Assembly (NCBI RefSeq): GCF_009601765.2
Contig: NZ_CP045700.1
Location: 186,001-250,000, forward strand
DNA length: 64,000 nt
Origin: Vibrio algicola
GTDB taxonomy: Bacteria; Pseudomonadota; Gammaproteobacteria; Enterobacterales; Vibrionaceae
Direction: 5' to 3'
Part shown: positions 1 to 64,000 of the stretch, in pieces
How the letters are laid out: each line of letters starts with the position of its first letter
Position numbering within the stretch: the first letter of the stretch is position 1
Notes under the pieces: model-generated
Database searches by the model: none
Told to the model about the DNA's origin: nothing
The model's input: the letters and a program-made list of their open reading frames with translations, nothing else
Position numbers and translations under genes: made by a program

Positions 1-776
1 AAGAAATGCAAGCGGCTGGCAAGCTGAATAATACCGGCTCTTGGGTGAGTGAGTGTATTGAGCGTAAATCGAGCATGTTACGTAAGACCCACTTTGAAGA
101 AGTGCCGATGAAGCCAATGCGCGTGTATGAAGAAATGAACCGTGCGTTTGGAGAAGACACTTGTTATGTCAGTACCATTGGTCTCTCTCAAATCGCCGCT
201 GCGCAGTTCTTGCATGTGTATAAGCCACGCCATTGGATCAACTGTGGTCAAGCGGGGCCTTTAGGTTGGACTATCCCTGCTGCATTAGGTGTTCGCGCCG
301 CCGATCCAAACCGTCCGATTGTGGCGATCTCGGGTGACTACGATTTCCAATTTATGATTGAAGAGCTAGCGGTAGGTGCACAGTTTAATCTTCCATATAT
401 TCATGTGGTTGTGAATAACTCATACCTTGGTTTGATCCGCCAAGCGCAACAACAGTTTGATATTGATTACTGTGTTCAGCTTGCATTTGATAACCAAAAC
501 GCCCCAGAAATGGAAGGTTATGGGGTTGACCATGTCGCGGTAGTTGAAGGCTTAGGGTGTAAGGCGATTCGTGTTCGTAAACCAGAAGATGCGGCTGCCG
601 CGTTTGAACAAGCGAAGAAATTGATGGCCAAGCATCGCGTCCCTGTTGTGGTTGAGTTCATTTTAGAGCGCGTGACTAACGTTGCAATGGGCGTTGAAAT
701 CACAGGCGTTAATGAGTTTGAAAGCCTAGCCGAAGGTAGCGATGACGCACCAACCGCCATCACATTTAATCAATAA
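1..776 (+). CDS. gcl: Glyoxylate carboligase (tartronate-semialdehyde synthase), C-terminal part
   Basis: Gcl condenses two glyoxylates to tartronate semialdehyde plus CO2, using thiamine diphosphate, in the cytoplasm. The frame is open to the left edge, so only about the last 257 of roughly 590 residues are present. The fragment is the C-terminal TPP-binding domain: GDYDFQF, then about 25 residues later [10 protein letters not shown], fits the GDG...NN metal/TPP signature (the second G is Y here). It is followed after 17 bp by hyi and then glxR, the usual gcl-hyi-glxR order. An ATG at position 6 lies inside the frame and is not the real start. The call is confident from context and motif. 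Confidence 0.93.
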
Positions 777-793
777 TTATAAGGGATAACAGT

Positions 794-1573
794 ATGCCTA
801 AATTTGCCGCCAATCTATCGATGTTATTTACTGAAGTCGATTTTCTGCAACGCTTTGGACAAGCAGCGGATGCCGGTTTTCAAGGGGTGGAATATTTATT
901 TCCATACGACTTTGAAGCCACCACGATTAAAGAAGTGCTCGACGCTAATAAACTGACCCAAGTGCTATTTAACTTACCCGCAGGGGATTGGTTAGGCGGC
1001 GATCGTGGTATTGCGGTGGATCCTGCGCGTGTTGAAGAGTTTCAGCGTGGCGTAACCAAAGCTATTCAATACGCCAAAGTATTGCAGTGTGATCAAGTGA
1101 ACTGCCTAGCGGGGATCGTGCCTGATGGCGTTAGCGCAGAGCAAGCCGAGCACACTTTTGTGTCGAACTTGCAATTTGCGGCCGGAGCGCTTAAAGAGAA
1201 TGGCATTAGCTTGATCATTGAAGCGATCAATACGCGTGACATTCCGGGCTTCTTCCTCACCAACACTAAGCAAGCGTTAGATATTATTGCCAAAGTGGGC
1301 AGTGATAACCTCAACTTCCAATACGATATTTATCACATGCAAATTATGGAAGGGGATCTGGCGCCAACCTTGAGTGAGCATATTGGCCAAATTCAGCATG
1401 TGCAATTAGCCGATAACCCGGGCCGAAATGAACCTGGAACCGGTGAAATTAACTATCCATTCTTGTTTAAACACTTAGATAGCATCGGTTATCAAGGTTG
1501 GGTTGGCTGTGAATATAAGCCCAAGACCACTACACATGAAGGTTTAACTTGGCTGAATATTCTTCGTAATTAA
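794..1573 (+). CDS. hyi: Hydroxypyruvate isomerase
   Basis: Hyi interconverts hydroxypyruvate and tartronate semialdehyde next to Gcl and GlxR. The 259-residue product is the usual length and has the xylose-isomerase-like TIM-barrel pattern of the family: an N-terminal MPKFAANLSMLFTE strand, the LIIEAIN metal-binding glutamate strand, FQYDIYHMQ, and the C-terminal GWVGCEYKPK. It starts 17 bp after gcl with an AAGGGA ribosome site, so the two are probably cotranscribed. A short hairpin follows directly at the stop codon. Identification is strong. Confidence 0.93.
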   Translation: MPKFAANLSMLFTEVDFLQRFGQAADAGFQGVEYLFPYDFEATTIKEVLDANKLTQVLFNLPAGDWLGGDRGIAVDPARVEEFQRGVTKAIQYAKVLQCDQVNCLAGIVPDGVSAEQAEHTFVSNLQFAAGALKENGISLIIEAINTRDIPGFFLTNTKQALDIIAKVGSDNLNFQYDIYHMQIMEGDLAPTLSEHIGQIQHVQLADNPGRNEPGTGEINYPFLFKHLDSIGYQGWVGCEYKPKTTTHEGLTWLNILRN

Positions 1574-1590
1574 AGCCGTAGCGGCTTTTT
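1573..1590 (+). terminator. Short intrinsic terminator after hyi
   Basis: AAGCCG (1573-1578) pairs with CGGCTT (1582-1587) around a 3-base loop and runs into T residues. The stem is only 6 bp, so it may be a partial terminator separating hyi from glxR rather than a complete stop. Confidence 0.5.
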
Positions 1591-1759
1591 ATGAACAAGA
1601 GGGACTACGTTTGCTCACCCCAGTTACTTAGGCGAGCTTTCTTTTATAAAAGAGAATGACTCATGGGGCTTTGCTCACTTGTCGCCTAGCTACAACATTA
1701 ATTACTTTGAATATTGTGGGAAAGAGAAAAAATATTTTAAAATTAAGGGAAATGAAATT

Positions 1760-2656
1760 ATGACTACTCCAACTATTGCATTTATCGGCACTGGCATCAT
1801 GGGCAAACCAATGGCCGTGAATTTACAAAAAGCAGGTTACTCGATTGTGGTTTCTGATCACTTTGTTGCGCCGCCACAAGAACTTATCGATGGCGGGGCC
1901 GCGGTGGTTCATAGCGGCAAAGAAGCGGCACAAAAAGCCGATATTATTATTACGATGGTGCCAAATACGCCCGACGTTTCAGATGCACTTTTTGGTGATA
2001 ATGGTATCGCACAAGGACTATCGGCAGGGAAGCTTGTGATCGACATGAGCTCGATTGCACCGATTGAAACACAACAATTCGCCAAACAAATTAAAGAGTG
2101 TGGCGCTCAATACCTAGACGCTCCGGTATCAGGTGGTGAAGTGGGGGCGATTAATGCCACGCTAACCATTATGGTGGGGGGCGATGAGTCTGCCTTTGAG
2201 CAAGCTAAGCCATTGTTTGATGTCATGGGTAAAAACATTACGCTGGTGGGTGAAAATGGTGCCGGTCAAATCTGTAAAGTGGCCAACCAAATCATCGTCG
2301 CATTAAACATCGAAGCGGTATCGGAAGCGTTGGTCTTTGCCTCAAAAGCAGGCGCAGATCCGGCGCGTGTGCGTGATGCGTTAATGGGCGGCTTTGCTAA
2401 CTCTAAAGTGCTTGAAGTGCATGGTGAGCGCATGGTGAAAGGCACGTTTGATCCCGGCTTTAGAATTTCATTGCATCAAAAAGATTTAAACTTGGCACTG
2501 ACTGGCGCTGAGCAATTAGGCCTACAACTGCCAAACACAGCTAAGACCCAAGAGCTGTTCGGCAATTGCGCTGAAATGGACGGTTCCAACTGGGATCACT
2601 CTGCGTTGATCAAAGCGATTGAGCAGCTAGGCAATCATAATATCCGTGGTGAATAA
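1760..2656 (+). CDS. glxR: 2-hydroxy-3-oxopropionate (tartronate semialdehyde) reductase
   Basis: This NAD(P)H-dependent enzyme reduces tartronate semialdehyde to D-glycerate, closing the glyoxylate salvage branch begun by Gcl. The N-terminal Rossmann motif reads IAFIGTGIMGKPMA, the substrate-binding motif DAPVSGGEVGA follows, and GAGQICKVANQ carries the conserved catalytic lysine of the beta-hydroxyacid dehydrogenase family. The frame stays open upstream to 1679, but the ATG at 1760 is chosen because an AAGGGA site lies just before it and the 298-residue product matches the family length. It is separated from hyi by about 185 bp and may have its own promoter. Confidence 0.93.
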   Translation: MTTPTIAFIGTGIMGKPMAVNLQKAGYSIVVSDHFVAPPQELIDGGAAVVHSGKEAAQKADIIITMVPNTPDVSDALFGDNGIAQGLSAGKLVIDMSSIAPIETQQFAKQIKECGAQYLDAPVSGGEVGAINATLTIMVGGDESAFEQAKPLFDVMGKNITLVGENGAGQICKVANQIIVALNIEAVSEALVFASKAGADPARVRDALMGGFANSKVLEVHGERMVKGTFDPGFRISLHQKDLNLALTGAEQLGLQLPNTAKTQELFGNCAEMDGSNWDHSALIKAIEQLGNHNIRGE

Positions 2657-3026
2657 GTTAAGGTTCTATGGGTGAACATTGATCGTATATCGGTGTACAA
2701 AATCATAGTTATCAAAGTAACAGCTATCAAGGTAACAGTTTAGAAATAACAGGTTATTTGGTCTGGAGTATGATTTGGCTGTGTGTGGGAGCATAGTCAT
2801 ATCATCACAAATAATTCTGTTTTAACGCACGGTTTCGTCTCCTTTGAGTGCGCCCGAGTGGCTAGGTTTATGATGAAGTTTGAGTTGAATGAGCGAGGTT
2901 GCTTTTTCATCTCTCACCACACATCCACTTAGTTATCTCGGGATTTTTTTTGTCAGCTATGTTAAAACAAGCTAAGGAATTAACATTGTTTGAGACTCAA
3001 CATGCTCACTTATAAGGAAGACCGTA
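2657..3026 (+). other. Intergenic region with a possible terminator or structured leader
   Basis: No gene is supported here. CCCGAG (2853-2858) is complementary to CTCGGG (2937-2942), which is followed directly by a run of eight T after one A. That would be a terminator-like closing helix around about 78 bases. The transcript could be the 3' end of glxR, a leader of the TetR gene, or a small RNA. The inner pairing was not resolved. Confidence 0.3.
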
Positions 3027-3635
3027 ATGGCAACAGTTCGAGAGCGCAATCAACACGTGATTATTGAAGCGGCCAGTCAGCATTTTGCCAAATACGGTTA
3101 TGCCGCAACCAAGGTGGCGGATATTGCCAAAGAAGCCAATATTCCCAAACCGAATATTTATTATTATTACACCTCAAAAGATAACTTGTACCGCGCGGTA
3201 TTAGAAAGTGTCACCGCGCCGTTACTTAAATCCTCCCTGCCGATCCAAGTACTTGATGATCCAAAAGAAGCACTGACCGAATACATTAAAACCAAGTTGA
3301 TGATCTCACGCGATCACGCCCATGCCTCAAAAGTGTTTGCCAACGAGGTGATGTCGGGAGGCACGTCGCTACCAAAAGATATTGAAGCGGAACTGCAACA
3401 ACAGTCACAAATGATCCTCGCCAAATTTAACTCGTGGATAGCACAAGGCTTGATGGATAGCGTTTCGGCCCATCATCTTATGTTTACCATTTGGGCAGCG
3501 ACACAAACGTACGCCGATTTTGGCTGGCAGATCTGCCGAGTGTTAGATAAAAAAGAACTTTCACATCAAGATTACGACCAAGCGGCTGAATTTCTCACGA
3601 CTATGATTTTAAAAGGTTGTGGGGTGAAGTCATGA
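3027..3635 (+). CDS. TetR-family transcriptional regulator, RutR-like
   Basis: A 202-residue DNA-binding regulator. The N-terminal TetR helix-turn-helix covers about residues 8-55, with YAATKVADIAKEANIPKPNIYYYY as its core (wording shortened: VADIAKEANIPKPNIYYYY). The C-terminal region resembles the RutR/YcdC ligand domain, with a WAATQTYADFGWQ stretch. RutR of E. coli responds to uracil and also touches purine genes. Here the gene lies between glyoxylate salvage genes and an oxidoreductase gene, so it may control one or both. The ligand is not known. A GGAAG ribosome site precedes the ATG. Confidence 0.82.
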   Translation: MATVRERNQHVIIEAASQHFAKYGYAATKVADIAKEANIPKPNIYYYYTSKDNLYRAVLESVTAPLLKSSLPIQVLDDPKEALTEYIKTKLMISRDHAHASKVFANEVMSGGTSLPKDIEAELQQQSQMILAKFNSWIAQGLMDSVSAHHLMFTIWAATQTYADFGWQICRVLDKKELSHQDYDQAAEFLTTMILKGCGVKS

Positions 3636-3638
3636 TCC

Positions 3639-3680
3639 CGGCTAACGGCTAACGGCTAACGGCTAACGGCTAACGGCTAA
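3639..3680. repeat. Heptanucleotide tandem array, CGGCTAA x6
   Basis: Six perfect consecutive copies of CGGCTAA begin three bases after the stop codon of the TetR gene. A perfect heptamer array can change copy number by slippage. Being just outside the gene, it cannot alter that reading frame but could affect 3' stability or spacing to the next promoter. Confidence 0.95.
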
Positions 3681-3756
3681 CTGGAGCGGTTGTCGTGAAT
3701 CTTTGCAGTAATATTCCTAAACCGCATATTTAATACCCACCAATGTCATTTCAATT

Positions 3757-3778
3757 ATACTACTTATGCAGGTAGTAT
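3757..3778. promoter_or_regulatory. 22-bp palindromic operator candidate upstream of the OYE gene
   Basis: ATACTAC (3757-3763) and GTAGTAT (3772-3778) are perfect 7-bp inverted arms around an 8-bp centre, 36 bp before the ATG of the flavin oxidoreductase. Arm length and spacing fit a dimeric repressor such as a TetR-family protein, and a TetR gene lies immediately upstream. That this TetR protein binds here is inference. Confidence 0.5.
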
Positions 3779-3814
3779 CTCTCCATCGTTTTACTTCAAA
3801 CAAGGTCAGTCTCA

Positions 3815-4903
3815 ATGTCTGCATTATTTAACTCACTCGCATTAAAAGATGTGGTATTAAAAAACCGTATCGCAGTACCACCAATGTGCCAATACAGCGC
3901 CGAAGATGGCTTGGCAAATCAATGGCATGATATTCACTACGCGGGCTTGGCTCGTGGTGGTGCGGGTCTTGTGATTTTAGAAGCGACAGCCGTTTCGCCA
4001 GAAGGTCGTATTAGCCCAAATTGTTTAGGTATTTGGAATGATGAGCAAGCCGAGGCACTAGCAAAAATCGCTAAAAACATTAAAGACAACGGCAGTGTGG
4101 CGGGCATTCAAATTGCGCATGCTGGTCGTAAAGCCAGCGCCAATCGTCCTTGGGATGGCGATGATCATATTGCTAATGATGACCAAAAAGGCTGGCAAAC
4201 TATTGCTCCTTCAGCGCTTGCGTTTGGCGGAAATTTAGATAAACAACCGCTTGAAATGAGCATTGCCGATATCGAGCGAGTAAAACAAGATTTTGTTGAT
4301 GGCGCTAAACGGGCTCTTGATGCGGGTTTTGAATGGTTAGAGCTGCACTTTGCTCATGGTTACTTAGCGCAAAGCTTTTTCTCGGCACACTCAAACCAAC
4401 GCACAGACCAATATGGTGGTAGCGCCGAAAATCGTGGTCGTTTCTTGCTCGAAACGTTTGCTGCTGTACGCGCAGTTTGGCCTGAGAATTTACCATTAAC
4501 CATTCGTTTTGGGGTGTTGGAATTTGATGGTCGCGATGAAGAAACCCTGCAAGAATCGATTGCGCTATTAAACCAAATGAAAGAGCAAGGTTTGGATATG
4601 GTCAGTGTCAGCGTGGGTTTCTCGACTCCAACGGCACAGATCCCCTGGGGACCTGCGTTTTTAGCACCAATCTCAGAGCGTGTTCGTAAAGAAACCGGTC
4701 TGCCTGTTGCTTCGGCTTGGGGCATTGATAAACCTGAAGATGCCAACCGCGTGGTCGAAGAAGATCAAATGGACGTCGTCATGATAGGAAAAGCGTACTT
4801 AGCTGACCCACATTACACTTACCGTGTGGCCAAAGCATTAAATGTTGAAAAGCCATCATGGATCTTGCCAGCGCCTTATGCCCATTGGTTAGATCGTTAC
4901 TAA
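3815..4903 (+). CDS. NADH:flavin oxidoreductase, Old Yellow Enzyme family (YqjM-like)
   Basis: A 362-residue FMN-dependent ene-reductase predicted to reduce activated C=C bonds of electrophiles in the cytoplasm. The N-terminus LKNRIAVPPMCQYSAEDG carries the Cys characteristic of the YqjM subgroup. IQIAHAGRKAS is the FMN/active-site region, and LHFAHGYLAQSFFS plus QYGGSAENRGRF are the usual catalytic His region and OYE signature. Start choice: ATG with AAGG upstream. It follows a TetR gene and a palindromic operator candidate, an arrangement typical of stress-inducible OYE genes. The natural substrate is unknown. Confidence 0.9.
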   Translation: MSALFNSLALKDVVLKNRIAVPPMCQYSAEDGLANQWHDIHYAGLARGGAGLVILEATAVSPEGRISPNCLGIWNDEQAEALAKIAKNIKDNGSVAGIQIAHAGRKASANRPWDGDDHIANDDQKGWQTIAPSALAFGGNLDKQPLEMSIADIERVKQDFVDGAKRALDAGFEWLELHFAHGYLAQSFFSAHSNQRTDQYGGSAENRGRFLLETFAAVRAVWPENLPLTIRFGVLEFDGRDEETLQESIALLNQMKEQGLDMVSVSVGFSTPTAQIPWGPAFLAPISERVRKETGLPVASAWGIDKPEDANRVVEEDQMDVVMIGKAYLADPHYTYRVAKALNVEKPSWILPAPYAHWLDRY

Positions 4904-4910
4904 TATACTT

Positions 4911-4960
4911 AAAGCGTTTAATAATAGACTCAAAGCGTTTAATAATAGACTCAAAGTGTT
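4911..4960. repeat. 21-bp tandem repeat, about 2.4 copies
   Basis: A 21-bp unit beginning AAAGCGTTTAATAATAGAC occurs at 4911-4931 and 4932-4952, followed by a partial third copy with one change (AAAGTGTT, 4953-4960). It lies directly after the OYE stop codon. Confidence 0.85.
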
Positions 4961-4986
4961 AAGCATATACTAAAAGCAGCCGCTGC

Positions 4987-5102
4987 TATACCCAAAGTAA
5001 TTGAAGTTGCAGTGAGGCGGCAAGTAAACGAAGCCCCATGAGCTTAGCTTGCCTAAGTGATTGGGGTCCAACAAAGCTGCAGCTTCAAGTAAGACGGGTA
5101 TA
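4987..5102. repeat. ERIC-type intergenic repeat
   Basis: The element starts TATACCCAAAGTAATTGAAG and ends with a complementary CTTCAAGTAAGACGGGTATA. Its core has AGGCGGCAAGT and AGCTTAGCTTGCCTAAGTGA-TTGGGG, the classical enterobacterial repetitive intergenic consensus layout. At about 116 bp it is slightly shorter than the 127-bp ERIC consensus. ERIC elements are known from Vibrio genomes and are presumed to be non-autonomous and transcribed as long hairpins. Confidence 0.85.
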
Positions 5103-5125
5103 TTATTTAGTGTGTGCCGCTTTTT

Positions 5126-5173
5126 AGATGTAAAAAATCCAGTCCTTGAGTGAGGGCTGGATTTTTTACATCT
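5126..5173. terminator. Strong bidirectional terminator
   Basis: A perfect 17-bp stem is formed by 5126-5142 (AGATGTAAAAAATCCAG) and 5157-5173 (CTGGATTTTTTACATCT). The T-run inside the right arm suits termination on the plus strand and the A-run gives the same on the minus strand. It insulates the adenosine deaminase gene from the upstream block. Confidence 0.75.
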
Positions 5174-5363
5174 GCTGACAAATACTTGAGAGAGGTTATC
5201 GTTTGCGTTTTGATGGCCCACTAATTTCGCTGTGTCGGCACTTGCTTAGCCTTCATTTATTGGTATGGTGCTTTTTATCGATATGAGGCTGGGTAAACTT
5301 ACCGTCTCACTGTAACATCAATGACTTTGTGTCAATAAATAGAATAACGAAAGGAAGTACATT

Positions 5364-6506
5364 ATGATTTCAACCCTGCCTAAAGTCATACTGCATGAGC
5401 ATATTGAAGGTTCAGTTACCCCTGAACTCGCGGCGATTTTAGCCCAAAAACATGGTGTGACATTACCGAGCGATTTCTTGTATCCAGAAGGTCAATACGA
5501 TAAAAGCGATTTCCCCAATGGACGCTATCAATATGATGAGTCGGACTTTGGCGCATTTGTCACCGCTTACGATGTGGTGGCCGATTTAGTCCGTGATGCC
5601 GATGATTACTACCTAGTGATGAAAGACTATTTAACCCGCAATGCCGAGCAAGGCTTAGTGTATTGTGAGATGATCACCTCCGCCTTTCATATGTGTCACG
5701 ATCCTAAAACCAACAGCTTAAACGCGAAGCAATATCATGCGTTTATGGATGGCATATTACGCGCGATGGATGAAGTAAAAGCAAAATATGGCACCGAAAC
5801 TCGTTTACATGCTTGTGGTGTACGTCATCTGAGTTTAGAAGAATTTACTATCAGCGCCGATTTTGTGGCGGCAGAGCCTCGCCCAGAAGTCACCGGTTTT
5901 AATATTGCTGGCAATGAAATGGCGGGTGAGTTCGCCGATTTTGAGTATGCACATAAGTTAGTGGCGCAAATACCATTGCAAAAATCGTATCACGCCGGAG
6001 AGATCCGAGGCCCTGAAAGTATTCGTGATGCACTGGCATGTGGCGCGAAACGTATCGGGCATGGCATTGCCGCAATCAAAGATCCTGCTTTGATCCAAAC
6101 CTTGATTGATGAACAAATTACCCTTGAAGTCGCCCCAAGCAGTAACCGTATTTTAGTGACAGAGTTTGAACAATCACTCGAAAAACACCCTCTACGCCGT
6201 TTATATGACGCTGGCGTTCGTTTGTCGATCAATACCGATGATGCCGGATTATTTGGTACTGATGTGGCGAAGGAATATCGCTTAGCGCAACAGGTATTTG
6301 GTTTTAATCGAGTTGAACTATTGGATGTCACCTTATGCGCGTTAGAAGCGGCATTTGTCGAAGATGAGATCAAGCAAAGTTTGATCGCCAATGTTTACAC
6401 TCAGTTCAACCAACAAGACTGGCAAGATTTAGAGCTACATTGCCAACAATTGCCAGACGGCGCGTTAAAACAGCGTTTGCAGTCTCGCTTAAAAGAGAAA
6501 AAATAA
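5364..6506 (+). CDS. add: Adenosine deaminase-like metal-dependent hydrolase
   Basis: Predicted to deaminate adenosine to inosine with a catalytic zinc, feeding purine catabolism. The 380-residue protein has the amidohydrolase barrel: zinc ligands in LPKVILHEHIEGS (H11, H13), the HAGEIRGPESI strand, IGHGIA, and SINTDDAGLFGT carrying the catalytic aspartate pair. The first motif reads HEH where classical Add has HLH. The protein is also longer than E. coli Add (333 residues), so a divergent Add subgroup or related purine deaminase cannot be excluded. It stands alone between two terminators, with a GAAAGGAAG ribosome site. Confidence 0.8.
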   Translation: MISTLPKVILHEHIEGSVTPELAAILAQKHGVTLPSDFLYPEGQYDKSDFPNGRYQYDESDFGAFVTAYDVVADLVRDADDYYLVMKDYLTRNAEQGLVYCEMITSAFHMCHDPKTNSLNAKQYHAFMDGILRAMDEVKAKYGTETRLHACGVRHLSLEEFTISADFVAAEPRPEVTGFNIAGNEMAGEFADFEYAHKLVAQIPLQKSYHAGEIRGPESIRDALACGAKRIGHGIAAIKDPALIQTLIDEQITLEVAPSSNRILVTEFEQSLEKHPLRRLYDAGVRLSINTDDAGLFGTDVAKEYRLAQQVFGFNRVELLDVTLCALEAAFVEDEIKQSLIANVYTQFNQQDWQDLELHCQQLPDGALKQRLQSRLKEKK

Positions 6507-6510
6507 AAAC

Positions 6511-6545
6511 CAAAGGGCAGAACATTGTTTTGCCCTTTGTTGTTT
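6511..6545 (+). terminator. Intrinsic terminator after add
   Basis: CAAAGGGCA (6511-6519) pairs with TGCCCTTTG (6531-6539) around an 11-base loop, followed by TTGTTTCT. Confidence 0.75.
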
Positions 6546-6834
6546 CTGTCTTTAGGTTGAGACAGAAGGGAAGTGATCTGGTCAACTTGGCTTTTACAAG
6601 CCCGCTCCTTTAGGGGCGGCGTAATTGACTTAAGTACCTCTTACTGACATATGACAATAGAGTGATGCTTAGTTTTCGTGGTATTTGAAGTGAAACGTGA
6701 TCGCGAGCCAAAAGAAAGGCCGCTAGATTCACAGTATTAGCGTTGACACCTTAACACGTCACAATGATGCAACTTGCTACAATAGAAGCTATGCGCCACA
6801 ATAATAAAAATCAACTTTAAATAGGATACTTAAA
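6546..6834. other. Intergenic region before the toxin-antitoxin pair
   Basis: No ORF is supported. An imperfect GC-rich hairpin (CCGCTCC / GGGGCGG, 6602-6619) is present. A TACAAT hexamer at 6778-6783 could be the -10 element of the toxin-antitoxin promoter, but no good -35 element stands at the right distance. Confidence 0.35.
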
Positions 6835-7056
6835 ATGGCTACAGCAAGCATTAGATTAGATCAAGACCTTGTACAAAAAGCTACCATTATGGCTAAAGTA
6901 TTTAGCCGTACCGCACCAAAACAAATTGAACACTGGGCTAAAATTGGTGAAATGATGGAAGATAACCCAGAATTACCATATGAGTTTGTAAAACAAGCAA
7001 TTATTGCCAAAGCTGAAAAAGAAGCAGGAAAGTTGGAGAACTATAATTTTGGCTAA
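6835..7056 (+). CDS. ParD-like type II antitoxin
   Basis: A 73-residue protein that fits the ParD-like antitoxin family: a ribbon-helix-helix type N-terminus (ASIRLDQDLVQKATIMAKVFSRT) followed by a helical stretch with QIEHWAKIGEMMEDNPELPYEF. Antitoxins of this kind bind their own operator and neutralise the toxin encoded next. The ATAGGATACTTAAA stretch supplies the ribosome site. The toxin gene overlaps its last 8 bp, which supports translational coupling. Confidence 0.82.
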   Translation: MATASIRLDQDLVQKATIMAKVFSRTAPKQIEHWAKIGEMMEDNPELPYEFVKQAIIAKAEKEAGKLENYNFG

Positions 7057-7339
7057 GATAACTCAAATTTTACAGACACCTACATTTAAGAAAGCAGTAA
7101 AAAAGCTACATAAAAATCAGAAGCTTGATCTTGATAATGCAGTTAAAGAACTAATGAAAGAGCCATTATTAGGAGAGCAAAAGAAAGGTGACTTGTCATT
7201 TTTACGTGTTTATAGATTCAAAATGGTTAAGCAATTAACGTTACTTGGTTACAGTTACGAAGATGGCACCGTCACCCTTGAGCTAATGGCATTAGGATCT
7301 CATGAAAACTTTTACCGTGATGTTAAAAATATCTTCTGA
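7049..7339 (+). CDS. RelE/ParE-superfamily toxin
   Basis: A probable mRNA interferase or gyrase-targeting toxin partnered with the preceding antitoxin. The fold signature is visible in TPTFKKAVKKLHKNQKLDLDNAVKEL, the central GDLSFLRVYRFKMVKQLTLLGYSYE strand region, and the C-terminal ALGSHENFYRDVK (quoted in parts). The frame is open from an ATG at 7004, but a TTG at 7049 is preferred. It has GGAG 10 bases upstream, overlaps the antitoxin by only 8 bp, and gives a 96-residue protein of family size starting MAKITQILQ. Which cellular target it hits cannot be told from sequence. Confidence 0.78.
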   Translation: MAKITQILQTPTFKKAVKKLHKNQKLDLDNAVKELMKEPLLGEQKKGDLSFLRVYRFKMVKQLTLLGYSYEDGTVTLELMALGSHENFYRDVKNIF

Positions 7340-7372
7340 GTCATAGCGAGAATATAGAATTACTCCAAGCTT

Positions 7373-7442
7373 CGCATAATTATTCTTTTCAATATTCAGA
7401 ATATGAAAACTACTCAAAACCGAGAATAATGGTTTTTATGCG
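7373..7442. repeat. attC-like nested inverted repeat downstream of the toxin gene
   Basis: CGCATAA (7373-7379) pairs with TTATGCG (7436-7442), and the adjoining TTATTCT (7380-7386) pairs with AGAATAA (7423-7429), leaving TGGTTT unpaired on one side. An inner ATATTC/GAATAT hairpin sits in the middle. The outer arm runs into GTTGGGA. The shape resembles an integron attC site, but the GTTRRRY core is imperfect and no second attC is seen. Confidence 0.35.
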
Positions 7443-7532
7443 TTGGGATTTTGTTCTATTTAGCGCATGACATTAGGCTATGCCATGCCGTCTGTGACGT
7501 ATAGGTTATGAATTTAGAGTATCTATGTGGCT

Positions 7533-8575
7533 GGGCTTTGTTGAATCGCTCAGATAATGCTCAATTATTCCATTAACACTGAGTTCAGTTATCATAGCTG
7601 GCCTTTCATTCCAGTTAGCTGTTTAACACATGCCTTACAAACACAATGACGCCAAACGCCATCATTTTAAGAAGCATACCTATGCCTTAAATAACTATCG
7701 GGAGTATAACCAGGCTCTCAGACAACGTGGTCGGTTCGATATTTGGATATCTGAAGATATCATCAAACATTGGCAACATGACGACCGCGTTTATGATGGT
7801 ACCGGCTCTTCCGTTAAGTATCCTGACAGCACCATCGAAGCCTGCCACTACATTCGATTGGTATATAAATTTCCTCTACGTCAAGCTCAGGGACTGATTG
7901 AAAACTTACTGATGAAACTCGGCATGGACAACCTTCAATGCCCAGATTATACGCTGTTATCAAAGCGGCTAAAGCAACTCAACCTTACAGCTCCCCGCTT
8001 TAGAAAGCATGAAATGCCAGATGACAAAATGGCAGCGATAGCCATTGATTCAACGGGTCTCAAACGATTTGGGAAGGATGAATGGCATCAAGAAAAACAT
8101 AAGGTTAACGCAAAACGAAGCTGGCGAAAGGCGCACTTTGCGGTTGATGAGGGGCACTTCATTCAAAGCGCAGTCCTCACCGACAAAATGTATGATACCA
8201 ATATGGTGTACCAGACATTAGAAGCCCATTTTCCGAATGCCGAGATTGTTATTCCACCGAAAGACAATACGTTTGCCGATGAGGCTCATCACCCTAAGAG
8301 GATGAGTAACCTGATAGGTTGCTTCGCCCTTGGTATTATAGGTTGGCAGAGCGTGCGGCAATACGGCAAAAGGAATATCTCAGAAACTGCCATGCAACGT
8401 TACAAGAAGATAATCGGCAATACATTACACAGCAGAAAATTTAAAAATCAGTCAAAGGAAATGTTACTCGGTTGTTCTATTTTAAATCGCTTCACTCACC
8501 TCGGTATGCCCAATAGCTACCGAGCTGCCTAACCGTATCAAAAGACCACAAAGTTTTAGTATTGCAACAATGCCC
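7533..8575 (+). mobile_element. IS5-family insertion sequence, internally deleted copy
   Basis: The ends are GGGCTTTGTTGAATCGCT on the left and the complement of GGGCATTGTTGCAATACT on the right, matching the GGCTTTGTTGCA ends of the second copy at 22458-23577. The element is 78 bp shorter than that copy. No clear target duplication flanks it. Confidence 0.85.
7630..8532 (+). pseudogene. IS5-family transposase with a 26-residue internal deletion
   Basis: A 300-residue DDE transposase with IAIDSTGLKRFGKDEW (first catalytic Asp) and QYGKRNISETAMQRYKK (third catalytic Glu region). Compared with the 326-residue relative at 22500-23480, it lacks 26 residues between AVLTDK and MYDTN, in frame. The missing block is the strand before the second catalytic Asp. 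The deletion ends share the GACAAAA microhomology. An Asp is restored at the join, but spacing to the first Asp is wrong, so activity is unlikely. The two proteins otherwise differ at many positions, so they are related elements rather than recent copies. Confidence 0.8.
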
Positions 8576-8706
8576 TCTGAGACCGGCTATTTTGGTTTTC
8601 ATTTTTTGGATAAGATAAGAGTTCGTTCTTTGTAGAAAATAAAGTACAAACAAAGCTGACCTGTTGATTTAAGTGCTCATATTACAAGCAATGCTTGCTA
8701 AAAATG

Positions 8707-8742
8707 ATACTATCTATCTATCTATCTACCTATCTACCTATT
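8707..8742. repeat. Tetranucleotide microsatellite (TATC/TACC) before the OmpA-like gene
   Basis: Four perfect TATC units (8711-8726) are followed by TACC, TATC, TACC and TATT. The array ends 8 bp before the ATG at 8751 and thus lies over its promoter or leader. It also lies inside an upstream in-frame extension starting at a GTG at 8673. Slippage here could vary expression, as with known phase-variable surface genes. Confidence 0.8.
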
Positions 8743-8750
8743 TGGAAATC

Positions 8751-9681
8751 ATGAAAAAAATAATATTATTTACTAGTTTATTCAGTATTCCAGTACTGGC
8801 TGCGACGGAGTCCCCTCAGATTTTTGTTGGTGTAAAGGGTGGGTATCAATGGGCCCTAGACGACAATTACAATCATTCACATCCAGAGGGCACAATTTTA
8901 GGTCTCTATGGCGGGTTACAGTTTACGCCCTCTTGGAGTTGGGATTTAGGCTATCAATATCACGATAAACTAAAGGCAGACGTCACATCAGTTAATGTTA
9001 AAACTTGGTTGATTGAAAGTGCTCTTCGTTACGATTGGTACCTACAAGATAACCTAAGTTTATACGGTCGGCTTGGTGCTGCTTATTGGGACATGGAAAA
9101 AACGCAAATGTCTTCAAATGAGAGCGATGCAACAGGCTTTTCTCCTCTCGGTGAGGTAGGGATTAACTATCTCTTTAATCCTAACGTCCGATTATCAATG
9201 GGCTACCAATACATTGACAGTATTGGTAAGTCAAATACGGGTAAGTATGGTAAGTCAAATACGGGTAAGTATGATAGCCATGGATTGTTGGTCAGTCTAA
9301 CCTATACGTTTGGCAGTACAACTCAACCAGCGTTAGTCGAAACAGCGCCAACGTCTATTATTGAAGATACTCCCGTTAAAGAGACAGCCACTGTAAAAGC
9401 ACCTCCTCAAACACAGGCCTTTTCACCAAAAACTACAGATGGATTGTTTGGTTTTGATTCAGTCGAACCTAGCCAAGAGTTTATTGACCAATTAACTGAG
9501 ATCTCTTCAGTATTAAATTCTTACCCACAAGCTCAGGCTAAAGTTGTTGGACACACCGACGCAACTTGAGTGGAGAGGTGAGGGTGAGTCTCAACCTGTT
9601 GCAGATAACAATACTGCTGAAGGACGAGCTAAAAACCGCCGAGTTGAAATCACCATTCCTAACTTCCAGTTTCAAGAATAG
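8751..9681 (+). pseudogene. OmpA-family outer membrane protein, frameshifted in the C-terminal domain
   Basis: The frame from 8751 starts with a signal peptide (MKKIILFTSLFSIPVLAA) and an eight-strand OmpA-like barrel (FVGVKGGYQWALDD, WDLGYQYHDKL, YGRLGAAYWD), then a linker and the start of an OmpA/MotB peptidoglycan domain (FGFDSVEPS ... VVGHTDAT) before a stop at 9567-9569. In another frame the end of the same domain continues directly: GESQPVADNNTAEGRAKNRR to the stop at 9679-9681. The middle of the domain, with its NxxLSxxRA helix, is missing. The gene therefore has a deletion plus frameshift. A 24-bp unit is duplicated in tandem at 9225-9272 (GKSNTGKY twice). A barrel-only protein may still be made. 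Confidence 0.82.
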
Positions 9682-9692
9682 GTTGTATTACT

Positions 9693-12600
9693 ATGAATAA
9701 ATATTTTAAATTTCTATTTGCAATAGTGATTTTTCCACTATTAATGCTATTAACTGGTTGTAATTCAGAAGGTGCCTTCTCTGGACCAACCGTAAAATTA
9801 GAACGTATAGATATCACCGCTTCACCGATAACAACACGAGGTGTTAGTGAATTAACGCTTGCGGTAGGTAACAAGCAGCCCTTTGAAGCGGTTGGTCATT
9901 ACTCTGACGGCACATCTCAAGCATTTAAGGATTTAAGTGCGCTTGATTGGGATTCTAGTGATTCAGAGGCTGGGCGTTTTGATGCTCCTGGGGTGCTTAC
10001 TGGCATCGAAGTGGGTAGCACGACCCTCACGGCCAGTAAAGATGGTGTTACTAGTAATGAGGTTACTGTCACCGTAACGGATGCGGTCATCACATCGATT
10101 CAAGTGACGCCTTCACCGATCAACGTAGCAAAAGGTCAGACTCAGCAGTTAACTGCAACAGCGACATTCAGTGATGGGACGTCCTCTGACGTGTCTAACT
10201 CAGTGACGTGGACATCTCTCGATACGGCGACCGCTACCGTGTCATCAACTGGGTTATTATCTGCGGTTAAGATGGGTAATACGACCCTCACGGCCACGAA
10301 GGATGGCGTGACCAGTAATACGGAGGATGTGGATGTGTCGGGAGCGGTCATTACGGCCATTCAAGTGACACCTTCGCCTGTGAAAATTGCGAAAGGTCAG
10401 ACTCAGCAGTTAACTGCAACAGCGACATTCAGTGATGGGACGTCCTCTGACGTGTCTAACTCAGTGACGTGGACATCTCTCGATACGGCGACCGCTACCG
10501 TGTCATCAGAGGGTTTATTGTATGCGGTTAAGATGGGTAATACGACCCTCACGGCCACGAAGGATGGCGTGACCAGTAATACGGTGGATGTGGATGTGTC
10601 GGGAGCGGTCATTACGGCCATTCAAGTGACGCCTTCACCGGTCAACGTAGCAAAAGGTCAGACTCAGCAGTTAACTGCAACAGCGACATTCAGTGATGGG
10701 ACGTCCTCTGACGTGTCTAACTCAGTGACGTGGACACCTCTCGATACGGCGACCGCTACCGTGTCATCAGAGGGTTTATTGTATGCGGTTAAGATGGGTA
10801 ATACGACCCTCACGGCCACGAAGGATGGCGTGACCAGTAATACGGAGGATGTGGATGTGTCGGGAGCGGTCATTATGGCCATTCAAGTGACACCTTCGCC
10901 TGTGAAAATTGCGAAAGGTCAGACTCAGCAGTTAACTGCAACAGCGACATTCAGTGATGGGACGTCCTCTGACGTGTCTAACTCAGTGACGTGGACACCT
11001 CTCGATACGGCGACCGCTACCGTGTCATCAGAGGGTTTATTGTATGCGGTTAAGATGGGTAATACGACCCTCACGGCCACGAAGGATGGCGTGACCAGTA
11101 ATACGGTGGATGTGGATGTGTCGGGAGCGGTCATTACGGCCATTCAAGTGACGCCTTCACCGGTCAACGTAGCAAAAGGTCAGACTCAGCAGTTAACTGC
11201 AACAGCGACATTCAGTGATGGGACGTCCTCTGACGTGTCTAACTCAGTGACGTGGACATCTCTCGATACGGCGACCGCTACCGTGTCATCAACTGGGTTA
11301 TTATCTGCGGTTAAGATGGGTAATACGACCCTCACGGCCACGAAGGATGGCGTGACCAGTAATACGGAGGATGTGGATGTGTCGGGAGCGGTCATTACGG
11401 CCATTCAAGTGACACCTTCGCCTGTGAAAATTGCGAAAGGTCAGACTCAGCAGTTAACTGCAACAGCGACATTCAGTGATGGGACGTCCTCTGACGTGTC
11501 TAACTCAGTGACGTGGACACCTCTCGATACGGCGACCGCTACCGTGTCATCAGAGGGTTTATTGTATGCGGTTAAGATGGGTAATACGACCCTCACGGCC
11601 ACGAAGGATGGCGTGACCAGTAATACGGTGGATGTGGATGTGTCGGGAGCGGTCATTACGGCCATTCAAGTGACGCCTTCACCGGTCAACGTAGCAAAAG
11701 GTCAGACTCAGCAGTTAACTGCAACAGCGACATTCAGTGATGGGACGTCCTCTGACGTGTCTAACTCAGTGACGTGGACACCTCTCGATACGGCGACCGC
11801 TACCGTGTCATCAGAGGGTTTATTGTATGCGGTTAAGATGGGTAATACGACCCTCACGGCCACGAAGGATGGCGTGACCAGTAATACGGTGGATGTGGAT
11901 GTGTCGGGAGCGGTCATTACGGCCATTCAAGTGACGCCTTCACCGGTCAACGTAGCAAAAGGTCAGACTCAGCAGTTAACTGCAACAGCGACATTCAGTG
12001 ATGGGACGTCCTCTGACGTGTCTAACTCAGTGACGTGGACATCTCTCGATACGGCGACCGCTACCGTGTCATCAGAGGGTTTATTGTATGCGGTTAAGAT
12101 GGGTAATACGACCCTCACGGCCACGAAGGATGGCGTGACCAGTAATACGGTGGATGTGGATGTGTCGGGAGCGGTCATTACGGCTATTCAAGTGACGCCT
12201 TCACCGGTCAACGTAGCAAAAGGTCAGACTCAGCAGTTAACTGCAACAGCGACATTCAGTGATGGGACGTCCTCTGACGTGTCTAACTCAGTGACGTGGA
12301 CATCTCTCGATACGGCGACCGCTACCGTGTCATCAACTGGGTTATTATCTGCGGTTAATATGGGTAATACGACCCTCACGGCCACGAAGGATGGCGTGAC
12401 CAGTAATACGGAGGATGTGGATGTGTCGGGAGCGGTCATTACGGCCATTCAAGTGACGCCTTCACCGGTCAACGTAGCAAAAGGTCAGACTCAGCAGTTA
12501 ACTGCAACAGCGACATTCAGTGATGGGACGTCCTCTGACGTGTCTAACTCAGTGACGTGGACACCTCTCGATACGGCGACCGCTAGCGTGTCATCAGAGG

Positions 12601-13130
12601 GTTTATTGTATGCGGTTAAGATGGGTAATACGACCCTCACGGCCACGAAGGATGGCGTGACCAGTAATACGGTGGATGTGAATGTATGTGCTGACTTGGC
12701 GGGTGCATGCATTGATACTTTCGATACTGGTACTGGTAAGTTGTTTACCAATTCACCATCAGTGGCTTACCTAGACAGTATTGGCGGAAGTGCTACAAAC
12801 GGTATTTATACTGAAACAGGAGCTTTCGGCCCAAGTGGTGATTTCTACCTATTCAACGTGACTAACGCAAATGCACTATGTACTACCTACAACGCCCTTA
12901 GTCTCGGCGGACGAACTAACTGGCGTTTAGCGACAAGAGACGAGTTAAAAACGGAGCTATACAACGTATCTGGTAATATGTTTACCGCGCGCGGTTGGCC
13001 GGCCTACACCATCTATTGGTCGGCGACTCCTGATGGTTCTAAGCAGTACTACGTGAACCTCAACAATGGCAACGCCTTCAGCCTCAATCCGAGCGGCACG
13101 TACTACGCATCCTGCGTCTCAAATCCTTAA
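9693..13130 (+). CDS. Large surface lipoprotein with eleven Ig-like (Big-2-type) repeats and a Lcl/DUF1566-like C-terminus
   Basis: An 1145-residue predicted lipoprotein. A signal peptide ends in the lipobox LLTGC (Cys at about residue 23). One divergent Ig-like unit (about residues 34-130) is followed by ten near-identical 87-residue units beginning VITAIQVTPSPVNVAKGQTQ and ending TLTATKDGVTSN, typical of bacterial Ig-like group 2 domains. The last 140 residues resemble DUF1566/Lcl C-terminal domains: TNWRLATRDELKTELYN, IYWSATPDGSKQYYVNLNNG and a terminal YYASCVSNP. Such proteins act as stalks carrying a binding tip. It sits 11 bp after the broken OmpA-like gene and ends at a terminator. Binding partner unknown. 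Confidence 0.85.
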   Translation: MNKYFKFLFAIVIFPLLMLLTGCNSEGAFSGPTVKLERIDITASPITTRGVSELTLAVGNKQPFEAVGHYSDGTSQAFKDLSALDWDSSDSEAGRFDAPGVLTGIEVGSTTLTASKDGVTSNEVTVTVTDAVITSIQVTPSPINVAKGQTQQLTATATFSDGTSSDVSNSVTWTSLDTATATVSSTGLLSAVKMGNTTLTATKDGVTSNTEDVDVSGAVITAIQVTPSPVKIAKGQTQQLTATATFSDGTSSDVSNSVTWTSLDTATATVSSEGLLYAVKMGNTTLTATKDGVTSNTVDVDVSGAVITAIQVTPSPVNVAKGQTQQLTATATFSDGTSSDVSNSVTWTPLDTATATVSSEGLLYAVKMGNTTLTATKDGVTSNTEDVDVSGAVIMAIQVTPSPVKIAKGQTQQLTATATFSDGTSSDVSNSVTWTPLDTATATVSSEGLLYAVKMGNTTLTATKDGVTSNTVDVDVSGAVITAIQVTPSPVNVAKGQTQQLTATATFSDGTSSDVSNSVTWTSLDTATATVSSTGLLSAVKMGNTTLTATKDGVTSNTEDVDVSGAVITAIQVTPSPVKIAKGQTQQLTATATFSDGTSSDVSNSVTWTPLDTATATVSSEGLLYAVKMGNTTLTATKDGVTSNTVDVDVSGAVITAIQVTPSPVNVAKGQTQQLTATATFSDGTSSDVSNSVTWTPLDTATATVSSEGLLYAVKMGNTTLTATKDGVTSNTVDVDVSGAVITAIQVTPSPVNVAKGQTQQLTATATFSDGTSSDVSNSVTWTSLDTATATVSSEGLLYAVKMGNTTLTATKDGVTSNTVDVDVSGAVITAIQVTPSPVNVAKGQTQQLTATATFSDGTSSDVSNSVTWTSLDTATATVSSTGLLSAVNMGNTTLTATKDGVTSNTEDVDVSGAVITAIQVTPSPVNVAKGQTQQLTATATFSDGTSSDVSNSVTWTPLDTATASVSSEGLLYAVKMGNTTLTATKDGVTSNTVDVNVCADLAGACIDTFDTGTGKLFTNSPSVAYLDSIGGSATNGIYTETGAFGPSGDFYLFNVTNANALCTTYNALSLGGRTNWRLATRDELKTELYNVSGNMFTARGWPAYTIYWSATPDGSKQYYVNLNNGNAFSLNPSGTYYASCVSNP
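10086..12695. repeat. Ten tandem 261-bp repeats within the Ig-like lipoprotein gene
   Basis: Ten units of exactly 261 bp (87 codons) run without spacers. Units differ at a handful of linked sites: INV/KIA/NVA near the start, TSLDT versus TPLDT, STGLLSAV versus SEGLLYAV, and NTEDV versus NTVDV. These variants are reassorted between units, which points to unequal crossing-over and gene conversion. Short ORFs seen on the opposite strand in each unit are mirror artefacts. Confidence 0.97.
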
Positions 13131-13179
13131 CGTTGAGCGTTTACAGTTTAACGTTTTAATTTTCAATTTTAGTTTTTGA

Positions 13180-13207
13180 AGTGCCAGAGTTGCATCTGGC
13201 ACTTTTT
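13180..13207 (+). terminator. Intrinsic terminator after the Ig-like lipoprotein gene
   Basis: AGTGCCAGA (13180-13188) and TCTGGCACT (13195-13203) form a perfect 9-bp stem with a 6-base loop, followed by TTTT. Confidence 0.88.
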
Positions 13208-13223
13208 AAAAGGGGGAAGATAA

Positions 13224-13430
13224 GTGAATATTGAAACTAAATTAGCATTGGTTGAAAGCAGTCAACGTATTGTTGGCATAAAAGAGGGGATGTTTGTACG
13301 TTTCTATGAGCAATCACTCTTTGGTTGGCAGCAGTGGGTATCTAAACAGGACCAATTACAGACATTGAAGGTGTTAAGGAAAAAGGTTAAGAAATTGAAT
13401 GGAAGAGAGGTGTTGTATGGTGGACCCTAG
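13224..13430 (+). pseudogene. Truncated ORF of unknown function
   Basis: A 68-residue ORF starts at GTG with a strong GGGGGAAG ribosome site. The product (MNIETKLALVESSQRIVGIK ... ending REVLYGGP) is charged and has no domain I recognise. It stops where the sequence runs into a 24-bp motif shared with another site (24565-24588), 39 bp before an IS3-family element. The gene therefore looks cut off at its 3' end by a rearrangement rather than naturally short. An intact small protein is the alternative. Confidence 0.5.
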
Positions 13431-13449
13431 ATTCTCAGAATAACCGACA
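13426..13449 (+). repeat. 24-bp motif, copy 1 (inverted relative to 24565-24588)
   Basis: This 24-base sequence, starting CCTAGATTCTCAG, recurs exactly on the opposite strand at 24565-24588. Its centre is the near palindrome ATTCTnAGAAT. Both copies lie at the broken end of an ORF, as expected of a transposon end or recombination site. Confidence 0.8.
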
Positions 13450-13532
13450 CACTTGGTATAGACACAAGTATTCTGGTCTAATCGATCTGGACACCTTGAT
13501 TGTGGATAATACGATAATCAATCGAGGTGAAT

Positions 13533-13820
13533 ATGAATACAAAACGTCAATATCGAACTTATACGAAAGAATTTAAAGAAGAGGCAATCGGCCTTATTAC
13601 CGAACAAGGGTATTCTGTCGCCCAAGCTGCTGATGCGTTGGGAGTATCACAAAACCTGCTTTACACTTGGAAGCAGAAGGCTGACGAACTCAATAATTCA
13701 TCTGTCAACGCAGATGAAAAAACGGAATTAATGGCTCTGAGAAAGGAAGTAAAGCAGCTTAGAATGGAGAAAGAGATCCTAAAAAAAGCCAGCGCCTTCT
13801 TTGCGAAAGAAATGAAGTAA
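13533..13820 (+). CDS. IS3-family transposase OrfA
   Basis: A DNA-binding protein of about 95 residues with the helix-turn-helix KEFKEEAIGLITEQGYSVAQ...ALGVSQNLLYTWK (quoted in parts) and a C-terminal leucine-rich coiled coil (ALRKEVKQLRMEKEILKKA). The ATG at 13533 is chosen because GAGGTG lies just upstream. An A7 tract at 13781-13787 near the end would allow the -1 frameshift that makes the OrfAB transposase in this family. Confidence 0.9.
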   Translation: MNTKRQYRTYTKEFKEEAIGLITEQGYSVAQAADALGVSQNLLYTWKQKADELNNSSVNADEKTELMALRKEVKQLRMEKEILKKASAFFAKEMK

Positions 13821-14688
13821 AGTTTCAATTTATTCGAGAGCATCGCTCTCGATTTCCAATAAAAATGCTTTGTAACGCTCTAAAAGTAAGCCGCAGTGCA
13901 TTTTATGATTGGTTAGCACGACCTGCTCAGATCATTACTGAGCAAGAGCTTAATTTATACAGAACTGCCAAGCGCTTATTCAAGCGCAGTCGTGGAAGTT
14001 TAGGCTCTCGTCAATTAGCTAAGAAACTACGTGAAGAAGGCTTCACTATCGGGCGTTATCGTACTCGCACCATCATGCGTAAGTTAGGTCTTGTTGTGCG
14101 TCAGCGTCGAGCTTATAAAATCACCACCAAGCGGAAACATAGTGATAGCGTTGCAGATAATATATTAAAACAACAATTTAATCCTACAGTGCCCAATCGT
14201 ATTTGGGCCGGAGATGTTACTTATCTGAGAACCAATCAAGCTTGGATGTATCTGGCTGTAGTCATGGATTTACATTCACGCGGATCATTGGTTGGGCATT
14301 ATCAGATCGCATGACGGTAGGTCTCGTTGAACGTGCATTACAAATGGCAATTACACTTCGTAAGCCTCAAAGAGGCTTACTTTTCCATAGTGATAGAGGC
14401 TCACAGTACACCAGCAGTTCATTTCAGCACCTGTTAACGAGAAATGGCATCACATCATCAATGAGCAGCGTTGGAGCTTGTTTAGACAATGCAGTCGTCG
14501 AACGGTTCTTCGGTAGCTTGAAAAATGAATGGCTACTCAATGTGGTTTATTTAACGCGTGATGCAATGAAAGAAGGTGTTGAAGAATATATCCGGTATTA
14601 CAACCATGAAAGGTTGCATACTACGCTTGGTGATTTAACGCCAATCGACTATGAAAAATTACAAAGTCAGGTGTCCTATTGGGCTTGA
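13787..14688 (+). pseudogene. IS3-family transposase OrfB, broken by a one-base deletion
   Basis: The rve-type integrase domain has the DDE residues: Asp in AGDVTYLRTN, Asp in FHSDRGSQYTS and Glu in VVERFFGSLKNEW. The frame reads from the A7 slippery tract to about 14280, where HSRR-IIGWALSDR is interrupted. One C is missing near 14281, so the first part ends at 14314 and the rest continues in another frame to 14688. The element cannot make full-length transposase on its own. An HTH_21-type segment (KRLFKRSRGSLGSRQLAKKL) precedes the catalytic core. Confidence 0.88.
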
Positions 14689-14814
14689 CCAGAATATTTT
14701 TAAAATGATATTAAAATAAAGCAAATAATAATTGTGAATGCATCATCCAGTATTTATTTTTTATGATGAATGGGTGGTTGATATTAACTTAAAACAATAT
14801 GTTTCTTTAAATGT

Positions 14815-15783
14815 TTATGATGAAATATTGAGCTTCGAACGTTCTTCTCTTGGAGTTAATTGGTAATAGGTTTTATAGGCAGAAGAGAAATGCGGACCGC
14901 TAGAAAAGCCACATTTTAATCCAATTTGAACAATAGAGGTTGAAGTGGTTTGCAGTAAATGCTTAGCGTGTTTTAGACGAACTTGCATGTAATGACGCGC
15001 CGGCATGCTATCGAGATGGCGTTTAAATAATCGCTCTAACTGACGACGAGAAATATACACTTGGTTGGCAATATCATCGGTGGTTAATGGTGTTTCGATA
15101 TGACTTTCCATTAACGCTATTGCTGCACTGAGTTTTGCATCAATAGTGGAGGTCATAAGAGGCGTGCGCTGCTTTTCTTCGCCATTTCGCAAGCCTTTCA
15201 TACACAGTAATTCGGTTAATTGTTGGATCAACTCATCTTCTTCGAACGGTTGTAAATAGTGTAATACGCAATCGAGTAGCGCGGTTTGCCCAGCGCAACT
15301 GCTAAGGTGTGGGCCAAATTGAAATAATTGATCCGTTAATGCCGCGTTTGGATATTTTTCTTTTAGATCATCGAGTAATGACCAATGGGCCACCAAGGTT
15401 TGGGCGCTGATAGGCGGCTGATCATGGTCTGGCTGCTTGTTGGTGAATTTACCACTTGCTTCAATGCCGCTATCAAATATCCAATACAACCCCGCATGGA
15501 CACTGAGTATTGGGGTGTTATGTTGATAATAATATTGCAGTGTATGTTTAACCGAAAAAGAGATGGGTTGCTGGGGGGCTTGTTCTGCTAACACGATCAA
15601 TAAATCAAACTCTTGTAGAGTCGTTAAAACAGAATGATCTAACAGCGTGAGTTGATATTTATCTTGCTCTAATAATTGATTTGCCAAGATAAAAGGTTCG
15701 CGCAATAAGCCTTCGCTCAAGGGGGAGCAACCTTGAGGGGTAAACACGCCGATATTTACGCTTGGTAAAATCATTATGCGCAA
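14815..15783 (-). CDS. GlxA-type AraC-family transcriptional regulator
   Basis: 322 residues. The N-terminal two thirds resemble the DJ-1/PfpI-like sensory domain of the GlxA group (LLIVLAEQAPQQP, ILSVHAGLYWIFDSG). The C-terminal 100 residues are the double AraC helix-turn-helix: LTTDDIANQVYISRRQLERL and IVQIGLKCGFSSGPHFSSAY. Relatives such as GbdR and CdhR control betaine and carnitine use. No such catabolic genes stand next to it, so its target is unknown. It follows the IS3 element, with convergent orientation. Confidence 0.85.
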   Translation of the reverse strand: MRIMILPSVNIGVFTPQGCSPLSEGLLREPFILANQLLEQDKYQLTLLDHSVLTTLQEFDLLIVLAEQAPQQPISFSVKHTLQYYYQHNTPILSVHAGLYWIFDSGIEASGKFTNKQPDHDQPPISAQTLVAHWSLLDDLKEKYPNAALTDQLFQFGPHLSSCAGQTALLDCVLHYLQPFEEDELIQQLTELLCMKGLRNGEEKQRTPLMTSTIDAKLSAAIALMESHIETPLTTDDIANQVYISRRQLERLFKRHLDSMPARHYMQVRLKHAKHLLQTTSTSIVQIGLKCGFSSGPHFSSAYKTYYQLTPREERSKLNISS

Positions 15784-15910
15784 CTTCGGATCATTGCTTG
15801 GGACATATAAACTGCTTCCTTGCGTTAATTATGTTGTTTTTTATCGTTGTGAGTGAGCTTTATTAATCCAATGCGCTTGTAATCTATCGAGACTTAGTTT
15901 TAAGGTGCTC

Positions 15911-17428
15911 TTAATCAAGAGAACCTTTAATCAATAGATTACTAATTTGACTAAAAGGCATGGGCTTGTATAAAAAATAGCCTTGTAATAAGGACACATT
16001 TTTCGATGTTAAATACTCCATTTGTTCTTGAGTCTCAACCCCTTCAGCTACGATTTTAACGTTCAGCTGGTGGGCAAGATTGATAATACTGTTCAGTACC
16101 GGCGCATTAACCGATTCCACCCCAATGGTATTGATAAAGCAACGATCAATTTTTAAATAATCAAACTTAATATCTTGCAGTATAGACAATGAGGTATAAC
16201 CGGTACCAAAGTCATCGATAAATACTTCAATTCCTAATGCGCGAATATCATTTAAAATCGCTCGACCTTGTTGATTGAGTAGTTGTCGTTCGGTGATTTC
16301 GATGCCGAGTGTGAGATTGTGAGCTTGGTATTGTTTTACCCAACGGCTTAGCTTACTCATGCAGTCGGAGGTAAGTAAATACGATGGTGGAACATTAATA
16401 CCAATATGCATAGGTTGGCTGAGGTTCGAATCTTTCCACTCTAATAAGGCTTTATCAAACACAAAATCTGTGATGATATTGATGAAATTATGCTGCTCTG
16501 CTAATGGAATAAAAATATCAGGCGGAATATTGCCGTATGCAGGTTTTTTCCACCGAATCAGCGCCTCTACTCCTGATAACTGCTTATTGTCTGATGCAAT
16601 AAGGGGTTGATAATGCAAATAAAGCTCATTATTTTTCATCCCTCTTTTAAGATCTTCAATTAATGAACCTCGATTATTAAACCAATGTTGGATCAGAAAG
16701 ATAATTAAAGAAATCAATAATGAAACCGGAATAATGCTGATGTAGTAAATGGCAAAAATGTCGTGTTTGAATGTGTCACTAGGCGCAATGGTCACCTTGA
16801 TCGCCAAATAGTTGGAAGAAGCAGAAACCGCATAAGGTAAATCTTCGACATGATTGCCTTTCGGGTAGGTCACTTTGTTGACGGTGAGCTGTGAATTTTG
16901 GATACGGTCATCCGATTTGAGTCCAAGGCGAACATCAATATAACGCTGATCAACCACGGAGATCGCGGCGCGACGCGGATTATTCTTATCAGCATCAACC
17001 ACAATCAGACTGCGAACGCGGCTGTTCTCATAAGGGAAATCGAATAAATATTCACCTGTTTGTAAGTTCTTATTAGGAAATAGTGAAGCAAAAGACTCGT
17101 ATTCTTTATAGCCTCGCTTGGATGAGCAGACAATTTTGCCATTTTCAGATATCAACATCTCACGTAAAAAAGCTTTAAATAAAAGGTCTTTCTGAATCTG
17201 TTGGCAGTTTTGCGCACCGTAAAGGGCTTGTTTATTTTCATCTCTTAATTCATCCACCACTTCTTCAAGTTGAGGCACATACGATTGAGCTAAGGTATTG
17301 AGTTGGTGGTTAAGTTTGATATTGCTTAAATGAAAGCAAGCAAGCATGACGAAAGGCAATGGGATGAAAAGAATGATAAATGCTTTCTTGGTAAGCATTT
17401 TTTTAAAATTGGAAAAATTATTAGGCAT
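15911..17428 (-). CDS. Membrane-bound cyclic-di-GMP phosphodiesterase with CSS-motif sensor and EAL domain
   Basis: 505 residues. A first transmembrane helix (about 13-32) leads a periplasmic CSS-motif domain with Cys at GAQNCQQ and the KIVCSS motif. A second helix at about 225-247 is followed by an EAL domain: GVEALIRWKKP, INVPPSYLL, IDDFGTGYTSL, IVAEGVETQEQ. The catalytic motifs appear complete. Relatives (the PdeB/PdeC type of E. coli) are redox-controlled through the periplasmic cysteines and lower c-di-GMP. It stands alone, with no linked target. Confidence 0.92.
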   Translation of the reverse strand: MPNNFSNFKKMLTKKAFIILFIPLPFVMLACFHLSNIKLNHQLNTLAQSYVPQLEEVVDELRDENKQALYGAQNCQQIQKDLLFKAFLREMLISENGKIVCSSKRGYKEYESFASLFPNKNLQTGEYLFDFPYENSRVRSLIVVDADKNNPRRAAISVVDQRYIDVRLGLKSDDRIQNSQLTVNKVTYPKGNHVEDLPYAVSASSNYLAIKVTIAPSDTFKHDIFAIYYISIIPVSLLISLIIFLIQHWFNNRGSLIEDLKRGMKNNELYLHYQPLIASDNKQLSGVEALIRWKKPAYGNIPPDIFIPLAEQHNFINIITDFVFDKALLEWKDSNLSQPMHIGINVPPSYLLTSDCMSKLSRWVKQYQAHNLTLGIEITERQLLNQQGRAILNDIRALGIEVFIDDFGTGYTSLSILQDIKFDYLKIDRCFINTIGVESVNAPVLNSIINLAHQLNVKIVAEGVETQEQMEYLTSKNVSLLQGYFLYKPMPFSQISNLLIKGSLD

Positions 17429-17720
17429 GGAGTCTCATTTAATAATGGTGAGGCGCAATGATAATGACGAAACATATAGTAAATGATTAAAGAGTTGAAG
17501 AAAATAACAGATTTGAGACCACGTTAAAATATTGAAAGTTAAGTCTTTTTAATGGTGTTTGCTAGGGTGGTTAACGTGATCAATACCTCACTTTCAATAT
17601 GGAATTAGATGTAACTATTTGTGTAGTGTATACAAAATGTCTAAATCGTCATATTAAATAATACAATATCACTTTATCCTTAATCTCAAATATTCAATAA
17701 ATAAATAGAGGTTACGGACG
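17429..17720. other. AT-rich intergenic region
   Basis: No gene is seen. It separates the divergently transcribed EAL gene and the broken lipoprotein gene, so it should hold both promoters. I could not place them with confidence. Confidence 0.3.
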
Positions 17721-18391
17721 ATGAAAAAACTCTTTTTAGGTCTAGCGGTTGAAGCTTATTGGCAGGTTGTGCATCAACGGATGACTCTTCAAATATGCAA
17801 TCTACGGCTGCCACGACTTCGATGGGAGCGGCAACAGTAACGGATGGCCAATTAACCAAATTTAGAGCCACCAGCGGTAAAAGTGATGCGTGGGTGAAAC
17901 ATGCAGATAAAAACAATGGTAAAGGCGATGTAGGCAGTTCAAAAGATACCGCGTTTGATGCTGAAGGTTCGGCTCGAATTCGCTTTATGGCAGCCGGAGA
18001 TGATTTCTCTGTCACACCGGGTTTAAGCCAAGTGATCACCAATATTCAACCTAACACTGATTACACTTTATCGATGTATTACTACGATAAAAAAGGTGCT
18101 TACTCGCCAAGTGAATTAGAGTTAGGTGTGAAAAAAGTGAGTGGTGAATCGCTTGCAGGTTCAACCATTGAAAGCAAAGAAGTTCACGCCAAAGATTTAA
18201 ACAACAGCCCTCGTGGTGAAGTGAAAACAGGTTTCCGTCAAACGACCCTTGATTTTAACTCTGGCAGCAATACTTCCGTCGAAATCTACGCTTTAATGCA
18301 CATTATAGATGCAGATAAAATTGATAAAGATGGTGACATTGGTAAGCAAACAGAAGTTCGTATTGATGAATTCTCACTAACTAAAAAGTAA
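17721..18391 (+). pseudogene. Lipoprotein gene with a frameshift inside the signal peptide
   Basis: The ATG at 17721 begins MKKLFLGLAV, a lipoprotein signal start with AGAGG upstream. The lipobox LLAGC and the 200-residue mature protein lie in another frame, with a stop (17750-17752) just before. No start upstream of the lipobox exists in the second frame; a TTG at 17759 would give a protein without a signal. The mature part (TDGQLTKFRATSGKSDAW, SARIRFMAAGDDFSV, NTDYTLSMYYYDKKG, VRIDEFSLTKK) looks like a beta-sandwich carbohydrate-binding module; this is inference. Without the frameshift it would be an exported lipoprotein of about 220 residues. Confidence 0.75.
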
Positions 18392-18433
18392 ACTAAGCGA
18401 AAAATGTAATTACAGTACGGTTTAGCGAAACAT

Positions 18434-18480
18434 AAAATCCCTGCAAATGGCGAGCTTGATAGCCACTGTGGGGATTTTTT
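18434..18480 (+). terminator. Intrinsic terminator
   Basis: AAAATCCC (18434-18441) pairs with GGGATTTT (18471-18478), with inner TGGC/GCCA pairing, ending in a T-run. Confidence 0.75.
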
Positions 18481-18576
18481 CTTTTCATCTTTCATCTTTC
18501 ACCGTGGCAATGATCGTTTTATTATATCTTGAATTTCAGTTTTAAGTATTAAGCGGTAGTCTTTAGGGGGCATAAA

Positions 18577-18957
18577 ATGTCAGACAATCAATTTGAGCAA
18601 GAATTTAGCGATGAAAAGTTTTGGGACAAGACCAAAAACTTCGCTAAGGCCGCTGGCGAAAACGTATTAGGCACCGCGTTAAAATTGTATTATTCTGCGC
18701 AAGATCCAAGCACTCCTATTTGGGCCAAAAGTGCAATTTATGGCGCATTAGGTTATTTTATTTCACCCATTGATGCCATTCCAGATATCACGCCTTTTGT
18801 CGGGTATTCTGATGATCTCGGGGTTTTAGTTGCGGCAACCGCTGCAGTGGTCGCGTATATTAAGCAAGAACATAGCGATAAAGCTGAAAATAAACTGAAA
18901 CAATGGTTTGGTGAGCGTGAGTCTAAAACAGAACCCAATCCGAATAACCATCAATGA
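18577..18957 (+). CDS. YkvA-family (DUF1232) membrane protein
   Basis: 126 residues with the DUF1232 core PIWAKSAIYGALGYFISPID-AIPDITPFVGYSDDLGVL followed by a hydrophobic AAATAAVVAYI segment, diagnostic of YkvA-type proteins. Their function is unknown. The N-terminus is acidic and the C-terminus a charged helix. A GGGGG-containing ribosome site precedes the ATG. It is followed in the same direction by a small membrane protein. Confidence 0.88.
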   Translation: MSDNQFEQEFSDEKFWDKTKNFAKAAGENVLGTALKLYYSAQDPSTPIWAKSAIYGALGYFISPIDAIPDITPFVGYSDDLGVLVAATAAVVAYIKQEHSDKAENKLKQWFGERESKTEPNPNNHQ

Positions 18958-19022
18958 GAAAACTATATTAACAATATCTCTCATAATATCTGATTTTTAA
19001 CATTATTTTTTAGGTCTATCAC

Positions 19023-19304
19023 ATGAATAAAGCAAGCATCTCTGGCTCTATCGCCTCTTTTTTAGGTTTACTCGGTCTGATTTATTTTTTGGTGTCAGAT
19101 GCAAAATTCCCACTAGAACAATGGCCAAATGAAGCGTTTCAAAGTTTGGTGTTTGTTATTGTTTTAAGCTTTCATGTCTCACCCTCGGTCGCTTATTTTG
19201 TTTCTGCTGTATTTGTTGTGAGCGTGTTGGTGGTGTGTTTTGCTATTGGGCATAAACTGGCTCGTTGTATATGGGAAGATAAAGCCGCCGAGTTATCTAA
19301 ATAG
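19023..19304 (+). CDS. Small two-helix membrane protein, unknown function
   Basis: 93 residues with hydrophobic segments at about 9-24 and 42-78, the latter long enough for two crossings, and a charged C-terminus (LARCIWEDKAAELSK). I do not recognise a family. It lies between ykvA and rsuA on the same strand. Its coding-like composition and compact spacing support a real gene. Confidence 0.65.
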   Translation: MNKASISGSIASFLGLLGLIYFLVSDAKFPLEQWPNEAFQSLVFVIVLSFHVSPSVAYFVSAVFVVSVLVVCFAIGHKLARCIWEDKAAELSK

Positions 19305-19352
19305 GAAGTTGGTTCCGCCAATCATTAAACCTCATGAGAGATTGATACCACG

Positions 19353-20042
19353 ATGCGTTTAGATAAGTTTATTTGTAAAAGTACCAATCTCTCTCGCACC
19401 CAAGCGATAGAACAGATCCATAGCGGTTCTGTCAGCGTAAACAGTGTCATTATTCAAGATGAAGCCACACAGGTGCACCAAAATAACACCGTCACTTTAA
19501 ATGGCGAGGCACTGCAAGCGCGTCCTTTTCGCTATATTCTATTGCATAAACCTGCCAATACCATTTGTTCGAATGTCGATGAAGTGTATCCCTCTTTATT
19601 TCATTATCTTGATGTTGATAACGTTTCAGAATTGCATATCGCAGGCCGTTTGGATGCCGACACCACCGGCATGGTGCTGATCACCGATGACGGACGTTGG
19701 TCTTATAACATCACCACCCCAACCAATTTATGTGCCAAAGTGTACCGAGTTGGGTTATCGCGTCCGATTGCAGAGACTAGTGTTGAAAGGTTTAAACAAG
19801 GTATTCAATTGCAAGGGGAGGCGCAATTAACTCACCCAGCGCAATTGAGCATTATTACGCCTAATGAGGTATTACTTAGTATCACCCAAGGTAAATTTCA
19901 TCAGGTGAAGCGAATGTTTGCTGCGGTGGGAAATCGAGTGGTATCACTGCATCGTGAAGCTATCGGCGGAGTGCATTTAGATGTTGATGTGGAACAATGG
20001 CGATATTTAAGTGAGTCAGAAGTTCAACAGTTAAGTCACTAA
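19353..20042 (+). CDS. rsuA: 16S rRNA pseudouridine-516 synthase, RsuA family
   Basis: 229 residues. An N-terminal S4 RNA-binding domain (MRLDKFICKSTNLSRTQAIE) is followed by the pseudouridine synthase domain with catalytic Asp in AGRLDADTTGMVLITDDGRW and the conserved GKFHQVKRMFAAVGN near the end. Length and motif wording fit RsuA, which modifies U516 of 16S rRNA, better than RluB/E/F, though a close paralogue cannot be fully excluded. Confidence 0.85.
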   Translation: MRLDKFICKSTNLSRTQAIEQIHSGSVSVNSVIIQDEATQVHQNNTVTLNGEALQARPFRYILLHKPANTICSNVDEVYPSLFHYLDVDNVSELHIAGRLDADTTGMVLITDDGRWSYNITTPTNLCAKVYRVGLSRPIAETSVERFKQGIQLQGEAQLTHPAQLSIITPNEVLLSITQGKFHQVKRMFAAVGNRVVSLHREAIGGVHLDVDVEQWRYLSESEVQQLSH

Positions 20043-20131
20043 TTTGGGTTAGAAACTGGCTCTTACTTGGTGTTGGTTTTGCTGCTAAAGTTTTGTATTC
20101 TGGAAATCAACACGTCATGGAGAGAAAGACA

Positions 20132-20293
20132 ATGAGCAAATGTGGACAATGCCGACAATTTACCCGCACCCCCGATAATCAAAAAGACTTATGTGGCGCG
20201 TGGGAACAACCTACCATCGCAATCCGCGCCGCTTGTGATTTCTTCATTCCTAAAAAAGCGCCACGAGAAACGCAAAGTCACACTGAAAAATAA
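20132..20293 (+). CDS. Small cysteine-containing protein, unknown function
   Basis: 53 residues: MSKCGQCRQFTRTPDNQ ... LCGAWEQPT ... ACDFFIPKK. Four cysteines (CxxC at 4/7, then 21 and 34) could bind a metal. The frame is open upstream to 20093, but the ATG at 20132 is chosen because GGAGAG lies at the right spacing. It stands between rsuA and the convergent trmK. Confidence 0.65.
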   Translation: MSKCGQCRQFTRTPDNQKDLCGAWEQPTIAIRAACDFFIPKKAPRETQSHTEK

Positions 20294-20308
20294 CAATACT
20301 GCATCTGT

Positions 20309-20998
20309 TTAATTGAAACTTGGCTGCACGGCTTGGTAAGCCTTAAGGATATGCTCAACCTCGTGATTTTGGCCTTGTTGAATACGCTGATAATGAGTTA
20401 ATGTTTTGTTTAAATAAGCACTCACCACTTCAGTTTGTTGTGGGGTTGTCGCATGCCAAATATCTTCTCCTACCGCGCTAATCTTATTGCTATTGCCTTG
20501 GTTCTTGTTTGATGAAACCAACAACACCTCATAAAAGCGTTTGTTTTCTTCGACTAATATTTCGCGTTGTAAACTGAAATCAAGCGAGATGAGGTGTTGG
20601 CGTAAAGCAAATTGATGATGAACCGGGCACAATAAAAAATCGAGTTCTAATTGTGGGTGTTTTTGACAAATCGATGAAATAAAACCCTTCATTAAATCGC
20701 CTCCCACACCGGCTATGATCACTAAATGCTTACCTTGATATTGCGCTAAAGGCAGTTTTGCGACATCCAAACAATGAGTTTGCCAAGTTGAAAGTGAATT
20801 AGCATAAAATCGTTGTAGCTTGTCGTCTAACTCGGCCATTAATTCAGGCACAATATCGACAAAATGAACATGCTCGGCCGCTTGTCTTGATAATAACGCC
20901 GCCCCTAAAAAACCGTGATCACAACAGCAATCCCATATATGGGTGTAATCATTGGTGACCATGTGTTTAATCTGTTTTAAACGTTTATTAAGCTTCAA
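20309..20998 (-). CDS. trmK: tRNA (adenine-22-N1)-methyltransferase
   Basis: 229 residues of the TrmK family, which methylates A22 of tRNA using S-adenosylmethionine. The SAM-binding motif is degenerate but typical of the family (HIWDCCCDHGFLGAALL, then HFVDIVPELM). GKHLVIIAGVGGDLM is the second family signature, and the C-terminal helical extension is present. It is transcribed convergently with the small Cys protein. Confidence 0.85.
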   Translation of the reverse strand: MKLNKRLKQIKHMVTNDYTHIWDCCCDHGFLGAALLSRQAAEHVHFVDIVPELMAELDDKLQRFYANSLSTWQTHCLDVAKLPLAQYQGKHLVIIAGVGGDLMKGFISSICQKHPQLELDFLLCPVHHQFALRQHLISLDFSLQREILVEENKRFYEVLLVSSNKNQGNSNKISAVGEDIWHATTPQQTEVVSAYLNKTLTHYQRIQQGQNHEVEHILKAYQAVQPSFN

Positions 20999-21126
20999 GT
21001 CGGTTTCCTAAGTATGTGTCAAACTTTCCAATGAATTACGGCGATATATTTTGCAGCGCATGGTATTTTTAATAGAGATATAGGTATTATACGGGTAATT
21101 TAGTTTAACAATCATAAGGATTTGCC

Positions 21127-21411
21127 ATGAATGTTGATAAAGCAAAAAAACGCATTGCCAAGCAGGTTAAAAAAGGGTTTAAAGGCTACCCACAAATCGC
21201 CATTGCCTATTTTGGCGACACACCAGAGTGTGCCACCGAAGTCGCGGTACAATTCACCTTAGAAGAGGGGGCACAAGTTCAAGAAGAGCGCTTTGCCAGC
21301 CCAACCGATGCACGAGAAAGTGAAGTGATCCAATCGGCATTAGTTAAAATCATCGAACGAGCGAATGCAAATTCTGTCATAGAAGTGGAAGGTGTGGCGC
21401 TGCGTGCTTAA
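21127..21411 (+). CDS. Conserved hypothetical protein
   Basis: 94 residues, basic at the N-terminus (MNVDKAKKRIAKQVKKGFKG) and acidic later (FTLEEGAQVQEERF). No signal peptide, membrane segment or known motif. A clear ATAAGGATTTGCC ribosome site supports the start. Function unknown. Confidence 0.7.
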   Translation: MNVDKAKKRIAKQVKKGFKGYPQIAIAYFGDTPECATEVAVQFTLEEGAQVQEERFASPTDARESEVIQSALVKIIERANANSVIEVEGVALRA

Positions 21412-21478
21412 ATTGATAAACCGCTGAACGTTAACTTTAAATTATTGCAATAAAGTCTTCTGAAAAATAGAGTACGGA

Positions 21479-21832
21479 GTGAATGTGAAATATAAATCGT
21501 TATCTTTAATATTGACTGCCGTATCGATGTTTTCATTCAATGCTTATTCATGGGGCAGTTTACAATCTCAAAAGGTCGATGGCTTCAGTCGTTATTGCCA
21601 TTATAGTGATGGCGGAGTAGAGACAGTAAAAAGCAGTGAGTTATGCCCAATAACCAATCAATCGACCTCGCAAAATAATGGATCTCCTACCATTAATATC
21701 AAAAACAACAACGGTGGTTTTGGTAGCTTATCCAGTCAAAAAATCAATGGCTTTAACCGCTACTGTAAATACACCGATGGCACCGTTCTCACCGTTGGTA
21801 GTACCGATTTATGCCCGATCACCAGCCAGTGA
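21479..21832 (+). CDS. Small secreted protein with an internal duplication
   Basis: 117 residues with a signal peptide (SLILTAVSMFSFNAYS). The mature part contains two copies of a motif of about 37 residues: WGSLQSQKVDGFSRYCHYSDG ... LCPITNQ (about 24-60) and FGSLSSQKINGFNRYCKYTDG ... LCPITSQ (about 81-117), split by a Ser/Asn-rich linker. Each copy has two cysteines that could form a disulphide. The GTG at 21479 is used; a GTG at 21485 is equally possible. Function unknown. Confidence 0.7.
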   Translation: MNVKYKSLSLILTAVSMFSFNAYSWGSLQSQKVDGFSRYCHYSDGGVETVKSSELCPITNQSTSQNNGSPTINIKNNNGGFGSLSSQKINGFNRYCKYTDGTVLTVGSTDLCPITSQ

Positions 21833-22279
21833 TCGGCACCCACACTCACTTAATCCATAACAATCCTACCTTTTAATCTTCAATACGTTATCTTCATAGT
21901 ACAGATAAAAACACCGTTCAATTTCATGCTTTCTTGGTTTTCATTTTTAAATGATAAAAGCGAAGGTTTATCATTTTTAATATATAAACCTATCTTTTTC
22001 AATAGTTTAACTTCGGGTGTGTGTGTGTGTGTGAAAGCATATTTTAGTTTGAAAATGATAAATTTCCACCGTACCATTATGAATGGCGTTTTTAATTGTG
22101 TGAAGAACATGTATATTGCGTCCAGTGGTTGATTTTTGACCAGTGAATTCTTGGGTGGCTTGATATTGTTCGAGTCCAAAAAATAAGCTATTTACAATAG
22201 TATTGGTATGCAGGAAATCTGTTGTATATATAGATTTTAAAACTCAATATTTTGAGTTACGAGAAGATAGGAACATAAT
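21833..22279. other. AT-rich intergenic region with a GT dinucleotide run
   Basis: No convincing gene. A perfect GT repeat of about 8.5 units lies at 22017-22033. Overlapping short ORFs on both strands look random. An ATTTTTAAATGATAAA-rich stretch precedes it. Confidence 0.4.
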
Positions 22280-22426
22280 ATGAATAAACTATATAAAGTC
22301 ACTTTAATTGCGCTAATGGGACTAGTTTTATCGGCGTGTAATGCAGAAGATACCGAAGATGCTATTCATGATCTAAAAAAGGCATCATCAGAAATCAATA
22401 TTGCAGAGATGCTGTTGCTGTATTAG
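22280..22426 (+). pseudogene. Broken small lipoprotein gene next to an IS
   Basis: The ORF encodes a signal peptide with the lipobox LVLSAC (Cys20) and then an acidic segment, ending after 48 residues. A second frame continues through RDAVAVLGDAGGQYQEDV into the IS boundary at 22458, which suggests an upstream frameshift followed by truncation by the IS. An AGATAGGA ribosome site is present. The original product cannot be named. Confidence 0.5.
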
Positions 22427-22457
22427 GTGATGCAGGTGGTCAATATCAAGAAGATGT

Positions 22458-23577
22458 GGCTTTGTTGCAATACTCAACCTAGGTGGTCTTTTGATACAGT
22501 TAGGCGACTCGGTAGCTATTGGGCATTCCGAGGTGAGTGAAACGATTTAAAATGGAACAACCGATGAGCATTTCCTGCCGTTGATTGGTTAACTTTCTAC
22601 TGTGTAATTGGTTGCCGATGATCTTCTTATAACGTTGCATGGCCGTTTCTGAAATATTCCTTTTTCCATATTGCCGTACCCTCTGCCAATCAATAATACC
22701 AAGGGCAAAGCAACCTATCAGGTTGCTCATCCTCTTGGGATGATGGTCGTCATCCGCAAACGTATTGCCCTTCGGCGGTATAACAATATCAGCATTTGGA
22801 AAATGGGCTTCTAATGTCTGGTACACTGCATTGGTATCATACATTTTGTCGGCACTTATCAGCTCAACATCCGTAACGATAGACTGACATAACGACTCGA
22901 AAACTTGATCATCCATTGTATTTTTGTCAGTCAATACGGCGCTTTGGATCAGGTGGTTACTATCAACCAAAAAATGTGCTTTTCTCCAGCTACGCTTGGC
23001 ATTAACCTTATGTTTTTCCTGGTGCCACTCGTCCTTACCAAACCTTTTCAGCCCTGTAGAATCAATGGCGATAGCGACAATGTTGGTATCGGGTTTATCG
23101 TTCTTTTTAAATCGTGGTGTTGTAAAATCAAGCTGACTGAGTCGTTTTGACTGTAAGGTATAATCTGGACATTGAAGGTGCTTCATGCCCAACATATCTA
23201 GTAAATTTTCGATGAACCCCTGCGCTTGGCGCAGGGGTAATTTAAACACCATTCTCAGATAATGACAGGCTTCAATCGTACTGTCAGGATATTTTTCCGT
23301 CGAGCCCGTACCATCGTAGGTTCGCTCTTCATGCTGCCAAGTTTTGAGGATCTCATCGGACAACCAGACATCAATTCGTCCTCGGTTTTTGAGGGCCTGA
23401 TTGTAGTCTGAATGATTGGTCAGCCGATAAGTATGCTTCTTAAAATGATGACGTTTAGAGTTGTTATGTTTGTAAGGCATTTATTAATAAACTAACCTAA
23501 GTGAACGGTTAACGATGATAAATGATATTCATGAGAATAGGAAAAAACGAAGGTTATTTGAGCACTGCAACAAAGCC
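22458..23577 (-). mobile_element. IS5-family insertion sequence, full-length copy
   Basis: It is bounded by GGCTTTGTTGCAA (from 22458) and the complementary TTGCAACAAAGCC-type end (the right end reads CTGCAACAAAGCC, ending 23577), 1120 bp in all. It encodes one intact transposase on the minus strand. No target duplication is evident. It is related to the deleted copy at 7533-8575. Confidence 0.88.
22500..23480 (-). CDS. IS5-family transposase
   Basis: 326-residue DDE transposase: an N-terminal DUF772-like region (YPDSTIEACHYLRMVFKLPL), Asp in VAIAIDSTGLKRFGKDEW, Asp in ELISADKMYDTN and Glu in RQYGKRNISETAMQRYKK. All catalytic elements are present, so the element is probably functional and could mobilise the damaged relative at 7.5 kb. 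Confidence 0.92.
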   Translation of the reverse strand: MPYKHNNSKRHHFKKHTYRLTNHSDYNQALKNRGRIDVWLSDEILKTWQHEERTYDGTGSTEKYPDSTIEACHYLRMVFKLPLRQAQGFIENLLDMLGMKHLQCPDYTLQSKRLSQLDFTTPRFKKNDKPDTNIVAIAIDSTGLKRFGKDEWHQEKHKVNAKRSWRKAHFLVDSNHLIQSAVLTDKNTMDDQVFESLCQSIVTDVELISADKMYDTNAVYQTLEAHFPNADIVIPPKGNTFADDDHHPKRMSNLIGCFALGIIDWQRVRQYGKRNISETAMQRYKKIIGNQLHSRKLTNQRQEMLIGCSILNRFTHLGMPNSYRVA

Positions 23578-23650
23578 CCGAAGTATTAAAGGGGTACTTT
23601 AACCAATTGGAGTAGGTAGCACCTTCCTACCTTCAGGTAGGTGAGAGAAG

Positions 23651-23683
23651 CTGTAGCGGATAGCTAATCCTTATTGGCTACAG
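23651..23683. terminator. Hairpin at the 3' end of the DUF6622-like gene
   Basis: CTGTAGC (23651-23657) pairs with GCTACAG (23677-23683), enclosing GGAT/ATCC (23658-23661 and 23667-23670). It lies just beyond the stop codon of the minus-strand gene, so it may serve as a terminator or 3' stabiliser, though no T-run follows on that strand. Confidence 0.4.
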
Positions 23684-23687
23684 ACTC

Positions 23688-24200
23688 TCAAACTATGGAC
23701 TTTCTCGCTGTTATTGCAACATGAAGATTTCTTAAAGTGTTGCCCCAAAAAGCGCCGATACTGAACCCAGATAACACACAAAAAATAACGACAAAAGACG
23801 CAGATTTAACAATTTGGGGATCTACTGCAACAAAAACAGAAAAAACATAATGCGAAATGAAAGCAAAGAGTATCAGTAACAAAGAAATAGGTTGCCCCGG
23901 CAATATAACCATCATCGTATCAGGATTATATTTTGCTTGATTAATAAACCTCCTATTAACGAATAGGAGGCCTAATACGCCTAACGTAAAAGATCCGATA
24001 ACGAGTGTTAAGGTCAAGCTAGTCAACGTTAGGGTTGTGATGATTTCATAAACACCCCATATGAAAAAAATCATGGGTATGATCAATAACCTCCTAACAG
24101 ACACTTCTCTTGGTTTTAATGAAGTAATTCCACGACGTACTAAATAAGCCAAAAGAATCCATACCCAAACAGGTGTATTCTTAATTATTTCAATCAACAT
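23688..24200 (-). CDS. DUF6622-like integral membrane protein
   Basis: 170 residues from the chosen ATG at 24200, which has GGAGACTAGGG upstream; an upstream in-frame ATG (24233) lacks a site. The start MLIEIIKNTPVWVWILLAYL is typical of this family. There are four or five hydrophobic helices and a central RRFINQAKYNPDTMMV loop. The function of the family is unknown. It lies between an IS and a small HTH gene in an accessory patch. Confidence 0.7.
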   Translation of the reverse strand: MLIEIIKNTPVWVWILLAYLVRRGITSLKPREVSVRRLLIIPMIFFIWGVYEIITTLTLTSLTLTLVIGSFTLGVLGLLFVNRRFINQAKYNPDTMMVILPGQPISLLLILFAFISHYVFSVFVAVDPQIVKSASFVVIFCVLSGFSIGAFWGNTLRNLHVAITARKSIV

Positions 24201-24240
24201 CCCTAGTCTCCTTACGAGCAAAATGCTCGACAATCCAATA

Positions 24241-24462
24241 TCACATCGTATCTAACGAGGTAATAAGCTCCCTGATTTCGGCATTATTTAAAACAAGTGT
24301 ATATTTTTTTGCTTCAATACAACCTAAAACCACAACTATTGCTCTAGTGCGTGTTTTGGGGTCACTCCACCAATTAAATAAGGTACTACGTCCAAAGCCA
24401 CTCATTGCGACAACATCGCCAATTTTGATATTTTTCTTTTTAGCAAACTCATTAAGTGTCAT
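24241..24462 (-). CDS. Small helix-turn-helix protein
   Basis: 73 residues from the ATG at 24462, with AGGGA upstream. MTLNEFAKKKNIKIGDVVAM and SGFGRSTLFNWWSDPKTRTR fit a Cro/XRE-like recognition region. It precedes the membrane protein gene by 40 bp on the same strand and may be its regulator. Longer versions starting at 24522 add an implausible hydrophobic leader. No family name is offered. Confidence 0.6.
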   Translation of the reverse strand: MTLNEFAKKKNIKIGDVVAMSGFGRSTLFNWWSDPKTRTRAIVVVLGCIEAKKYTLVLNNAEIRELITSLDTM

Positions 24463-24559
24463 GCCAGAGTCCCTAATGTAGATTATAATTAAATAATAGT
24501 CCAAAATAAAGACTATTTTCAAGCACCAACTTTCCAGTTTGGCTTAACATCCCTACTCC

Positions 24560-24850
24560 TTGGTTGTCGGTTATTCTGAGAATCTAGGTATTGATATTGA
24601 CTCAAACGGGAATGCTGCCTTGTCTAAAAATAAGGTTGCTCATATTTATATAAAAATTGATCTAAATAGTGATAATGCAAATACCCGTCATGAAAAAACG
24701 GCACAATTTTTAGCAACACGTGTTGGTAATGAGATTCAGATAGTGCCATATATCTATGCAATTGCCATTACTGATGACATTACTACATTGTGGTCATCGG
24801 GTGATATTAAAAAGATGGATGATGAGTATATTAAAACTTATCCATTATAA
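24560..24850 (+). pseudogene. Orphan C-terminal gene fragment
   Basis: An open frame of up to 96 residues (IDIDSNGNAALSKNKVAHIY ... DDEYIKTYPL) with protein-like composition but no start codon with a ribosome site. It enters from the shared 24-bp motif at 24565-24588 and ends before a good terminator. It is best read as the 3' part of a gene whose 5' half was lost in a rearrangement. Function unknown. Confidence 0.5.
24565..24588 (-). repeat. 24-bp motif, copy 2
   Basis: Exact reverse complement of 13426-13449. Outside the 24 bases the two sites share only scattered bases (for example CCAAG on one side). Confidence 0.8.
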
Positions 24851-24879
24851 TGCTTAAAAACGTAAAGTTGTAAAATATT

Positions 24880-24904
24880 AGCCTCTCAGCACGAGAGGCT
24901 TTTT
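24880..24904 (+). terminator. Intrinsic terminator
   Basis: AGCCTCTC (24880-24887) and GAGAGGCT (24893-24900) form an 8-bp stem with a 5-base loop, followed by TTTT. It lies between the orphan fragment and the convergent exporter gene. Confidence 0.85.
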
Positions 24905-24933
24905 GATAAATTTCGGATGTGGATGGATCATTA

Positions 24934-26154
24934 TTACAAGCTTTTTTCTAAATCATGATTATCTTGCTTCACACGACTCCCCAACAAAACCAGCACCATA
25001 CTCACGGTGATGGCTAAATAAAAAATGCCGAGATCATTTTGGCTGCTGACATAGTTGCGGACTAAAAATCCACCACCGAAACCGGCGACACACATTTGAA
25101 TCGAGCCAGATAAAGCGGAGACTGCGCCAACGCGATTAGGGTGAGGTTCTAATAGCATCGACATTGATAACGGAAAAGTCATGCCTTGAGCAATGGTTAA
25201 AATAGTAAATGCGGTAATTAAATGTCCAACCGAAAGCGGAGTGAGTAATAGCCATAAACCGGCGATTGCCATCACGGTAAATGCTAAACATAAAATCTGG
25301 CTAGGTTGAAAATAATGATTTAAGCGATTAACAGTAACACTGCCAATTAATAACCCCGCCGATGGGATGATCATTGCTTGTCCATATTGTGAGGCGGTCA
25401 TGCCTAATTCATTTTGCAATAAAAAAGGCAATACCGACAACGACACCACCGCGCCTAAGTAGCTGATCCAATTGTAACTGGCACTGGTAAGAACTTGTTT
25501 ATTGGTGATCAGTTCACGATAAGCGAGTAATACTTTTCTGACATTAAATCGACTTTTCGCGTAAGGCAAGGTTTCCGGCAATACCATCCACCCCAGAGCA
25601 ACAATCGCGAGTAAGTAAATCAAAACCGCCATAAATACACTTTGCCAACCAAAGTGAAAGGCTACCCAGCCGCCAAATACTGGCGAAATAATCGGTAAAA
25701 TAGATGCGGTGATCGACAAATAAGACAGCGCTTTGGTGAGGTTGAAGCCATCGTAACTGTCACGCAAGACGCTACGCCCCAACACAGAGGCACTCCCAGC
25801 GCCTAAGCCTTGTAATAACCGTCCCATTAATAGCGCATCAAAACTGTTGGCGAACAACACACAAATTAATGTGCCAATTAAATACACCCCTTGTCCGATC
25901 AAAAATACCGGACGACGGCCAATCGCATCCGATAATGGCCCATAGAACAGTTGCGATAATCCAAAAGCGAGTAAGAACATCGTCACAATAGATTGAACCT
26001 GCGCTTGGGATACCGCAAGATCTTGGCTGATCAGCGGTAAAGAAGGCAAGTAAATGCTCACCCCCACCTGACCTGTGGCAATGATCATCATCGCAAGTAA
26101 GAGGGGTGTTTTTTTAAAGGCGTTAACCGCACTGGTGGTGGTTTCTGTTTTCAT
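24934..26154 (-). CDS. EmrD/Bcr-type multidrug efflux MFS transporter
   Basis: 406 residues with 12 predicted transmembrane helices. The drug:H+ antiporter (DHA1) signatures are SIYLPSLPLISQDL, the GPLSDAIGRRP loop motif between helices 2 and 3, and GRLLQGLGAGSASV. The wording is closest to EmrD-like proteins. It is divergent from a LysR gene 86 bp away that probably controls it. Substrates cannot be predicted. Confidence 0.85.
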   Translation of the reverse strand: MKTETTTSAVNAFKKTPLLLAMMIIATGQVGVSIYLPSLPLISQDLAVSQAQVQSIVTMFLLAFGLSQLFYGPLSDAIGRRPVFLIGQGVYLIGTLICVLFANSFDALLMGRLLQGLGAGSASVLGRSVLRDSYDGFNLTKALSYLSITASILPIISPVFGGWVAFHFGWQSVFMAVLIYLLAIVALGWMVLPETLPYAKSRFNVRKVLLAYRELITNKQVLTSASYNWISYLGAVVSLSVLPFLLQNELGMTASQYGQAMIIPSAGLLIGSVTVNRLNHYFQPSQILCLAFTVMAIAGLWLLLTPLSVGHLITAFTILTIAQGMTFPLSMSMLLEPHPNRVGAVSALSGSIQMCVAGFGGGFLVRNYVSSQNDLGIFYLAITVSMVLVLLGSRVKQDNHDLEKSL

Positions 26155-26240
26155 GGATTTAGTGTACTTTGAAGAATAGCAATTGATAATAGCTTCAATA
26201 GGAAAGAGATTAAGTCCTTAAAGGAAAGAGTGGGGCACGA

Positions 26241-27149
26241 ATGGATTGGATAGAATCGGTAAGAACGTATATCAAAGTAGTAGAAGAGGGCAGCTTTAAT
26301 CAGGCGGCAAGGCGATTAAATACCACCAGTTCGGCGGTGAGTAAGCGGATCCATTTTTTAGAACAACGCATTGGGGTGCAACTATTAAAGCGTACTACCC
26401 GTTCGTTGAGCCAAACCGAAGCCGGCGCGATGTTTTATCAACGCGGTAAAACTCAGTTAGAGCAATGGCAATCGCTGGTGGACGAAACTCGCTCGGTCAA
26501 CCAAACCCCCACCGGATTATTAAGAGTGGGCACCACTTTGGCGTTAGGCTCTAAATTCTTTATGCGTTATGTTGATGATTTTTTGCGCCAGTATCCACAC
26601 ATTAAAGTGCAGCTTATTACCACCATGCCTGGGCAATTACCTGAACTCAGTTTTGATATTTTTATTGGTCGAGAAATTGAAAAATTAGATACGTTGAGTT
26701 TTCGTGCGGCGCCTTTAGTGGATTATCAATCGGGCTTTTATGCCGCGCCAAGCTATCTGAAAGAGCATGGAGAACCACAGACTATTGATGATTTAGAACA
26801 TCACAATATGCTGGTGTGGGGCGAAAAAGTGACTCGAGAGGTCAGGTTAACCTCTCCTGCGAAGCGTACTCGCAAAGTGACATTAAGCGGTAATTTTTCC
26901 ACCACCAACCCCGAGGCTTTATTTCACAGCGCCAAACGTGGCATGGGGATCATTTTATCCAATCAAGTGATGTTACAAGAAGAAATTCAGCGTGGTGAGT
27001 TGATGCGTATTTTGTCCGATGTGACTTCAGAACATACGCGGGTGTATGCGTATTACCCTAAATTGGATTATGCGCACACCCGAACTCAGTTATTTGTCGA
27101 TTACTTTAAACAGCGTTTAGAAAGTGAAAAAGGGGTGGTTAAATTATAA
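26241..27149 (+). CDS. LysR-family transcriptional regulator
   Basis: 302 residues. The N-terminal winged helix (VRTYIKVVEEGSFNQAARRL, SSAVSKRIHFLEQRIGVQLL) and the effector domain (GLLRVGTTLALGSKFF, RGMGIILSNQVMLQEEI) are complete. It is transcribed divergently from the EmrD-like exporter, the usual arrangement for a LysR activator and its target. The stop codon is followed after 3 bp by the convergent yjjG. Confidence 0.9.
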   Translation: MDWIESVRTYIKVVEEGSFNQAARRLNTTSSAVSKRIHFLEQRIGVQLLKRTTRSLSQTEAGAMFYQRGKTQLEQWQSLVDETRSVNQTPTGLLRVGTTLALGSKFFMRYVDDFLRQYPHIKVQLITTMPGQLPELSFDIFIGREIEKLDTLSFRAAPLVDYQSGFYAAPSYLKEHGEPQTIDDLEHHNMLVWGEKVTREVRLTSPAKRTRKVTLSGNFSTTNPEALFHSAKRGMGIILSNQVMLQEEIQRGELMRILSDVTSEHTRVYAYYPKLDYAHTRTQLFVDYFKQRLESEKGVVKL

Positions 27150-27152
27150 TGC

Positions 27153-27827
27153 TTACGCATGCAGTATGGTTTGCAACTCAGAGAGTGACGTCACGCTGTA
27201 ATGCGGTTTGATACTCTCGACCGGCTCTGCGCCGTGATGGTTGAGCCAGCAGGTTTCAATACCAAAGTTAAGACCGCCTAAAATATCGGAATGTAAATTA
27301 TCGCCTACTATTAATACGCGTGATTTCTCAGGGTTGCCAATGCGTTTCAATGCGTGCGCAAAAATGCCCTGATCGGGTTTAGCCACACCCACTTCTTCTG
27401 AAATAATCACATGCTTTATGTATTGGTCCATGCCGGTGCGTTGTAAGCGAATGGTTTGCAGTTCGGTAAAGCCATTGGTGATTATCCCAACTTGCGCTTT
27501 ACCCACTAACGATGCCATTAATTCTTGTGCGCCGGGCAATAAGGTGCAGATGTCTGCCATTGCTTGTAAGAAGGAAGAATTAAGATCGGCAGTGGTGGTG
27601 CCCAGTTTTTGTGCCCAAGCGTTAAATCGAGTGTGCTTTAATTGTGCGGCGGTAATATCGCCATTTTGATAATCGATCCACAATGGTTTATTGACCTGTT
27701 GATAGGTTTCGAAATCTTGCGCGGTAAAATTGACACCTTTACGGGCAAACATTAATTGAATGCCTTTGAATGAGTCAAAGTGAAAAAGCGTTTCGTCGGC
27801 GTCAAATAAAATCCAATCGTACTTCAT
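27153..27827 (-). CDS. yjjG: HAD-superfamily pyrimidine 5'-nucleotidase YjjG
   Basis: 224 residues. The HAD motifs are all visible: DADETLFHF (motif I, nucleophile Asp), IITNGFTELQ (motif II), VAKPDQGIF (motif III Lys) and VGDNLHSDILGG (motif IV). YjjG dephosphorylates dUMP, UMP and non-canonical pyrimidine nucleotides, protecting DNA. Length and motif context agree with the E. coli enzyme. Confidence 0.88.
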   Translation of the reverse strand: MKYDWILFDADETLFHFDSFKGIQLMFARKGVNFTAQDFETYQQVNKPLWIDYQNGDITAAQLKHTRFNAWAQKLGTTTADLNSSFLQAMADICTLLPGAQELMASLVGKAQVGIITNGFTELQTIRLQRTGMDQYIKHVIISEEVGVAKPDQGIFAHALKRIGNPEKSRVLIVGDNLHSDILGGLNFGIETCWLNHHGAEPVESIKPHYSVTSLSELQTILHA

Positions 27828-27913
27828 GGTTATCTCGATTTTGATTAAATGTATAATATCAATCGTAGTAACTATCTGATCATCTAATTACTTTGATCGG
27901 TATAAAAGGGAGT

Positions 27914-28405
27914 TTAACGGCTTGGTGTTTCTTGATGATGATCGATATTGCCGACTTCTAATAGCGGCGCCACATTTAAATGTTCAGCATTCATCATGGA
28001 AGAGATACGTTGTACCGATGATACCAATAAGGACTGTTCCCATTCTTCTAGATTTTGGAAGCGATCAATAAAGTGATCTTGCAGTGGCAGTGGGGCTTTT
28101 TCGAGTAAAATCGCGCCTTCTTCGGTCAGATAAGCGTGTACCTTACGTTTGTCTAGCTGGCTACGTTTACGCTCGACCAAGCCACGTTTTTCGATGCGAT
28201 CGATAATGGTGGTGGCGGTGGCTTGACTCATATTGGTGTTATTAGATAACTGGCGAATCGTTACCTCACCACAATCACGAATTGAGCGCATTAAAAGCAA
28301 CTGAGGACCGGTTAATCCGAGTTCTTTATTGAGTTTTCTGGAATGTAAATCGACGGCGCGAATGATCTGGCGGATAGCCACCAAAACTTCTTCATGTTTG
28401 TTCAT
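27914..28405 (-). CDS. cosR: MarR-family regulator, CosR-like (compatible solute regulator)
   Basis: 163 residues. The winged helix covers about residues 25-105 (VTIRQLSNNTNMSQATATTI, IEKRGLVERKRSQLDKRKVH). The N-terminus MNKHEEVLVAIRQIIRAVDL matches my recollection of Vibrio CosR, a salinity-linked repressor of ectoine synthesis and betaine transporters. Its position directly downstream of proVWX on the same strand fits such a role. The identification rests on recalled similarity and context, not on a search. Confidence 0.72.
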   Translation of the reverse strand: MNKHEEVLVAIRQIIRAVDLHSRKLNKELGLTGPQLLLMRSIRDCGEVTIRQLSNNTNMSQATATTIIDRIEKRGLVERKRSQLDKRKVHAYLTEEGAILLEKAPLPLQDHFIDRFQNLEEWEQSLLVSSVQRISSMMNAEHLNVAPLLEVGNIDHHQETPSR

Positions 28406-28519
28406 CGGATGTCCTTCTATTTTAGGAGGAGGAAAGTACCTTATCTATGGTTATTCGCAAAGGAAAATGTACAAGCTTTGGTAAAAAACTTGAAGAGGGT
28501 ATTAAATTTGAGAGCGTTG

Positions 28520-28544
28520 AAAAACTGCCAGCAATTACTGGCAG
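28520..28544 (-). terminator. Terminator of the proVWX operon
   Basis: On the minus strand CTGCCAG (28544-28538) pairs with CTGGCAG (28531-28525) around TAATTG and is followed by TTTT. It lies 14 bp after the proX stop codon. Confidence 0.85.
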
Positions 28545-28558
28545 TCAATATGCTTATA

Positions 28559-29566
28559 CTATTTGGCCGCCGCTTTTGCTTGTTCAATCCAAGCATTAAA
28601 TTGCTTCTGGTGCGCTTTGATCCAACCGTTAGCATGGGCTTCGATATCAGCCGGTTTGTTTTGACCTTTTTGCATCATCAGGTTTTCGGCACTGACATCG
28701 TTAATGTTCAGCTTCATGATGGCAAACAGTTTTGCCGCTGCAGGGTTTTGTTCCGCAAAGGCTTTATTGGCAACAATGCGCATGCTGTTCATTTGGAAAC
28801 CGTAGTTTTTACCATTTGGCAATGTGGTATCGATATCACCACGATCACCTGGTAGTGATGAGTGAGGCACTTCTAACCAAACGACATCTTTTCCTGGGAC
28901 GAGCACACCACTTACCCAATATGGTGTCCATGTGTAATACAAGATCGACTCACCATTTTGATAACGCGCAATGGTATCGGCAATAATGGCGGCGTAGTTC
29001 CCTTGGTTGTTATCGATAGTGGCTTCTAAACCAAAATCTTTCATTTGGTGATTAACCACAGACTCACAACCCCAACCTGGATTACAACCGGTTAAGTCAG
29101 CTTTGCCGTTGTCGTTGGTATCAAACAATTTGGCCAGTTTTGGGTCTTTTAATTGAGCAATATTGGTGATGTTGTATTTATCAGCCGTTTTCTTATCAAT
29201 TAAGTAACCTTGCGCAGCGCCTGTAATGTATTGACCTTGACGGTAATATTTGTCGTCACCACCGGCTTGAACATATTTGTTGCTGTGTAGTGGATCCCAG
29301 TTAACCGCCAAATATGTAGCATCGCCGTTAGCAATTGAGGTGTAACCAACGTTGTAATCCACTTCTTTGGTTGGTTCAACAGTGTAGCCGAGCGCTTCCA
29401 TTGCTTTATTGACGATTAGGGTTTGGAAGGTTTCTTCAGCAACAGTGGATTGAATAGGCTGAACGGTCACGCCTTTACCCGGCAGATCGGCCGCTTGGGC
29501 TGTAAAGGCAACAGTTGAAGCTAAAATTGTGCTAGCAAGTAAGGTTTTCATCCGTGTGTTTTTCAT
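28559..29566 (-). CDS. proX: Glycine betaine/proline ABC transporter, periplasmic binding protein
   Basis: 335 residues with a signal peptide ([20 protein letters not shown]). ProX captures glycine betaine through aromatic residues; the family wording is seen in [25 protein letters not shown] (two cysteines), [16 protein letters not shown] and WLEVPHSS. The start at 29566 is followed by a second ATG at 29551, which could equally be used. It is the last gene of the proVWX operon, 58 bp after proW, ending in a clear terminator. Confidence 0.93.
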
Positions 29567-29624
29567 TATATGTCCTTGTTTATTGGTGGCTTTATTTTGT
29601 GCCTGTATTGGTGGTATTTCTGTG

Positions 29625-30725
29625 TTACGAGTTAGCCGTGTTGTTTTTCTTAATCAATTTGTATATTAAAGATGCTGGGCCTGTTTCATACCAACGAGTC
29701 TTTTTATCACGTGCCGCAACCCCTATAGTTTGGGTTAAGCGATCCAGTAAGATGGCTAGTATCACGATGCCTAAACCACCGACAGCAGCAAGACCCATAT
29801 CTAAACGACCAATACCACGTAATACCATTTGACCTAAACCGCCTACTGCAATCATTGAGGCAATCACCACCATTGAAAGCGACAGCATTAAGGTTTGGTT
29901 CACACCTGCCATAATGGTTGGAGTCGCCAGTGGTAATTGAATGCGATACAGCATCTGCTTTGGACTTGCGCCAAAAGAATGACCGGCTTCGATAAGCTCT
30001 TCTGGTACTTGTTGAATACCTAAAATCGTCAAACGGACAATCGGCGGTAGGGCGAAGATAATCGTCACCACCACGCCGGGAACGTTACCGATACCAAACA
30101 ACATTACGATCGGCACTAAGTACACGAAAGCCGGTGTGGTTTGCATTGCATCGAGGATAGGACGAATAATTTTGCCGGCGGTTTCGTTTCGCGCCAGCCA
30201 AATTCCGAGTGGTAATCCTATCAACAGACAGAAAAAGACCGAGGTGAGCACTAATGCTAACGTGACCATTGCCTCTGACCATGCGCCAGTTAAACCAATC
30301 ACGGCTAAAGAAATTAGGGTCGATATACCCATTTTTCTGCCCGCGAGTTGCCATGCGATAAGCGTTAAAATGGCAATCATTAGGATCGATGGTGTCGACA
30401 CTAAAGCGGTTTGAAATGAGGTTAAAATAAAATCAATGGGCACACGTATGGCTTGGAATACAGGGCGTCCGTGCATCACCATCCAATTTAGTGAGGTTTC
30501 AACCCAGTGATCAAATGGGATCACCGCATCTTTAAACGGGTGTGACCAATCAATACCTTGTTGGACATGTTCGGTTGGGGCGCTATTTAACCAAGAACTG
30601 GCGCTATCGGCAGAACTGGCGGTCGACCAAGGATCGGCGCTTGCTGCTGTCGTGCTACTGGTTGCCCATGGATCTGCCGCCGCCGCTTGGCTCACGGTTT
30701 CCGTTGCGATTGCTTCGGTTGTCAT
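29625..30725 (-). CDS. proW: Glycine betaine/proline ABC transporter, permease
   Basis: 366 residues. The N-terminal 75 residues are an Ala/Ser/Thr-rich, largely polar leader. After it come [20 protein letters not shown] and a permease domain with at least six helices, and the EAA loop [20 protein letters not shown] that docks on ProV. The leader is longer than needed for membrane insertion and has short repeats of DPWATSS/DPWSTAS. It starts 5 bp after proV, so translation is coupled. Confidence 0.93.
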
Positions 30726-30730
30726 AATAA

Positions 30731-31918
30731 TTACTCTCTATCTAATGTTTGCAGCAGACGGGTTTTAGTAATAACCCCATGATATTGACCTTTTTCATCC
30801 ACCACTGGGACGGCATAAGGTACATCGGCTACTTGGCTGATAAGCTCGCTGACAGGGGTGTCGGCATCCAAAGACAAGGTATCGCTAAGCAATGCAGAGC
30901 TTAATGTGCGGCCTTCTTTTTTGGCGAGCGTGAGAGAATCTATGGAAACTATGCCAGCATAGACATTGGCTTTGTCGGTCACAATGCCGTAATCACGGTC
31001 ATGATCCGATAAAATTTGTAGCGCAGCTGCTGGTCCATCGGTTTCGCCTTTTTTAAATACGGCTGCTGGTTTTTTACGCGCAATATCTTTGGCGCAATAG
31101 ACCGATGCTACGTTTACACCACTAAAGAATGATTCGACATAATCGTTGGCTGGATTTTGCAATATTTCATCCGGCGTACCGACTTGAACCACCACGCCAT
31201 CTTGCATAATTGCAATTCGATCACCAATGCGCATGGCTTCATCTAAATCGTGCGAGATAAAAACAATGGTGCGACGATCGTCATTTTGAAGGCGAATTAA
31301 TTCATCCTGCATTTCAGTTCTAATCAGTGGATCGAGAGCGGAGAAAGCTTCATCCATTAATAGAATATCTGGGTCGGTGGCTAATGCGCGAGCAAGGCCC
31401 ACACGTTGCTTCATCCCGCCAGATAATTCATCTGGGTAAGACTCACTTTGATTTTCAAGCCCGACTCGAGCTAAGGCTTTTTGCGCAGCTTCATTACGTT
31501 TATCCAACTCAACGCCTGATAATTCAAGGCCAAAGGCAGCGTTTTCAATGACGCTCATGTGTGGCATTAGGGCGAAGTTTTGGAAAACCATACTGATATT
31601 GTTACGGCGAACCGTACGCAATTCTTGCTCTGAAATAACCGCTATATCTTTGCCATTTAAATAAACATGGCCTCGAGTGGGTTCTATAAGGCGGTTTAAT
31701 AATCGAACTAAGGTGGATTTTCCCGAGCCAGATAGCCCCATAATAACGAAAATTTCACCTTCATTAATTGAAAGGGAAACATCTTTAACCCCAACCGTTA
31801 AACCGGTTTGGTCAAAAATTTGGTCTTTATCCAGACCTTGTTCTAATAATTTAAATGCCTCATCAGGGGATTCTCCGAATACCTTGTAGAGATTTTTCAC
31901 TTCTAATTTGGTTGTCAT
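30731..31918 (-). CDS. proV: Glycine betaine/proline ABC transporter, ATPase
   Basis: 395 residues. The ATPase has Walker A ([17 protein letters not shown]), the signature [15 protein letters not shown], Walker B ([14 protein letters not shown]) and switch His (FISHDLDEA). A tandem CBS domain pair occupies about residues 275-395 and in this family senses ionic strength or c-di-AMP. It is the first gene of proVWX. The 235-bp region upstream should hold the osmotic promoter. Confidence 0.94.
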
Positions 31919-32153
31919 TTTTTATTGCATCCTTGACTAATTTTCACAAAACCGGAACGTCATGGCTTTGTTAATTGTTTAGTACCCTAACGAATTTTAG
32001 GGGTAATTGCAAAAATACAGGATAAATTAGGTGGTTAACTATCGAATACAATTCATTTGCCGTGTGAATGTAACTTTTAACAATTGACTTAAGTATCAAT
32101 ATTATATGTTCAATATAGGCAGGATTTTATGATCATTTTGTAGATGAAATAAA
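31919..32153. promoter_or_regulatory. proVWX upstream region with two inverted repeats
   Basis: No gene. TACCCTAA (31983-31990) faces TTAGGGGTA (31997-32005), an imperfect palindrome about 75 bp before proV. ATTGA-N8-TCAAT occurs at 32083-32100. Either could be an operator, for example for the CosR-like protein, but this is inference. The rest is AT-rich. Confidence 0.4.
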
Positions 32154-32182
32154 AAACGCACATCAATCAATGATGTGCGTTT
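32154..32182. terminator. Terminator between chitinase and proV
   Basis: AAACGCACATCA (32154-32165) and TGATGTGCGTTT (32171-32182) form a perfect 12-bp stem with a 5-base loop. A-rich sequence on the left gives a T-run for the minus-strand chitinase transcript. Confidence 0.85.
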
Positions 32183-32238
32183 AATTTAGCATTAGTGGTT
32201 ATTTATTGTTCATTAATAACCGACTAAATAGAGACAGA

Positions 32239-35200
32239 TTATAAATTACAAACTTTTGTCCAATCTGCATTGTTACCCGGCTCTGAAGATGTCCACCAAT
32301 TCGCTTGGTAAACCACACCATCATTGATAACTTTATCGCCTTGATTTGCGTGGCTTGGATTTCCTGCCCAGTCCTTTTGAGGGAAGTCTGGGTAAGTCAC
32401 TAAACCGGCATTATCACAAGTGCCATTATCGCCGCCGCCATTGTCGTCACCACCACCATTGTCGGCATCGGTAATGTCGGCTACAGGGTAGTTTGGATGT
32501 TCAAACTTAAAGCCATAATCCACACCGTTAATGTTGACGGTGTAGTTAGCTGGGCCTGAAATTGGTAGGTAGTACACCATATCCAATTCATATGCTTCGC
32601 CAGCAGGTAAGGCTTTCCAGGCGGGTAGAGTAAAGGCAACACGATGCATCACGCCGTCTAAACCACCAATATTATCGGCGCGAGTATGACCTGAGCTAAT
32701 CACGGCTAAGCCACCACCGGATTGATCTTTGGCGTTATCTGGCGCTGAAGTTGGAATATCGAATTGGAATTCGGTTCCTCCAGGAATATCTTGACCTGTG
32801 TTGTTGGTAAAGGTGATTTTTGGATTGATTGGGTAGTTTTGGTCGCCTACTTTAAAGCCGCCAACACTGACTGCAATATCGACCACTTCTTCAGGCATGG
32901 CTGATGTTGCAACTTTATTACCGTAAGGCGCTGCGGATTTAAACTCTTCGTAGATAGTCTTAGTCAGAGTGTTACCCATGTGGTATTCACCGTTACCAGA
33001 ATTACACGCTTGTTCAGTTTCATCGACTGTGGTGCGTTTTCCGTTGGCATCAAGTACATAACAGCTGTAATCGCCGGCTAATTCCCAGAACATCACTCCA
33101 CCAATACCTTGGTCGATAACGTAATCGGCTTTAGTAATAATGGATTGCTTATCCTCAGTAGATAAGAAGACTTTTTTCTCTTCATTCCATAACCAAGGTG
33201 CAACGGCAACACTGTCATAGTAACGAGTGTAAGAGCCAGTTAATGCATCATCAGGATTGGTGTCAGGGTGCAAACCATACGCATCGGCGTAAGAGCCCCA
33301 AATACCTTTCTCCAAGTTTTTAGCATGCCACATAGGGTTAGAGCCGGCGCCCATTTCGTTGCCTTTTGGATCGGTATCATGCCACATGTTATCGATGCCA
33401 GTTGCGCCGTGACCACAGTTGTTTTTCTCGCCTTCACCAGTACCTGCATCACACTGAGTTTGATCTGGAAGTGCTGCGCGGCCCCATAAACCATGGTCTC
33501 CGCCGGTCACGCCTTGCCAACCACGAGTGTAATATGGCACACCAATGTTAATTCGACCGGCTGGCATAGAGCCGCGGAAGAAGTGGTAAGCCCAATCGGT
33601 ATTCAAGTAACCCATACCACCATAAGCAGCGGTGCCATAAACATTCCACTGTGCAAGCTCAGAATCTTTACCCGTATCGTACAATGCCGCATTATGACCG
33701 ACGTGGTCATTCCATGCGCCATGCAAGTCGTAAGACATAATGTTAACGTAATCAAGGTACTTAGTAACATCGAAGGTTTCCATGCCACGCAGTAAGTAGC
33801 CTGAAGATGGTGCGGCAATCGTTAACATGTAGTATTGATTGTCGGCAGCAGAGGCTTTATCTATCTTCTCACGTAGCACTTTCATCAGTTCTTGGTAAGA
33901 AGCCCAAAGATGCTCACGGCGAGGTTCCATAATATCTTTATCAAGAGGGTTACCCGCACCTGCCATTGAGGTTGGGTATTCGTAATCGATATCGATACCA
34001 TCGAATTTATATTTACGGATAAGTTCGACCGCAGATTGGGCAAATTTTTCGATTGCAGCGTGGTTAATAGAACCATCTGCATTGGTGGTCATGGTGTAGA
34101 AACCGCCATCATCGATGCGAGAACCATCGTCAGCAAAGTGACCGCCGGTTTCAGCCCAACCACCAATTGAGATCAGGGTTTTGACATCGTAACGTTTTTT
34201 GTAGGTGGCTAATGCGCCGAAGTGACCTTTAAAGCCTAACTCAGGATCAACATCCACACCTGGCCAAGTTTTATTGACCGCGGCATTGTTAGGATCGTTT
34301 ACATCACCAATGTTGACATTACCGTCAGAGCCAATGCTTACGAACGCATAGTTAATGTGAGACAGTTGCTCCCAAGGGATATCTTTAACCAAATAAGCAG
34401 CTTGCGGATCATCGCCAGAACGCCAACTAGTAAAGTAACCAATAACACGGCGAGGGTGATCTGCACCCATGATCTCACGACCATCTGCGTCATAAGCATC
34501 ACAATAAGGAACATCAACACCTTCAGTTTGATACAAACCGTCTGGATGACAGGTTGAAGTGGTTGGTACATCGCTTAATACTTTTAAAGAGGCAGTTGAA
34601 GAGTTTGTGGTCACGCCTTCGTTATCGGTCGCTTTGGCAAATATCGCCAATGTTCCTGCTTTAGTGGTGGTGTAATCAAGAGTGTAAGGAGCAGAAGCAA
34701 CGCTACCCACTAAAGATCCAGCAACATAGAAATCAACTTTATCAACTGTGCCATCGCTGTCTGCTGCATCGGCGGTTAATGTGACGACTGCGCCAATATC
34801 AACACTGTTTGCTGAAAGGGCAACAGATACGCTTGGAGCTTGATTGTCATCAGTTGGGGAGGCTTTAACATCAACCGTGACACTACTCTGAGTACTTTTC
34901 TCGCCTTCGTTATCATAAGCAATCGAACTAAAAGTATGCGAACCAGAAACCGCGGTCCAACTGGCACTATATGGCGCCTTGGTTGTTTGCGCGACGACTG
35001 CGCCATCAACTAAGAACTCAACACGCGCGACGCTGCCATCACTATCACTCGCAGTTGCCGTTAATGCGACAGTATCGCCTTCAGTGACATCGGCACTTGC
35101 TACTGGCGACGTGAGCTCAGCCGTAGGGGCAATATTGACCACCACATCACCAAAACAAGTATCGGTAAATGCCCAAGCGCCCCATTCGCCAGCATCTTTC

Positions 35201-35409
35201 GGGCTATTGCCTTGAGTCCAATATTTAGCGCTATACGCACTACCATCTTGTTGCACTTTTGCACCGCCATTGTAAACCGCACCAGAATCCCATTCTTGTA
35301 ATGACCCACAATCGACCGCAGCGTAACTGCTGAATGCCATTAAACAACTCGCGGTTAATGCGCTGAGCTTAAAGGCACTCTTGCCAAATTTATTACGACT
35401 TCTTTCCAT
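32239..35409 (-). CDS. chiA: Secreted multidomain chitinase, GH18
   Basis: 1056 residues. Signal peptide to about residue 30 (LMAFSSYA). An N-terminal CBM5/12 chitin-binding module ([20 protein letters not shown]) is followed by two Ig-like linker domains ([40 protein letters not shown]). The GH18 barrel has the catalytic [10 protein letters not shown] near residue 470 and MFWELAGD at its end. A chitinase-C-type beta domain ([18 protein letters not shown]) and a second CBM5/12 ([14 protein letters not shown]) close the protein. It hydrolyses chitin outside the cell. Calling it chiA follows Vibrio usage; the exact orthologue was not tested. Confidence 0.92.
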
Positions 35410-36319
35410 GATTTATTATCCTTAACTAGTTGTAACAAAGAGTAAAATTATAAAAAGTAATCAATGTATATTTAAGATTAAACTTAATTTCCCTCACCAA
35501 ACAACTTTAGAATAATTGATACAATACACACTGAAAATTTAGTAGAACTCAGTTCTGACTCGTAAAATATTTATGTAACGTGCAACAACTGACAGGAGTT
35601 TGCATGTGCAACCGATCTTTTACTTATCTTGACATTTTGCTAACAAAAGGTGGGGGTTGATCTATTTATTTAGGCGGTAATTGCCTTGGCTGGAGTAAAG
35701 AAATAGCGCCACTGTAATACAATTTGGCTTGAATGATTGAATCATGTATTGCTAGTTTATTGAGCGGTTGGCTTTGTGTTGAACTGTTTGCTCAAAAGGT
35801 AAGCATTTTTGCTGTTTCTGTCACCAACGTGTAACCAACTGTCGATAACTTCGTGATATGTGGCAAGTTACAATTTGTAATGATCTTTTTTGTTGTGAGT
35901 GAGAAATGTATAGAGTCATGATTTTTGTCGTTCATTGATGAGTTTAATTGGAAAATTAATGTGATGTAGATCAACATCTTGATTGTGGGGCACAGAGATA
36001 AACAGTCGTTAATATTCGACCTAAGCACGCTAAGTTGCTGACGAGTAACCGCGGGATGATAAAGCTGAGAAACTTGAACTTATGTCACAAATCTATACCC
36101 TCCGTCGGCTGAACTTAATTACCGATGATTTTATGCCACAATCGATACCCAAATAAGACAGGTAGCGTGAGGCGTCATTGAAAAATGCGGTATTGAAGTT
36201 AACGCAACCTGATTGAAATGGATGACAACGGGTATAAATACATCTCTGTGATTGCTGTTTATTCATTGTTTGCCATAAAGAGTGGTAATGAAAAGCAGAC
36301 AGAGAAAACTGGAGTCAGA
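35410..36319. other. Long divergent promoter region, chitinase / BCCT transporter
   Basis: About 900 bp without a convincing gene. A 78-residue minus-strand ORF at 35792-36028 has random composition. An in-frame upstream extension of the BCCT gene (36218) lacks a ribosome site. It must carry the chitinase and BCCT promoters. A CRP/FNR-like site at 35960-35975 is the only motif I can name. Confidence 0.4.
35960..35975 (+). promoter_or_regulatory. CRP- or FNR-like binding site
   Basis: TGTGATGTAGATCAAC has the CRP left half TGTGA with a degenerate right half (TCAAC for TCACA). It also reads as an FNR site with one perfect half (GTGAT-GTAG-ATCAA). It lies about 350 bp before the BCCT start, far for a core promoter site of that gene. 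Confidence 0.4.
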
Positions 36320-37903
36320 ATGCCTGATTTAACCAACTCCCTAAATACCTCTTCTCAACTGCAACATTCCCAACGACAAGAAACCGATTGCGCCGCTGAT
36401 AAACTGGGCTTAAATAATCCGACCTTATGGTATAGCGGCGGTTTTATCGCGATGTTCGTGGTATTGGCTTTATTTGACGGCCAAATGTTATCAAGCATAG
36501 TCAATGCTGGCTTTGCTTGGTCGGTCAAAGTCTTTGGCCCTTATTGGCAGGTGTTACTTCTGCTGACTTTTTTAATTGGCATCGCATTAGCCGTAGGGCG
36601 CACCGGTCGGGTAGTGTTAGGCGGGATTGATACGCCAGAGATGGATAATTTTCGCTGGATGGCGATCCTCTTTTGTACCTTACTGGCGGGTGGTGGCGTT
36701 TTTTGGGCTGCGGCTGAGCCGATTGCACACTTTGTCAGTGCGCCTCCTATTTTTGAAGCGACAAAAAATGTGCAGCAACAAGCGGTGAATGCGCTTTCTC
36801 AATCGTTTATGCATTGGGGGTTTTTAGCGTGGGCAATCGTAGGCAGTTTAACCACCATTGTGGTGATGCACCTGCATTATGATAAAGGCTTACCACTCAA
36901 ACCAAGAATTTTGCTTTATCCAGTATTAGGTGAGCGCGCGCTGAAAGGGCACACCGGCGCCTTGATTGATGCGTGTTGTATCATTGCGGTTGCGGCCGGA
37001 ACCATAGGGCCAATTGGCTTTCTTGGCCTGCAAATCAGTTATGCGCTCAATGCATTGTTTAACATCCCAGATGGTTTTACCACTCAATTGATTATTGTGC
37101 TCTTTACCATCGTGCTTTATACCCTTTCGGCGTTAAGTGGTTTAAATCGCGGCATGCAAATGCTCAGTCGTTATAATGTGATTTTAGCGGTTGGCTTAAT
37201 GCTGTATATCTTAATTTTCGGCCCAACCAGCTTTATTTTTAACACTTATATTCAAGGTGTTGGCAGTATGGTTGATAACTTTATCCCGATGGCAACCTAT
37301 CGTGGGGATGAAAGTTGGCTTGGCGGTTGGACTGTTTTCTTTTGGGGGTGGTTCTTAGGCTATGGACCTATGATGGCGATCTTTATCGCGCGTATTTCTC
37401 GTGGTCGTTCGATTCGTGAGTTAATTTGCACCATCAGTATTGTTGCGCCTTTAGTGACTTGTTTTTGGTTCACCATTATTGGCGGCAGTGGTTTAGCGTT
37501 TGAAATTGCCAACCCAGGAAGTGTCAGCGATGCATTTGCAGGCTTTAATTTGCCTGGTGCGCTGCTGGCAGTGACCCAACAGTTTCCAATGCCGACTTTA
37601 ATTTCGATTTTGTTTTTAATACTCACCACCATTTTTATCGTCACGACCGGTGATTCGATGACTTATACCATTAGTGTGGTGGTTAGCGGGGAGACAGAAC
37701 CGAACGGGATCATCCGTACCTTCTGGGGTGTGATGATGGGGGTTACGGCGTTGATTTTGATTTCACTAGGCGAGGGTGGGATTTCGGCGTTGCAATCCTT
37801 TATCGTGATCACGGCTGTACCGGTATCATTGATATTGTTACCTTCGCTTTGGAATGCACCACAAATAGCAATCAAAATGGCGAAAGAGCAAGGCTTTGAT
37901 TAA
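36320..37903 (+). CDS. BCCT-family (betaine/carnitine/choline) transporter
   Basis: 527 residues, 12 predicted helices. The BCCT signature is visible in WTVFFWGWFLGYGPMMAIFI followed by ARISRGRSIRE, and in GGGVFWAAAEPIAHF. The usual WxxWW aromatic box around helix 8 appears altered (FFWGWFLGYGP), so the substrate may not be the classical betaine. The ATG at 36320 is chosen for its GGAG site; a longer frame to 36218 lacks one. It may work in osmoprotection along with ProVWX, or import another quaternary amine. Confidence 0.86.
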   Translation: MPDLTNSLNTSSQLQHSQRQETDCAADKLGLNNPTLWYSGGFIAMFVVLALFDGQMLSSIVNAGFAWSVKVFGPYWQVLLLLTFLIGIALAVGRTGRVVLGGIDTPEMDNFRWMAILFCTLLAGGGVFWAAAEPIAHFVSAPPIFEATKNVQQQAVNALSQSFMHWGFLAWAIVGSLTTIVVMHLHYDKGLPLKPRILLYPVLGERALKGHTGALIDACCIIAVAAGTIGPIGFLGLQISYALNALFNIPDGFTTQLIIVLFTIVLYTLSALSGLNRGMQMLSRYNVILAVGLMLYILIFGPTSFIFNTYIQGVGSMVDNFIPMATYRGDESWLGGWTVFFWGWFLGYGPMMAIFIARISRGRSIRELICTISIVAPLVTCFWFTIIGGSGLAFEIANPGSVSDAFAGFNLPGALLAVTQQFPMPTLISILFLILTTIFIVTTGDSMTYTISVVVSGETEPNGIIRTFWGVMMGVTALILISLGEGGISALQSFIVITAVPVSLILLPSLWNAPQIAIKMAKEQGFD

Positions 37904-38111
37904 TAAGTTAATAGATTCATCACTTGTTAGGCTTTAATGAGTTAGGGGCAGTTTATGCCCCTTATTTATGTGTTGGACTATGATGGCAAAAAATTATCAA
38001 CCCGATGAGATTTTAACCTGATATTTTAGTATCTTATTGTCTTATCACGGTTAACCTTGACAGAGATTCATGTTGAGCGTGAGTGGTTGGATATTTTTAT
38101 TAAGGCTTGTT

Positions 38112-38726
38112 ATGACGCTCTCTATTTGGTTTTCATTAGTGTTGATTTGTTTGCTGGGAGCTATGTCTCCGGGGCCGAGTTTGGCTATGGTGGCTAAGCA
38201 TAGTTTGGCGGGTGGACGTGCAAATGGATTGGCAACCGCTTGGGCGCACGCTTTTGGTATTGGTCTGTATGCGTTATTCACTATTCTAGGTTTAGCGGTT
38301 TTATTGCATCAATTTCCCAGTGTTTTTAAACTGATCACTTATGCTGGCGCGCTTTATTTAGCGTGGTTAGGTTGGAATGCGATTCAATCGAAAGGCGGTA
38401 TTGCCGAGCGGTTGGAGTCGGGCAAAACCTGTTCAGTCTATCAATCCGCCAAAGAAGGTTTCTTGATCTCGATTTTAAGCCCTAAAATCGCGATATTTTT
38501 CACCGCATTATTTAGTCAATTTGTGGCAGTCAGTGCAGAAACCAGCAGTAAGGCTATTATTGTATTAACCCCATTTTTTATTGATGCTCTTTGGTATACC
38601 TTGATCACCTTTATGCTTTCGAGCCAAGCATTGTTGGGCACTTTAAGACGTAAAGCACATTGGATTGATCGTGTTTCGGGTGTGGTGTTAATCTTATTAG
38701 CGCTGCGAGTGGTGTGGATGGTTTGA
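38112..38726 (+). CDS. LysE/RhtB-family amino acid exporter
   Basis: About 204 residues, six helices. The family hallmark is near the start: CLLGAMSPGPSLAMVAKHSLAGGRANG (PGP motif), and further on ALYLAWLGWNAI and LISILSPKIAIFFTALFSQF. The ATG at 38112 has AAGG upstream; an upstream ATG at 38070 adds 14 residues and is also possible. The exported amino acid is unknown. Confidence 0.85.
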   Translation: MTLSIWFSLVLICLLGAMSPGPSLAMVAKHSLAGGRANGLATAWAHAFGIGLYALFTILGLAVLLHQFPSVFKLITYAGALYLAWLGWNAIQSKGGIAERLESGKTCSVYQSAKEGFLISILSPKIAIFFTALFSQFVAVSAETSSKAIIVLTPFFIDALWYTLITFMLSSQALLGTLRRKAHWIDRVSGVVLILLALRVVWMV

Positions 38727-38766
38727 TTTTAGGTGAGCTAAAAATTGCAGCCAAAGGAGTGGAGTA

Positions 38767-39162
38767 ATGGAGATCAACTTTAACTGGGAAGATGCTAGCC
38801 AAGTTATTATTGGGGCATTTACGTTGGCAGTTCCGATCTCATTTTCTGAGGAAGCATGGGATCTCAGCCGCACGCTACCAATGCTCAATATTGGTATGCT
38901 ATTTGGCACTTCAATCGTAATCCTAGCTTTTTTTGCCTATCAAAGTGTGTTCCAAAGTGACGTCCAACACCGTATGTTTGCCTTTGTATTTCGGATCGTT
39001 TTTACTTATTTTCTTACTCTATGTGTCGTCGCATTAGTGTTGTTTTCACTCAATAAATTGCCATTAGATGCAGAACCATTATTGGCACTTAAACGATTGA
39101 TTATTATTGCAATGCCAGCTTCAATGGGCGCAATAGTCGTGGACAGTTTTGATAAAGAGTGA
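38767..39162 (+). CDS. DUF2391-like integral membrane protein
   Basis: 131 residues with four hydrophobic helices. The start IIGAFTLAVPISFSEEAWDL is typical of the DUF2391 membrane family, followed by TLPMLNIGMLFGTSIVILAF. Function unknown. GGAGTGGAGTA supplies the ribosome site, 40 bp after the LysE gene, so the two may be cotranscribed. A strong terminator follows. Confidence 0.72.
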   Translation: MEINFNWEDASQVIIGAFTLAVPISFSEEAWDLSRTLPMLNIGMLFGTSIVILAFFAYQSVFQSDVQHRMFAFVFRIVFTYFLTLCVVALVLFSLNKLPLDAEPLLALKRLIIIAMPASMGAIVVDSFDKE

Positions 39163-39207
39163 ATAAGGGTAAATCACGCGAAAGGATAAAAATAGGATAG
39201 AAAGGAA

Positions 39208-39245
39208 AAGGGAGCGGTTGATAAATGAGCCGCTCCCTTTTTTTG
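39208..39245 (+). terminator. Intrinsic terminator
   Basis: AAGGGAGCGG (39208-39217) pairs with CCGCTCCCTT (39230-39239), followed by a T-run of about ten. Confidence 0.92.
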
Positions 39246-39286
39246 GTTGAAATTGAGCATCGTTAAATGCTCAATGTCGACATGGG

Positions 39287-40096
39287 TTATTTGGTCGATA
39301 ATGCGCTGTTAACGATCGACGACATAAAACGTTGCTGAGTGGCAGAGTCTGATTTATTAAACCAAAAATGCAGCATTTCTTCTTCGGTATTTTGGTAGGC
39401 TGCTTTAGTCGCCGGTTTTGTTTTGGCGAATGCTTGGCTCATCACTGAAGAGGTAAAGCGTTGCTGAGTGGCGGTATCTGCTTTATCAAACCACTGATGC
39501 AACATCTCCTCTTCGGTATTTTGATATTGGACAGCGGTGGTCGTTGTAGCGGCTACAGGAGCAGAAGCTGCAACAGGAGCTGTGGCAGCGACTGCTGTGA
39601 TGGCCGCAACGCCACCCTTCTTATTGTATGCGACAGATTCTACTTCATATTTACGACCAAGTTGGACGCCATTCTTGAGCAGTTTGTCTTGTGCAACTTT
39701 AACTTCATTACCATTTTGGTCAACTAATTTCCATGTTGGATTTTTATCAAAATCACGAGCTTGATCGGCGCTACGGTATTTCGGCATCACCAGTTCTAGT
39801 TGGCTATCGGTGGCATCAAATTTAGTGATAATAGCATCAGTAGTTACATTTACTTGGTCATTACCTTCTTGAAATACAGGTTGGTAACGGAACACAATTT
39901 GGTTCACACCATCGGGCAAGGTGACGCTTTTTTCACTAGCAAACAAACCACCATTGATGTCTGGATCCGCGCTATTGGTTGCCAACATATCGACATTACT
40001 TGGAAACTTAATAGTCACATCGGCTGCAGCGGTAGCACTAAAGCAGAGTAGGGCAGCAAGAGCAGCCGGCGTTAAGACAGAGCGAGTAATTGACAT
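39287..40096 (-). CDS. UPF0319 (DUF2057) periplasmic protein with duplicated C-terminal motif
   Basis: 269 residues with a signal peptide (LAALLCFSATAAADV). The body has the DUF2057 pattern (VTIKFPSNVDMLATN, VTLPDGVNQIVFRYQPVF). The C-terminus carries two copies of a motif of about 32 residues: YQNTEEEMLHQWFDKADTAT and YQNTEEEMLHFWFNKSDSAT, each followed by QQRFxSS. An Ala/Pro/Thr linker (AATAPVAASAPVAATTTT) separates the body from the repeats. Function is not established; the E. coli relative YccT is linked to curli control. Confidence 0.85.
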   Translation of the reverse strand: MSITRSVLTPAALAALLCFSATAAADVTIKFPSNVDMLATNSADPDINGGLFASEKSVTLPDGVNQIVFRYQPVFQEGNDQVNVTTDAIITKFDATDSQLELVMPKYRSADQARDFDKNPTWKLVDQNGNEVKVAQDKLLKNGVQLGRKYEVESVAYNKKGGVAAITAVAATAPVAASAPVAATTTTAVQYQNTEEEMLHQWFDKADTATQQRFTSSVMSQAFAKTKPATKAAYQNTEEEMLHFWFNKSDSATQQRFMSSIVNSALSTK

Positions 40097-40143
40097 GTTG
40101 GTATCCTTTTCGTCAATGAAGATAATAGATGAACAGCAATAGA

Positions 40144-40171
40144 AAAGGGCTCTAACTGAGAAGAGCCCTTT
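40144..40171. terminator. Terminator between tmaR and the UPF0319 gene
   Basis: AAAGGGCTC (40144-40152) and GAGCCCTTT (40163-40171) form a 9-bp stem. It lies just after the minus-strand tmaR stop codon. Confidence 0.75.
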
Positions 40172-40184
40172 GATTTTCTTCTTT

Positions 40185-40502
40185 TTATTTTTTTGCGTTA
40201 TTTTGTTGCTTGTCCGCTTCTGTTAGTTCGCGGATTTTACGGCTGATATCACGACGCTGTTTTGAAATTTCTGCACCAGTGATGATGTGGTCATCAACAC
40301 GATCTTCATAATCGGCTTTCATGTTCTTGATGATGGCAATGATTTCTTCTTGAGACATTTCTACGTGAATATAATCCATAAGGTTGTCTAGCAGATCAAC
40401 ACGCTTACGGTTATCACGGATTTTTTTCTCGTTATCCAGAATTTCACGTTTCAGTTTATTTTTACGACGAGCTTGGTTTACGATTTCAAATACGTTAGCC
40501 AT
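40185..40502 (-). CDS. tmaR: PTS system pole-localizer protein TmaR (DUF496)
   Basis: 105 residues, almost wholly helical. It matches the YeeX/DUF496 pattern: [55 protein letters not shown]. In E. coli, TmaR clusters at the pole and recruits PTS enzyme I. A GGAAGAAACC ribosome site precedes the ATG. It is monocistronic, with a terminator after the stop. Confidence 0.9.
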
Positions 40503-40800
40503 GGTTTCTTCCTCATTAAAAAGTTAAAAATAAAATCCTATTTATCAAATTAAACCATATCCCTATCTCGCATAACAGCGCTAAGATCAAAATAAACGAG
40601 GATTGTGACGCTTCTTGTTTATCCTCGTCTACTTTTCAACCACTCAAAGCTTAAATGACAAAGGGTGAACTAAAGTCATTGAAATGAAGTCGAAAATAAT
40701 ATGATATAGACATCAGTCGTTTAGGCTTCAATCGACTTACCTCGATTAAAAGGCTTTTATCTCGAACAACATTTAATCACGAAAGATCAATAGCCCTAGT
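40503..40800. other. Intergenic region between tmaR and the next genes
   Basis: Divergent promoter region for tmaR on the left and the yceH block on the right. I see no gene and no motif that can be named. Confidence 0.35.
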
Positions 40801-40977
40801 ATGATGGATGAAAATGACAAAAATAAGATAGATAAATCAATCTATCGTTTTCGAAAAGCTTACCAAGAGGCCAGATATTGGTCGGATAAACTAAAATTAG
40901 AGCTGAACCGCAAACAGATCATGGTGGTCAGCAATAATGGACAGAAAATCTCACGCTTGTGTCGTTGGGATCATTGA
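40801..40977 (+). CDS. Small 58-residue protein upstream of yceH
   Basis: The ORF runs from ATG ATG to TGA with a protein-like, charged composition: MMDENDKNKIDKSIYRFRKA, YQEARYWSDKLKLELN, then KQIMVVSNNGQKISRLCRWD. It ends 28 bp before yceH on the same strand. No strong ribosome site is seen before the first ATG, and an in-frame ATG at 40813 could be used instead. No family recognised; predicted helical and cytoplasmic. Confidence 0.55.
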   Translation: MMDENDKNKIDKSIYRFRKAYQEARYWSDKLKLELNRKQIMVVSNNGQKISRLCRWDH

Positions 40978-41005
40978 GGCCATAGGGTCAATCAGAGGAA
41001 AAAAA

Positions 41006-41665
41006 ATGAATATTGAATTATCGGCAGTAGAAGCGCGTGTGATAGGTTGTTTGATTGAAAAAGAAGTCACAACCCCAGATTATTACCCACTGACACTCAA
41101 TAGTTTAACCACCGCATGCAATCAAAAAAGTAATCGTGAGCCGGTTATGGCGCTTACAGAAGCAGAAGTGATGGATGCTACAACTGCATTGATTGCGCGT
41201 CATTTAATGACCGATGAAAGCAGCTTTAATAGCCGCGTCTCTAAGTTTCGTCATCGTTTTTGTAATACTGAATTTGGCTCGCTGCAATTTAGCGATCAAC
41301 AACGTGCGATTGCCTGTTGTTTATTATTACGTGGTGCACAAAGCCCAGGGGAAATCCGCACGCGTACCAATCGTTTGTGTGAATTTACCGATGTGAAAGA
41401 AGTGGAAGCAGTTCTAGATCAAATGGCCGCTAACCCAGAAGGGGCGGTGGTGGTGAAGTTACCTCGTGAAGCCGGTAAACGTGATTCACGTTATATGCAC
41501 TTATTTAGTGGTGAGATTGATATTGCGGCATTAGAAGCGGCTGCGCCTGTGCAAAGAGTTGCGGTGAGCTCATCTCAATATGAACAACGTATTGCTCAGC
41601 TTGAAGGTGAGGTGGTGCAATTAAAAGCGGATATGGCCGAACTAAAAGCGTTAATCGTTGATTAA
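41006..41665 (+). CDS. yceH: UPF0502 protein YceH
   Basis: 219 residues. [40 protein letters not shown] and SNREPV are the family signature, with paired winged-helix domains and a C-terminal coiled coil ([20 protein letters not shown]). The function is not known. The ATG at 41006 is chosen for AGAGGA upstream; the open frame reaches back to 40937. The stop codon overlaps the start of the next gene by one base. Confidence 0.88.
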
Positions 41666-41952
41666 TGCACAGCTCTGACATGACTGATGTGACGGTTACC
41701 CCACACAAACAATGGCATGTGTACTTGATAAGGACGCGTGCCAATAGTTTATATTGCGGTATTACCAATGATTTAGCCCGTCGATTTGCGCAGCATCAAT
41801 TAGGTAAAGGCGCGAAATATTTACGCGGTAAAGGCCCATTAGAACTGGTGTGGTCACAATCGGTTGATGATAAAAGCGCGGCGCTGAAAGAAGAAATAAG
41901 AATTAAAAAGCTGTCGAAGGCTTATAAGGAAAGGTTGGTGTTAGAAGGATAA
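41665..41952 (+). CDS. GIY-YIG nuclease-superfamily protein, YhbQ/UPF0213 type
   Basis: 95 residues. The GIY-YIG core appears as [20 protein letters not shown] and [19 protein letters not shown], with the conserved Arg and the KGPLELVW strand. Such small single-domain proteins are thought to act in DNA repair. The start overlaps the yceH stop codon (TAATG), which indicates translational coupling; a downstream ATG at 41680 is an alternative. Confidence 0.85.
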
Positions 41953-41995
41953 ATTTGGTGGCGTTAATCACACGCCACCGAATATAAAGTCGAAA

Positions 41996-43234
41996 TTATG
42001 CTGCTGTCATTAATTGATCTTGAGATTGGTTTTGAACCGGTGCTTTTACCGTGATACATAACACTAATGATACGACTAATAGCATCAACATTACGCCAAA
42101 TACCGCGCTAAATCCGCCAAATAGTGAAGCAATGATTGAGCCAATTAAGCTGCCGATACCAAACCCTAAGTAGATAACGCCATAGTTCTGAGTTAAGTTG
42201 TTCAAACCAAAGAAATCGCTGACTAATGATGGGAACACAGTAATGGTTCCGCCAAAACTAAAGGCCACACAAGCCACTGCAAAGTAGAAGCTCATTTCAT
42301 TGAGTGACATAAAACGCAGTGCCAATACCCCAGCAAGACAAACAATAACTGCAATCGAAACCACTTTAATACGAGATATTTTGTCGGATAAAATACCAAG
42401 GACTAAACGACCACTTAAGTTTGCGATTGCAATAATTGCTACCGCACTCGCTGCTGCAGCAACTGAGAGATGTACATAACTTTCACCGATATCTTTCGCT
42501 ACACCAATAACATATAAACCAGACATACAAATGGTTAAGAAAATAATAGACAATACCCAAAATTGTTTGGTTTTTACTGCATCATTCAAAGTCATATCTT
42601 TTGATGTATTTTGGCTTTGTTGTTGCGTCTCCACCTGTGGTGCATCGGTCATCATCAATGCGCCGATGATCACCATAGTTGTGACTAATGCTCCCCACAC
42701 TTCAAACGTCATATTTAGGTTGTCGTTAGTTAGGAAGTATAAATTGATGTATTTGAATCCTAAACTGCCAAGGCCATAAGCACCAATAGCATAAGCAGAA
42801 GCTAAGCCCTTACGCTCAGGGAAGAACTTCACACAATTGGAAAGTGTCATTAAATAGCCTGTACCATCGGCAAAGCCTAACAATAAGCCCGCGGTTAAAT
42901 ACAATGCCCATAAATGTGTTACGTGAGAGATGGCCATTAACGTCGCACCCATTAACAATGCCGCGCCAATGGTCACTTTACGCACTCCAAATTTAGCTTG
43001 TAGTTTACTTGATAGTGATGATGCAACCGCAAGTGATAAGCTTAAAATGCCGAAAGAAAATGCCACTTGGCTGACAGGTTGATCTAATTGCTTGGCAAGA
43101 GGGGCATTAAATAAGCTCCAAGTATAAACCGAACCTAATGCAAATTGAGTCAGGATAGTACCAAGTAAGGTCCATAAGCGAACATTGCTTTGGTTAGAGG
43201 TTTTAGCCTCGGTATTGGTGGTTGAAATAGCCAT
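41996..43234 (-). CDS. yhjX: MFS transporter, OFA family, YhjX-like
   Basis: 412 residues, 12 helices. The protein follows E. coli YhjX closely in wording: GTILTQFALGSVYTWSLFN, QPVSQVAFSFGILSLSLAVA, GFADGTGYLMTLSNCVKFFP, AYAIGAYGLGSLGFKYI. In E. coli, yhjX is the main target of the pyruvate-sensing YpdA/YpdB system. A LytS/LytTR pair lies directly upstream here, so the module seems conserved. The transported compound is not established; pyruvate or a related carboxylate is plausible. Confidence 0.85.
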   Translation of the reverse strand: MAISTTNTEAKTSNQSNVRLWTLLGTILTQFALGSVYTWSLFNAPLAKQLDQPVSQVAFSFGILSLSLAVASSLSSKLQAKFGVRKVTIGAALLMGATLMAISHVTHLWALYLTAGLLLGFADGTGYLMTLSNCVKFFPERKGLASAYAIGAYGLGSLGFKYINLYFLTNDNLNMTFEVWGALVTTMVIIGALMMTDAPQVETQQQSQNTSKDMTLNDAVKTKQFWVLSIIFLTICMSGLYVIGVAKDIGESYVHLSVAAAASAVAIIAIANLSGRLVLGILSDKISRIKVVSIAVIVCLAGVLALRFMSLNEMSFYFAVACVAFSFGGTITVFPSLVSDFFGLNNLTQNYGVIYLGFGIGSLIGSIIASLFGGFSAVFGVMLMLLVVSLVLCITVKAPVQNQSQDQLMTAA

Positions 43235-43343
43235 AGTTTAGCTCCAAATTTAACTTAAATCATAGGGTCAAAGCCCGTCTCTAAGGTCTAAGTTACAAGC
43301 ATTATTCAGTAATACAATGGAGGGCGAATGATATAAAATGAAC

Positions 43344-43389
43344 TGCATTTGTATGGCGTGAAATGCAATATAAGCGCATCAAATGCAAT
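43344..43389 (-). promoter_or_regulatory. Direct-repeat regulator site upstream of yhjX, YpdB-like
   Basis: On the minus strand ATTGCATTTGA and ATTGCATTTCA (complements of 43379-43389 and 43359-43369) are direct repeats with a 20-bp period. E. coli YpdB binds two GGCATTTCAT repeats with a 21-bp period. A third TGCATTT lies at 43344-43350 in the opposite orientation. The site is about 125-155 bp before the yhjX start. Confidence 0.6.
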
Positions 43390-43480
43390 TTGGCCGAGTG
43401 ATGATTTGTCAATAATGGAGAATGGGAGCGGTTATCAGGATTGGATATTCAATTAAGTGGAAGTTTCAAACTCACTCAGT

Positions 43481-44233
43481 TTATAGCCCCATTAGAATTC
43501 GGAATTCCTTCACATTACCACGACTGACCGGCACTTCTTTAGCAGCATGGGCTAACGTTAATAAATAGGTACTATTCACGCTTGGCTTTATTTGTTTGAT
43601 TTGCTGCAAATTGATGCAATATGAGCGATGACAGCGATAGAATTGCGCTTCTGGCAGGCGACTAATGAGCTCGCTGATCGGGTACTGAGCCACTAACTCT
43701 TGTCCTTGAGTCGTATAAACTTGAGTGATTTTTTCATTTGCCCATGCATAAACAATATCTTGCTTATCGATGATACAGATTTTGCTGCCATCTTGCAGCG
43801 GCAGGTGATTTTGTCCGTCGGCAGGATGAGACTTGGCATTCGAACTCGTTGGCTGAGCAATCGGCTGTGGATTGACGATAGCTTCTAACTTCTCAAGCGC
43901 ACGGAGCATACGCTGCTCATTTAAAGGTTTAAGCAAGTAATCCAGCGCTTCAATTTCAAACGCATCGGCGGCATGTTCTTTATACGCGGTGGTAAAAATA
44001 ATATGCGGCGGTGACGGCATTTGGTGAAGGTTCTTTGCCAGCATCACGCCATCAATCGAGGGAATATTAATATCTAAAAATACCACATCCACTTGTGCGC
44101 TCTGCAAATATTTAAACGCTTCAAGTCCATCATTAAAATCGGCTTTAATCTCGATTTTACTGTGCTTATTAATTAAATAGGTTAACTCTTCACGCGCCAG
44201 ATATTCATCTTCAACAATTATTGCAGTGGTCAT
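43481..44233 (-). CDS. LytTR-family response regulator, YpdB/BtsR-like
   Basis: 250 residues from the ATG at 44233. The receiver domain has the acidic pair E8/D9, phospho-acceptor D54 in VDVVFLDINIPS, and FTTAYKEHAADAFEIEALDYLLKPL. The C-terminal LytTR DNA-binding domain contains IVYAWANEKITQVYT and FYRCHRSYCINLQQI. A longer frame to 44311 would overlap the kinase gene and has no ribosome site. It is transcribed 31 bp after the kinase, as a two-component operon, and probably activates yhjX. Confidence 0.87.
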   Translation of the reverse strand: MTTAIIVEDEYLAREELTYLINKHSKIEIKADFNDGLEAFKYLQSAQVDVVFLDINIPSIDGVMLAKNLHQMPSPPHIIFTTAYKEHAADAFEIEALDYLLKPLNEQRMLRALEKLEAIVNPQPIAQPTSSNAKSHPADGQNHLPLQDGSKICIIDKQDIVYAWANEKITQVYTTQGQELVAQYPISELISRLPEAQFYRCHRSYCINLQQIKQIKPSVNSTYLLTLAHAAKEVPVSRGNVKEFRILMGL

Positions 44234-44264
44234 TTGTTTAGCCTTTTGTATTCTGTGATCTGGA

Positions 44265-45953
44265 TTATGAGAGTGTAATGTCAAAACTGACTTGGGTGTA
44301 AACACGCCCATTCTCTAACGTGATTCGCTCAATATTCAAACCATGTCCATATAATAAATACACCCGCTGGTGGACATTGATTAAGCCGATTTTATGCTTT
44401 TCCATTTTATTGGTTTTGAGTTTATCGATAAGGTCCGAGTTAATGCCTGAACCGGTATCGAGTACTGAGACTCGAATAAACTCAGCATGCTGTTTGACCG
44501 ATATAATGACTTCACCGTTTTCTCGCGACGGTTGGATCCCATGTTGAATCGCGTTCTCGACTAAAGGTTGGATCAATAAGCATGGGATTTTGGTATGAAC
44601 GGCATCAATATCGAAACTGACGGTCAGTTTGTCGCCAAAGCGCGCTTGCTCAATCGCCACATAGTCTCGCACTTGTTGCAGTTCATGTTGCACATCAATT
44701 AAGTCATCATCGCGTTCCAAATTATAGCGTAAAAAATCGGCTAAATTAGCGATAAGACTACGGGCTTTATCGGGTTGGATGCGGATCAAAGTTGAAATAG
44801 CATTTAGCGCATTAAATAAAAAATGTGGATTGATCTTATGTTGCAGCGCAGAAAATTCAGCCTTTTGCACCATGACATTGGCTTGTTGCACTCTCGATGC
44901 CACCAATTGGGTAGAAATCAATTGTGATAAACCTTTCGACATTTCTTGCAGAGCTTGGCCGATTTTATTTTCTTGAGTATAAAAAATTTTAAGTGTTCCC
45001 GTCACGTCAGTCCCTTCAAATAACGGCATGATCAATACCGATTGAAAGCGCCCCGTTTGTAGTTTGTTGTGTACCGTTTGCTGGCGTTTGGCGATGGAAC
45101 GTTGGGTTAATTCACTAATACGTTTATCGGTGACGAGATAACTTTCGTTGTTAAGGTAATCCTCGACGCCGATGCCAGTATAGGCCAAGACATCTTGAGT
45201 ATTAGTCATTGATACTGCATCGGCAGCGGTTTCTTTACAGATTATCTCACACAGTTTTTGTAAGCTTTGGGGATCATTTTTATGGACATAAGGCAAAGTT
45301 TGGTTGGCAATATCAAGTGCGATTTTTGCTTGCTGTGCTGCCGCTTGTTCTTTTTCATCATCGATATCTTGCACTCGTTTGATGATCAAGCCTATACAGG
45401 TTGATCCTAAAATCATCGGAAGAGCGATATTGGAAACAATACTCAGCGCCAGCTCTTTTTCTTTGGCTAACATCACGATTAAGAACATGGTTAAACATTC
45501 ACAAAAAATACCAGCGCCAATGCCATAACACATATAATCTTTTTTCTCGGTATGTTTGTGGATCACGGTACTTAACACACCCGCTAGAATACTGGTGATC
45601 AAACAGGGGATAGAGGTAGGGCCATCAATATCAATTAAATAACGATGAATACCAGACAATATACCGGCCGGTAGTCCAACCCAAGGGCCAAATAGAATAC
45701 CACCAGAAACGATGGCAATAATTCGAACGTTGATGAGGGAGCCTTCAACTTCCACTCCGGTATAAGTACTGAAGATCGCAAAGAAGATAAACAGCAGGGA
45801 GATCAATGCTACTTCAAAGGTTTTACGCTCAGAAGCTTGTTTGTTCATAATGTTTTTGAATAACTTCGCTTGGGTCAATAAAAACAAAGCGGTGAGCATT
45901 AAGGCGGCGCGCTCAAGCACCTCAAATAACATTAAAAATTGGCTGTGGTACAC
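44265..45953 (-). CDS. LytS-type sensor histidine kinase, YpdA/BtsS-like
   Basis: 562 residues. The 5TM-LYT sensor domain (LISLLFIFFAIFSTYTGVEV, RIIAIVSGGILFGPWVGLPA, GILSGIHRYLIDIDGPTS) is followed by a GAF-like region (about 220-350), the His-kinase motif LQHKINPHFLFNALNAISTL with the phospho-accepting His, and a HATPase domain (IQPLVENAIQHGI, VLDTGSGI). E. coli YpdA and BtsS of the same build sense pyruvate. The ligand here is inferred from the linked yhjX gene. Confidence 0.9.
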   Translation of the reverse strand: MYHSQFLMLFEVLERAALMLTALFLLTQAKLFKNIMNKQASERKTFEVALISLLFIFFAIFSTYTGVEVEGSLINVRIIAIVSGGILFGPWVGLPAGILSGIHRYLIDIDGPTSIPCLITSILAGVLSTVIHKHTEKKDYMCYGIGAGIFCECLTMFLIVMLAKEKELALSIVSNIALPMILGSTCIGLIIKRVQDIDDEKEQAAAQQAKIALDIANQTLPYVHKNDPQSLQKLCEIICKETAADAVSMTNTQDVLAYTGIGVEDYLNNESYLVTDKRISELTQRSIAKRQQTVHNKLQTGRFQSVLIMPLFEGTDVTGTLKIFYTQENKIGQALQEMSKGLSQLISTQLVASRVQQANVMVQKAEFSALQHKINPHFLFNALNAISTLIRIQPDKARSLIANLADFLRYNLERDDDLIDVQHELQQVRDYVAIEQARFGDKLTVSFDIDAVHTKIPCLLIQPLVENAIQHGIQPSRENGEVIISVKQHAEFIRVSVLDTGSGINSDLIDKLKTNKMEKHKIGLINVHQRVYLLYGHGLNIERITLENGRVYTQVSFDITLS

Positions 45954-46026
45954 GAAAATTTCCAGAAGCAGTAAAGGCGATAAATAAGCATAACACCGAT
46001 TGGCGTAAGTTTAGTGTATATCGCCT

Positions 46027-46770
46027 TTATTTAAACCAGCTTAATTTTTTATGCAAACGGGTAACGCTACCGACAATGATCAGTGATGGGCTGATCGCTT
46101 GATTAGCAATATCTTCTAGATCACAAAGTTGAGCGGTTAATACTCGCTGTTGTGAGGTGGTGCCACGCTCGATAATCGCGCAAGGAGTATCACTGGCTAA
46201 ACCGTGAGCGATAAGGTTTGTTTTGATCACCGGTGCTTGTTTGAGTCCCATGTAAAACACTAAGGTGTGATTATTATGCGCTAGGCTTTGCCATTCAATG
46301 TCGCGGCCTTCTTTTTTCAAATGTCCGGCAATAAATTGCACACTTTGGGCGTGATCACGATGGGTTAAAGGAATGCCCGCATAAGCGCTGCAACCGGATG
46401 CGGCAGTGATCCCCGGCACCACTTCAAAACCAATATTATGCTCGACTAAGGTTTCAAGCTCTTCACCACCACGGCCAAAAATAAAGGTATCCCCGCCTTT
46501 TAAGCGCACCACATGTTTACCTTCTAATGCCTTATCAACCAATATCTGGTTAATTTGATCTTGCGGTACACAATGTTGACTCAGCTTTTTGCCGACAAAC
46601 AATAACTCAGCATCAGGGTTAACCAGCGCCATGATTTCATCGGAGACTAAACGATCGTACACCACGACATCGGCAGCTTGAATTAAGCGATAGGCTTTGA
46701 GGGTGAGTAGTTCGGGATCACCTGGGCCTGCGCCTACTAAGGAAACGAAAGGAGAATGAGATGCTGTCAT
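46027..46770 (-). CDS. cobA: Uroporphyrinogen-III C-methyltransferase
   Basis: 247 residues. SAM-dependent methylation of uroporphyrinogen III to precorrin-2, the first step to siroheme. The family motifs are complete: [65 protein letters not shown]. It is the last gene of the nirB-nirD-nirC-cobA row; siroheme is the cofactor of NirB, which explains the link. AAAGGTATCTC precedes the ATG. A heptamer array separates it from nirC. Confidence 0.94.
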
Positions 46771-46821
46771 GTGAGATACCTTTAAAATAAGGTGGACATA
46801 GGGAATATGGCGAGTATTTTG

Positions 46822-46934
46822 GACCCGAGACCCGAGACCCGAGACCCGAGACCCGAGACCCGAGACCCGAGACCCGAGACCCGAGACCCGAGACCCGAGA
46901 CCCGAGACCCGAGACCCGAGACCCGAGACCCGAG
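46822..46934. repeat. Heptanucleotide tandem array, GACCCGA x16
   Basis: About 16 perfect copies of the 7-base unit GACCCGA fill the gap between nirC and cobA, ending 13 bp after the nirC stop codon on the minus strand. The transcript would read CTCGGGT repeats. An ORF across the array (DPRPET repeats) is a low-complexity artefact. Confidence 0.97.
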
Positions 46935-46947
46935 TTTTCGACTAATA

Positions 46948-47763
46948 TTATGCTTTTGCTTTTACCGCCGCGACTTCTACATCTTTCTCAAACACTGGAC
47001 GTTCATTTTTTGGGGTGGCAAACCAGTAACCAAAGCCCATAAATACTGCACCAGACACGATGTTACCAAGCGATACCCAAAGTAGGTTATGACCAATACC
47101 CGCAAGTGTAAAGGCATCAGAGTGATTGCCAAAGTAAGACAATGCAAAGATAGTCATGTTAGCGATGGAGTGTTCAAAACCTGCGCCGATGAAGGCCAAT
47201 AGACACCACCAAATCGCGATGAATTTGCCTGTGCCTTCAACACGTTGACACATCCAGATGGCTAAACAAACCAGCCAGTTACACAAAATGCCTTTAAAGA
47301 ATAAGACACTTGCAGGGGCCATCGTTTTGCCTAGTGCCGCGGCGTGTAAAAAGCTTTTTGGATCAGGTAGAAGGCTACCACCTCCGGCTAGGAAGAAGAG
47401 GTAAGCGACAAAGACTGAACCAATTAAATTGCCCATCCAAGTTTGTGGCAGTACGCGTAAATTGTCTTTCCAACTAATTTGACCTGTGATCGCGCCAAAG
47501 GCTAAAAACATCGTATGACCGGTAAATAATTCCGAGCCGGCAATGATCACTAAGGTTAAGGCTATACCAAAGGTTGCGCCCATGACTAAAGGACGAATAG
47601 AAGGGTCAACAAGGCCGCCAAAAGTGAAGATTAAAATGATGCCGATACCGACATAAGCGCCCGCCATAGCAGAGCTAATCCAAAAGCCAAGTGGGTTGCT
47701 ATCGGCAAGTTTTACGATTCGCTCAGCATTGTTCGAGCATTTTTTTATGGTATCTGTGTACAT
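46948..47763 (-). CDS. nirC: Formate/nitrite transporter family protein, probable nitrite channel NirC
   Basis: 271 residues with six to seven helices of the FNT fold. Family wording is seen in GFWISSAMAGAYVGIGIILI, GSELFTGHTMFLAFG, WMGNLIGSVFVAYL, GILCNWLVCLAIWM and AGFEHSIANMTIFAL (the central-pore His region). Between nirD and cobA its natural role is nitrite import or export. Two perfect hairpins lie in the gap before it. Confidence 0.9.
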   Translation of the reverse strand: MYTDTIKKCSNNAERIVKLADSNPLGFWISSAMAGAYVGIGIILIFTFGGLVDPSIRPLVMGATFGIALTLVIIAGSELFTGHTMFLAFGAITGQISWKDNLRVLPQTWMGNLIGSVFVAYLFFLAGGGSLLPDPKSFLHAAALGKTMAPASVLFFKGILCNWLVCLAIWMCQRVEGTGKFIAIWWCLLAFIGAGFEHSIANMTIFALSYFGNHSDAFTLAGIGHNLLWVSLGNIVSGAVFMGFGYWFATPKNERPVFEKDVEVAAVKAKA

Positions 47764-47793
47764 GGTTATTTCCTAGTGCAAGTTTAAATATTA

Positions 47794-47842
47794 ATAGCGA
47801 CTCGATTCTGGCTCTAAAAAAGAAAGAAAATCGAGTCGCTAT
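47794..47842. repeat. Perfect 14-bp inverted repeat in the nirD-nirC gap
   Basis: ATAGCGACTCGATT (47794-47807) and AATCGAGTCGCTAT (47829-47842) form a 14-bp stem with a 21-base loop, about 30 bp before nirC. No T-run follows on the minus strand, so it is not a standard terminator; RNA processing or stabilisation is possible. Confidence 0.8.
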
Positions 47843-47866
47843 GGATATTGAAACTAGAAAGCAGTC

Positions 47867-47903
47867 ATTCCGTACCAGCTTTGTTTAAGCTTAAGTACGG
47901 AAT
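47867..47903. repeat. Second inverted repeat in the nirD-nirC gap
   Basis: ATTCCGTAC (47867-47875) pairs with GTACGGAAT (47895-47903) around 19 bases, 30 bp after the nirD stop codon. Together with the neighbouring hairpin it fills most of the gap. Confidence 0.75.
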
Positions 47904-47933
47904 AATGTATTGAGGATCAAGTGTATATTTAGC

Positions 47934-48284
47934 CTACGCTTTTACTTCTATCTGGCTGCCATTTACACGGATTTCATACGTTGCGACATTCATCGCGTCG
48001 TTTTCCATGCAAATCCCAGTTTCTAGGTTGAAGCGTTGTTTTTTCAGTGGGCTCGCCACCCAAAGCTCACCATCATGCTCACAAATCAAACCGCGTGATA
48101 ACACATTTGATTGCGCAAACGGGTCCATATTATTAATCGCAAATAATTGCTCATCAAAACGTGGACGGAAGATAGCTACTTGCTGACCATTAACCAAAGC
48201 ACACACACCGGTTTTTGGGGTAATGTCACTCAGCTGACATACGCTGATCCAGCTTGATTTTTTTGCTTTTTGTTGAGCTGTCAT
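47934..48284 (-). CDS. nirD: Nitrite reductase (NADH) small subunit
   Basis: 116 residues with the Rieske-like fold of NirD: WISVCQLSDITPKTGVCALV, VAIFRPRFDEQLFAINNMDP and LKKQRFNLETGICME. As in E. coli NirD, the Rieske cysteines are not conserved, so it is a structural subunit. Start and stop overlap with nirB by one base (translational coupling). Confidence 0.93.
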   Translation of the reverse strand: MTAQQKAKKSSWISVCQLSDITPKTGVCALVNGQQVAIFRPRFDEQLFAINNMDPFAQSNVLSRGLICEHDGELWVASPLKKQRFNLETGICMENDAMNVATYEIRVNGSQIEVKA

Positions 48285-50875
48285 TACGCTTCCTCCGTGG
48301 TGTTTTTAAGATCAGTATGCAAAATGTCGCCTTTAAGATGCGGGTACTTTTCGGTGAATGTTGCAGGGCGATGTTGCTCACGCTCAGCCACATAAGACAC
48401 GTTATCATCACGCTCATCACTGTTGATGAAGTGATCAAAACGTTTTAATTGCGCGTCATCGTTAAGCGTTTCTTGCCATTCACAACGGTAATCATCGACG
48501 AGGACTTGGATGTCTTTTTCTAATTGCGCGTTAATGCCAAGCGTGTCGTCAATCACTACTTTGCGTAGGTAATCCACACCGCCTTCTAGGTTTTCTAACC
48601 AAGTGGCGGTACGTTGCAATTTATCCGCGGTACGAATGTAGAACATCAAGTAACGGTCGATGTATTTGATCAGAGTTTCTTGATCCAGATCCGACGCTAA
48701 TAAGTCACCATGACGAGGGATAGTACCGCCATTACCGCCGACATACATGTTCCAACCACTGTCGGTGGCAATCACGCCTAAATCTTTACCTTGAGCTTCT
48801 GAACACTCACGAGTACAGCCCGACACACCAAACTTCATCTTATGCGGTGAGCGAATGCCTTTGTAGCGATGCTCTAGTAGTGCGCCTAAACTGCTGCTGT
48901 CTTGCACGCCGTAACGACACCAAGTTTGACCTAAACAGGTTTTCACCATACGCAGAGATTTACCATAAGCTTGACCAGTTTCGTAACCTGCCGCGATAAG
49001 CTTGCTCCACACTTGTGGAAGGTCATTTTTCTGTACGCCAAATAAACCGATACGTTGCGCGCCAGTGACCTTGGTGTATAAGTTGTATTCTTGCGCCACT
49101 TGCGCCAATACGATTAACGCTTGTGGTGTCACTTCGCCGCCCGCCATTCGAGGAATAACCGAGTAAGTGCCGTCTTTTTGAATGTTACCTAAGAAGCTAT
49201 CGTTGGTTTCTTGCAGGCCAACGTGCTGAGGTTTTAAAATATGATCACCCCAACAAGACGCCAAGATAGAGCCCACGGTTGGTTTACACACTTCACAGCC
49301 ATAACCGTGTCCGTGTTTTTCCAGTAATTGATCAAATGAACGAATGCCTTCGATGCGGCATAAATGGAATAGCTCTTGGCGCGAGTATTCAAAGTGCTCA
49401 CAGATATCGTTTTTGACTTCGATACCGGCTTTGGCTAATTCAGCGTTCAATACTTGAGTGACCATAGGCACACAGCCGCCACAACCGGTACCGGCTTTGG
49501 TGACCATTTTGATATCACCAATCGTGGTATGACCCTCGGCAACTGCGGCAGCAATTTGACCTTTAGTGACATCAAAACATGAACAAATCACCGCTGTGTC
49601 GGGTAGGGCATCAGCGCCCATAGTCGGTTTTTCGCCGCCAGCGTGGGCTGGTAGGATCAAGGCATCGGGGTGCTCGGGCAGATCCATATCATTTAAGTGC
49701 AATTGCAATAAGTTGCCGTAATCAGACGTATCACCAACTAACACTGCGCCTAATAGCTTCATACCATTTTCAGACACGATTAAACGCTTGTACACGCCTT
49801 CGTCATCATTTTGATAAACAAAGCTTTTACAGTTAGGTGTGCGGCCATTTGCATCGCCAATGCTGCCCACTTTTACACCGAGTAATTTCAGCTTGGCACT
49901 CATATCGGCGCCGGTAAATTCGCTGTCGGTTTTACCAAGAAGTTGATCAACCACCACTTGCGCCATTTTATAACCAGGGGCGACTAAACCAAAGAAGGCA
50001 CCGTTCCAAGATGCACATTCACCAATTGCGTAAATGTCAGGATCTGAGGTTTGGCAGTTGTCGTTAATCGCAATACCGCCGCGAGGACCAATCTCTAATT
50101 CAGCCTGACGAGAGAGGCGATCTTGTGGGCGGATACCCGCAGAAAATACGATGAAATCCACTTCAAGCTCAGTGCCATCGGCAAACTTCATGGTGTTACG
50201 TGCGCTTTCGCCTTGTGGCAGTATTTCTAAGGTGTTTTTGCTGGTATGAACTTGCACGCCCATACGCTCAATTTTACTGCGCAGTTGTAAGCCACCTTGC
50301 AGATCAAGTTGCTCGGCCATTAACACTGGCGCAAATTCGATCACATGGGTTTCAACTCCGAGCGCTTTTAAAGCCCCTGCGGCTTCAAGGCCCAGTAAGC
50401 CACCACCGATAACCACACCGCTCTTACTTTTTTTGGCTGTCGCTTCAATGGCTTTTAAATCTTCGATAGTACGGTAAACAAAACAGTCTTTGCTTTCGTT
50501 GCCTTTGATCGGCGGTACAAATGGGTAAGAGCCGGTTGCCATAACAAGTTTGTCGTATTGGATTTCACGACCAGAGCTTGAATAGACGGTTTTATTTTCA
50601 CGGCTGATGTTAATCGCACGTTCACCAATCAGCACTTTGATATTGTGCTTTTGGTAGAAGCCTTCTTTAACAAGAGACAGTTCATCGGCTGTGTGATGGG
50701 AGAAATAAGACGATAAGTGAACGCGGTCATAGGCAACGCGTGGCTCTTCACAAAATGCGGTGATCTCAAATTTGTTTAGATCGCCTTTTTCAACCAGGTC
50801 TTCGATAAAGCGGTGACCCACCATACCATTACCAATGATGACTACTTTGGTTTTGTTTGCACTTACTTCGGTCAT
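48284..50875 (-). CDS. nirB: Nitrite reductase (NADH) large subunit
   Basis: 863 residues. It reduces nitrite to ammonia in the cytoplasm with NADH, FAD, Fe-S and siroheme. The FAD motif is VVIIGNGMVGHRFIEDL, the NADH motif VVIGGGLLGLEAAGAL, and AIGECASWNG lies between the nucleotide domain and the BFD-type Fe-S region (VICSCFDVTKGQI, GTGCGGCVPMV). The siroheme/4Fe-4S cysteines appear in CLGQTWCRYG and FGVSGCTRECSEAQ. The ATG at 50875 is preferred to a TTG at 50887. Confidence 0.96.
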   Translation of the reverse strand: MTEVSANKTKVVIIGNGMVGHRFIEDLVEKGDLNKFEITAFCEEPRVAYDRVHLSSYFSHHTADELSLVKEGFYQKHNIKVLIGERAINISRENKTVYSSSGREIQYDKLVMATGSYPFVPPIKGNESKDCFVYRTIEDLKAIEATAKKSKSGVVIGGGLLGLEAAGALKALGVETHVIEFAPVLMAEQLDLQGGLQLRSKIERMGVQVHTSKNTLEILPQGESARNTMKFADGTELEVDFIVFSAGIRPQDRLSRQAELEIGPRGGIAINDNCQTSDPDIYAIGECASWNGAFFGLVAPGYKMAQVVVDQLLGKTDSEFTGADMSAKLKLLGVKVGSIGDANGRTPNCKSFVYQNDDEGVYKRLIVSENGMKLLGAVLVGDTSDYGNLLQLHLNDMDLPEHPDALILPAHAGGEKPTMGADALPDTAVICSCFDVTKGQIAAAVAEGHTTIGDIKMVTKAGTGCGGCVPMVTQVLNAELAKAGIEVKNDICEHFEYSRQELFHLCRIEGIRSFDQLLEKHGHGYGCEVCKPTVGSILASCWGDHILKPQHVGLQETNDSFLGNIQKDGTYSVIPRMAGGEVTPQALIVLAQVAQEYNLYTKVTGAQRIGLFGVQKNDLPQVWSKLIAAGYETGQAYGKSLRMVKTCLGQTWCRYGVQDSSSLGALLEHRYKGIRSPHKMKFGVSGCTRECSEAQGKDLGVIATDSGWNMYVGGNGGTIPRHGDLLASDLDQETLIKYIDRYLMFYIRTADKLQRTATWLENLEGGVDYLRKVVIDDTLGINAQLEKDIQVLVDDYRCEWQETLNDDAQLKRFDHFINSDERDDNVSYVAEREQHRPATFTEKYPHLKGDILHTDLKNTTEEA

Positions 50876-50934
50876 AAATCTGCCCAATTAGAAATGAAAT
50901 TGTACTTATAATGAGGATTTTGTGATCTAGAGTC

Positions 50935-50977
50935 ATGACTTAAATCAAATTGGCAAAAAAACTATCCGAAAGGGGTA
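50935..50977 (-). promoter_or_regulatory. nirB promoter: FNR-like site and NarP/NarL heptamer
   Basis: ATGAC-TTAA-ATCAA (50935-50948) matches the FNR consensus at 8 of 10 positions. A perfect NarL/NarP heptamer (AGGGGTA, 50971-50977) with a poor partner half (50962-50968) lies 28 bp further upstream. With an AT-rich -10 at about 50907-50912, the centres fall near -41 and -69, the same layout as E. coli nirB. Confidence 0.55.
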
Positions 50978-51023
50978 GTGGGACTAGGAGGAAGGTAATG
51001 CTGTGTGGCAGGGCTAAAAACAC

Positions 51024-51064
51024 AAAGCCCCTTTCACTTTGCAATGAAAAGGGCTTTATTTTTT
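51024..51064. terminator. Terminator at the end of the nap operon
   Basis: AAAGCCC (51024-51030) and GGGCTTT (51051-51057), extended by TTTCA/TGAAA, form a stem-loop between the nap operon and nirB. T-runs lie on the plus strand and a shorter one on the minus strand, so it may work in both directions. Confidence 0.7.
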
Positions 51065-51088
51065 ATAGGTATATTTGTTTTATTTCGC

Positions 51089-51226
51089 TTAATCGAGTTG
51101 CTTATCTTTGGTTACTGATAAGATTGCGATACAAATAACAGCCACCGCAACAAACCCACCTAAGATAATGGTTGGCATCGCCGCGTAGCCTAAGACATGC
51201 CAGATAACGTATTCTAAAGTACTCAT
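51089..51226 (-). CDS. Small transmembrane protein at the nap locus (TIGR02808-like)
   Basis: 45 residues: MSTLEYVIWHVLGYAAMPTI, then a hydrophobic ILGGFVAVAVICIAILSV helix and a charged end (TKDKQLD). It starts 40 bp after the napC stop codon with a GGAAA site and is followed by the operon terminator. A short membrane protein of this pattern is known from nap loci of Vibrio and related genera (TIGR02808); its function is unknown. Confidence 0.8.
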   Translation of the reverse strand: MSTLEYVIWHVLGYAAMPTIILGGFVAVAVICIAILSVTKDKQLD

Positions 51227-51266
51227 TCGTTTTCCTTTTCCTTTTCTTTACTCAGGGCTTAGGGGC

Positions 51267-51842
51267 TTATTGCCAACCTGCCACATCTTTCATGTCAGGC
51301 AGTTTATGTGCAATACCTTTGTGACAATCTACACAAGTTTTATCGCCATCAGCCAGTGCCGTTGAGTGTTGCTTCACGGCGCGTGGGCCTTGCTCTGAAA
51401 AGTCCATATAGTTGAACTGGTGACAGTTGCGACACTCTTGAGAATCATTGTCTTTCATACGTTGCCATTCACGATGTGCTAGATGGCTACGACGTGCTTT
51501 GAATTTTTCTTCAGTATTAATGGTGCCCATCATCGCGCCATATAATTCTTTAGAAGCTTGCACTTTACGCACAATTTTGTCAGTCCAATTATGAGGGACA
51601 TGACAGTCAGAACAAATAGCACGCACACCCGAACGGTTAGAGTAGTGAATGGTTTCACGGATCTCTTTTACGATAGGAGCATGACAGCCAGAACAAAATT
51701 CTTCGGTGCTAGTGGCTTCTAAACCGGTATTAAATGCACCCCAGAATAATAGACCACCCATAAAGCCCATAAACAGAATCACCCCTGCCGCGGCCTTACT
51801 TGGTGTGGATAAACGCTTCCAGAAATTTTTAAGGATTTTCAT
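51267..51842 (-). CDS. napC: Cytochrome c-type protein NapC (tetraheme quinol dehydrogenase)
   Basis: 191 residues. One N-terminal membrane helix (AAAGVILFMGFMGGLLFWGA) anchors a periplasmic domain with four CxxCH haem sites: CSGCH, CSDCH, CRNCH, CVDCH. NapC passes electrons from menaquinol or ubiquinol to NapB and NapA. It belongs to the NapC/NirT family by size and the YSNRSGVRAICSDCHVPHNW stretch. It follows napB by 62 bp. Confidence 0.95.
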   Translation of the reverse strand: MKILKNFWKRLSTPSKAAAGVILFMGFMGGLLFWGAFNTGLEATSTEEFCSGCHAPIVKEIRETIHYSNRSGVRAICSDCHVPHNWTDKIVRKVQASKELYGAMMGTINTEEKFKARRSHLAHREWQRMKDNDSQECRNCHQFNYMDFSEQGPRAVKQHSTALADGDKTCVDCHKGIAHKLPDMKDVAGWQ

Positions 51843-51904
51843 AATACTCTCTCTTATCGCTTAACTGGAGTAACAGCATCGTTGCTCCAGTTAAGCTCAG
51901 CGTT

Positions 51905-52387
51905 TTATTTTAACGAATCAACACGTTGGAATTCGTTCTCAACCAAAGGTTTCGCATCGGCTTGTGGTACGTGACACTGCAAGCAGAAGTAACGACGAGG
52001 TGACACATCAGACAATACAGCGTCTTGACGGTTCACGTAGTGAGTGACACTGATTTTAGTCGCGCCCATTTCTTTGGCGTTTTTCCAACTGTGACAAGCT
52101 AAACATTTGTTGGCGTTTAAAGAAACTTCGTAGTTGCGAATGGTATGTGGGATCAATGGTGGTTGATACACGTAATCGCTGTCTACTTGGTGATCTTTAG
52201 GGAAACGCTTGAACTCATCAGCTGGACGAGTTGACTCAATTTCACTTGCGCCACGCAATGACTCTAAACCGCCAATACCACCAGGGTTAGTGGCGACCGG
52301 CGTGATTTGATCGCTTGCGTCTTCTGCTTGTACGGCACCGATGATCAGCATTGATGCTGCTACGAATGCCAGAATGATCTTTTTCAT
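51905..52387 (-). CDS. napB: Diheme cytochrome c NapB, nitrate reductase electron transfer subunit
   Basis: 160 residues with a signal peptide (ILAFVAASMLIIGAVQA) and two CxxCH motifs (CLACH, CLQCH). The PPLIPHTIRNYEVSLNANK segment before the first haem site is typical of NapB. It forms the periplasmic complex with NapA and receives electrons from NapC. It starts 38 bp after the napA stop codon. Confidence 0.95.
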   Translation of the reverse strand: MKKIILAFVAASMLIIGAVQAEDASDQITPVATNPGGIGGLESLRGASEIESTRPADEFKRFPKDHQVDSDYVYQPPLIPHTIRNYEVSLNANKCLACHSWKNAKEMGATKISVTHYVNRQDAVLSDVSPRRYFCLQCHVPQADAKPLVENEFQRVDSLK

Positions 52388-52425
52388 AATCTTCTCCGAT
52401 TTCTTTGATTTATAATGCTAGGTAC

Positions 52426-54918
52426 TTAAACGCTGGCCACTTTGGTGATCTTCACAGGACACTTTTTGTAATCTGTCTGTTTAGATAGCGGATCAGTGGC
52501 ATCCAAAATCAATTTATTGACTAGGACGCGAGCATCAAAGAAAGGTACGAATACTAAGCCCTTCGGCGGACGATTTCGACCACGAGTTTCAATACGAGTG
52601 CGAATTTCACCACGAGGAGATTGAATTAATACTTCATCGCCACGGCGTAAATTACGGCTCTCTGCGTCATCTGGATGAATATAACAATGCGCATCTGGCA
52701 TCGCTTTATACAACTCAGGTACACGACGCGTCATAGTACCAGTATGCCAATGCTCAAGCACACGACCACTACATAACCATAGGTCGTATTCTTTATTTGG
52801 CACTTCTGGTGGCGCTTCATAAGGCGCAGAGATGATCAGTGCTTTACCATCTGGTTTACCATAGAAGTCACGCTCAGCACGTTTTGCATACGGGTCATAT
52901 TCTGGGTTAAAGCGCCATAAGGTTTCTTTGCCATCCACAACTGGCCAACGCAGACCACGAACGGTATGGTACACATCGTATGGGGCTAAATCATGACCGT
53001 GTCCACGACCAAACTCTGCGTATTCTTCAAATAGACCTTTTTGAACGTAGTAACCTGCGGCTTTTGCATCATCGTTTAGCTCTTGAGCTTCCGATAATGG
53101 GAACTTATCAACATTGCCGTTACGGAATAAAATATCGTACATGGTTTTGCCGCGAAGCTCTGGCGCTTTTGCCATTAGCTCTTCGTCCCACACTTCTTCA
53201 ATTTTGAAGCGTTTAGCAAATTCCATGATCTGCCAAAGGTCAGATTTTGCGCCTTCAACTGGAGAGACTTGCTGATACCAAGCTTGAGTACGACGCTCTG
53301 CGTTACCGTATGCGCCTTCTTTTTCTACCCACATTGCGGTTGGTAGCACTAAGTCAGCCGCTTGAGCGGTAACCGTTGGGTATGGGTCAGAGCAAACGAT
53401 GAAGTTACGTGGATCACGGTAGCCCGGTAAACGCTCAGTATTGATGTTTGGACCGGCTTGCATGTTGTTATTACACATGATCCAGTAGGCGTTTAGCTTG
53501 CCATCTTTTAACATGCGATCTTGTTGTACAGCATGGTAACCAGGTTTTGGCGGAATGGTGCCTTCCGGTAGTTTCCAGATTTTCTCTGCAATCTTACGGT
53601 GCTTAGGATTCGCAACCACCATGTCGGCAGGCAGACGGTGTGAGAAGGTACCCACTTCACGTGCAGTACCACAAGCCGATGGTTGACCGGTTAATGAGAA
53701 CGGGCTGTTGCCTGGTTCTGAAATTTTACCGGTTAATAAGTGCAAGTTGTAAACGAGGCTTTGCATCCAAACGCCACGAGTATGTTGGTTCATACCCATA
53801 GTCCACAGTGACATCACTTTGGTTTTTGGATCGGCGTATTGTTTTGCCATTGCGACTAAATCTTCAGGTAGGACACCCGACATTTCAGCGGTTTTTTCTA
53901 GAGTATAAGGTGCAACCGAGGCTTTATATTCTTCAAATGAGATATCCGACATTGCACCTGAGTTTGGATTTTTAGCTTTTTCTTGCAGCGGATCATCATC
54001 ACGCAGACCATAACCGATATCTGTCACGGCTTGTTTGAAGTGAGTGTGCTTTTTAACGAAATCCCAGTTTACGGCATCGTTTTGAATGATGTAATTTGCA
54101 ATGAAGTTCGCAATCGCTAAATCAGATTGTGGATGGAAAACCATGCCACTGTCGGCCAGCTCAAAGCTGCGATGGTAGTAAGTCGAAAGGACGTTCACTT
54201 TAACATGTGGGTGGCTTAAACGGCGGTCAGTGATACGAGTCCAAAGAACAGGGTGCATTTCAGCCATGTTTGAACCCCAAAGCACGAAAGAATCAGCGTG
54301 TTCGAAGTCATCATAACAACCCATAGGTTCATCAATACCAAAGGTACGCATAAAGCCAACAACAGCAGAAGCCATGCAGTGACGAGCGTTCGGATCAATG
54401 TTGTTTGAACGGAAGCCAGCTTTCATCAATTTAGAGGCTGCGTAACCTTCCATTACAGTCCATTGACCAGAGCCAAACATACCGACGCTGGTAGGGCCTT
54501 TTTCTTTAATAGCCGCTTTAAATTTATCGGCCATCACATCAAACGCTTTGTCCCAAGAGACAGGGGCGAAATCACCATTTTTATCAAATTTACCGTCGGT
54601 CATACGCAGCAATGGCGTATTTAAACGATCTTTACCGTACATGATTTTTGATAAGAAGTAGCCTTTGATACAGTTTAGGCCTTTATTTACTGGTGCTTCA
54701 GGGTCGCCTTGTGTTGCCACAACACGGCCATTTTGAGTACCGATTAGTACCGAGCAACCTGTACCACAAAAACGACATGGGGCTTTATCCCATTTAATCG
54801 CCGTTTCATCAGAGCTTACAATCAGGTTAGTAGCGGAGGCCGAAAGGCTGATCCCAGCTACTGCCGCGGCTGATGCGGCTGCGTTTGCTTTTACAAACGC
54901 ACGTCTTGTCATTTTCAT
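52426..54918 (-). CDS. napA: Periplasmic nitrate reductase catalytic subunit
   Basis: 830 residues. A twin-arginine signal ([20 protein letters not shown]) exports the folded protein. The 4Fe-4S motif is [20 protein letters not shown] with the fourth Cys in GLNCIKGYF. The molybdopterin guanine dinucleotide ligand Cys lies in [16 protein letters not shown]. Length matches NapA. NapD binds the signal to delay export until the cofactor is loaded. Catalyses nitrate to nitrite. Confidence 0.97.
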
Positions 54919-54997
54919 ACATTACCCTCAGATTTGAATCCAGTCATATCGTAATTCATTATAGTTATGGTATTTTTATTTTGCTGCCAACACTGAT

Positions 54998-55291
54998 TTA
55001 TTCAGCGTTGACAAATGGTGTCTCTTTTATTTCATCTTCATCAAGATCAGTTTCGATTTGATGAAAAACTAATGCCACACTCAGTACATGGTCGAGATTG
55101 TTTATCACATCGATAGTATCGGTGATATACCCTTGGTTTTGAGTCTCAACCACTACTACTAACTTTCCTTCTTCGCTTTCGCCGTAGATTTCTACCCCAT
55201 CTAAAGAGGTAATTTTCGCTTTGATTTTTGCGAGGTATTTCGGAACAACATGAACCACTAAGCTCGAGATGTGCACTTCATTTAGCGCCAT
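54998..55291 (-). CDS. napD: NapD, chaperone for NapA
   Basis: 97 residues, ferredoxin-like alpha/beta fold. EVHISSLVVHVVPKYLAKIK and IDVINNLDHVLSVALVFHQIE are the family core. NapD binds the NapA twin-arginine signal peptide. The acidic tail (TDLDEDEIKETPF) is longer than usual. It lies between napF and napA, 17 bp after napF. Confidence 0.9.
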   Translation of the reverse strand: MALNEVHISSLVVHVVPKYLAKIKAKITSLDGVEIYGESEEGKLVVVVETQNQGYITDTIDVINNLDHVLSVALVFHQIETDLDEDEIKETPFVNAE

Positions 55292-55308
55292 AAATCCATT
55301 CTCTTTAT

Positions 55309-55794
55309 TTAAGTTAATTTAATCTGTATTGCGTTGGTAGGACAAACCGAAACACACGCACCACAACCGGTACAATCATCAGTAATAATATTGGGTTGTG
55401 CGACAGTCCCTACCGCTAATTTAAACCGAATAGCTTGAGTGTCACACATATCACCGCAACTTCTGCATTCAACATTTTGTTTTGCAATACAACTATCATT
55501 AATGATGGCTTTTGCAGTCCATACAGGCTCTTCTTGAGCATAGAACAAAGATTCAGGACACGCCTGCGCGCACTGATAGCAAAAGATACATTCGCCTTTT
55601 TGAAAGTTGATGGTTGGAAAACCACCATCCCCAGGTTGGATAATATGTTCAGGACAGCTTGGAATACATTTGGCACATTGAGTGCAGAGATCAGTAAATT
55701 GTGCTTGTTTGGCCCAAGGCAGGTGAGGATATTCGGAATTTTGACGGCGAGTAAATAACTGGCGTCTTGATGTATTGATTGATTGGTTTGTCAC
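55309..55794 (-). CDS. napF: Ferredoxin-type protein NapF
   Basis: 161 residues from a GTG at 55794, chosen because a near-perfect GGAGGTGA site lies a few bases before it and because the resulting MTNQSINTSRRQLFTRRQNS start fits NapF; the frame extends to 55842 without a site. It has four Cys clusters: CTQCAKCIPSCP, CIFCYQCAQACP, CRSCGDMC and CTGCGACVSVCP, for three to four 4Fe-4S centres. NapF is cytoplasmic and helps NapA mature. First gene of the nap operon. Confidence 0.92.
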   Translation of the reverse strand: MTNQSINTSRRQLFTRRQNSEYPHLPWAKQAQFTDLCTQCAKCIPSCPEHIIQPGDGGFPTINFQKGECIFCYQCAQACPESLFYAQEEPVWTAKAIINDSCIAKQNVECRSCGDMCDTQAIRFKLAVGTVAQPNIITDDCTGCGACVSVCPTNAIQIKLT

Positions 55795-55920
55795 GCTATC
55801 ACCTCCGTCCATGTTGGGTGTAAAATTACAAGCAGAAAACACAAAGTACCATTAAAATTGGCATATAATCTAAGCTTATTATGTGTTTGTAAAGTGTAGT
55901 TTTTATAGGGCATTCATAAA

Positions 55921-55936
55921 TACCCATTAAGGGGTA
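55921..55936. promoter_or_regulatory. NarP binding site (7-2-7) in the nap/narQ spacer
   Basis: TACCCAT-TA-AGGGGTA is a perfect inverted pair of NarL/NarP heptamers with the 2-bp spacing that NarP requires. It lies about 127-142 bp upstream of the napF GTG and between napF and narQ. Confidence 0.85.
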
Positions 55937-55950
55937 AACAAGGGGGGAAC

Positions 55951-55964
55951 TTGTTTAAGATCAA
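55951..55964. promoter_or_regulatory. FNR-like site in the nap/narQ spacer
   Basis: TTGTT-TAAG-ATCAA matches the FNR consensus TTGAT-N4-ATCAA at 9 of 10 positions. It lies upstream of the NarP site as seen from napF, the same order as in E. coli napF. Centre distance is 29 bp (20 bp in E. coli). Confidence 0.65.
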
Positions 55965-56086
55965 TTTATCAAGCGTATTAAGTTCACACTTTTTTGAATC
56001 ATCCAGTAACATGAGTGCAGTATTGATACTCTAGCGTCAAAATAACTAGAAAAATCGTCTTAAATAACAAGTGATAAGGTTATCTC

Positions 56087-57838
56087 GTGAGCTTGAATTT
56101 GACCCAGTATGGGGAGAAAGAATTAACCAGACCAATAGCAAGAAGTATTGCTAAGGGATTGTTTTATATTTTGTTTTTGGTAGTGCTGACTACAAGCACA
56201 GCCTTACTTACTTTATCGTATAGCTTACGTGATGCTGAGATTGTGAACGTGGCGGGATCGCTGCGGATGCAAAGCTACCGTTTGGCGTATGACCTAACAA
56301 CCGATTCTTCGCAACTCAATCAACATATTGAGTTATTTGATCAATCTTTGCATTCATCAGCCATGAAATCATTACATGGGTTTCTGGTACCAGTTGATAT
56401 CCAACAACAATATGTTTTTATCGATCAACGTTGGATCCAATTAAAACAATTATTGGTCTCGCCAGACAGAGATCGCTATTTGGGGCAAGTACAAAGTTTA
56501 GTCAAAGAAATTGATCATTTTGTGTATGCATTACAAGAATTTTCAGAAGCGAAATTGAAATTACTCGCTTGGGTTGGCGGTATTTGCTTAGGGTTAATTT
56601 TATTGATCACCATTAGCATCGTAAGATTCGTGCGTAAAAAAGTGGTGAAGCCATTAGCCCAACTGGTGGAAGCAAGTCAACAAATTAAGCACAAAAATTT
56701 TTCAATTGAATTAGAAATGAATAATGAAACCGAACTCGATGTATTGGCCGCCAGTTATAAAAATATGGCTAATGAGCTAGAAAATCTTTATCAAGGCTTA
56801 GAATCTGCGGTAGATAAAAAAACCCACCAACTGCAACAGGCCAATGAGTCATTACAAATTTTGTATGATTGCTCTGAAGCACTTTCAAGTTCACGTTTAT
56901 CGATCAGTGACTTCCAAACGATTTTAGATTCTTTTGATCGTGTGCCCGGCATGGTGGGAAGCCAGTTGTGGATCGATGAAAAGGGTGGAGGTCATACTAA
57001 GCTAGAGGCGGGTGGCAATAGTAGTACCATTTGGAATTCCTATCCATTAGAAATTAATGGTATGCATTTAGGACAATTAAGATGGCAGCACCAGACACCA
57101 GACGCTGAAAAAGTATTAATGGAAAATATTGGACGAATTTTTGCTAGAGCTTTATTTTTTGAGCATAGTCAGAAGCAAACCGAGCAGCTTATCTTAATGG
57201 AAGAGCGTGCCACCATCGCCAGAGAATTGCATGATTCACTCGCACAATCATTGTCGTATTTAAAGATCCAAACCACCTTATTACGCCGTAATTTGGATCA
57301 AGACTTTTGTCAGCAACGTTTTGTTTTATCAACTGAAATAGTACAAGAAGTCGATGTGGTATTATCGCAAGCTTACACTCAGTTAAGAGAGCTATTGAGC
57401 ACTTTTAGATTAAATATTAAAGAAGCGGATTTCGGCGAAGCGCTGAATGAAATGTTAGTTCCGTTAGAAGCGCAAAGTGATGCGCTGCTGGTGATTGATA
57501 ACCAACTGCTTTCGATTGAACTAGATGCGCAGCAACAAGTTCATTTATTGCAATTTATTCGTGAGGCGGTGCTAAATGCGATCAAACATGCACAGTGTGA
57601 TGAAATTATTGTATATTGTGGTGTTGAAAACGGTCAAATTACCGTCAGTATCAATGACGATGGAGTTGGGTTTGATCCCACTCAACCAAAGCCAAACCAT
57701 TACGGCTTATCCATAATGCAAGAAAGGGCTTCAAGGTTATCGGCACAATGTGAGTTTAATAGTCAGATCGGCTCAGGTTGTGAGGTTAAGTTAAGCATGA
57801 ATTTAGAATCGAAGGGAAATGAGAATGTCAGTGTGTAA
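56087..57838 (+). CDS. narQ: Nitrate/nitrite sensor histidine kinase NarQ
   Basis: 583 residues. Two membrane helices (about 25-47 and 160-182) flank the periplasmic sensor with the P-box VNVAGSLRMQSYRLAYDL (nitrate-binding Arg). HAMP, a signalling helix and a GAF-like region follow. The HisKA_3 phospho-site is in ATIARELHDSLAQSLSYLKI, and the ATPase motifs in IREAVLNAIKHAQC and INDDGVGFD. It is divergent from nap with the NarP and FNR sites between. The GTG start has AAGGTTATCTC upstream. It overlaps narP. Confidence 0.93.
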   Translation: MSLNLTQYGEKELTRPIARSIAKGLFYILFLVVLTTSTALLTLSYSLRDAEIVNVAGSLRMQSYRLAYDLTTDSSQLNQHIELFDQSLHSSAMKSLHGFLVPVDIQQQYVFIDQRWIQLKQLLVSPDRDRYLGQVQSLVKEIDHFVYALQEFSEAKLKLLAWVGGICLGLILLITISIVRFVRKKVVKPLAQLVEASQQIKHKNFSIELEMNNETELDVLAASYKNMANELENLYQGLESAVDKKTHQLQQANESLQILYDCSEALSSSRLSISDFQTILDSFDRVPGMVGSQLWIDEKGGGHTKLEAGGNSSTIWNSYPLEINGMHLGQLRWQHQTPDAEKVLMENIGRIFARALFFEHSQKQTEQLILMEERATIARELHDSLAQSLSYLKIQTTLLRRNLDQDFCQQRFVLSTEIVQEVDVVLSQAYTQLRELLSTFRLNIKEADFGEALNEMLVPLEAQSDALLVIDNQLLSIELDAQQQVHLLQFIREAVLNAIKHAQCDEIIVYCGVENGQITVSINDDGVGFDPTQPKPNHYGLSIMQERASRLSAQCEFNSQIGSGCEVKLSMNLESKGNENVSV

Positions 57839-58448
57839 AATAATGTTGGTTGATGATCATCCACTTATGCGCCGCGGAATTGGACAGTTACTGGGTCTAG
57901 AAGACTGTTTTGAAGTGATAGCAGAAGCCAGTAATGGAGTGGAAGCGATAGCACTGGCTCATCAACATCAGCCTGATATGATTTTATTGGATTTGAACAT
58001 GAAAGGCATGTCAGGATTAGATACACTTAAAGCGATGCGTAAAGAGGGTATTGATAGCCAAATCATCATTTTAACCGTATCCGATAACCCTGCCGATATT
58101 GATACCTTGATTAAAGCACAAGCTGACGGATACCTGCTTAAAGATACCGAACCAGATGAACTTATCCGTTTATTACAACAAGCACAAGAAGGAAATAAAG
58201 TTTACAGTGATTTGGTGCAATCACACTTGATCAACCGTGATAATCAAGAGAATTTACTCGATCAGTTAACCGATCGTGAAACTCAAATTCTACAGGAAGT
58301 TGCCAAAGGTTTTCGCAATAAGCAAATTGCTGAACATCTATTTATTTCGGAATCGACCGTAAAAGTACATATGAAAAGTCTGCTTAAAAAATTACAAGTA
58401 TCCTCACGTACAGCGGCAACGGTATTATACCTTGAAGCATATAAGTGA
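57825..58448 (+). CDS. narP: Nitrate/nitrite response regulator NarP
   Basis: 207 residues. Receiver domain with D10/D11 in MLVDDHPLMRRG, phospho-acceptor D56 in ILLDLNMKGMSG, and Lys in GYLLKDTEPDEL. The NarL/FixJ-type C-terminal HTH reads LTDRETQILQEVAKGFRNKQ and STVKVHMKSLLKKL. The ATG at 57825 has AAGGGA upstream; an ATG at 57819 is also possible. It overlaps the narQ end by 14 bp. Probable regulator of nap and nir. NarL-like specificity cannot be excluded, but the nap context favours NarP. Confidence 0.9.
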   Translation: MSVCKIMLVDDHPLMRRGIGQLLGLEDCFEVIAEASNGVEAIALAHQHQPDMILLDLNMKGMSGLDTLKAMRKEGIDSQIIILTVSDNPADIDTLIKAQADGYLLKDTEPDELIRLLQQAQEGNKVYSDLVQSHLINRDNQENLLDQLTDRETQILQEVAKGFRNKQIAEHLFISESTVKVHMKSLLKKLQVSSRTAATVLYLEAYK

Positions 58449-58597
58449 ATGATATGTTATACATTTTCAGTATTGATATTTGTATGATAAATACTAGTGT
58501 GTAAGTAATACTATGAATAGAATGATTTTATTGGCAAAATTGACGTTAACTTAACGAGAAAATCTTTGTGGCAAGTAAAGTCATTATGACTTTTTAC

Positions 58598-58646
58598 AAA
58601 GCTAATAGATCGCATCAAGATGAGCTTGATACGATCTATTAGCTTT
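58598..58646 (+). terminator. Long stem-loop terminator downstream of narP
   Basis: AAAGCTAATAGATCG (58598-58612) pairs with CGATCTATTAGCTTT (58632-58646), with ATCAAG/CTTGAT pairing inside, followed by TTTT. It lies 150 bp after narP. Confidence 0.85.
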
Positions 58647-58662
58647 TTCGTGATGGATAATT

Positions 58663-58815
58663 ATGTTATACAAAGAAAAAACGTTAAAATGTAAGAGTAT
58701 CGTGATTGCGTTTATCTTCACCTTATTGGTAGTGATTATGCTCACAATGAGTGCATTTACTAACTTAAAGTCACGTATTAATGATGTGATTTTGCCAAGT
58801 GTTGTTATGGATCTA
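58663..58815 (+). pseudogene. 5' fragment of a chemoreceptor-like gene, truncated by an IS
   Basis: About 51 residues survive: MLYKEKTLKCKSIVIAFIFT, then the rest of an N-terminal membrane helix, then NLKSRINDVILPSVVMDL. The frame runs into the IS end at 58816 and stops inside it (58828-58830). A short cytoplasmic tail, one helix and a periplasmic helix are how methyl-accepting chemotaxis proteins begin. No later part of such a gene is found beyond the IS. Confidence 0.6.
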
Positions 58816-59869
58816 GGCTTTGTTGCGTAATTCAAATTTAGAGGTGACAACACTAGAATGGTATTATTTCAATCAATTCGGTAAGTTTTAGGCATACCTA
58901 GCCCTGTTAGTTTATTTAAAGCTTTGATCATTGCGTAAGCTTCCCCAACTTGGGCATTATAATTTCTTAAGCTGAGTGTTCCGCCCAATAGCTTTTTCAC
59001 TTGATGCATTGCCGTTTCTGAAATTGACCTTTTATGATACCCAAACCGTGTTTTCCACTGCTTATTAGAACCATAAAACTGTTGAAACCCGACGGATAAA
59101 TTTCGTGGATGTCCCTTTTCCCAAAAGACTGCACCAAGTCTTGGGGGCACAAGTGGGGTGGCTTTTTTGATACGAATGGCTTCATAGCATTGTCGAGTAT
59201 CGTAAGCACCATCGCCTGATACTTTTAAGATCTTTCGACGTGTTTGCTTTAGTAAATTAGGTAGAACGTCTCCGTCACTGACATTCGAGAAAGTGAGTTC
59301 TGCCGCAATAATTTCATGAGTAACGACATCAACACCTATATGTAACTTACGCCAGATCCGGCGCTTCCCATCAGTTCCATGTTTCCTGACTTTCCATTCA
59401 CCCTCGCCGTAAACCTTGAGGCCAGTAGAATCAATGGCTAAGTGTTGTATCGTGCCACGAGCTTTCGTTTTGAATGAGACTTCAACCTCTTTAGCCCTAC
59501 GACTAATACAAGAATAATGAGGGCAAGTGAGCGGGACATTAGCAAGTTGAAATACAGAATCAATAAATCCCTGCAATGCCCTTAAGGGCATTGAAAATAT
59601 ACGTTTTACCATAAGCGCTGTTGTTATTGCTAAATCACTGAAAATACGAGGTCTACCACGCAGCCCTTGTTTAGCTTCTTTCCATTCTTGGATAGCTTCT
59701 TCATCAATCCAGAAAGTCAGTGAACCACGTTTAATCAGTGATTGATTATATAACTTCCAGTTTTTGGTCTTATAACGAGGTTTTGGCATGAATATCGATG
59801 GTTTAGTGGGGAGTAAACGATCTGATCGTCAGTTTCACATTTGGTTCCATCGAATTACGCAACAAAGCC
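58816..59869 (-). mobile_element. IS5-family (IS903-like) insertion sequence
   Basis: It is bounded by GGCTTTGTTGCGTAATTC (from 58816) and its exact complement ending at 59869, an 18-bp perfect terminal inverted repeat; length 1054 bp. It encodes one intact transposase. The flanks (GGATCTA left, AAAAAA right) share no target duplication. Confidence 0.93.
58869..59789 (-). CDS. IS5-family transposase (IS903-like)
   Basis: 306 residues. The DDE motif is complete: Asp in LAIDSTGLKVYGEGEW, Asp in LKVSGDGAYDTRQCYEAI and Glu in HKRSISETAMHQVKKL. The N-terminal DUF772-like region (RPRIFSDLAITTALMVKRIF) is intact. The protein is distinct from the transposases at 7.6 and 22.5 kb, although the terminal repeat starts with the same GGCTTTGTTGC. 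Confidence 0.92.
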   Translation of the reverse strand: MPKPRYKTKNWKLYNQSLIKRGSLTFWIDEEAIQEWKEAKQGLRGRPRIFSDLAITTALMVKRIFSMPLRALQGFIDSVFQLANVPLTCPHYSCISRRAKEVEVSFKTKARGTIQHLAIDSTGLKVYGEGEWKVRKHGTDGKRRIWRKLHIGVDVVTHEIIAAELTFSNVSDGDVLPNLLKQTRRKILKVSGDGAYDTRQCYEAIRIKKATPLVPPRLGAVFWEKGHPRNLSVGFQQFYGSNKQWKTRFGYHKRSISETAMHQVKKLLGGTLSLRNYNAQVGEAYAMIKALNKLTGLGMPKTYRID

Positions 59870-59930
59870 AAAAAAACCACAACTTCAAATGTATAAAGAA
59901 ATACGATTAAGTTGCCTGCCAGTAGAGCGG

Positions 59931-61277
59931 TTACATATATATCAGTTTGGCGATAAAAATGACCGTTAAAACATACATGCAGATAGAGACATCTTTACTT
60001 TTTCCGGTCGCGACTTTTAACACTGTGTAAGTGATAAAACCAAGTGCAATACCATTGGCGATGGAAAAAGTCAGCGGCATCATCAGTGCAGTCATGGCGG
60101 CTGGTGCAGCGTCGGTAAAATCATCCCATTTGATATGCTGCATGCTGTTCATCATCACAAATGCGACGTAAATAAGTGCGCCAGCGGTAGCATAGCCTGG
60201 GATCATGCCAGCCAAAGGTGAAACAAAAATAGCCGCAAGAAATAACAAACCTACCACCACCGAAGACAAACCAGTACGCGCACCTGCGGCAACGCCTGCT
60301 GCACTTTCCACATAACTGGTGACGGGTGGACAACCGACACAGGCTCCGGCCACGCTGGCGACACTATCGGCTTTTAATGCTTTACGTAGGTTTTTGATCT
60401 TTCCGGTTTTTTCATCGGTCAAATTAGCCCGCTCAGCGACGCCGACTAAGGTGCCGGCGGTATCAAACATATTGACGAATAAGAAGGCTAAGATCACGCT
60501 GATCATCGAAATTTCAAATGCACCTGTAATATCCATAGCCATAAAGGTTGGCGCGATACTTGGCGGTGCGGCAAATACACCATGATACTCAACAATTCCT
60601 AGACTCCAACCAACCACAGTGACAGTGAAGATGCCAATTAATACTGCGCCGAAGATTTTACGTTCACTAAGGACGCAGATGATCAAGAAACAACACGCGG
60701 CTAAAATGGCGCTGGGTTTGGTGAAATCACCTAAAGACAATAATGTCGCAGGGTTATCAACCACAATCCCCGCAGTTTTCAAGCCAATTAAACCGAGAAA
60801 TAAACCAACACCTGCGGTCATAGCGTAACGCAAACTGTGCGGAATACTGTCGAGTATCCACTCGCGTAAGCTGCTGTAACTCATGGCAACGAAAATGATA
60901 CTAGAGATAAATACTGCGCCTAACGCCACTTCCCATGTATAGCCCATTTCACCGACCACCGTGAAGGCGAAGAAGGCATTTAACCCCATACCAGGAGCCA
61001 AACCGACTGGCCAGTTGGCATAAAAGGCCATCAATAAAGTACCAATGGCAGCGCCGACACAGGTCGCAACAAATAACGCGCCAGAATCCATGCCCGAGGT
61101 TGCCATAATGGAAGGGTTAACAAAAATGATGTACGCCATGGTGGCAAACGTGGTTAACCCGCCAATGATTTCAGATTTAACTGTGGTGCCGTGTTCCTTT
61201 AATTTAAATAAACGTTCAAGTAAGCCTGAAGATTTATCAGGGCTCGATGGTATGGTTTTGCTGTTTGAATTTTCCAC
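59931..61277 (-). CDS. Purine permease, NCS2 family, AzgA-like
   Basis: 448 residues with about 14 helices. The AzgA-type signature is visible in EIIGGLTTFATMAYIIFVNP, GLAPGMGLNAFFAFTVV, FVNMFDTAGTLVGVAERANL and GCPPVTSYVESAAGVAAGAR. Relatives import hypoxanthine, guanine or adenine with protons. It lies next to uraH in the same orientation and near puuE/uraD, so purine import for catabolism is the likely job. Exact specificity is not determinable. Confidence 0.9.
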   Translation of the reverse strand: MENSNSKTIPSSPDKSSGLLERLFKLKEHGTTVKSEIIGGLTTFATMAYIIFVNPSIMATSGMDSGALFVATCVGAAIGTLLMAFYANWPVGLAPGMGLNAFFAFTVVGEMGYTWEVALGAVFISSIIFVAMSYSSLREWILDSIPHSLRYAMTAGVGLFLGLIGLKTAGIVVDNPATLLSLGDFTKPSAILAACCFLIICVLSERKIFGAVLIGIFTVTVVGWSLGIVEYHGVFAAPPSIAPTFMAMDITGAFEISMISVILAFLFVNMFDTAGTLVGVAERANLTDEKTGKIKNLRKALKADSVASVAGACVGCPPVTSYVESAAGVAAGARTGLSSVVVGLLFLAAIFVSPLAGMIPGYATAGALIYVAFVMMNSMQHIKWDDFTDAAPAAMTALMMPLTFSIANGIALGFITYTVLKVATGKSKDVSICMYVLTVIFIAKLIYM

Positions 61278-61487
61278 TATTTTATTCCTTGTGTTTGCAT
61301 CTACTTGTTAAGTTAAAAAGTTAACTGAGATAGAAGGCCTTAAATACCTTGAAATTAAAATTTAGGCATCAGTTTGCCTTGGAGGACATCTTGCTCTCCA
61401 TACAGGTTGATGGTTTGGGTGTTAATTTGGTGTGGTTAATACCTCAGAGCAAAGTGTTTACTCACTTTACTCTAAGGGTCTTTAAAC

Positions 61488-61841
61488 CTAACTGCCGCGA
61501 TAAGTTGAGAAGCTATAAGGTGAGCAGAGTAGGGGAACATGATAGTGGCTGTCTTGGTCGTTAATACCAAACCGGATTGAAATATCATCGAGGAAAGGAA
61601 TCTCATCAAGTTTAACACCACGTTGCGTAAAATAAGTCGCGGTATGAAAGATCAACTCATATTTTCCAATTTTAAAATCCGCACCCTCAAGTAATGGTGC
61701 ATCGGTTCGCCCATCAGAGTTGGTCTTAACGGTTTTGATTAATTGGCTTCCTTGCGCGGTGATGCGAAAAAGCTCAACTTGAATCTCGCTGCCAGGAACA
61801 CCGCCTGCGGTATCAAGTATATGTGTGGTTAGTTTTCCCAT
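61488..61841 (-). CDS. uraH: 5-hydroxyisourate hydrolase
   Basis: 117 residues, transthyretin-like. The signature motifs are complete: [15 protein letters not shown] at the start, [10 protein letters not shown], and the C-terminal [19 protein letters not shown] with the YRGS tail. It hydrolyses 5-hydroxyisourate to OHCU, the substrate of UraD. No signal peptide, so it is cytoplasmic. It is divergent from puuE and uraD across 460 bp, and upstream of the purine permease in the same direction (210 bp gap). Confidence 0.94.
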
Positions 61842-62301
61842 AATTTTAGACTCTACCCTTAGTATATTGATGAATTATTGACGGCCCATCACTGTTAATG
61901 AAATGTTTCAGTGTTAAATTGATTATGTACACAAGATTGTATTTCGTAAAGGTACATAGTCTCGAATTCATGCCTAGATCGAGTTTTGAAAATGCGAGTA
62001 TGATAGATGTTCGAATGTAACTTGTTGATTGTTATTTAGTATTGATTGATATTGCAGAGGTGAAAGGAAATAATATTTTTTGACTTCAAGGTCAGAAAGT
62101 TGCTAATAAATAGCAAAAAGATGCGTTGGTTAACAAAATGCAAATCAATTTACTTGCTATGTTTTATTCATTGTATACAATTATTAAAACAAGGTGGTGA
62201 TAAGTCTCAATTTTTAGCTATCACAAGCTTTATTGATATAACGAGATTTATTGATATCAGTGTCATCACCATCACCAAGGATGAAGACTAAGGAGTGACT
62301 C
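61842..62301. other. Divergent promoter region uraH / puuE
   Basis: No credible gene; a 63-codon ORF at 62100-62291 has AT-driven composition. The region should hold promoters for uraH-azgA leftward and puuE-uraD rightward. It includes the palindrome at 62170-62181. Confidence 0.4.
62170..62181. promoter_or_regulatory. Palindromic operator candidate ATTGTATACAAT
   Basis: A perfect 12-bp palindrome centred 126 bp before the puuE start. TTGTATACAA is the kind of site used by GntR-family regulators, some of which control purine catabolism. No GntR gene is in the window, so the regulator is not known. Confidence 0.5.
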
Positions 62302-63222
62302 ATGGGTAGCGAGTATCCACGCAATTTAATCGGTTATGCCGACCAACTACCACAGGTGCAATGGCCGAATAATGCCAGAGTCGCGGTATCGTTTGTACTT
62401 AACTATGAAGAAGGTGGAGAGCGTTGCACCTTGCATGGTGATGATGAATCAGAAGCATTTTTGTCTGAAATTATCGGAGCTCAACCTTTCCCCAATGCTC
62501 GTCATATTAGTATGGAATCGATTTATGAATATGGCAGCCGCGCCGGAGTATGGCGCATTCTAAAACTGTTCAAACAATTTGATTATCCACTGACCGCTTT
62601 TGTGGTGGGTATGGCGGCAGAACGTAACCCTGATGCAATAAAAGCAATGGTGAATGAGGGATATGAGATTTGTAGCCACGCTTACCGTTGGATTGATTAC
62701 CATAAAGTAGATATCGAGACCGAACGCGCTGATATGCAAAAAGCCATCGAGGCCATCAAAGCGGTCACAGGCGAGCGCCCTTATGGGTGGTATACCGGTC
62801 GTAATGGGATTAATACTCGTAAACTGGTGGCCGAAGAAGGCGGGTTTTTATACGACTCAGATGCTTACGATGATGATTTGCCTTATTGGCATACAGAAGG
62901 ACCAAAACCGCAATTAGTGATCCCTTATACCTTAGATGTCAACGATATGCGCTTTGCGACCAACCAAGGTTTTAATACTGGTGAGCATTTCTTTCAATAC
63001 CTAAAAGACACGTTTGATACCTTATATGAAGAGGGGGCAGAGACACCTAAAATGATGTCGGTTGGCTTGCATTGCCGTTTAATTGGTCGTCCTGGTCGAA
63101 TTCAAGGCTTAAAACGTTTTATGCAATATGTAAAGCAGCACCAACAAGTGTGGGTGTGTCGCCGTTTAGATATCGCCAAACATTGGCATGAGTGTCATCC
63201 ACATCCTGACTTGGTCAAGTAA
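62302..63222 (+). CDS. puuE: Allantoinase PuuE (polysaccharide-deacetylase fold)
   Basis: 306 residues, the length of cofactor-independent PuuE. VSFVLNYEEGGERCTLHGDD, the ENIIGAQ-like ISMESIYEYGSRAGVWRILK and YEICSHAYRWIDYHK (metal/catalytic His region), and ERPYGWYTGRNGINTRKL are typical of the family. It opens the allantoin ring to allantoate. Paired with uraD downstream in the same direction, 109 bp apart. GGAGTG lies before the ATG. Confidence 0.93.
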   Translation: MGSEYPRNLIGYADQLPQVQWPNNARVAVSFVLNYEEGGERCTLHGDDESEAFLSEIIGAQPFPNARHISMESIYEYGSRAGVWRILKLFKQFDYPLTAFVVGMAAERNPDAIKAMVNEGYEICSHAYRWIDYHKVDIETERADMQKAIEAIKAVTGERPYGWYTGRNGINTRKLVAEEGGFLYDSDAYDDDLPYWHTEGPKPQLVIPYTLDVNDMRFATNQGFNTGEHFFQYLKDTFDTLYEEGAETPKMMSVGLHCRLIGRPGRIQGLKRFMQYVKQHQQVWVCRRLDIAKHWHECHPHPDLVK

Positions 63223-63331
63223 AGACGATACGTAATCTCGCTTTGGATTCAATATTCTGATGATCCGAGAATTTGTCACTTGTCGCCGCTTGTCGTCATA
63301 GGGAAATCATACAATCAAAAAGGAAAAAATT

Positions 63332-63847
63332 GTGGCTCAATTTAAAACCTGTCAACCAAGCCAAATGAGTAAAGATGAATTTGTCGCCACTTTTGCCGAC
63401 ATCTACGAACACAGTCCTTGGGTGGCGGAGCGCACTTTTGATCAAGGTTTAGATGAGACATCCAACAATATCGATACCTTGCATAGCGTGATGTCTAAAG
63501 TGATGCTCGATGCTAAACCGCAGCAGCAGCTTGATCTGATCAATGCTCACCCAGATTTAGCCGGCAAAGCAGCCGTCAATGGCGAACTCACCGCGGCCTC
63601 TACTTCTGAGCAAGCTGGCGCGGGTATTAGCCAATGTAACGCAGAAGAATTTGCGCGCTTTACCGATTTTAATCAACGCTATAAAGAGCGATTTCAGTTT
63701 CCTTTTATCATGGCGGTAAAAGGGGCAGACAGACACCAGATTTTAGCCTCATTTGCACAAAGAATAGATAACGATCAAGACACGGAGTTTGCCACTGCGA
63801 TAGAGCAGATCAACAAAATAGCCTTGTTTAGATTGCAATCTATGTAA
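63332..63847 (+). CDS. uraD: 2-oxo-4-hydroxy-4-carboxy-5-ureidoimidazoline (OHCU) decarboxylase
   Basis: 171 residues. It decarboxylates OHCU to S-allantoin, after UraH. The family motifs are present: DIYEHSPWVAERTFDQGLDE, LINAHPDLAGKAAVNGELT (catalytic His), TSEQAGAGI and RYKERFQFPFIMAVKG. The start codon is GTG at 63332 with AAAGGAAAAAA upstream. It is the last complete gene in the window. Confidence 0.93.
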   Translation: MAQFKTCQPSQMSKDEFVATFADIYEHSPWVAERTFDQGLDETSNNIDTLHSVMSKVMLDAKPQQQLDLINAHPDLAGKAAVNGELTAASTSEQAGAGISQCNAEEFARFTDFNQRYKERFQFPFIMAVKGADRHQILASFAQRIDNDQDTEFATAIEQINKIALFRLQSM

Positions 63848-64000
63848 CATAAAAATAGCGATATAAAGAAATAAAAGACATGTTAATCATAATAAGGGAA
63901 TGAGGACTGTCTTAATGCAATGGGTAATCTATCAATTACCTTAGAAGTATGTAGAAGAAACGAGCTTAATTAAGACAAAATCAAACAGTAATAACGGAAG
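63848..64000. other. Sequence after uraD to the window end
   Basis: AT-rich, no ORF of note. GGGTAATCTATCAATTACC is a short inverted repeat (63929-63948 approximately) that could be a terminator or operator, but no T-run follows. Confidence 0.3.

What the first reader, a model, noticed from the sequence alone, without database searches (positions are those of the whole stretch)
9693..13130. Surface lipoprotein with ten near-identical 261-bp Ig-like repeats and a DUF1566-like tip
The sequence shows ten spacer-free 87-codon units with nearly identical DNA and a few linked variant sites shuffled between units. This pattern points to recent expansion with gene conversion. A lipobox at the N-terminus and a different C-terminal domain suggest an extendable stalk with a binding tip. 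Copy number probably varies between strains.
Basis: partly seen in the sequence, partly recalled or inferred. Interest (0 to 1): 0.7.

Follow-up and report, generated by a model that had tools for sequence, protein, structure and literature searches.

The report
Stranded target of hypermutation cassette
This Vibrio surface protein, a stalk of near-identical immunoglobulin-like repeats ending in a lectin-like tip, is a leftover of a mobile cassette that in relatives appears to rewrite the tip at chosen letters by error-prone reverse transcription, while the stalk also differs in length between copies.

Summary
In detail: 9693-13130 is one intact 1145-aa lipoprotein ORF with ten 261-bp units (91.6-99.6% identical) and a different C-terminal domain. 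The reading (extendable stalk plus tip) holds in part but misses the main point. The tip has the C-type lectin fold, and its last 136 bp (12986-13121) are the variable region (VR) of a diversity-generating retroelement (DGR). In 12 plasmid copies from Vibrio and Shewanella a template repeat lies about 0.8 kb downstream, with a reverse transcriptase and an Avd-like gene; 144 of 149 mismatches in the 8 distinct VRs fall at template adenines. Three plasmids of one V. vulnificus strain match over the first 290 bp of the tip but differ at 20-22 of 136 VR positions. In V. harveyi the cassette lies inside a Tn3-family transposon. Stalk unit number differs between close copies (10/12, 7/6, 7/4, 7/12). 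The window's copy is stranded: homology stops at 13423, ompA is frameshifted, and no template or DGR reverse transcriptase was found in its genome. The DGR lineage was described in 2012 (S. baltica OS155); repeat stalk, Tn3 carriage and orphan were not found in the papers searched.

The parts
9693..13130 (+). DGR target gene: lipoprotein with Ig-like (Big_2) stalk and C-type-lectin-fold tip, 1145 aa, ORF intact
9693..9761 (+). lipoprotein signal peptide ending in lipobox LTGC (Cys23)
   Evidence: read directly; export not tested
9822..10082 (+). diverged Ig-like unit 0
   Evidence: Big_2, 23.2 bits against 22.8
10083..12692 (+). ten near-identical 261-bp (87-codon) Ig-like units
12696..13127 (+). 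tip: Lcl_C / InvE_AD domain, C-type lectin fold
12986..13121 (+). variable region (VR) of the DGR; differs from the commonest plasmid TR at 12 of 40 A and 4 of 96 other positions
8751..9569 (+). ompA partner, from MKK start to a premature stop: barrel domain present, C-terminal OmpA domain broken
9553..9681 (+). left-over end of the OmpA C-terminal domain in another frame
8710..8741 (+). CTAT tetranucleotide tract just before the ompA MKK start
13224..13424 (+). first 67 codons of the cassette's 163-aa accessory ORF (99% identical to that of Vibrio sp. YMD68); the rest is missing
13469..14696 (+). insertion sequence beyond the cassette break (HTH_Tnp_1 and rve domains; IS3 family by inference), with further copies in the genome
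7630..8532 (+). IS5-family transposase on the other side of the remnant (cassette homology starts at 8575)

Best explanation
The gene encodes a lipoprotein adhesin: a stalk of Ig-like repeats that holds out a C-type-lectin-fold tip. The last 45 residues of the tip are the variable region of an 'inverted' diversity-generating retroelement. In complete relatives the order is ompA, target, 163-aa ORF, template repeat (TR), reverse transcriptase (RT, opposite strand) and Avd-like gene. The RT would copy TR RNA with errors at adenines, and the cDNA would overwrite the VR, so the binding face changes while the scaffold stays. Independently, recombination between identical 261-bp units lengthens or shortens the stalk. 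In the window the cassette was cut after codon 67 of the accessory ORF and lost its TR, RT and Avd, and its ompA is frameshifted. The tip is therefore frozen at its last variant. Shown by sequence: VR/TR pairs with adenine-specific mismatches in relatives, VR divergence between otherwise identical copies, whole-unit stalk differences, predicted fold of the tip, and that no TR or DGR RT was found in this genome. Inferred: the retrohoming step itself, the recombination step, surface display, ligand binding, and that the window's protein is still made.
Against: Four of the window's 16 VR mismatches are not at adenines (plasmid copies have 0-2 against their own TR). The TR used is a relative's, because the window has none. 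The Avd match is below the curated cut-offs (27.5 against 80, NCBIfam; 23.9 against 40, Pfam). Stalk counts rest on public assemblies. The three V. harveyi NH-LM1 plasmids share one VR although one stalk differs, and in the S. baltica and V. parahaemolyticus pairs too the VR is the same. Surface display was not tested, and S. baltica has Asp after the lipobox Cys, which in E. coli signals inner-membrane retention (recalled).
Confidence: 0.9

Rival explanations
1. An ordinary repeat-stalk adhesin with an Lcl/InvE-type tip that drifted by point mutation and was never a DGR target.
For: Many relatives in the genus have no such RT: 61 of 148 genomes match the protein at E<=0.001, but 5 of 148 hold the RT at E<=1e-20. 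Several distant tips show no adenine bias.
Against: The window VR keeps the TR frame and shows adenine-biased change. The cassette homology includes the DGR-linked 163-aa ORF at 99% identity over 67 aa.
Confidence: 0.05
2. The whole locus is a decaying relic between insertion sequences and the protein has no present function.
For: ompA is frameshifted, the accessory ORF is cut, insertion sequences lie on both sides, and TR, RT and Avd were not found next to it.
Against: The 1145-aa ORF is intact with a lipobox, and its units are still homogenised (95.9% within against 86.3-92.2% to four other arrays in register). Some other targets without RT are also long open frames behind an ompA (L051, L052, L053).
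Confidence: 0.3
3. The VR is still rewritten in trans by another reverse transcriptase in the cell.
For: DGR action at a distance is thinkable; PMC3521204 notes a DGR with VRs farther away and on the opposite strand (section 15).
Against: No second copy of TR or VR found; the one RT found is a retron RT.
Confidence: 0.03
4. A split invasin: the OmpA-family barrel exports or anchors the lipoprotein stalk, doing in two chains what intimin/invasin do in one.
For: In 14 of 16 distinct loci with an RT of at least 90% identity an OmpA gene lies directly upstream; the other 2 (L102, L107) are cut by a contig end. Annotated gaps are -4 to +11 bp in 10 of the 12 RT-bearing plasmid loci; in OS155 the annotated gap is 146 bp, though an earlier in-frame start exists, and in L085 the target is not annotated. 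Tip and last Ig align to InvE, invasin and intimin.
Against: Association only; no interaction predicted or tested. In the window ompA is broken although the target is intact, and many more distant targets have no OmpA hit upstream.
Confidence: 0.3

Closest known systems
'Inverted' DGRs of S. baltica OS155 pSbal02, Vibrio sp. RC586 and Photobacterium angustum S14 (Schillinger et al. 2012, PMC3521204)
   Same: Same lineage: OS155 pSbal02 is L074 here. RT on the opposite strand, TR/VR 130-139 nt, 18-21 A substitutions in the paper (section 15 read).
   Different: The paper's main text has 0 hits for OmpA and Ig-like. The window's copy has lost TR and RT.
DGR targets with DUF1566 or Big_2 domains in human metagenomes (PMC4159848; passages seen)
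   Same: DGR variable proteins with a DUF1566 domain, and others with Big_2 domains.
   Different: Shown there as separate proteins in the passages seen; 0 hits for Vibrio or Shewanella; near-identical repeat stalk, OmpA partner and orphan state not seen.
Adhesin as DGR target (PMC6642488; passages seen)
   Same: A LapA-like giant adhesin as DGR target; also a V. cholerae DGR with non-A substitutions.
   Different: 0 hits for Shewanella or Ig-like.
Legionella LdtA, DGR-diversified surface lipoprotein (Arambula et al. 2013; title seen only in reference lists)
   Same: Surface lipoprotein varied by a DGR; C-type-lectin tip (recalled).
   Different: Here there is a long stalk of near-identical Ig repeats and an OmpA partner gene.
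Periscope Proteins (PMC8201768; passages seen)
   Same: Tandem near-identical folded domains whose number varies and sets how far a binding domain projects.
   Different: Gram-negative lipoprotein with the tip at the C terminus, and the tip itself is a DGR variable region. No held paper has both 'diversity-generating retroelement' and 'periscope'.
Legionella Lcl C-terminal domain (PDB 8q4e, PMC11162425; passages seen)
   Different: Collagen-like trimeric stalk, binds glycosaminoglycans; 0 hits for 'diversity-generating'.
Yersinia InvE, invasin, intimin
   Different: Those carry their own barrel in one chain (recalled); here the barrel is a separate gene.
Leptospira LigA/LigB
   Different: No C-type-lectin DGR tip (recalled).

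Membership tests
Diversity-generating retroelement (relatives' cassettes) | TR/VR pair with mismatches confined to TR adenines | tested here: met
   144 of 149 mismatches in 8 distinct VRs (12 copies)
Diversity-generating retroelement (relatives' cassettes) | RT of DGR type (SQ dipeptide) | tested here: met
   SQ at 223, YMDD at 250 in the YMD68 RT; one RT inspected by motif, no tree built
Diversity-generating retroelement (relatives' cassettes) | Avd-type accessory protein | tested here: inconclusive
   NF033474 27.5 bits (cut-off 80), PF22296 23.9 (cut-off 40)
Diversity-generating retroelement (relatives' cassettes) | VR in a C-type lectin fold | tested here: met
   window tip model
Complete DGR in the window | RT and TR present | tested here: not met
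   so it is filed as an orphan DGR target, not a DGR
Periscope protein | Tandem folded domains of very high identity | tested here: met
Periscope protein | Domain number varies between strains | tested here: met
   in relatives, four pairs; not tested in the window's own species
Periscope protein | Length variation changes projection of a ligand domain | not testable with these tools
   needs microscopy or biophysics
Lcl_C (PF07603) | Score above gathering cut-off | tested here: met
   43.3 against 34.9 bits for the tip alone; 37.5 for the whole protein
Tn3-family unit transposon (relatives) | Terminal inverted repeats, Tn3 transposase, resolvase, 5-bp target duplication | tested here: met
   V. 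harveyi pvh4: inverted repeats of about 160 bp, transposase (annotated in two pieces) and resolvase, ATGAT on both sides; pvh6 lacks the 5-bp repeat. Left ends of the other copies were not read
Tn3-family unit transposon (window) | Transposon ends or transposase present | tested here: not met
   of the pvh4 element only the part matching window 8575-13423 is found in the 64-kb window
Invasin/intimin inverse autotransporter | Barrel and Ig-lectin passenger in one polypeptide | tested here: not met
   separate ompA gene; the target has no barrel family among its Pfam hits

The most novel reading that the evidence does not exclude
A mobile, self-varying adhesin: a Tn3-family transposon spreads one module whose tip sequence is changed by a DGR and whose stalk length is changed by recombination between identical repeats. 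A variable CTAT tract before ompA might switch expression, and the OmpA barrel might serve as export or anchor partner. Several copies in one cell then carry different tips and lengths, and orphans such as the window's keep a frozen variant after the cassette decays.
Probability: 0.35. Interest if true: 0.8.

Novelty: new variant of a known kind. Interest (0 to 1): 0.6.

Why it matters
DGR targets in bacteria are known mostly from bioinformatics, with little direct evidence of activity outside phages and Legionella (recalled). Here, copies with identical scaffolds and different variable regions sit on three plasmids of one strain, and two of these also differ in stalk length, so the rates of both processes could be measured in a culture. 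It also shows that an adhesin annotated only as 'Ig-like domain-containing protein' can be a stranded DGR target, recognisable by adenine-patterned change in the tip after the reverse transcriptase is gone.

Tried and rejected
(a) Phage origin: the tip matched none of 50,697 phage records (tblastn). (b) The PDB sequence search with the tip gave 7 hits, all to designed repeat 'Cake' proteins with no stretch passing on its own, discarded. (c) FliC, HL_N-beta, DUF6927, PilP and similar Pfam/NCBIfam hits to the array had no single stretch passing and were treated as repeat artefacts. (d) I first took the genome's one RT, retron-like, as a reason to drop the DGR idea (note); the DGR became visible only through plasmid neighbours. 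(e) No TR was found in the 7 kb downstream of the target in L080 and L081. (f) The lower change at VR non-A sites compared with non-A sites in the rest of the tip (4/96 against 21/206) is not significant (p=0.11). (g) In one search the V. parahaemolyticus L076 array was one codon out of register, so its between-array values (about 28%) are meaningless and not used. (h) The promoter scan before ompA in L078 found 6 sites against 3.4 (sd 1.8) in shuffles; not used. (i) One search scored at most 4 candidates and at most 11 per genome, so their counts may be low. (j) Wu et al. 2018 is not held. Papers: section 15 and passages of PMC3521204; passages of PMC8144416, PMC8201768, PMC8987985, PMC11162425, PMC6642488, PMC4159848, PMC8934634; of all others only listings. 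Searches were made after the report was drafted; because DGR targets with Big_2 and with DUF1566 are already in print I lowered interest from 0.62 to 0.60.
Full report
What is in the window. The gene at 9693-13130 is one open frame of 1145 aa with a lipobox (LTGC, Cys23), a diverged Ig unit, ten 261-bp units that are 91.6-99.6% identical, and a 144-aa tip. Nine pairs of informative sites within the units show all four combinations, eight of them one linked block against a single site. The units resemble one another (mean 95.9%) more than they do four other arrays compared in register (86.3-92.2%). Pfam finds Big_2 in the stalk, with Lcl_C (43.3 against 34.9 bits) and InvE_AD (35.5 against 32) in the tip taken alone.

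Relatives. The protein has matches in 61 of 148 genomes of the same genus, the window's own included, at E<=0.001. One of them, G036, has a contig of the same length as the plasmid of Vibrio sp. YMD68 and an identical RT at the same place, so the genus is taken to be Vibrio. The tip occurs in 56 of 72,556 plasmid records: 53 Vibrio, 2 Shewanella, 1 Aeromonas. I read one stretch round the tip in 17 of these 56 records.

The retroelement. In 12 of the 17 plasmid loci the order is OmpA, target, 163-aa ORF, template repeat, RNA-directed DNA polymerase on the other strand, and an Avd-like ORF (cut by the record's end in L082; target present but not annotated in L085). A 136-bp repeat of the end of the target lies about 0.8 kb downstream of it. 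The 12 copies hold 8 distinct VRs. Relative to their own templates these differ at 149 positions, of which 144 are template adenines and 5 are not. The template itself is nearly constant: 9 of 12 copies are identical and the others differ from it at 2 or 3 bases. The other 5 loci of the 17 (L080, L081, L087, L088, L089) show no RT or template in the stretch read. By RT protein, 19 of 72,556 plasmid records match at 1e-60, 16 of them at 90% identity or more.

Evidence of activity. V. vulnificus GCU-01 carries the cassette on three plasmids with the same OmpA and RT accessions; a second RT and tip place on one of them was not read. The first 290 bp of the tip are identical in all three pairs, whereas the 136-bp VR differs at 20, 22 and 22 positions. 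V. harveyi pvh4 and GCU-01-2 show 0 of 290 against 23 of 136. Counter-cases: the three V. harveyi NH-LM1 plasmids share one VR, and so do the two S. baltica copies and the two V. parahaemolyticus copies. This is strong sequence evidence for retrohoming; the reaction itself was not observed.

Stalk length. Near-identical units after unit 0: S. baltica OS117 10 and OS155 12 (same OmpA accession, same VR); V. parahaemolyticus XMO116 7 and GL-601 6 (same OmpA accession, same VR); V. harveyi pvh4 and pvh5 7, pvh6 4 (same VR; pvh4 and pvh6 aligned at 100% over the rest of the element); V. vulnificus GCU-01-2 7 and GCU-01-1 12 (different VR). YMD68 has 13, V. mediterranei 11, the window 10. Stalk and tip therefore change independently. 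These counts rest on public assemblies.

Carriage. In V. harveyi pvh4 the cassette lies inside an element bounded by inverted repeats of about 160 bp (93.8% identical), with a Tn3-family transposase (annotated in two pieces) and a resolvase. The block shared with pvh6 ends within 2 bp of these repeats. A 5-bp repeat (ATGAT) flanks the pvh4 copy but not the pvh6 copy. The same right end is followed by a different flank in each of nine copies (L075, L076, L077, L079, L083, L084, L085, L102 and pvh4), so it seems to have moved repeatedly. In L073, L074, L086, L104 and L107 that end was not found with the pattern used.

The window's copy. DNA homology to the cassettes runs to 13423 in all six loci compared and starts at 8575 in four of them (at about 84-93% identity for the five Vibrio plasmids, about 69-71% for S. 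baltica). Beyond it lie 45 bp of other sequence and an insertion sequence (13469-14696) with further copies in the genome. On the left is an IS5 transposase. The accessory ORF keeps 67 of 163 codons. OmpA has its barrel but a broken C-terminal domain in two frames. The tip's DNA occurs once in the genome. The one RT found scores as a retron St85 RT (317.6 against 235 bits), and the DGR RT has no match at 1e-20. The VR still bears the mark of past diversification: 12 of 40 adenine positions differ from the plasmid template against 4 of 96 others (p=8e-5), and 12 of its 16 differences fall at positions that vary among plasmid VRs (p=6e-5). The four non-adenine changes are more than the 0-2 seen in complete copies, which fits a period of ordinary mutation since the last rewrite (inference).

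Orphans elsewhere. The RT was found in 5 of 148 same-genus genomes (one of them weakly), so most of the 61 genomes with a match lack it at that threshold. Two orphans keep remnants of the accessory ORF (L051, L052). Adenine bias fades with distance from the template, so I do not claim that every Lcl-tipped adhesin was a DGR target.

Comparison with what is known. The DGR lineage is known: PMC3521204 describes S. baltica OS155, Vibrio sp. RC586 and P. angustum S14 as 'inverted' DGRs, and mentions plasmid and Tn7-type association. DGR targets with DUF1566 and with Big_2 domains have been reported from human metagenomes (PMC4159848, passages), and an adhesin target elsewhere (PMC6642488, passages). 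Searches for DGR with Vibrio and plasmid, Ig-like and lipoprotein, V. parahaemolyticus, Tn3, OmpA, periscope, S. baltica, and tandem repeat and adhesin listed no paper whose title or shown start of abstract describes this combination. Most of the listed papers were not opened, 10 papers were not listed, and subscription journals are mostly not held.

Verdict. The window holds an orphaned DGR target gene with a repeat-built stalk. This is a new variant of a known kind, and a good entry point to a transposon-borne system in which tip sequence and stalk length vary separately.

Noticed in passing
window 8710-8741; L075, L076, L077, L078, L100, L103 upstream of ompA: A CTAT (or CTATTTAT) tract precedes the ompA MKK start. 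From an upstream ATG to MKK the length is 87 nt in L075, 51 in L076, 75 in L077, 39 in the V. harveyi and V. vulnificus copies (all multiples of 3), 67 in L100, and 47 in the window and in L103; L101 has no such ATG. Possible phase-variation switch; the true start codon is unknown.
   Followed up: partly
L075:9527-10018 and homologues; window 13224-13424: A 163-aa ORF without Pfam or NCBIfam match lies between target and TR in the 12 RT-bearing plasmid loci read, and a distant form (47% over 100 residues) in the V. splendidus DGR L118. Possibly an undescribed DGR accessory gene.
   Followed up: partly
proteins P0122, P0123, P0125, P0131, P0147: The same tip occurs with PF02369 or PF17963/PF17892 in place of PF02368 (other Ig- or cadherin-like stalk domains, names recalled), which suggests tip swapping between stalks.
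   Followed up: no
window 46822-46934 and 3639-3681: Perfect 7-bp tandem repeats: GACCCGA x16.1 and CGGCTAA x6.1. Nature unknown.
   Followed up: no
L002:1402-2325 (G000:C1): A retron St85-family reverse transcriptase; ORFs upstream look transposase-like by eye.
   Followed up: partly
window 13426-13449 and 24565-24588: A 24-bp match in inverted orientation, at the break point of the cassette and about 11 kb away.
   Followed up: no
L085 (V. vulnificus pVv_GCU-01-3): The target gene is not annotated there although tip and VR are present; the alignment to pvh4 breaks inside the array. Not examined further.
   Followed up: no
L053 (V. rhodolitus, same place as L109): Two target-like genes with one Ig unit each in a row behind one ompA.
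   Followed up: no
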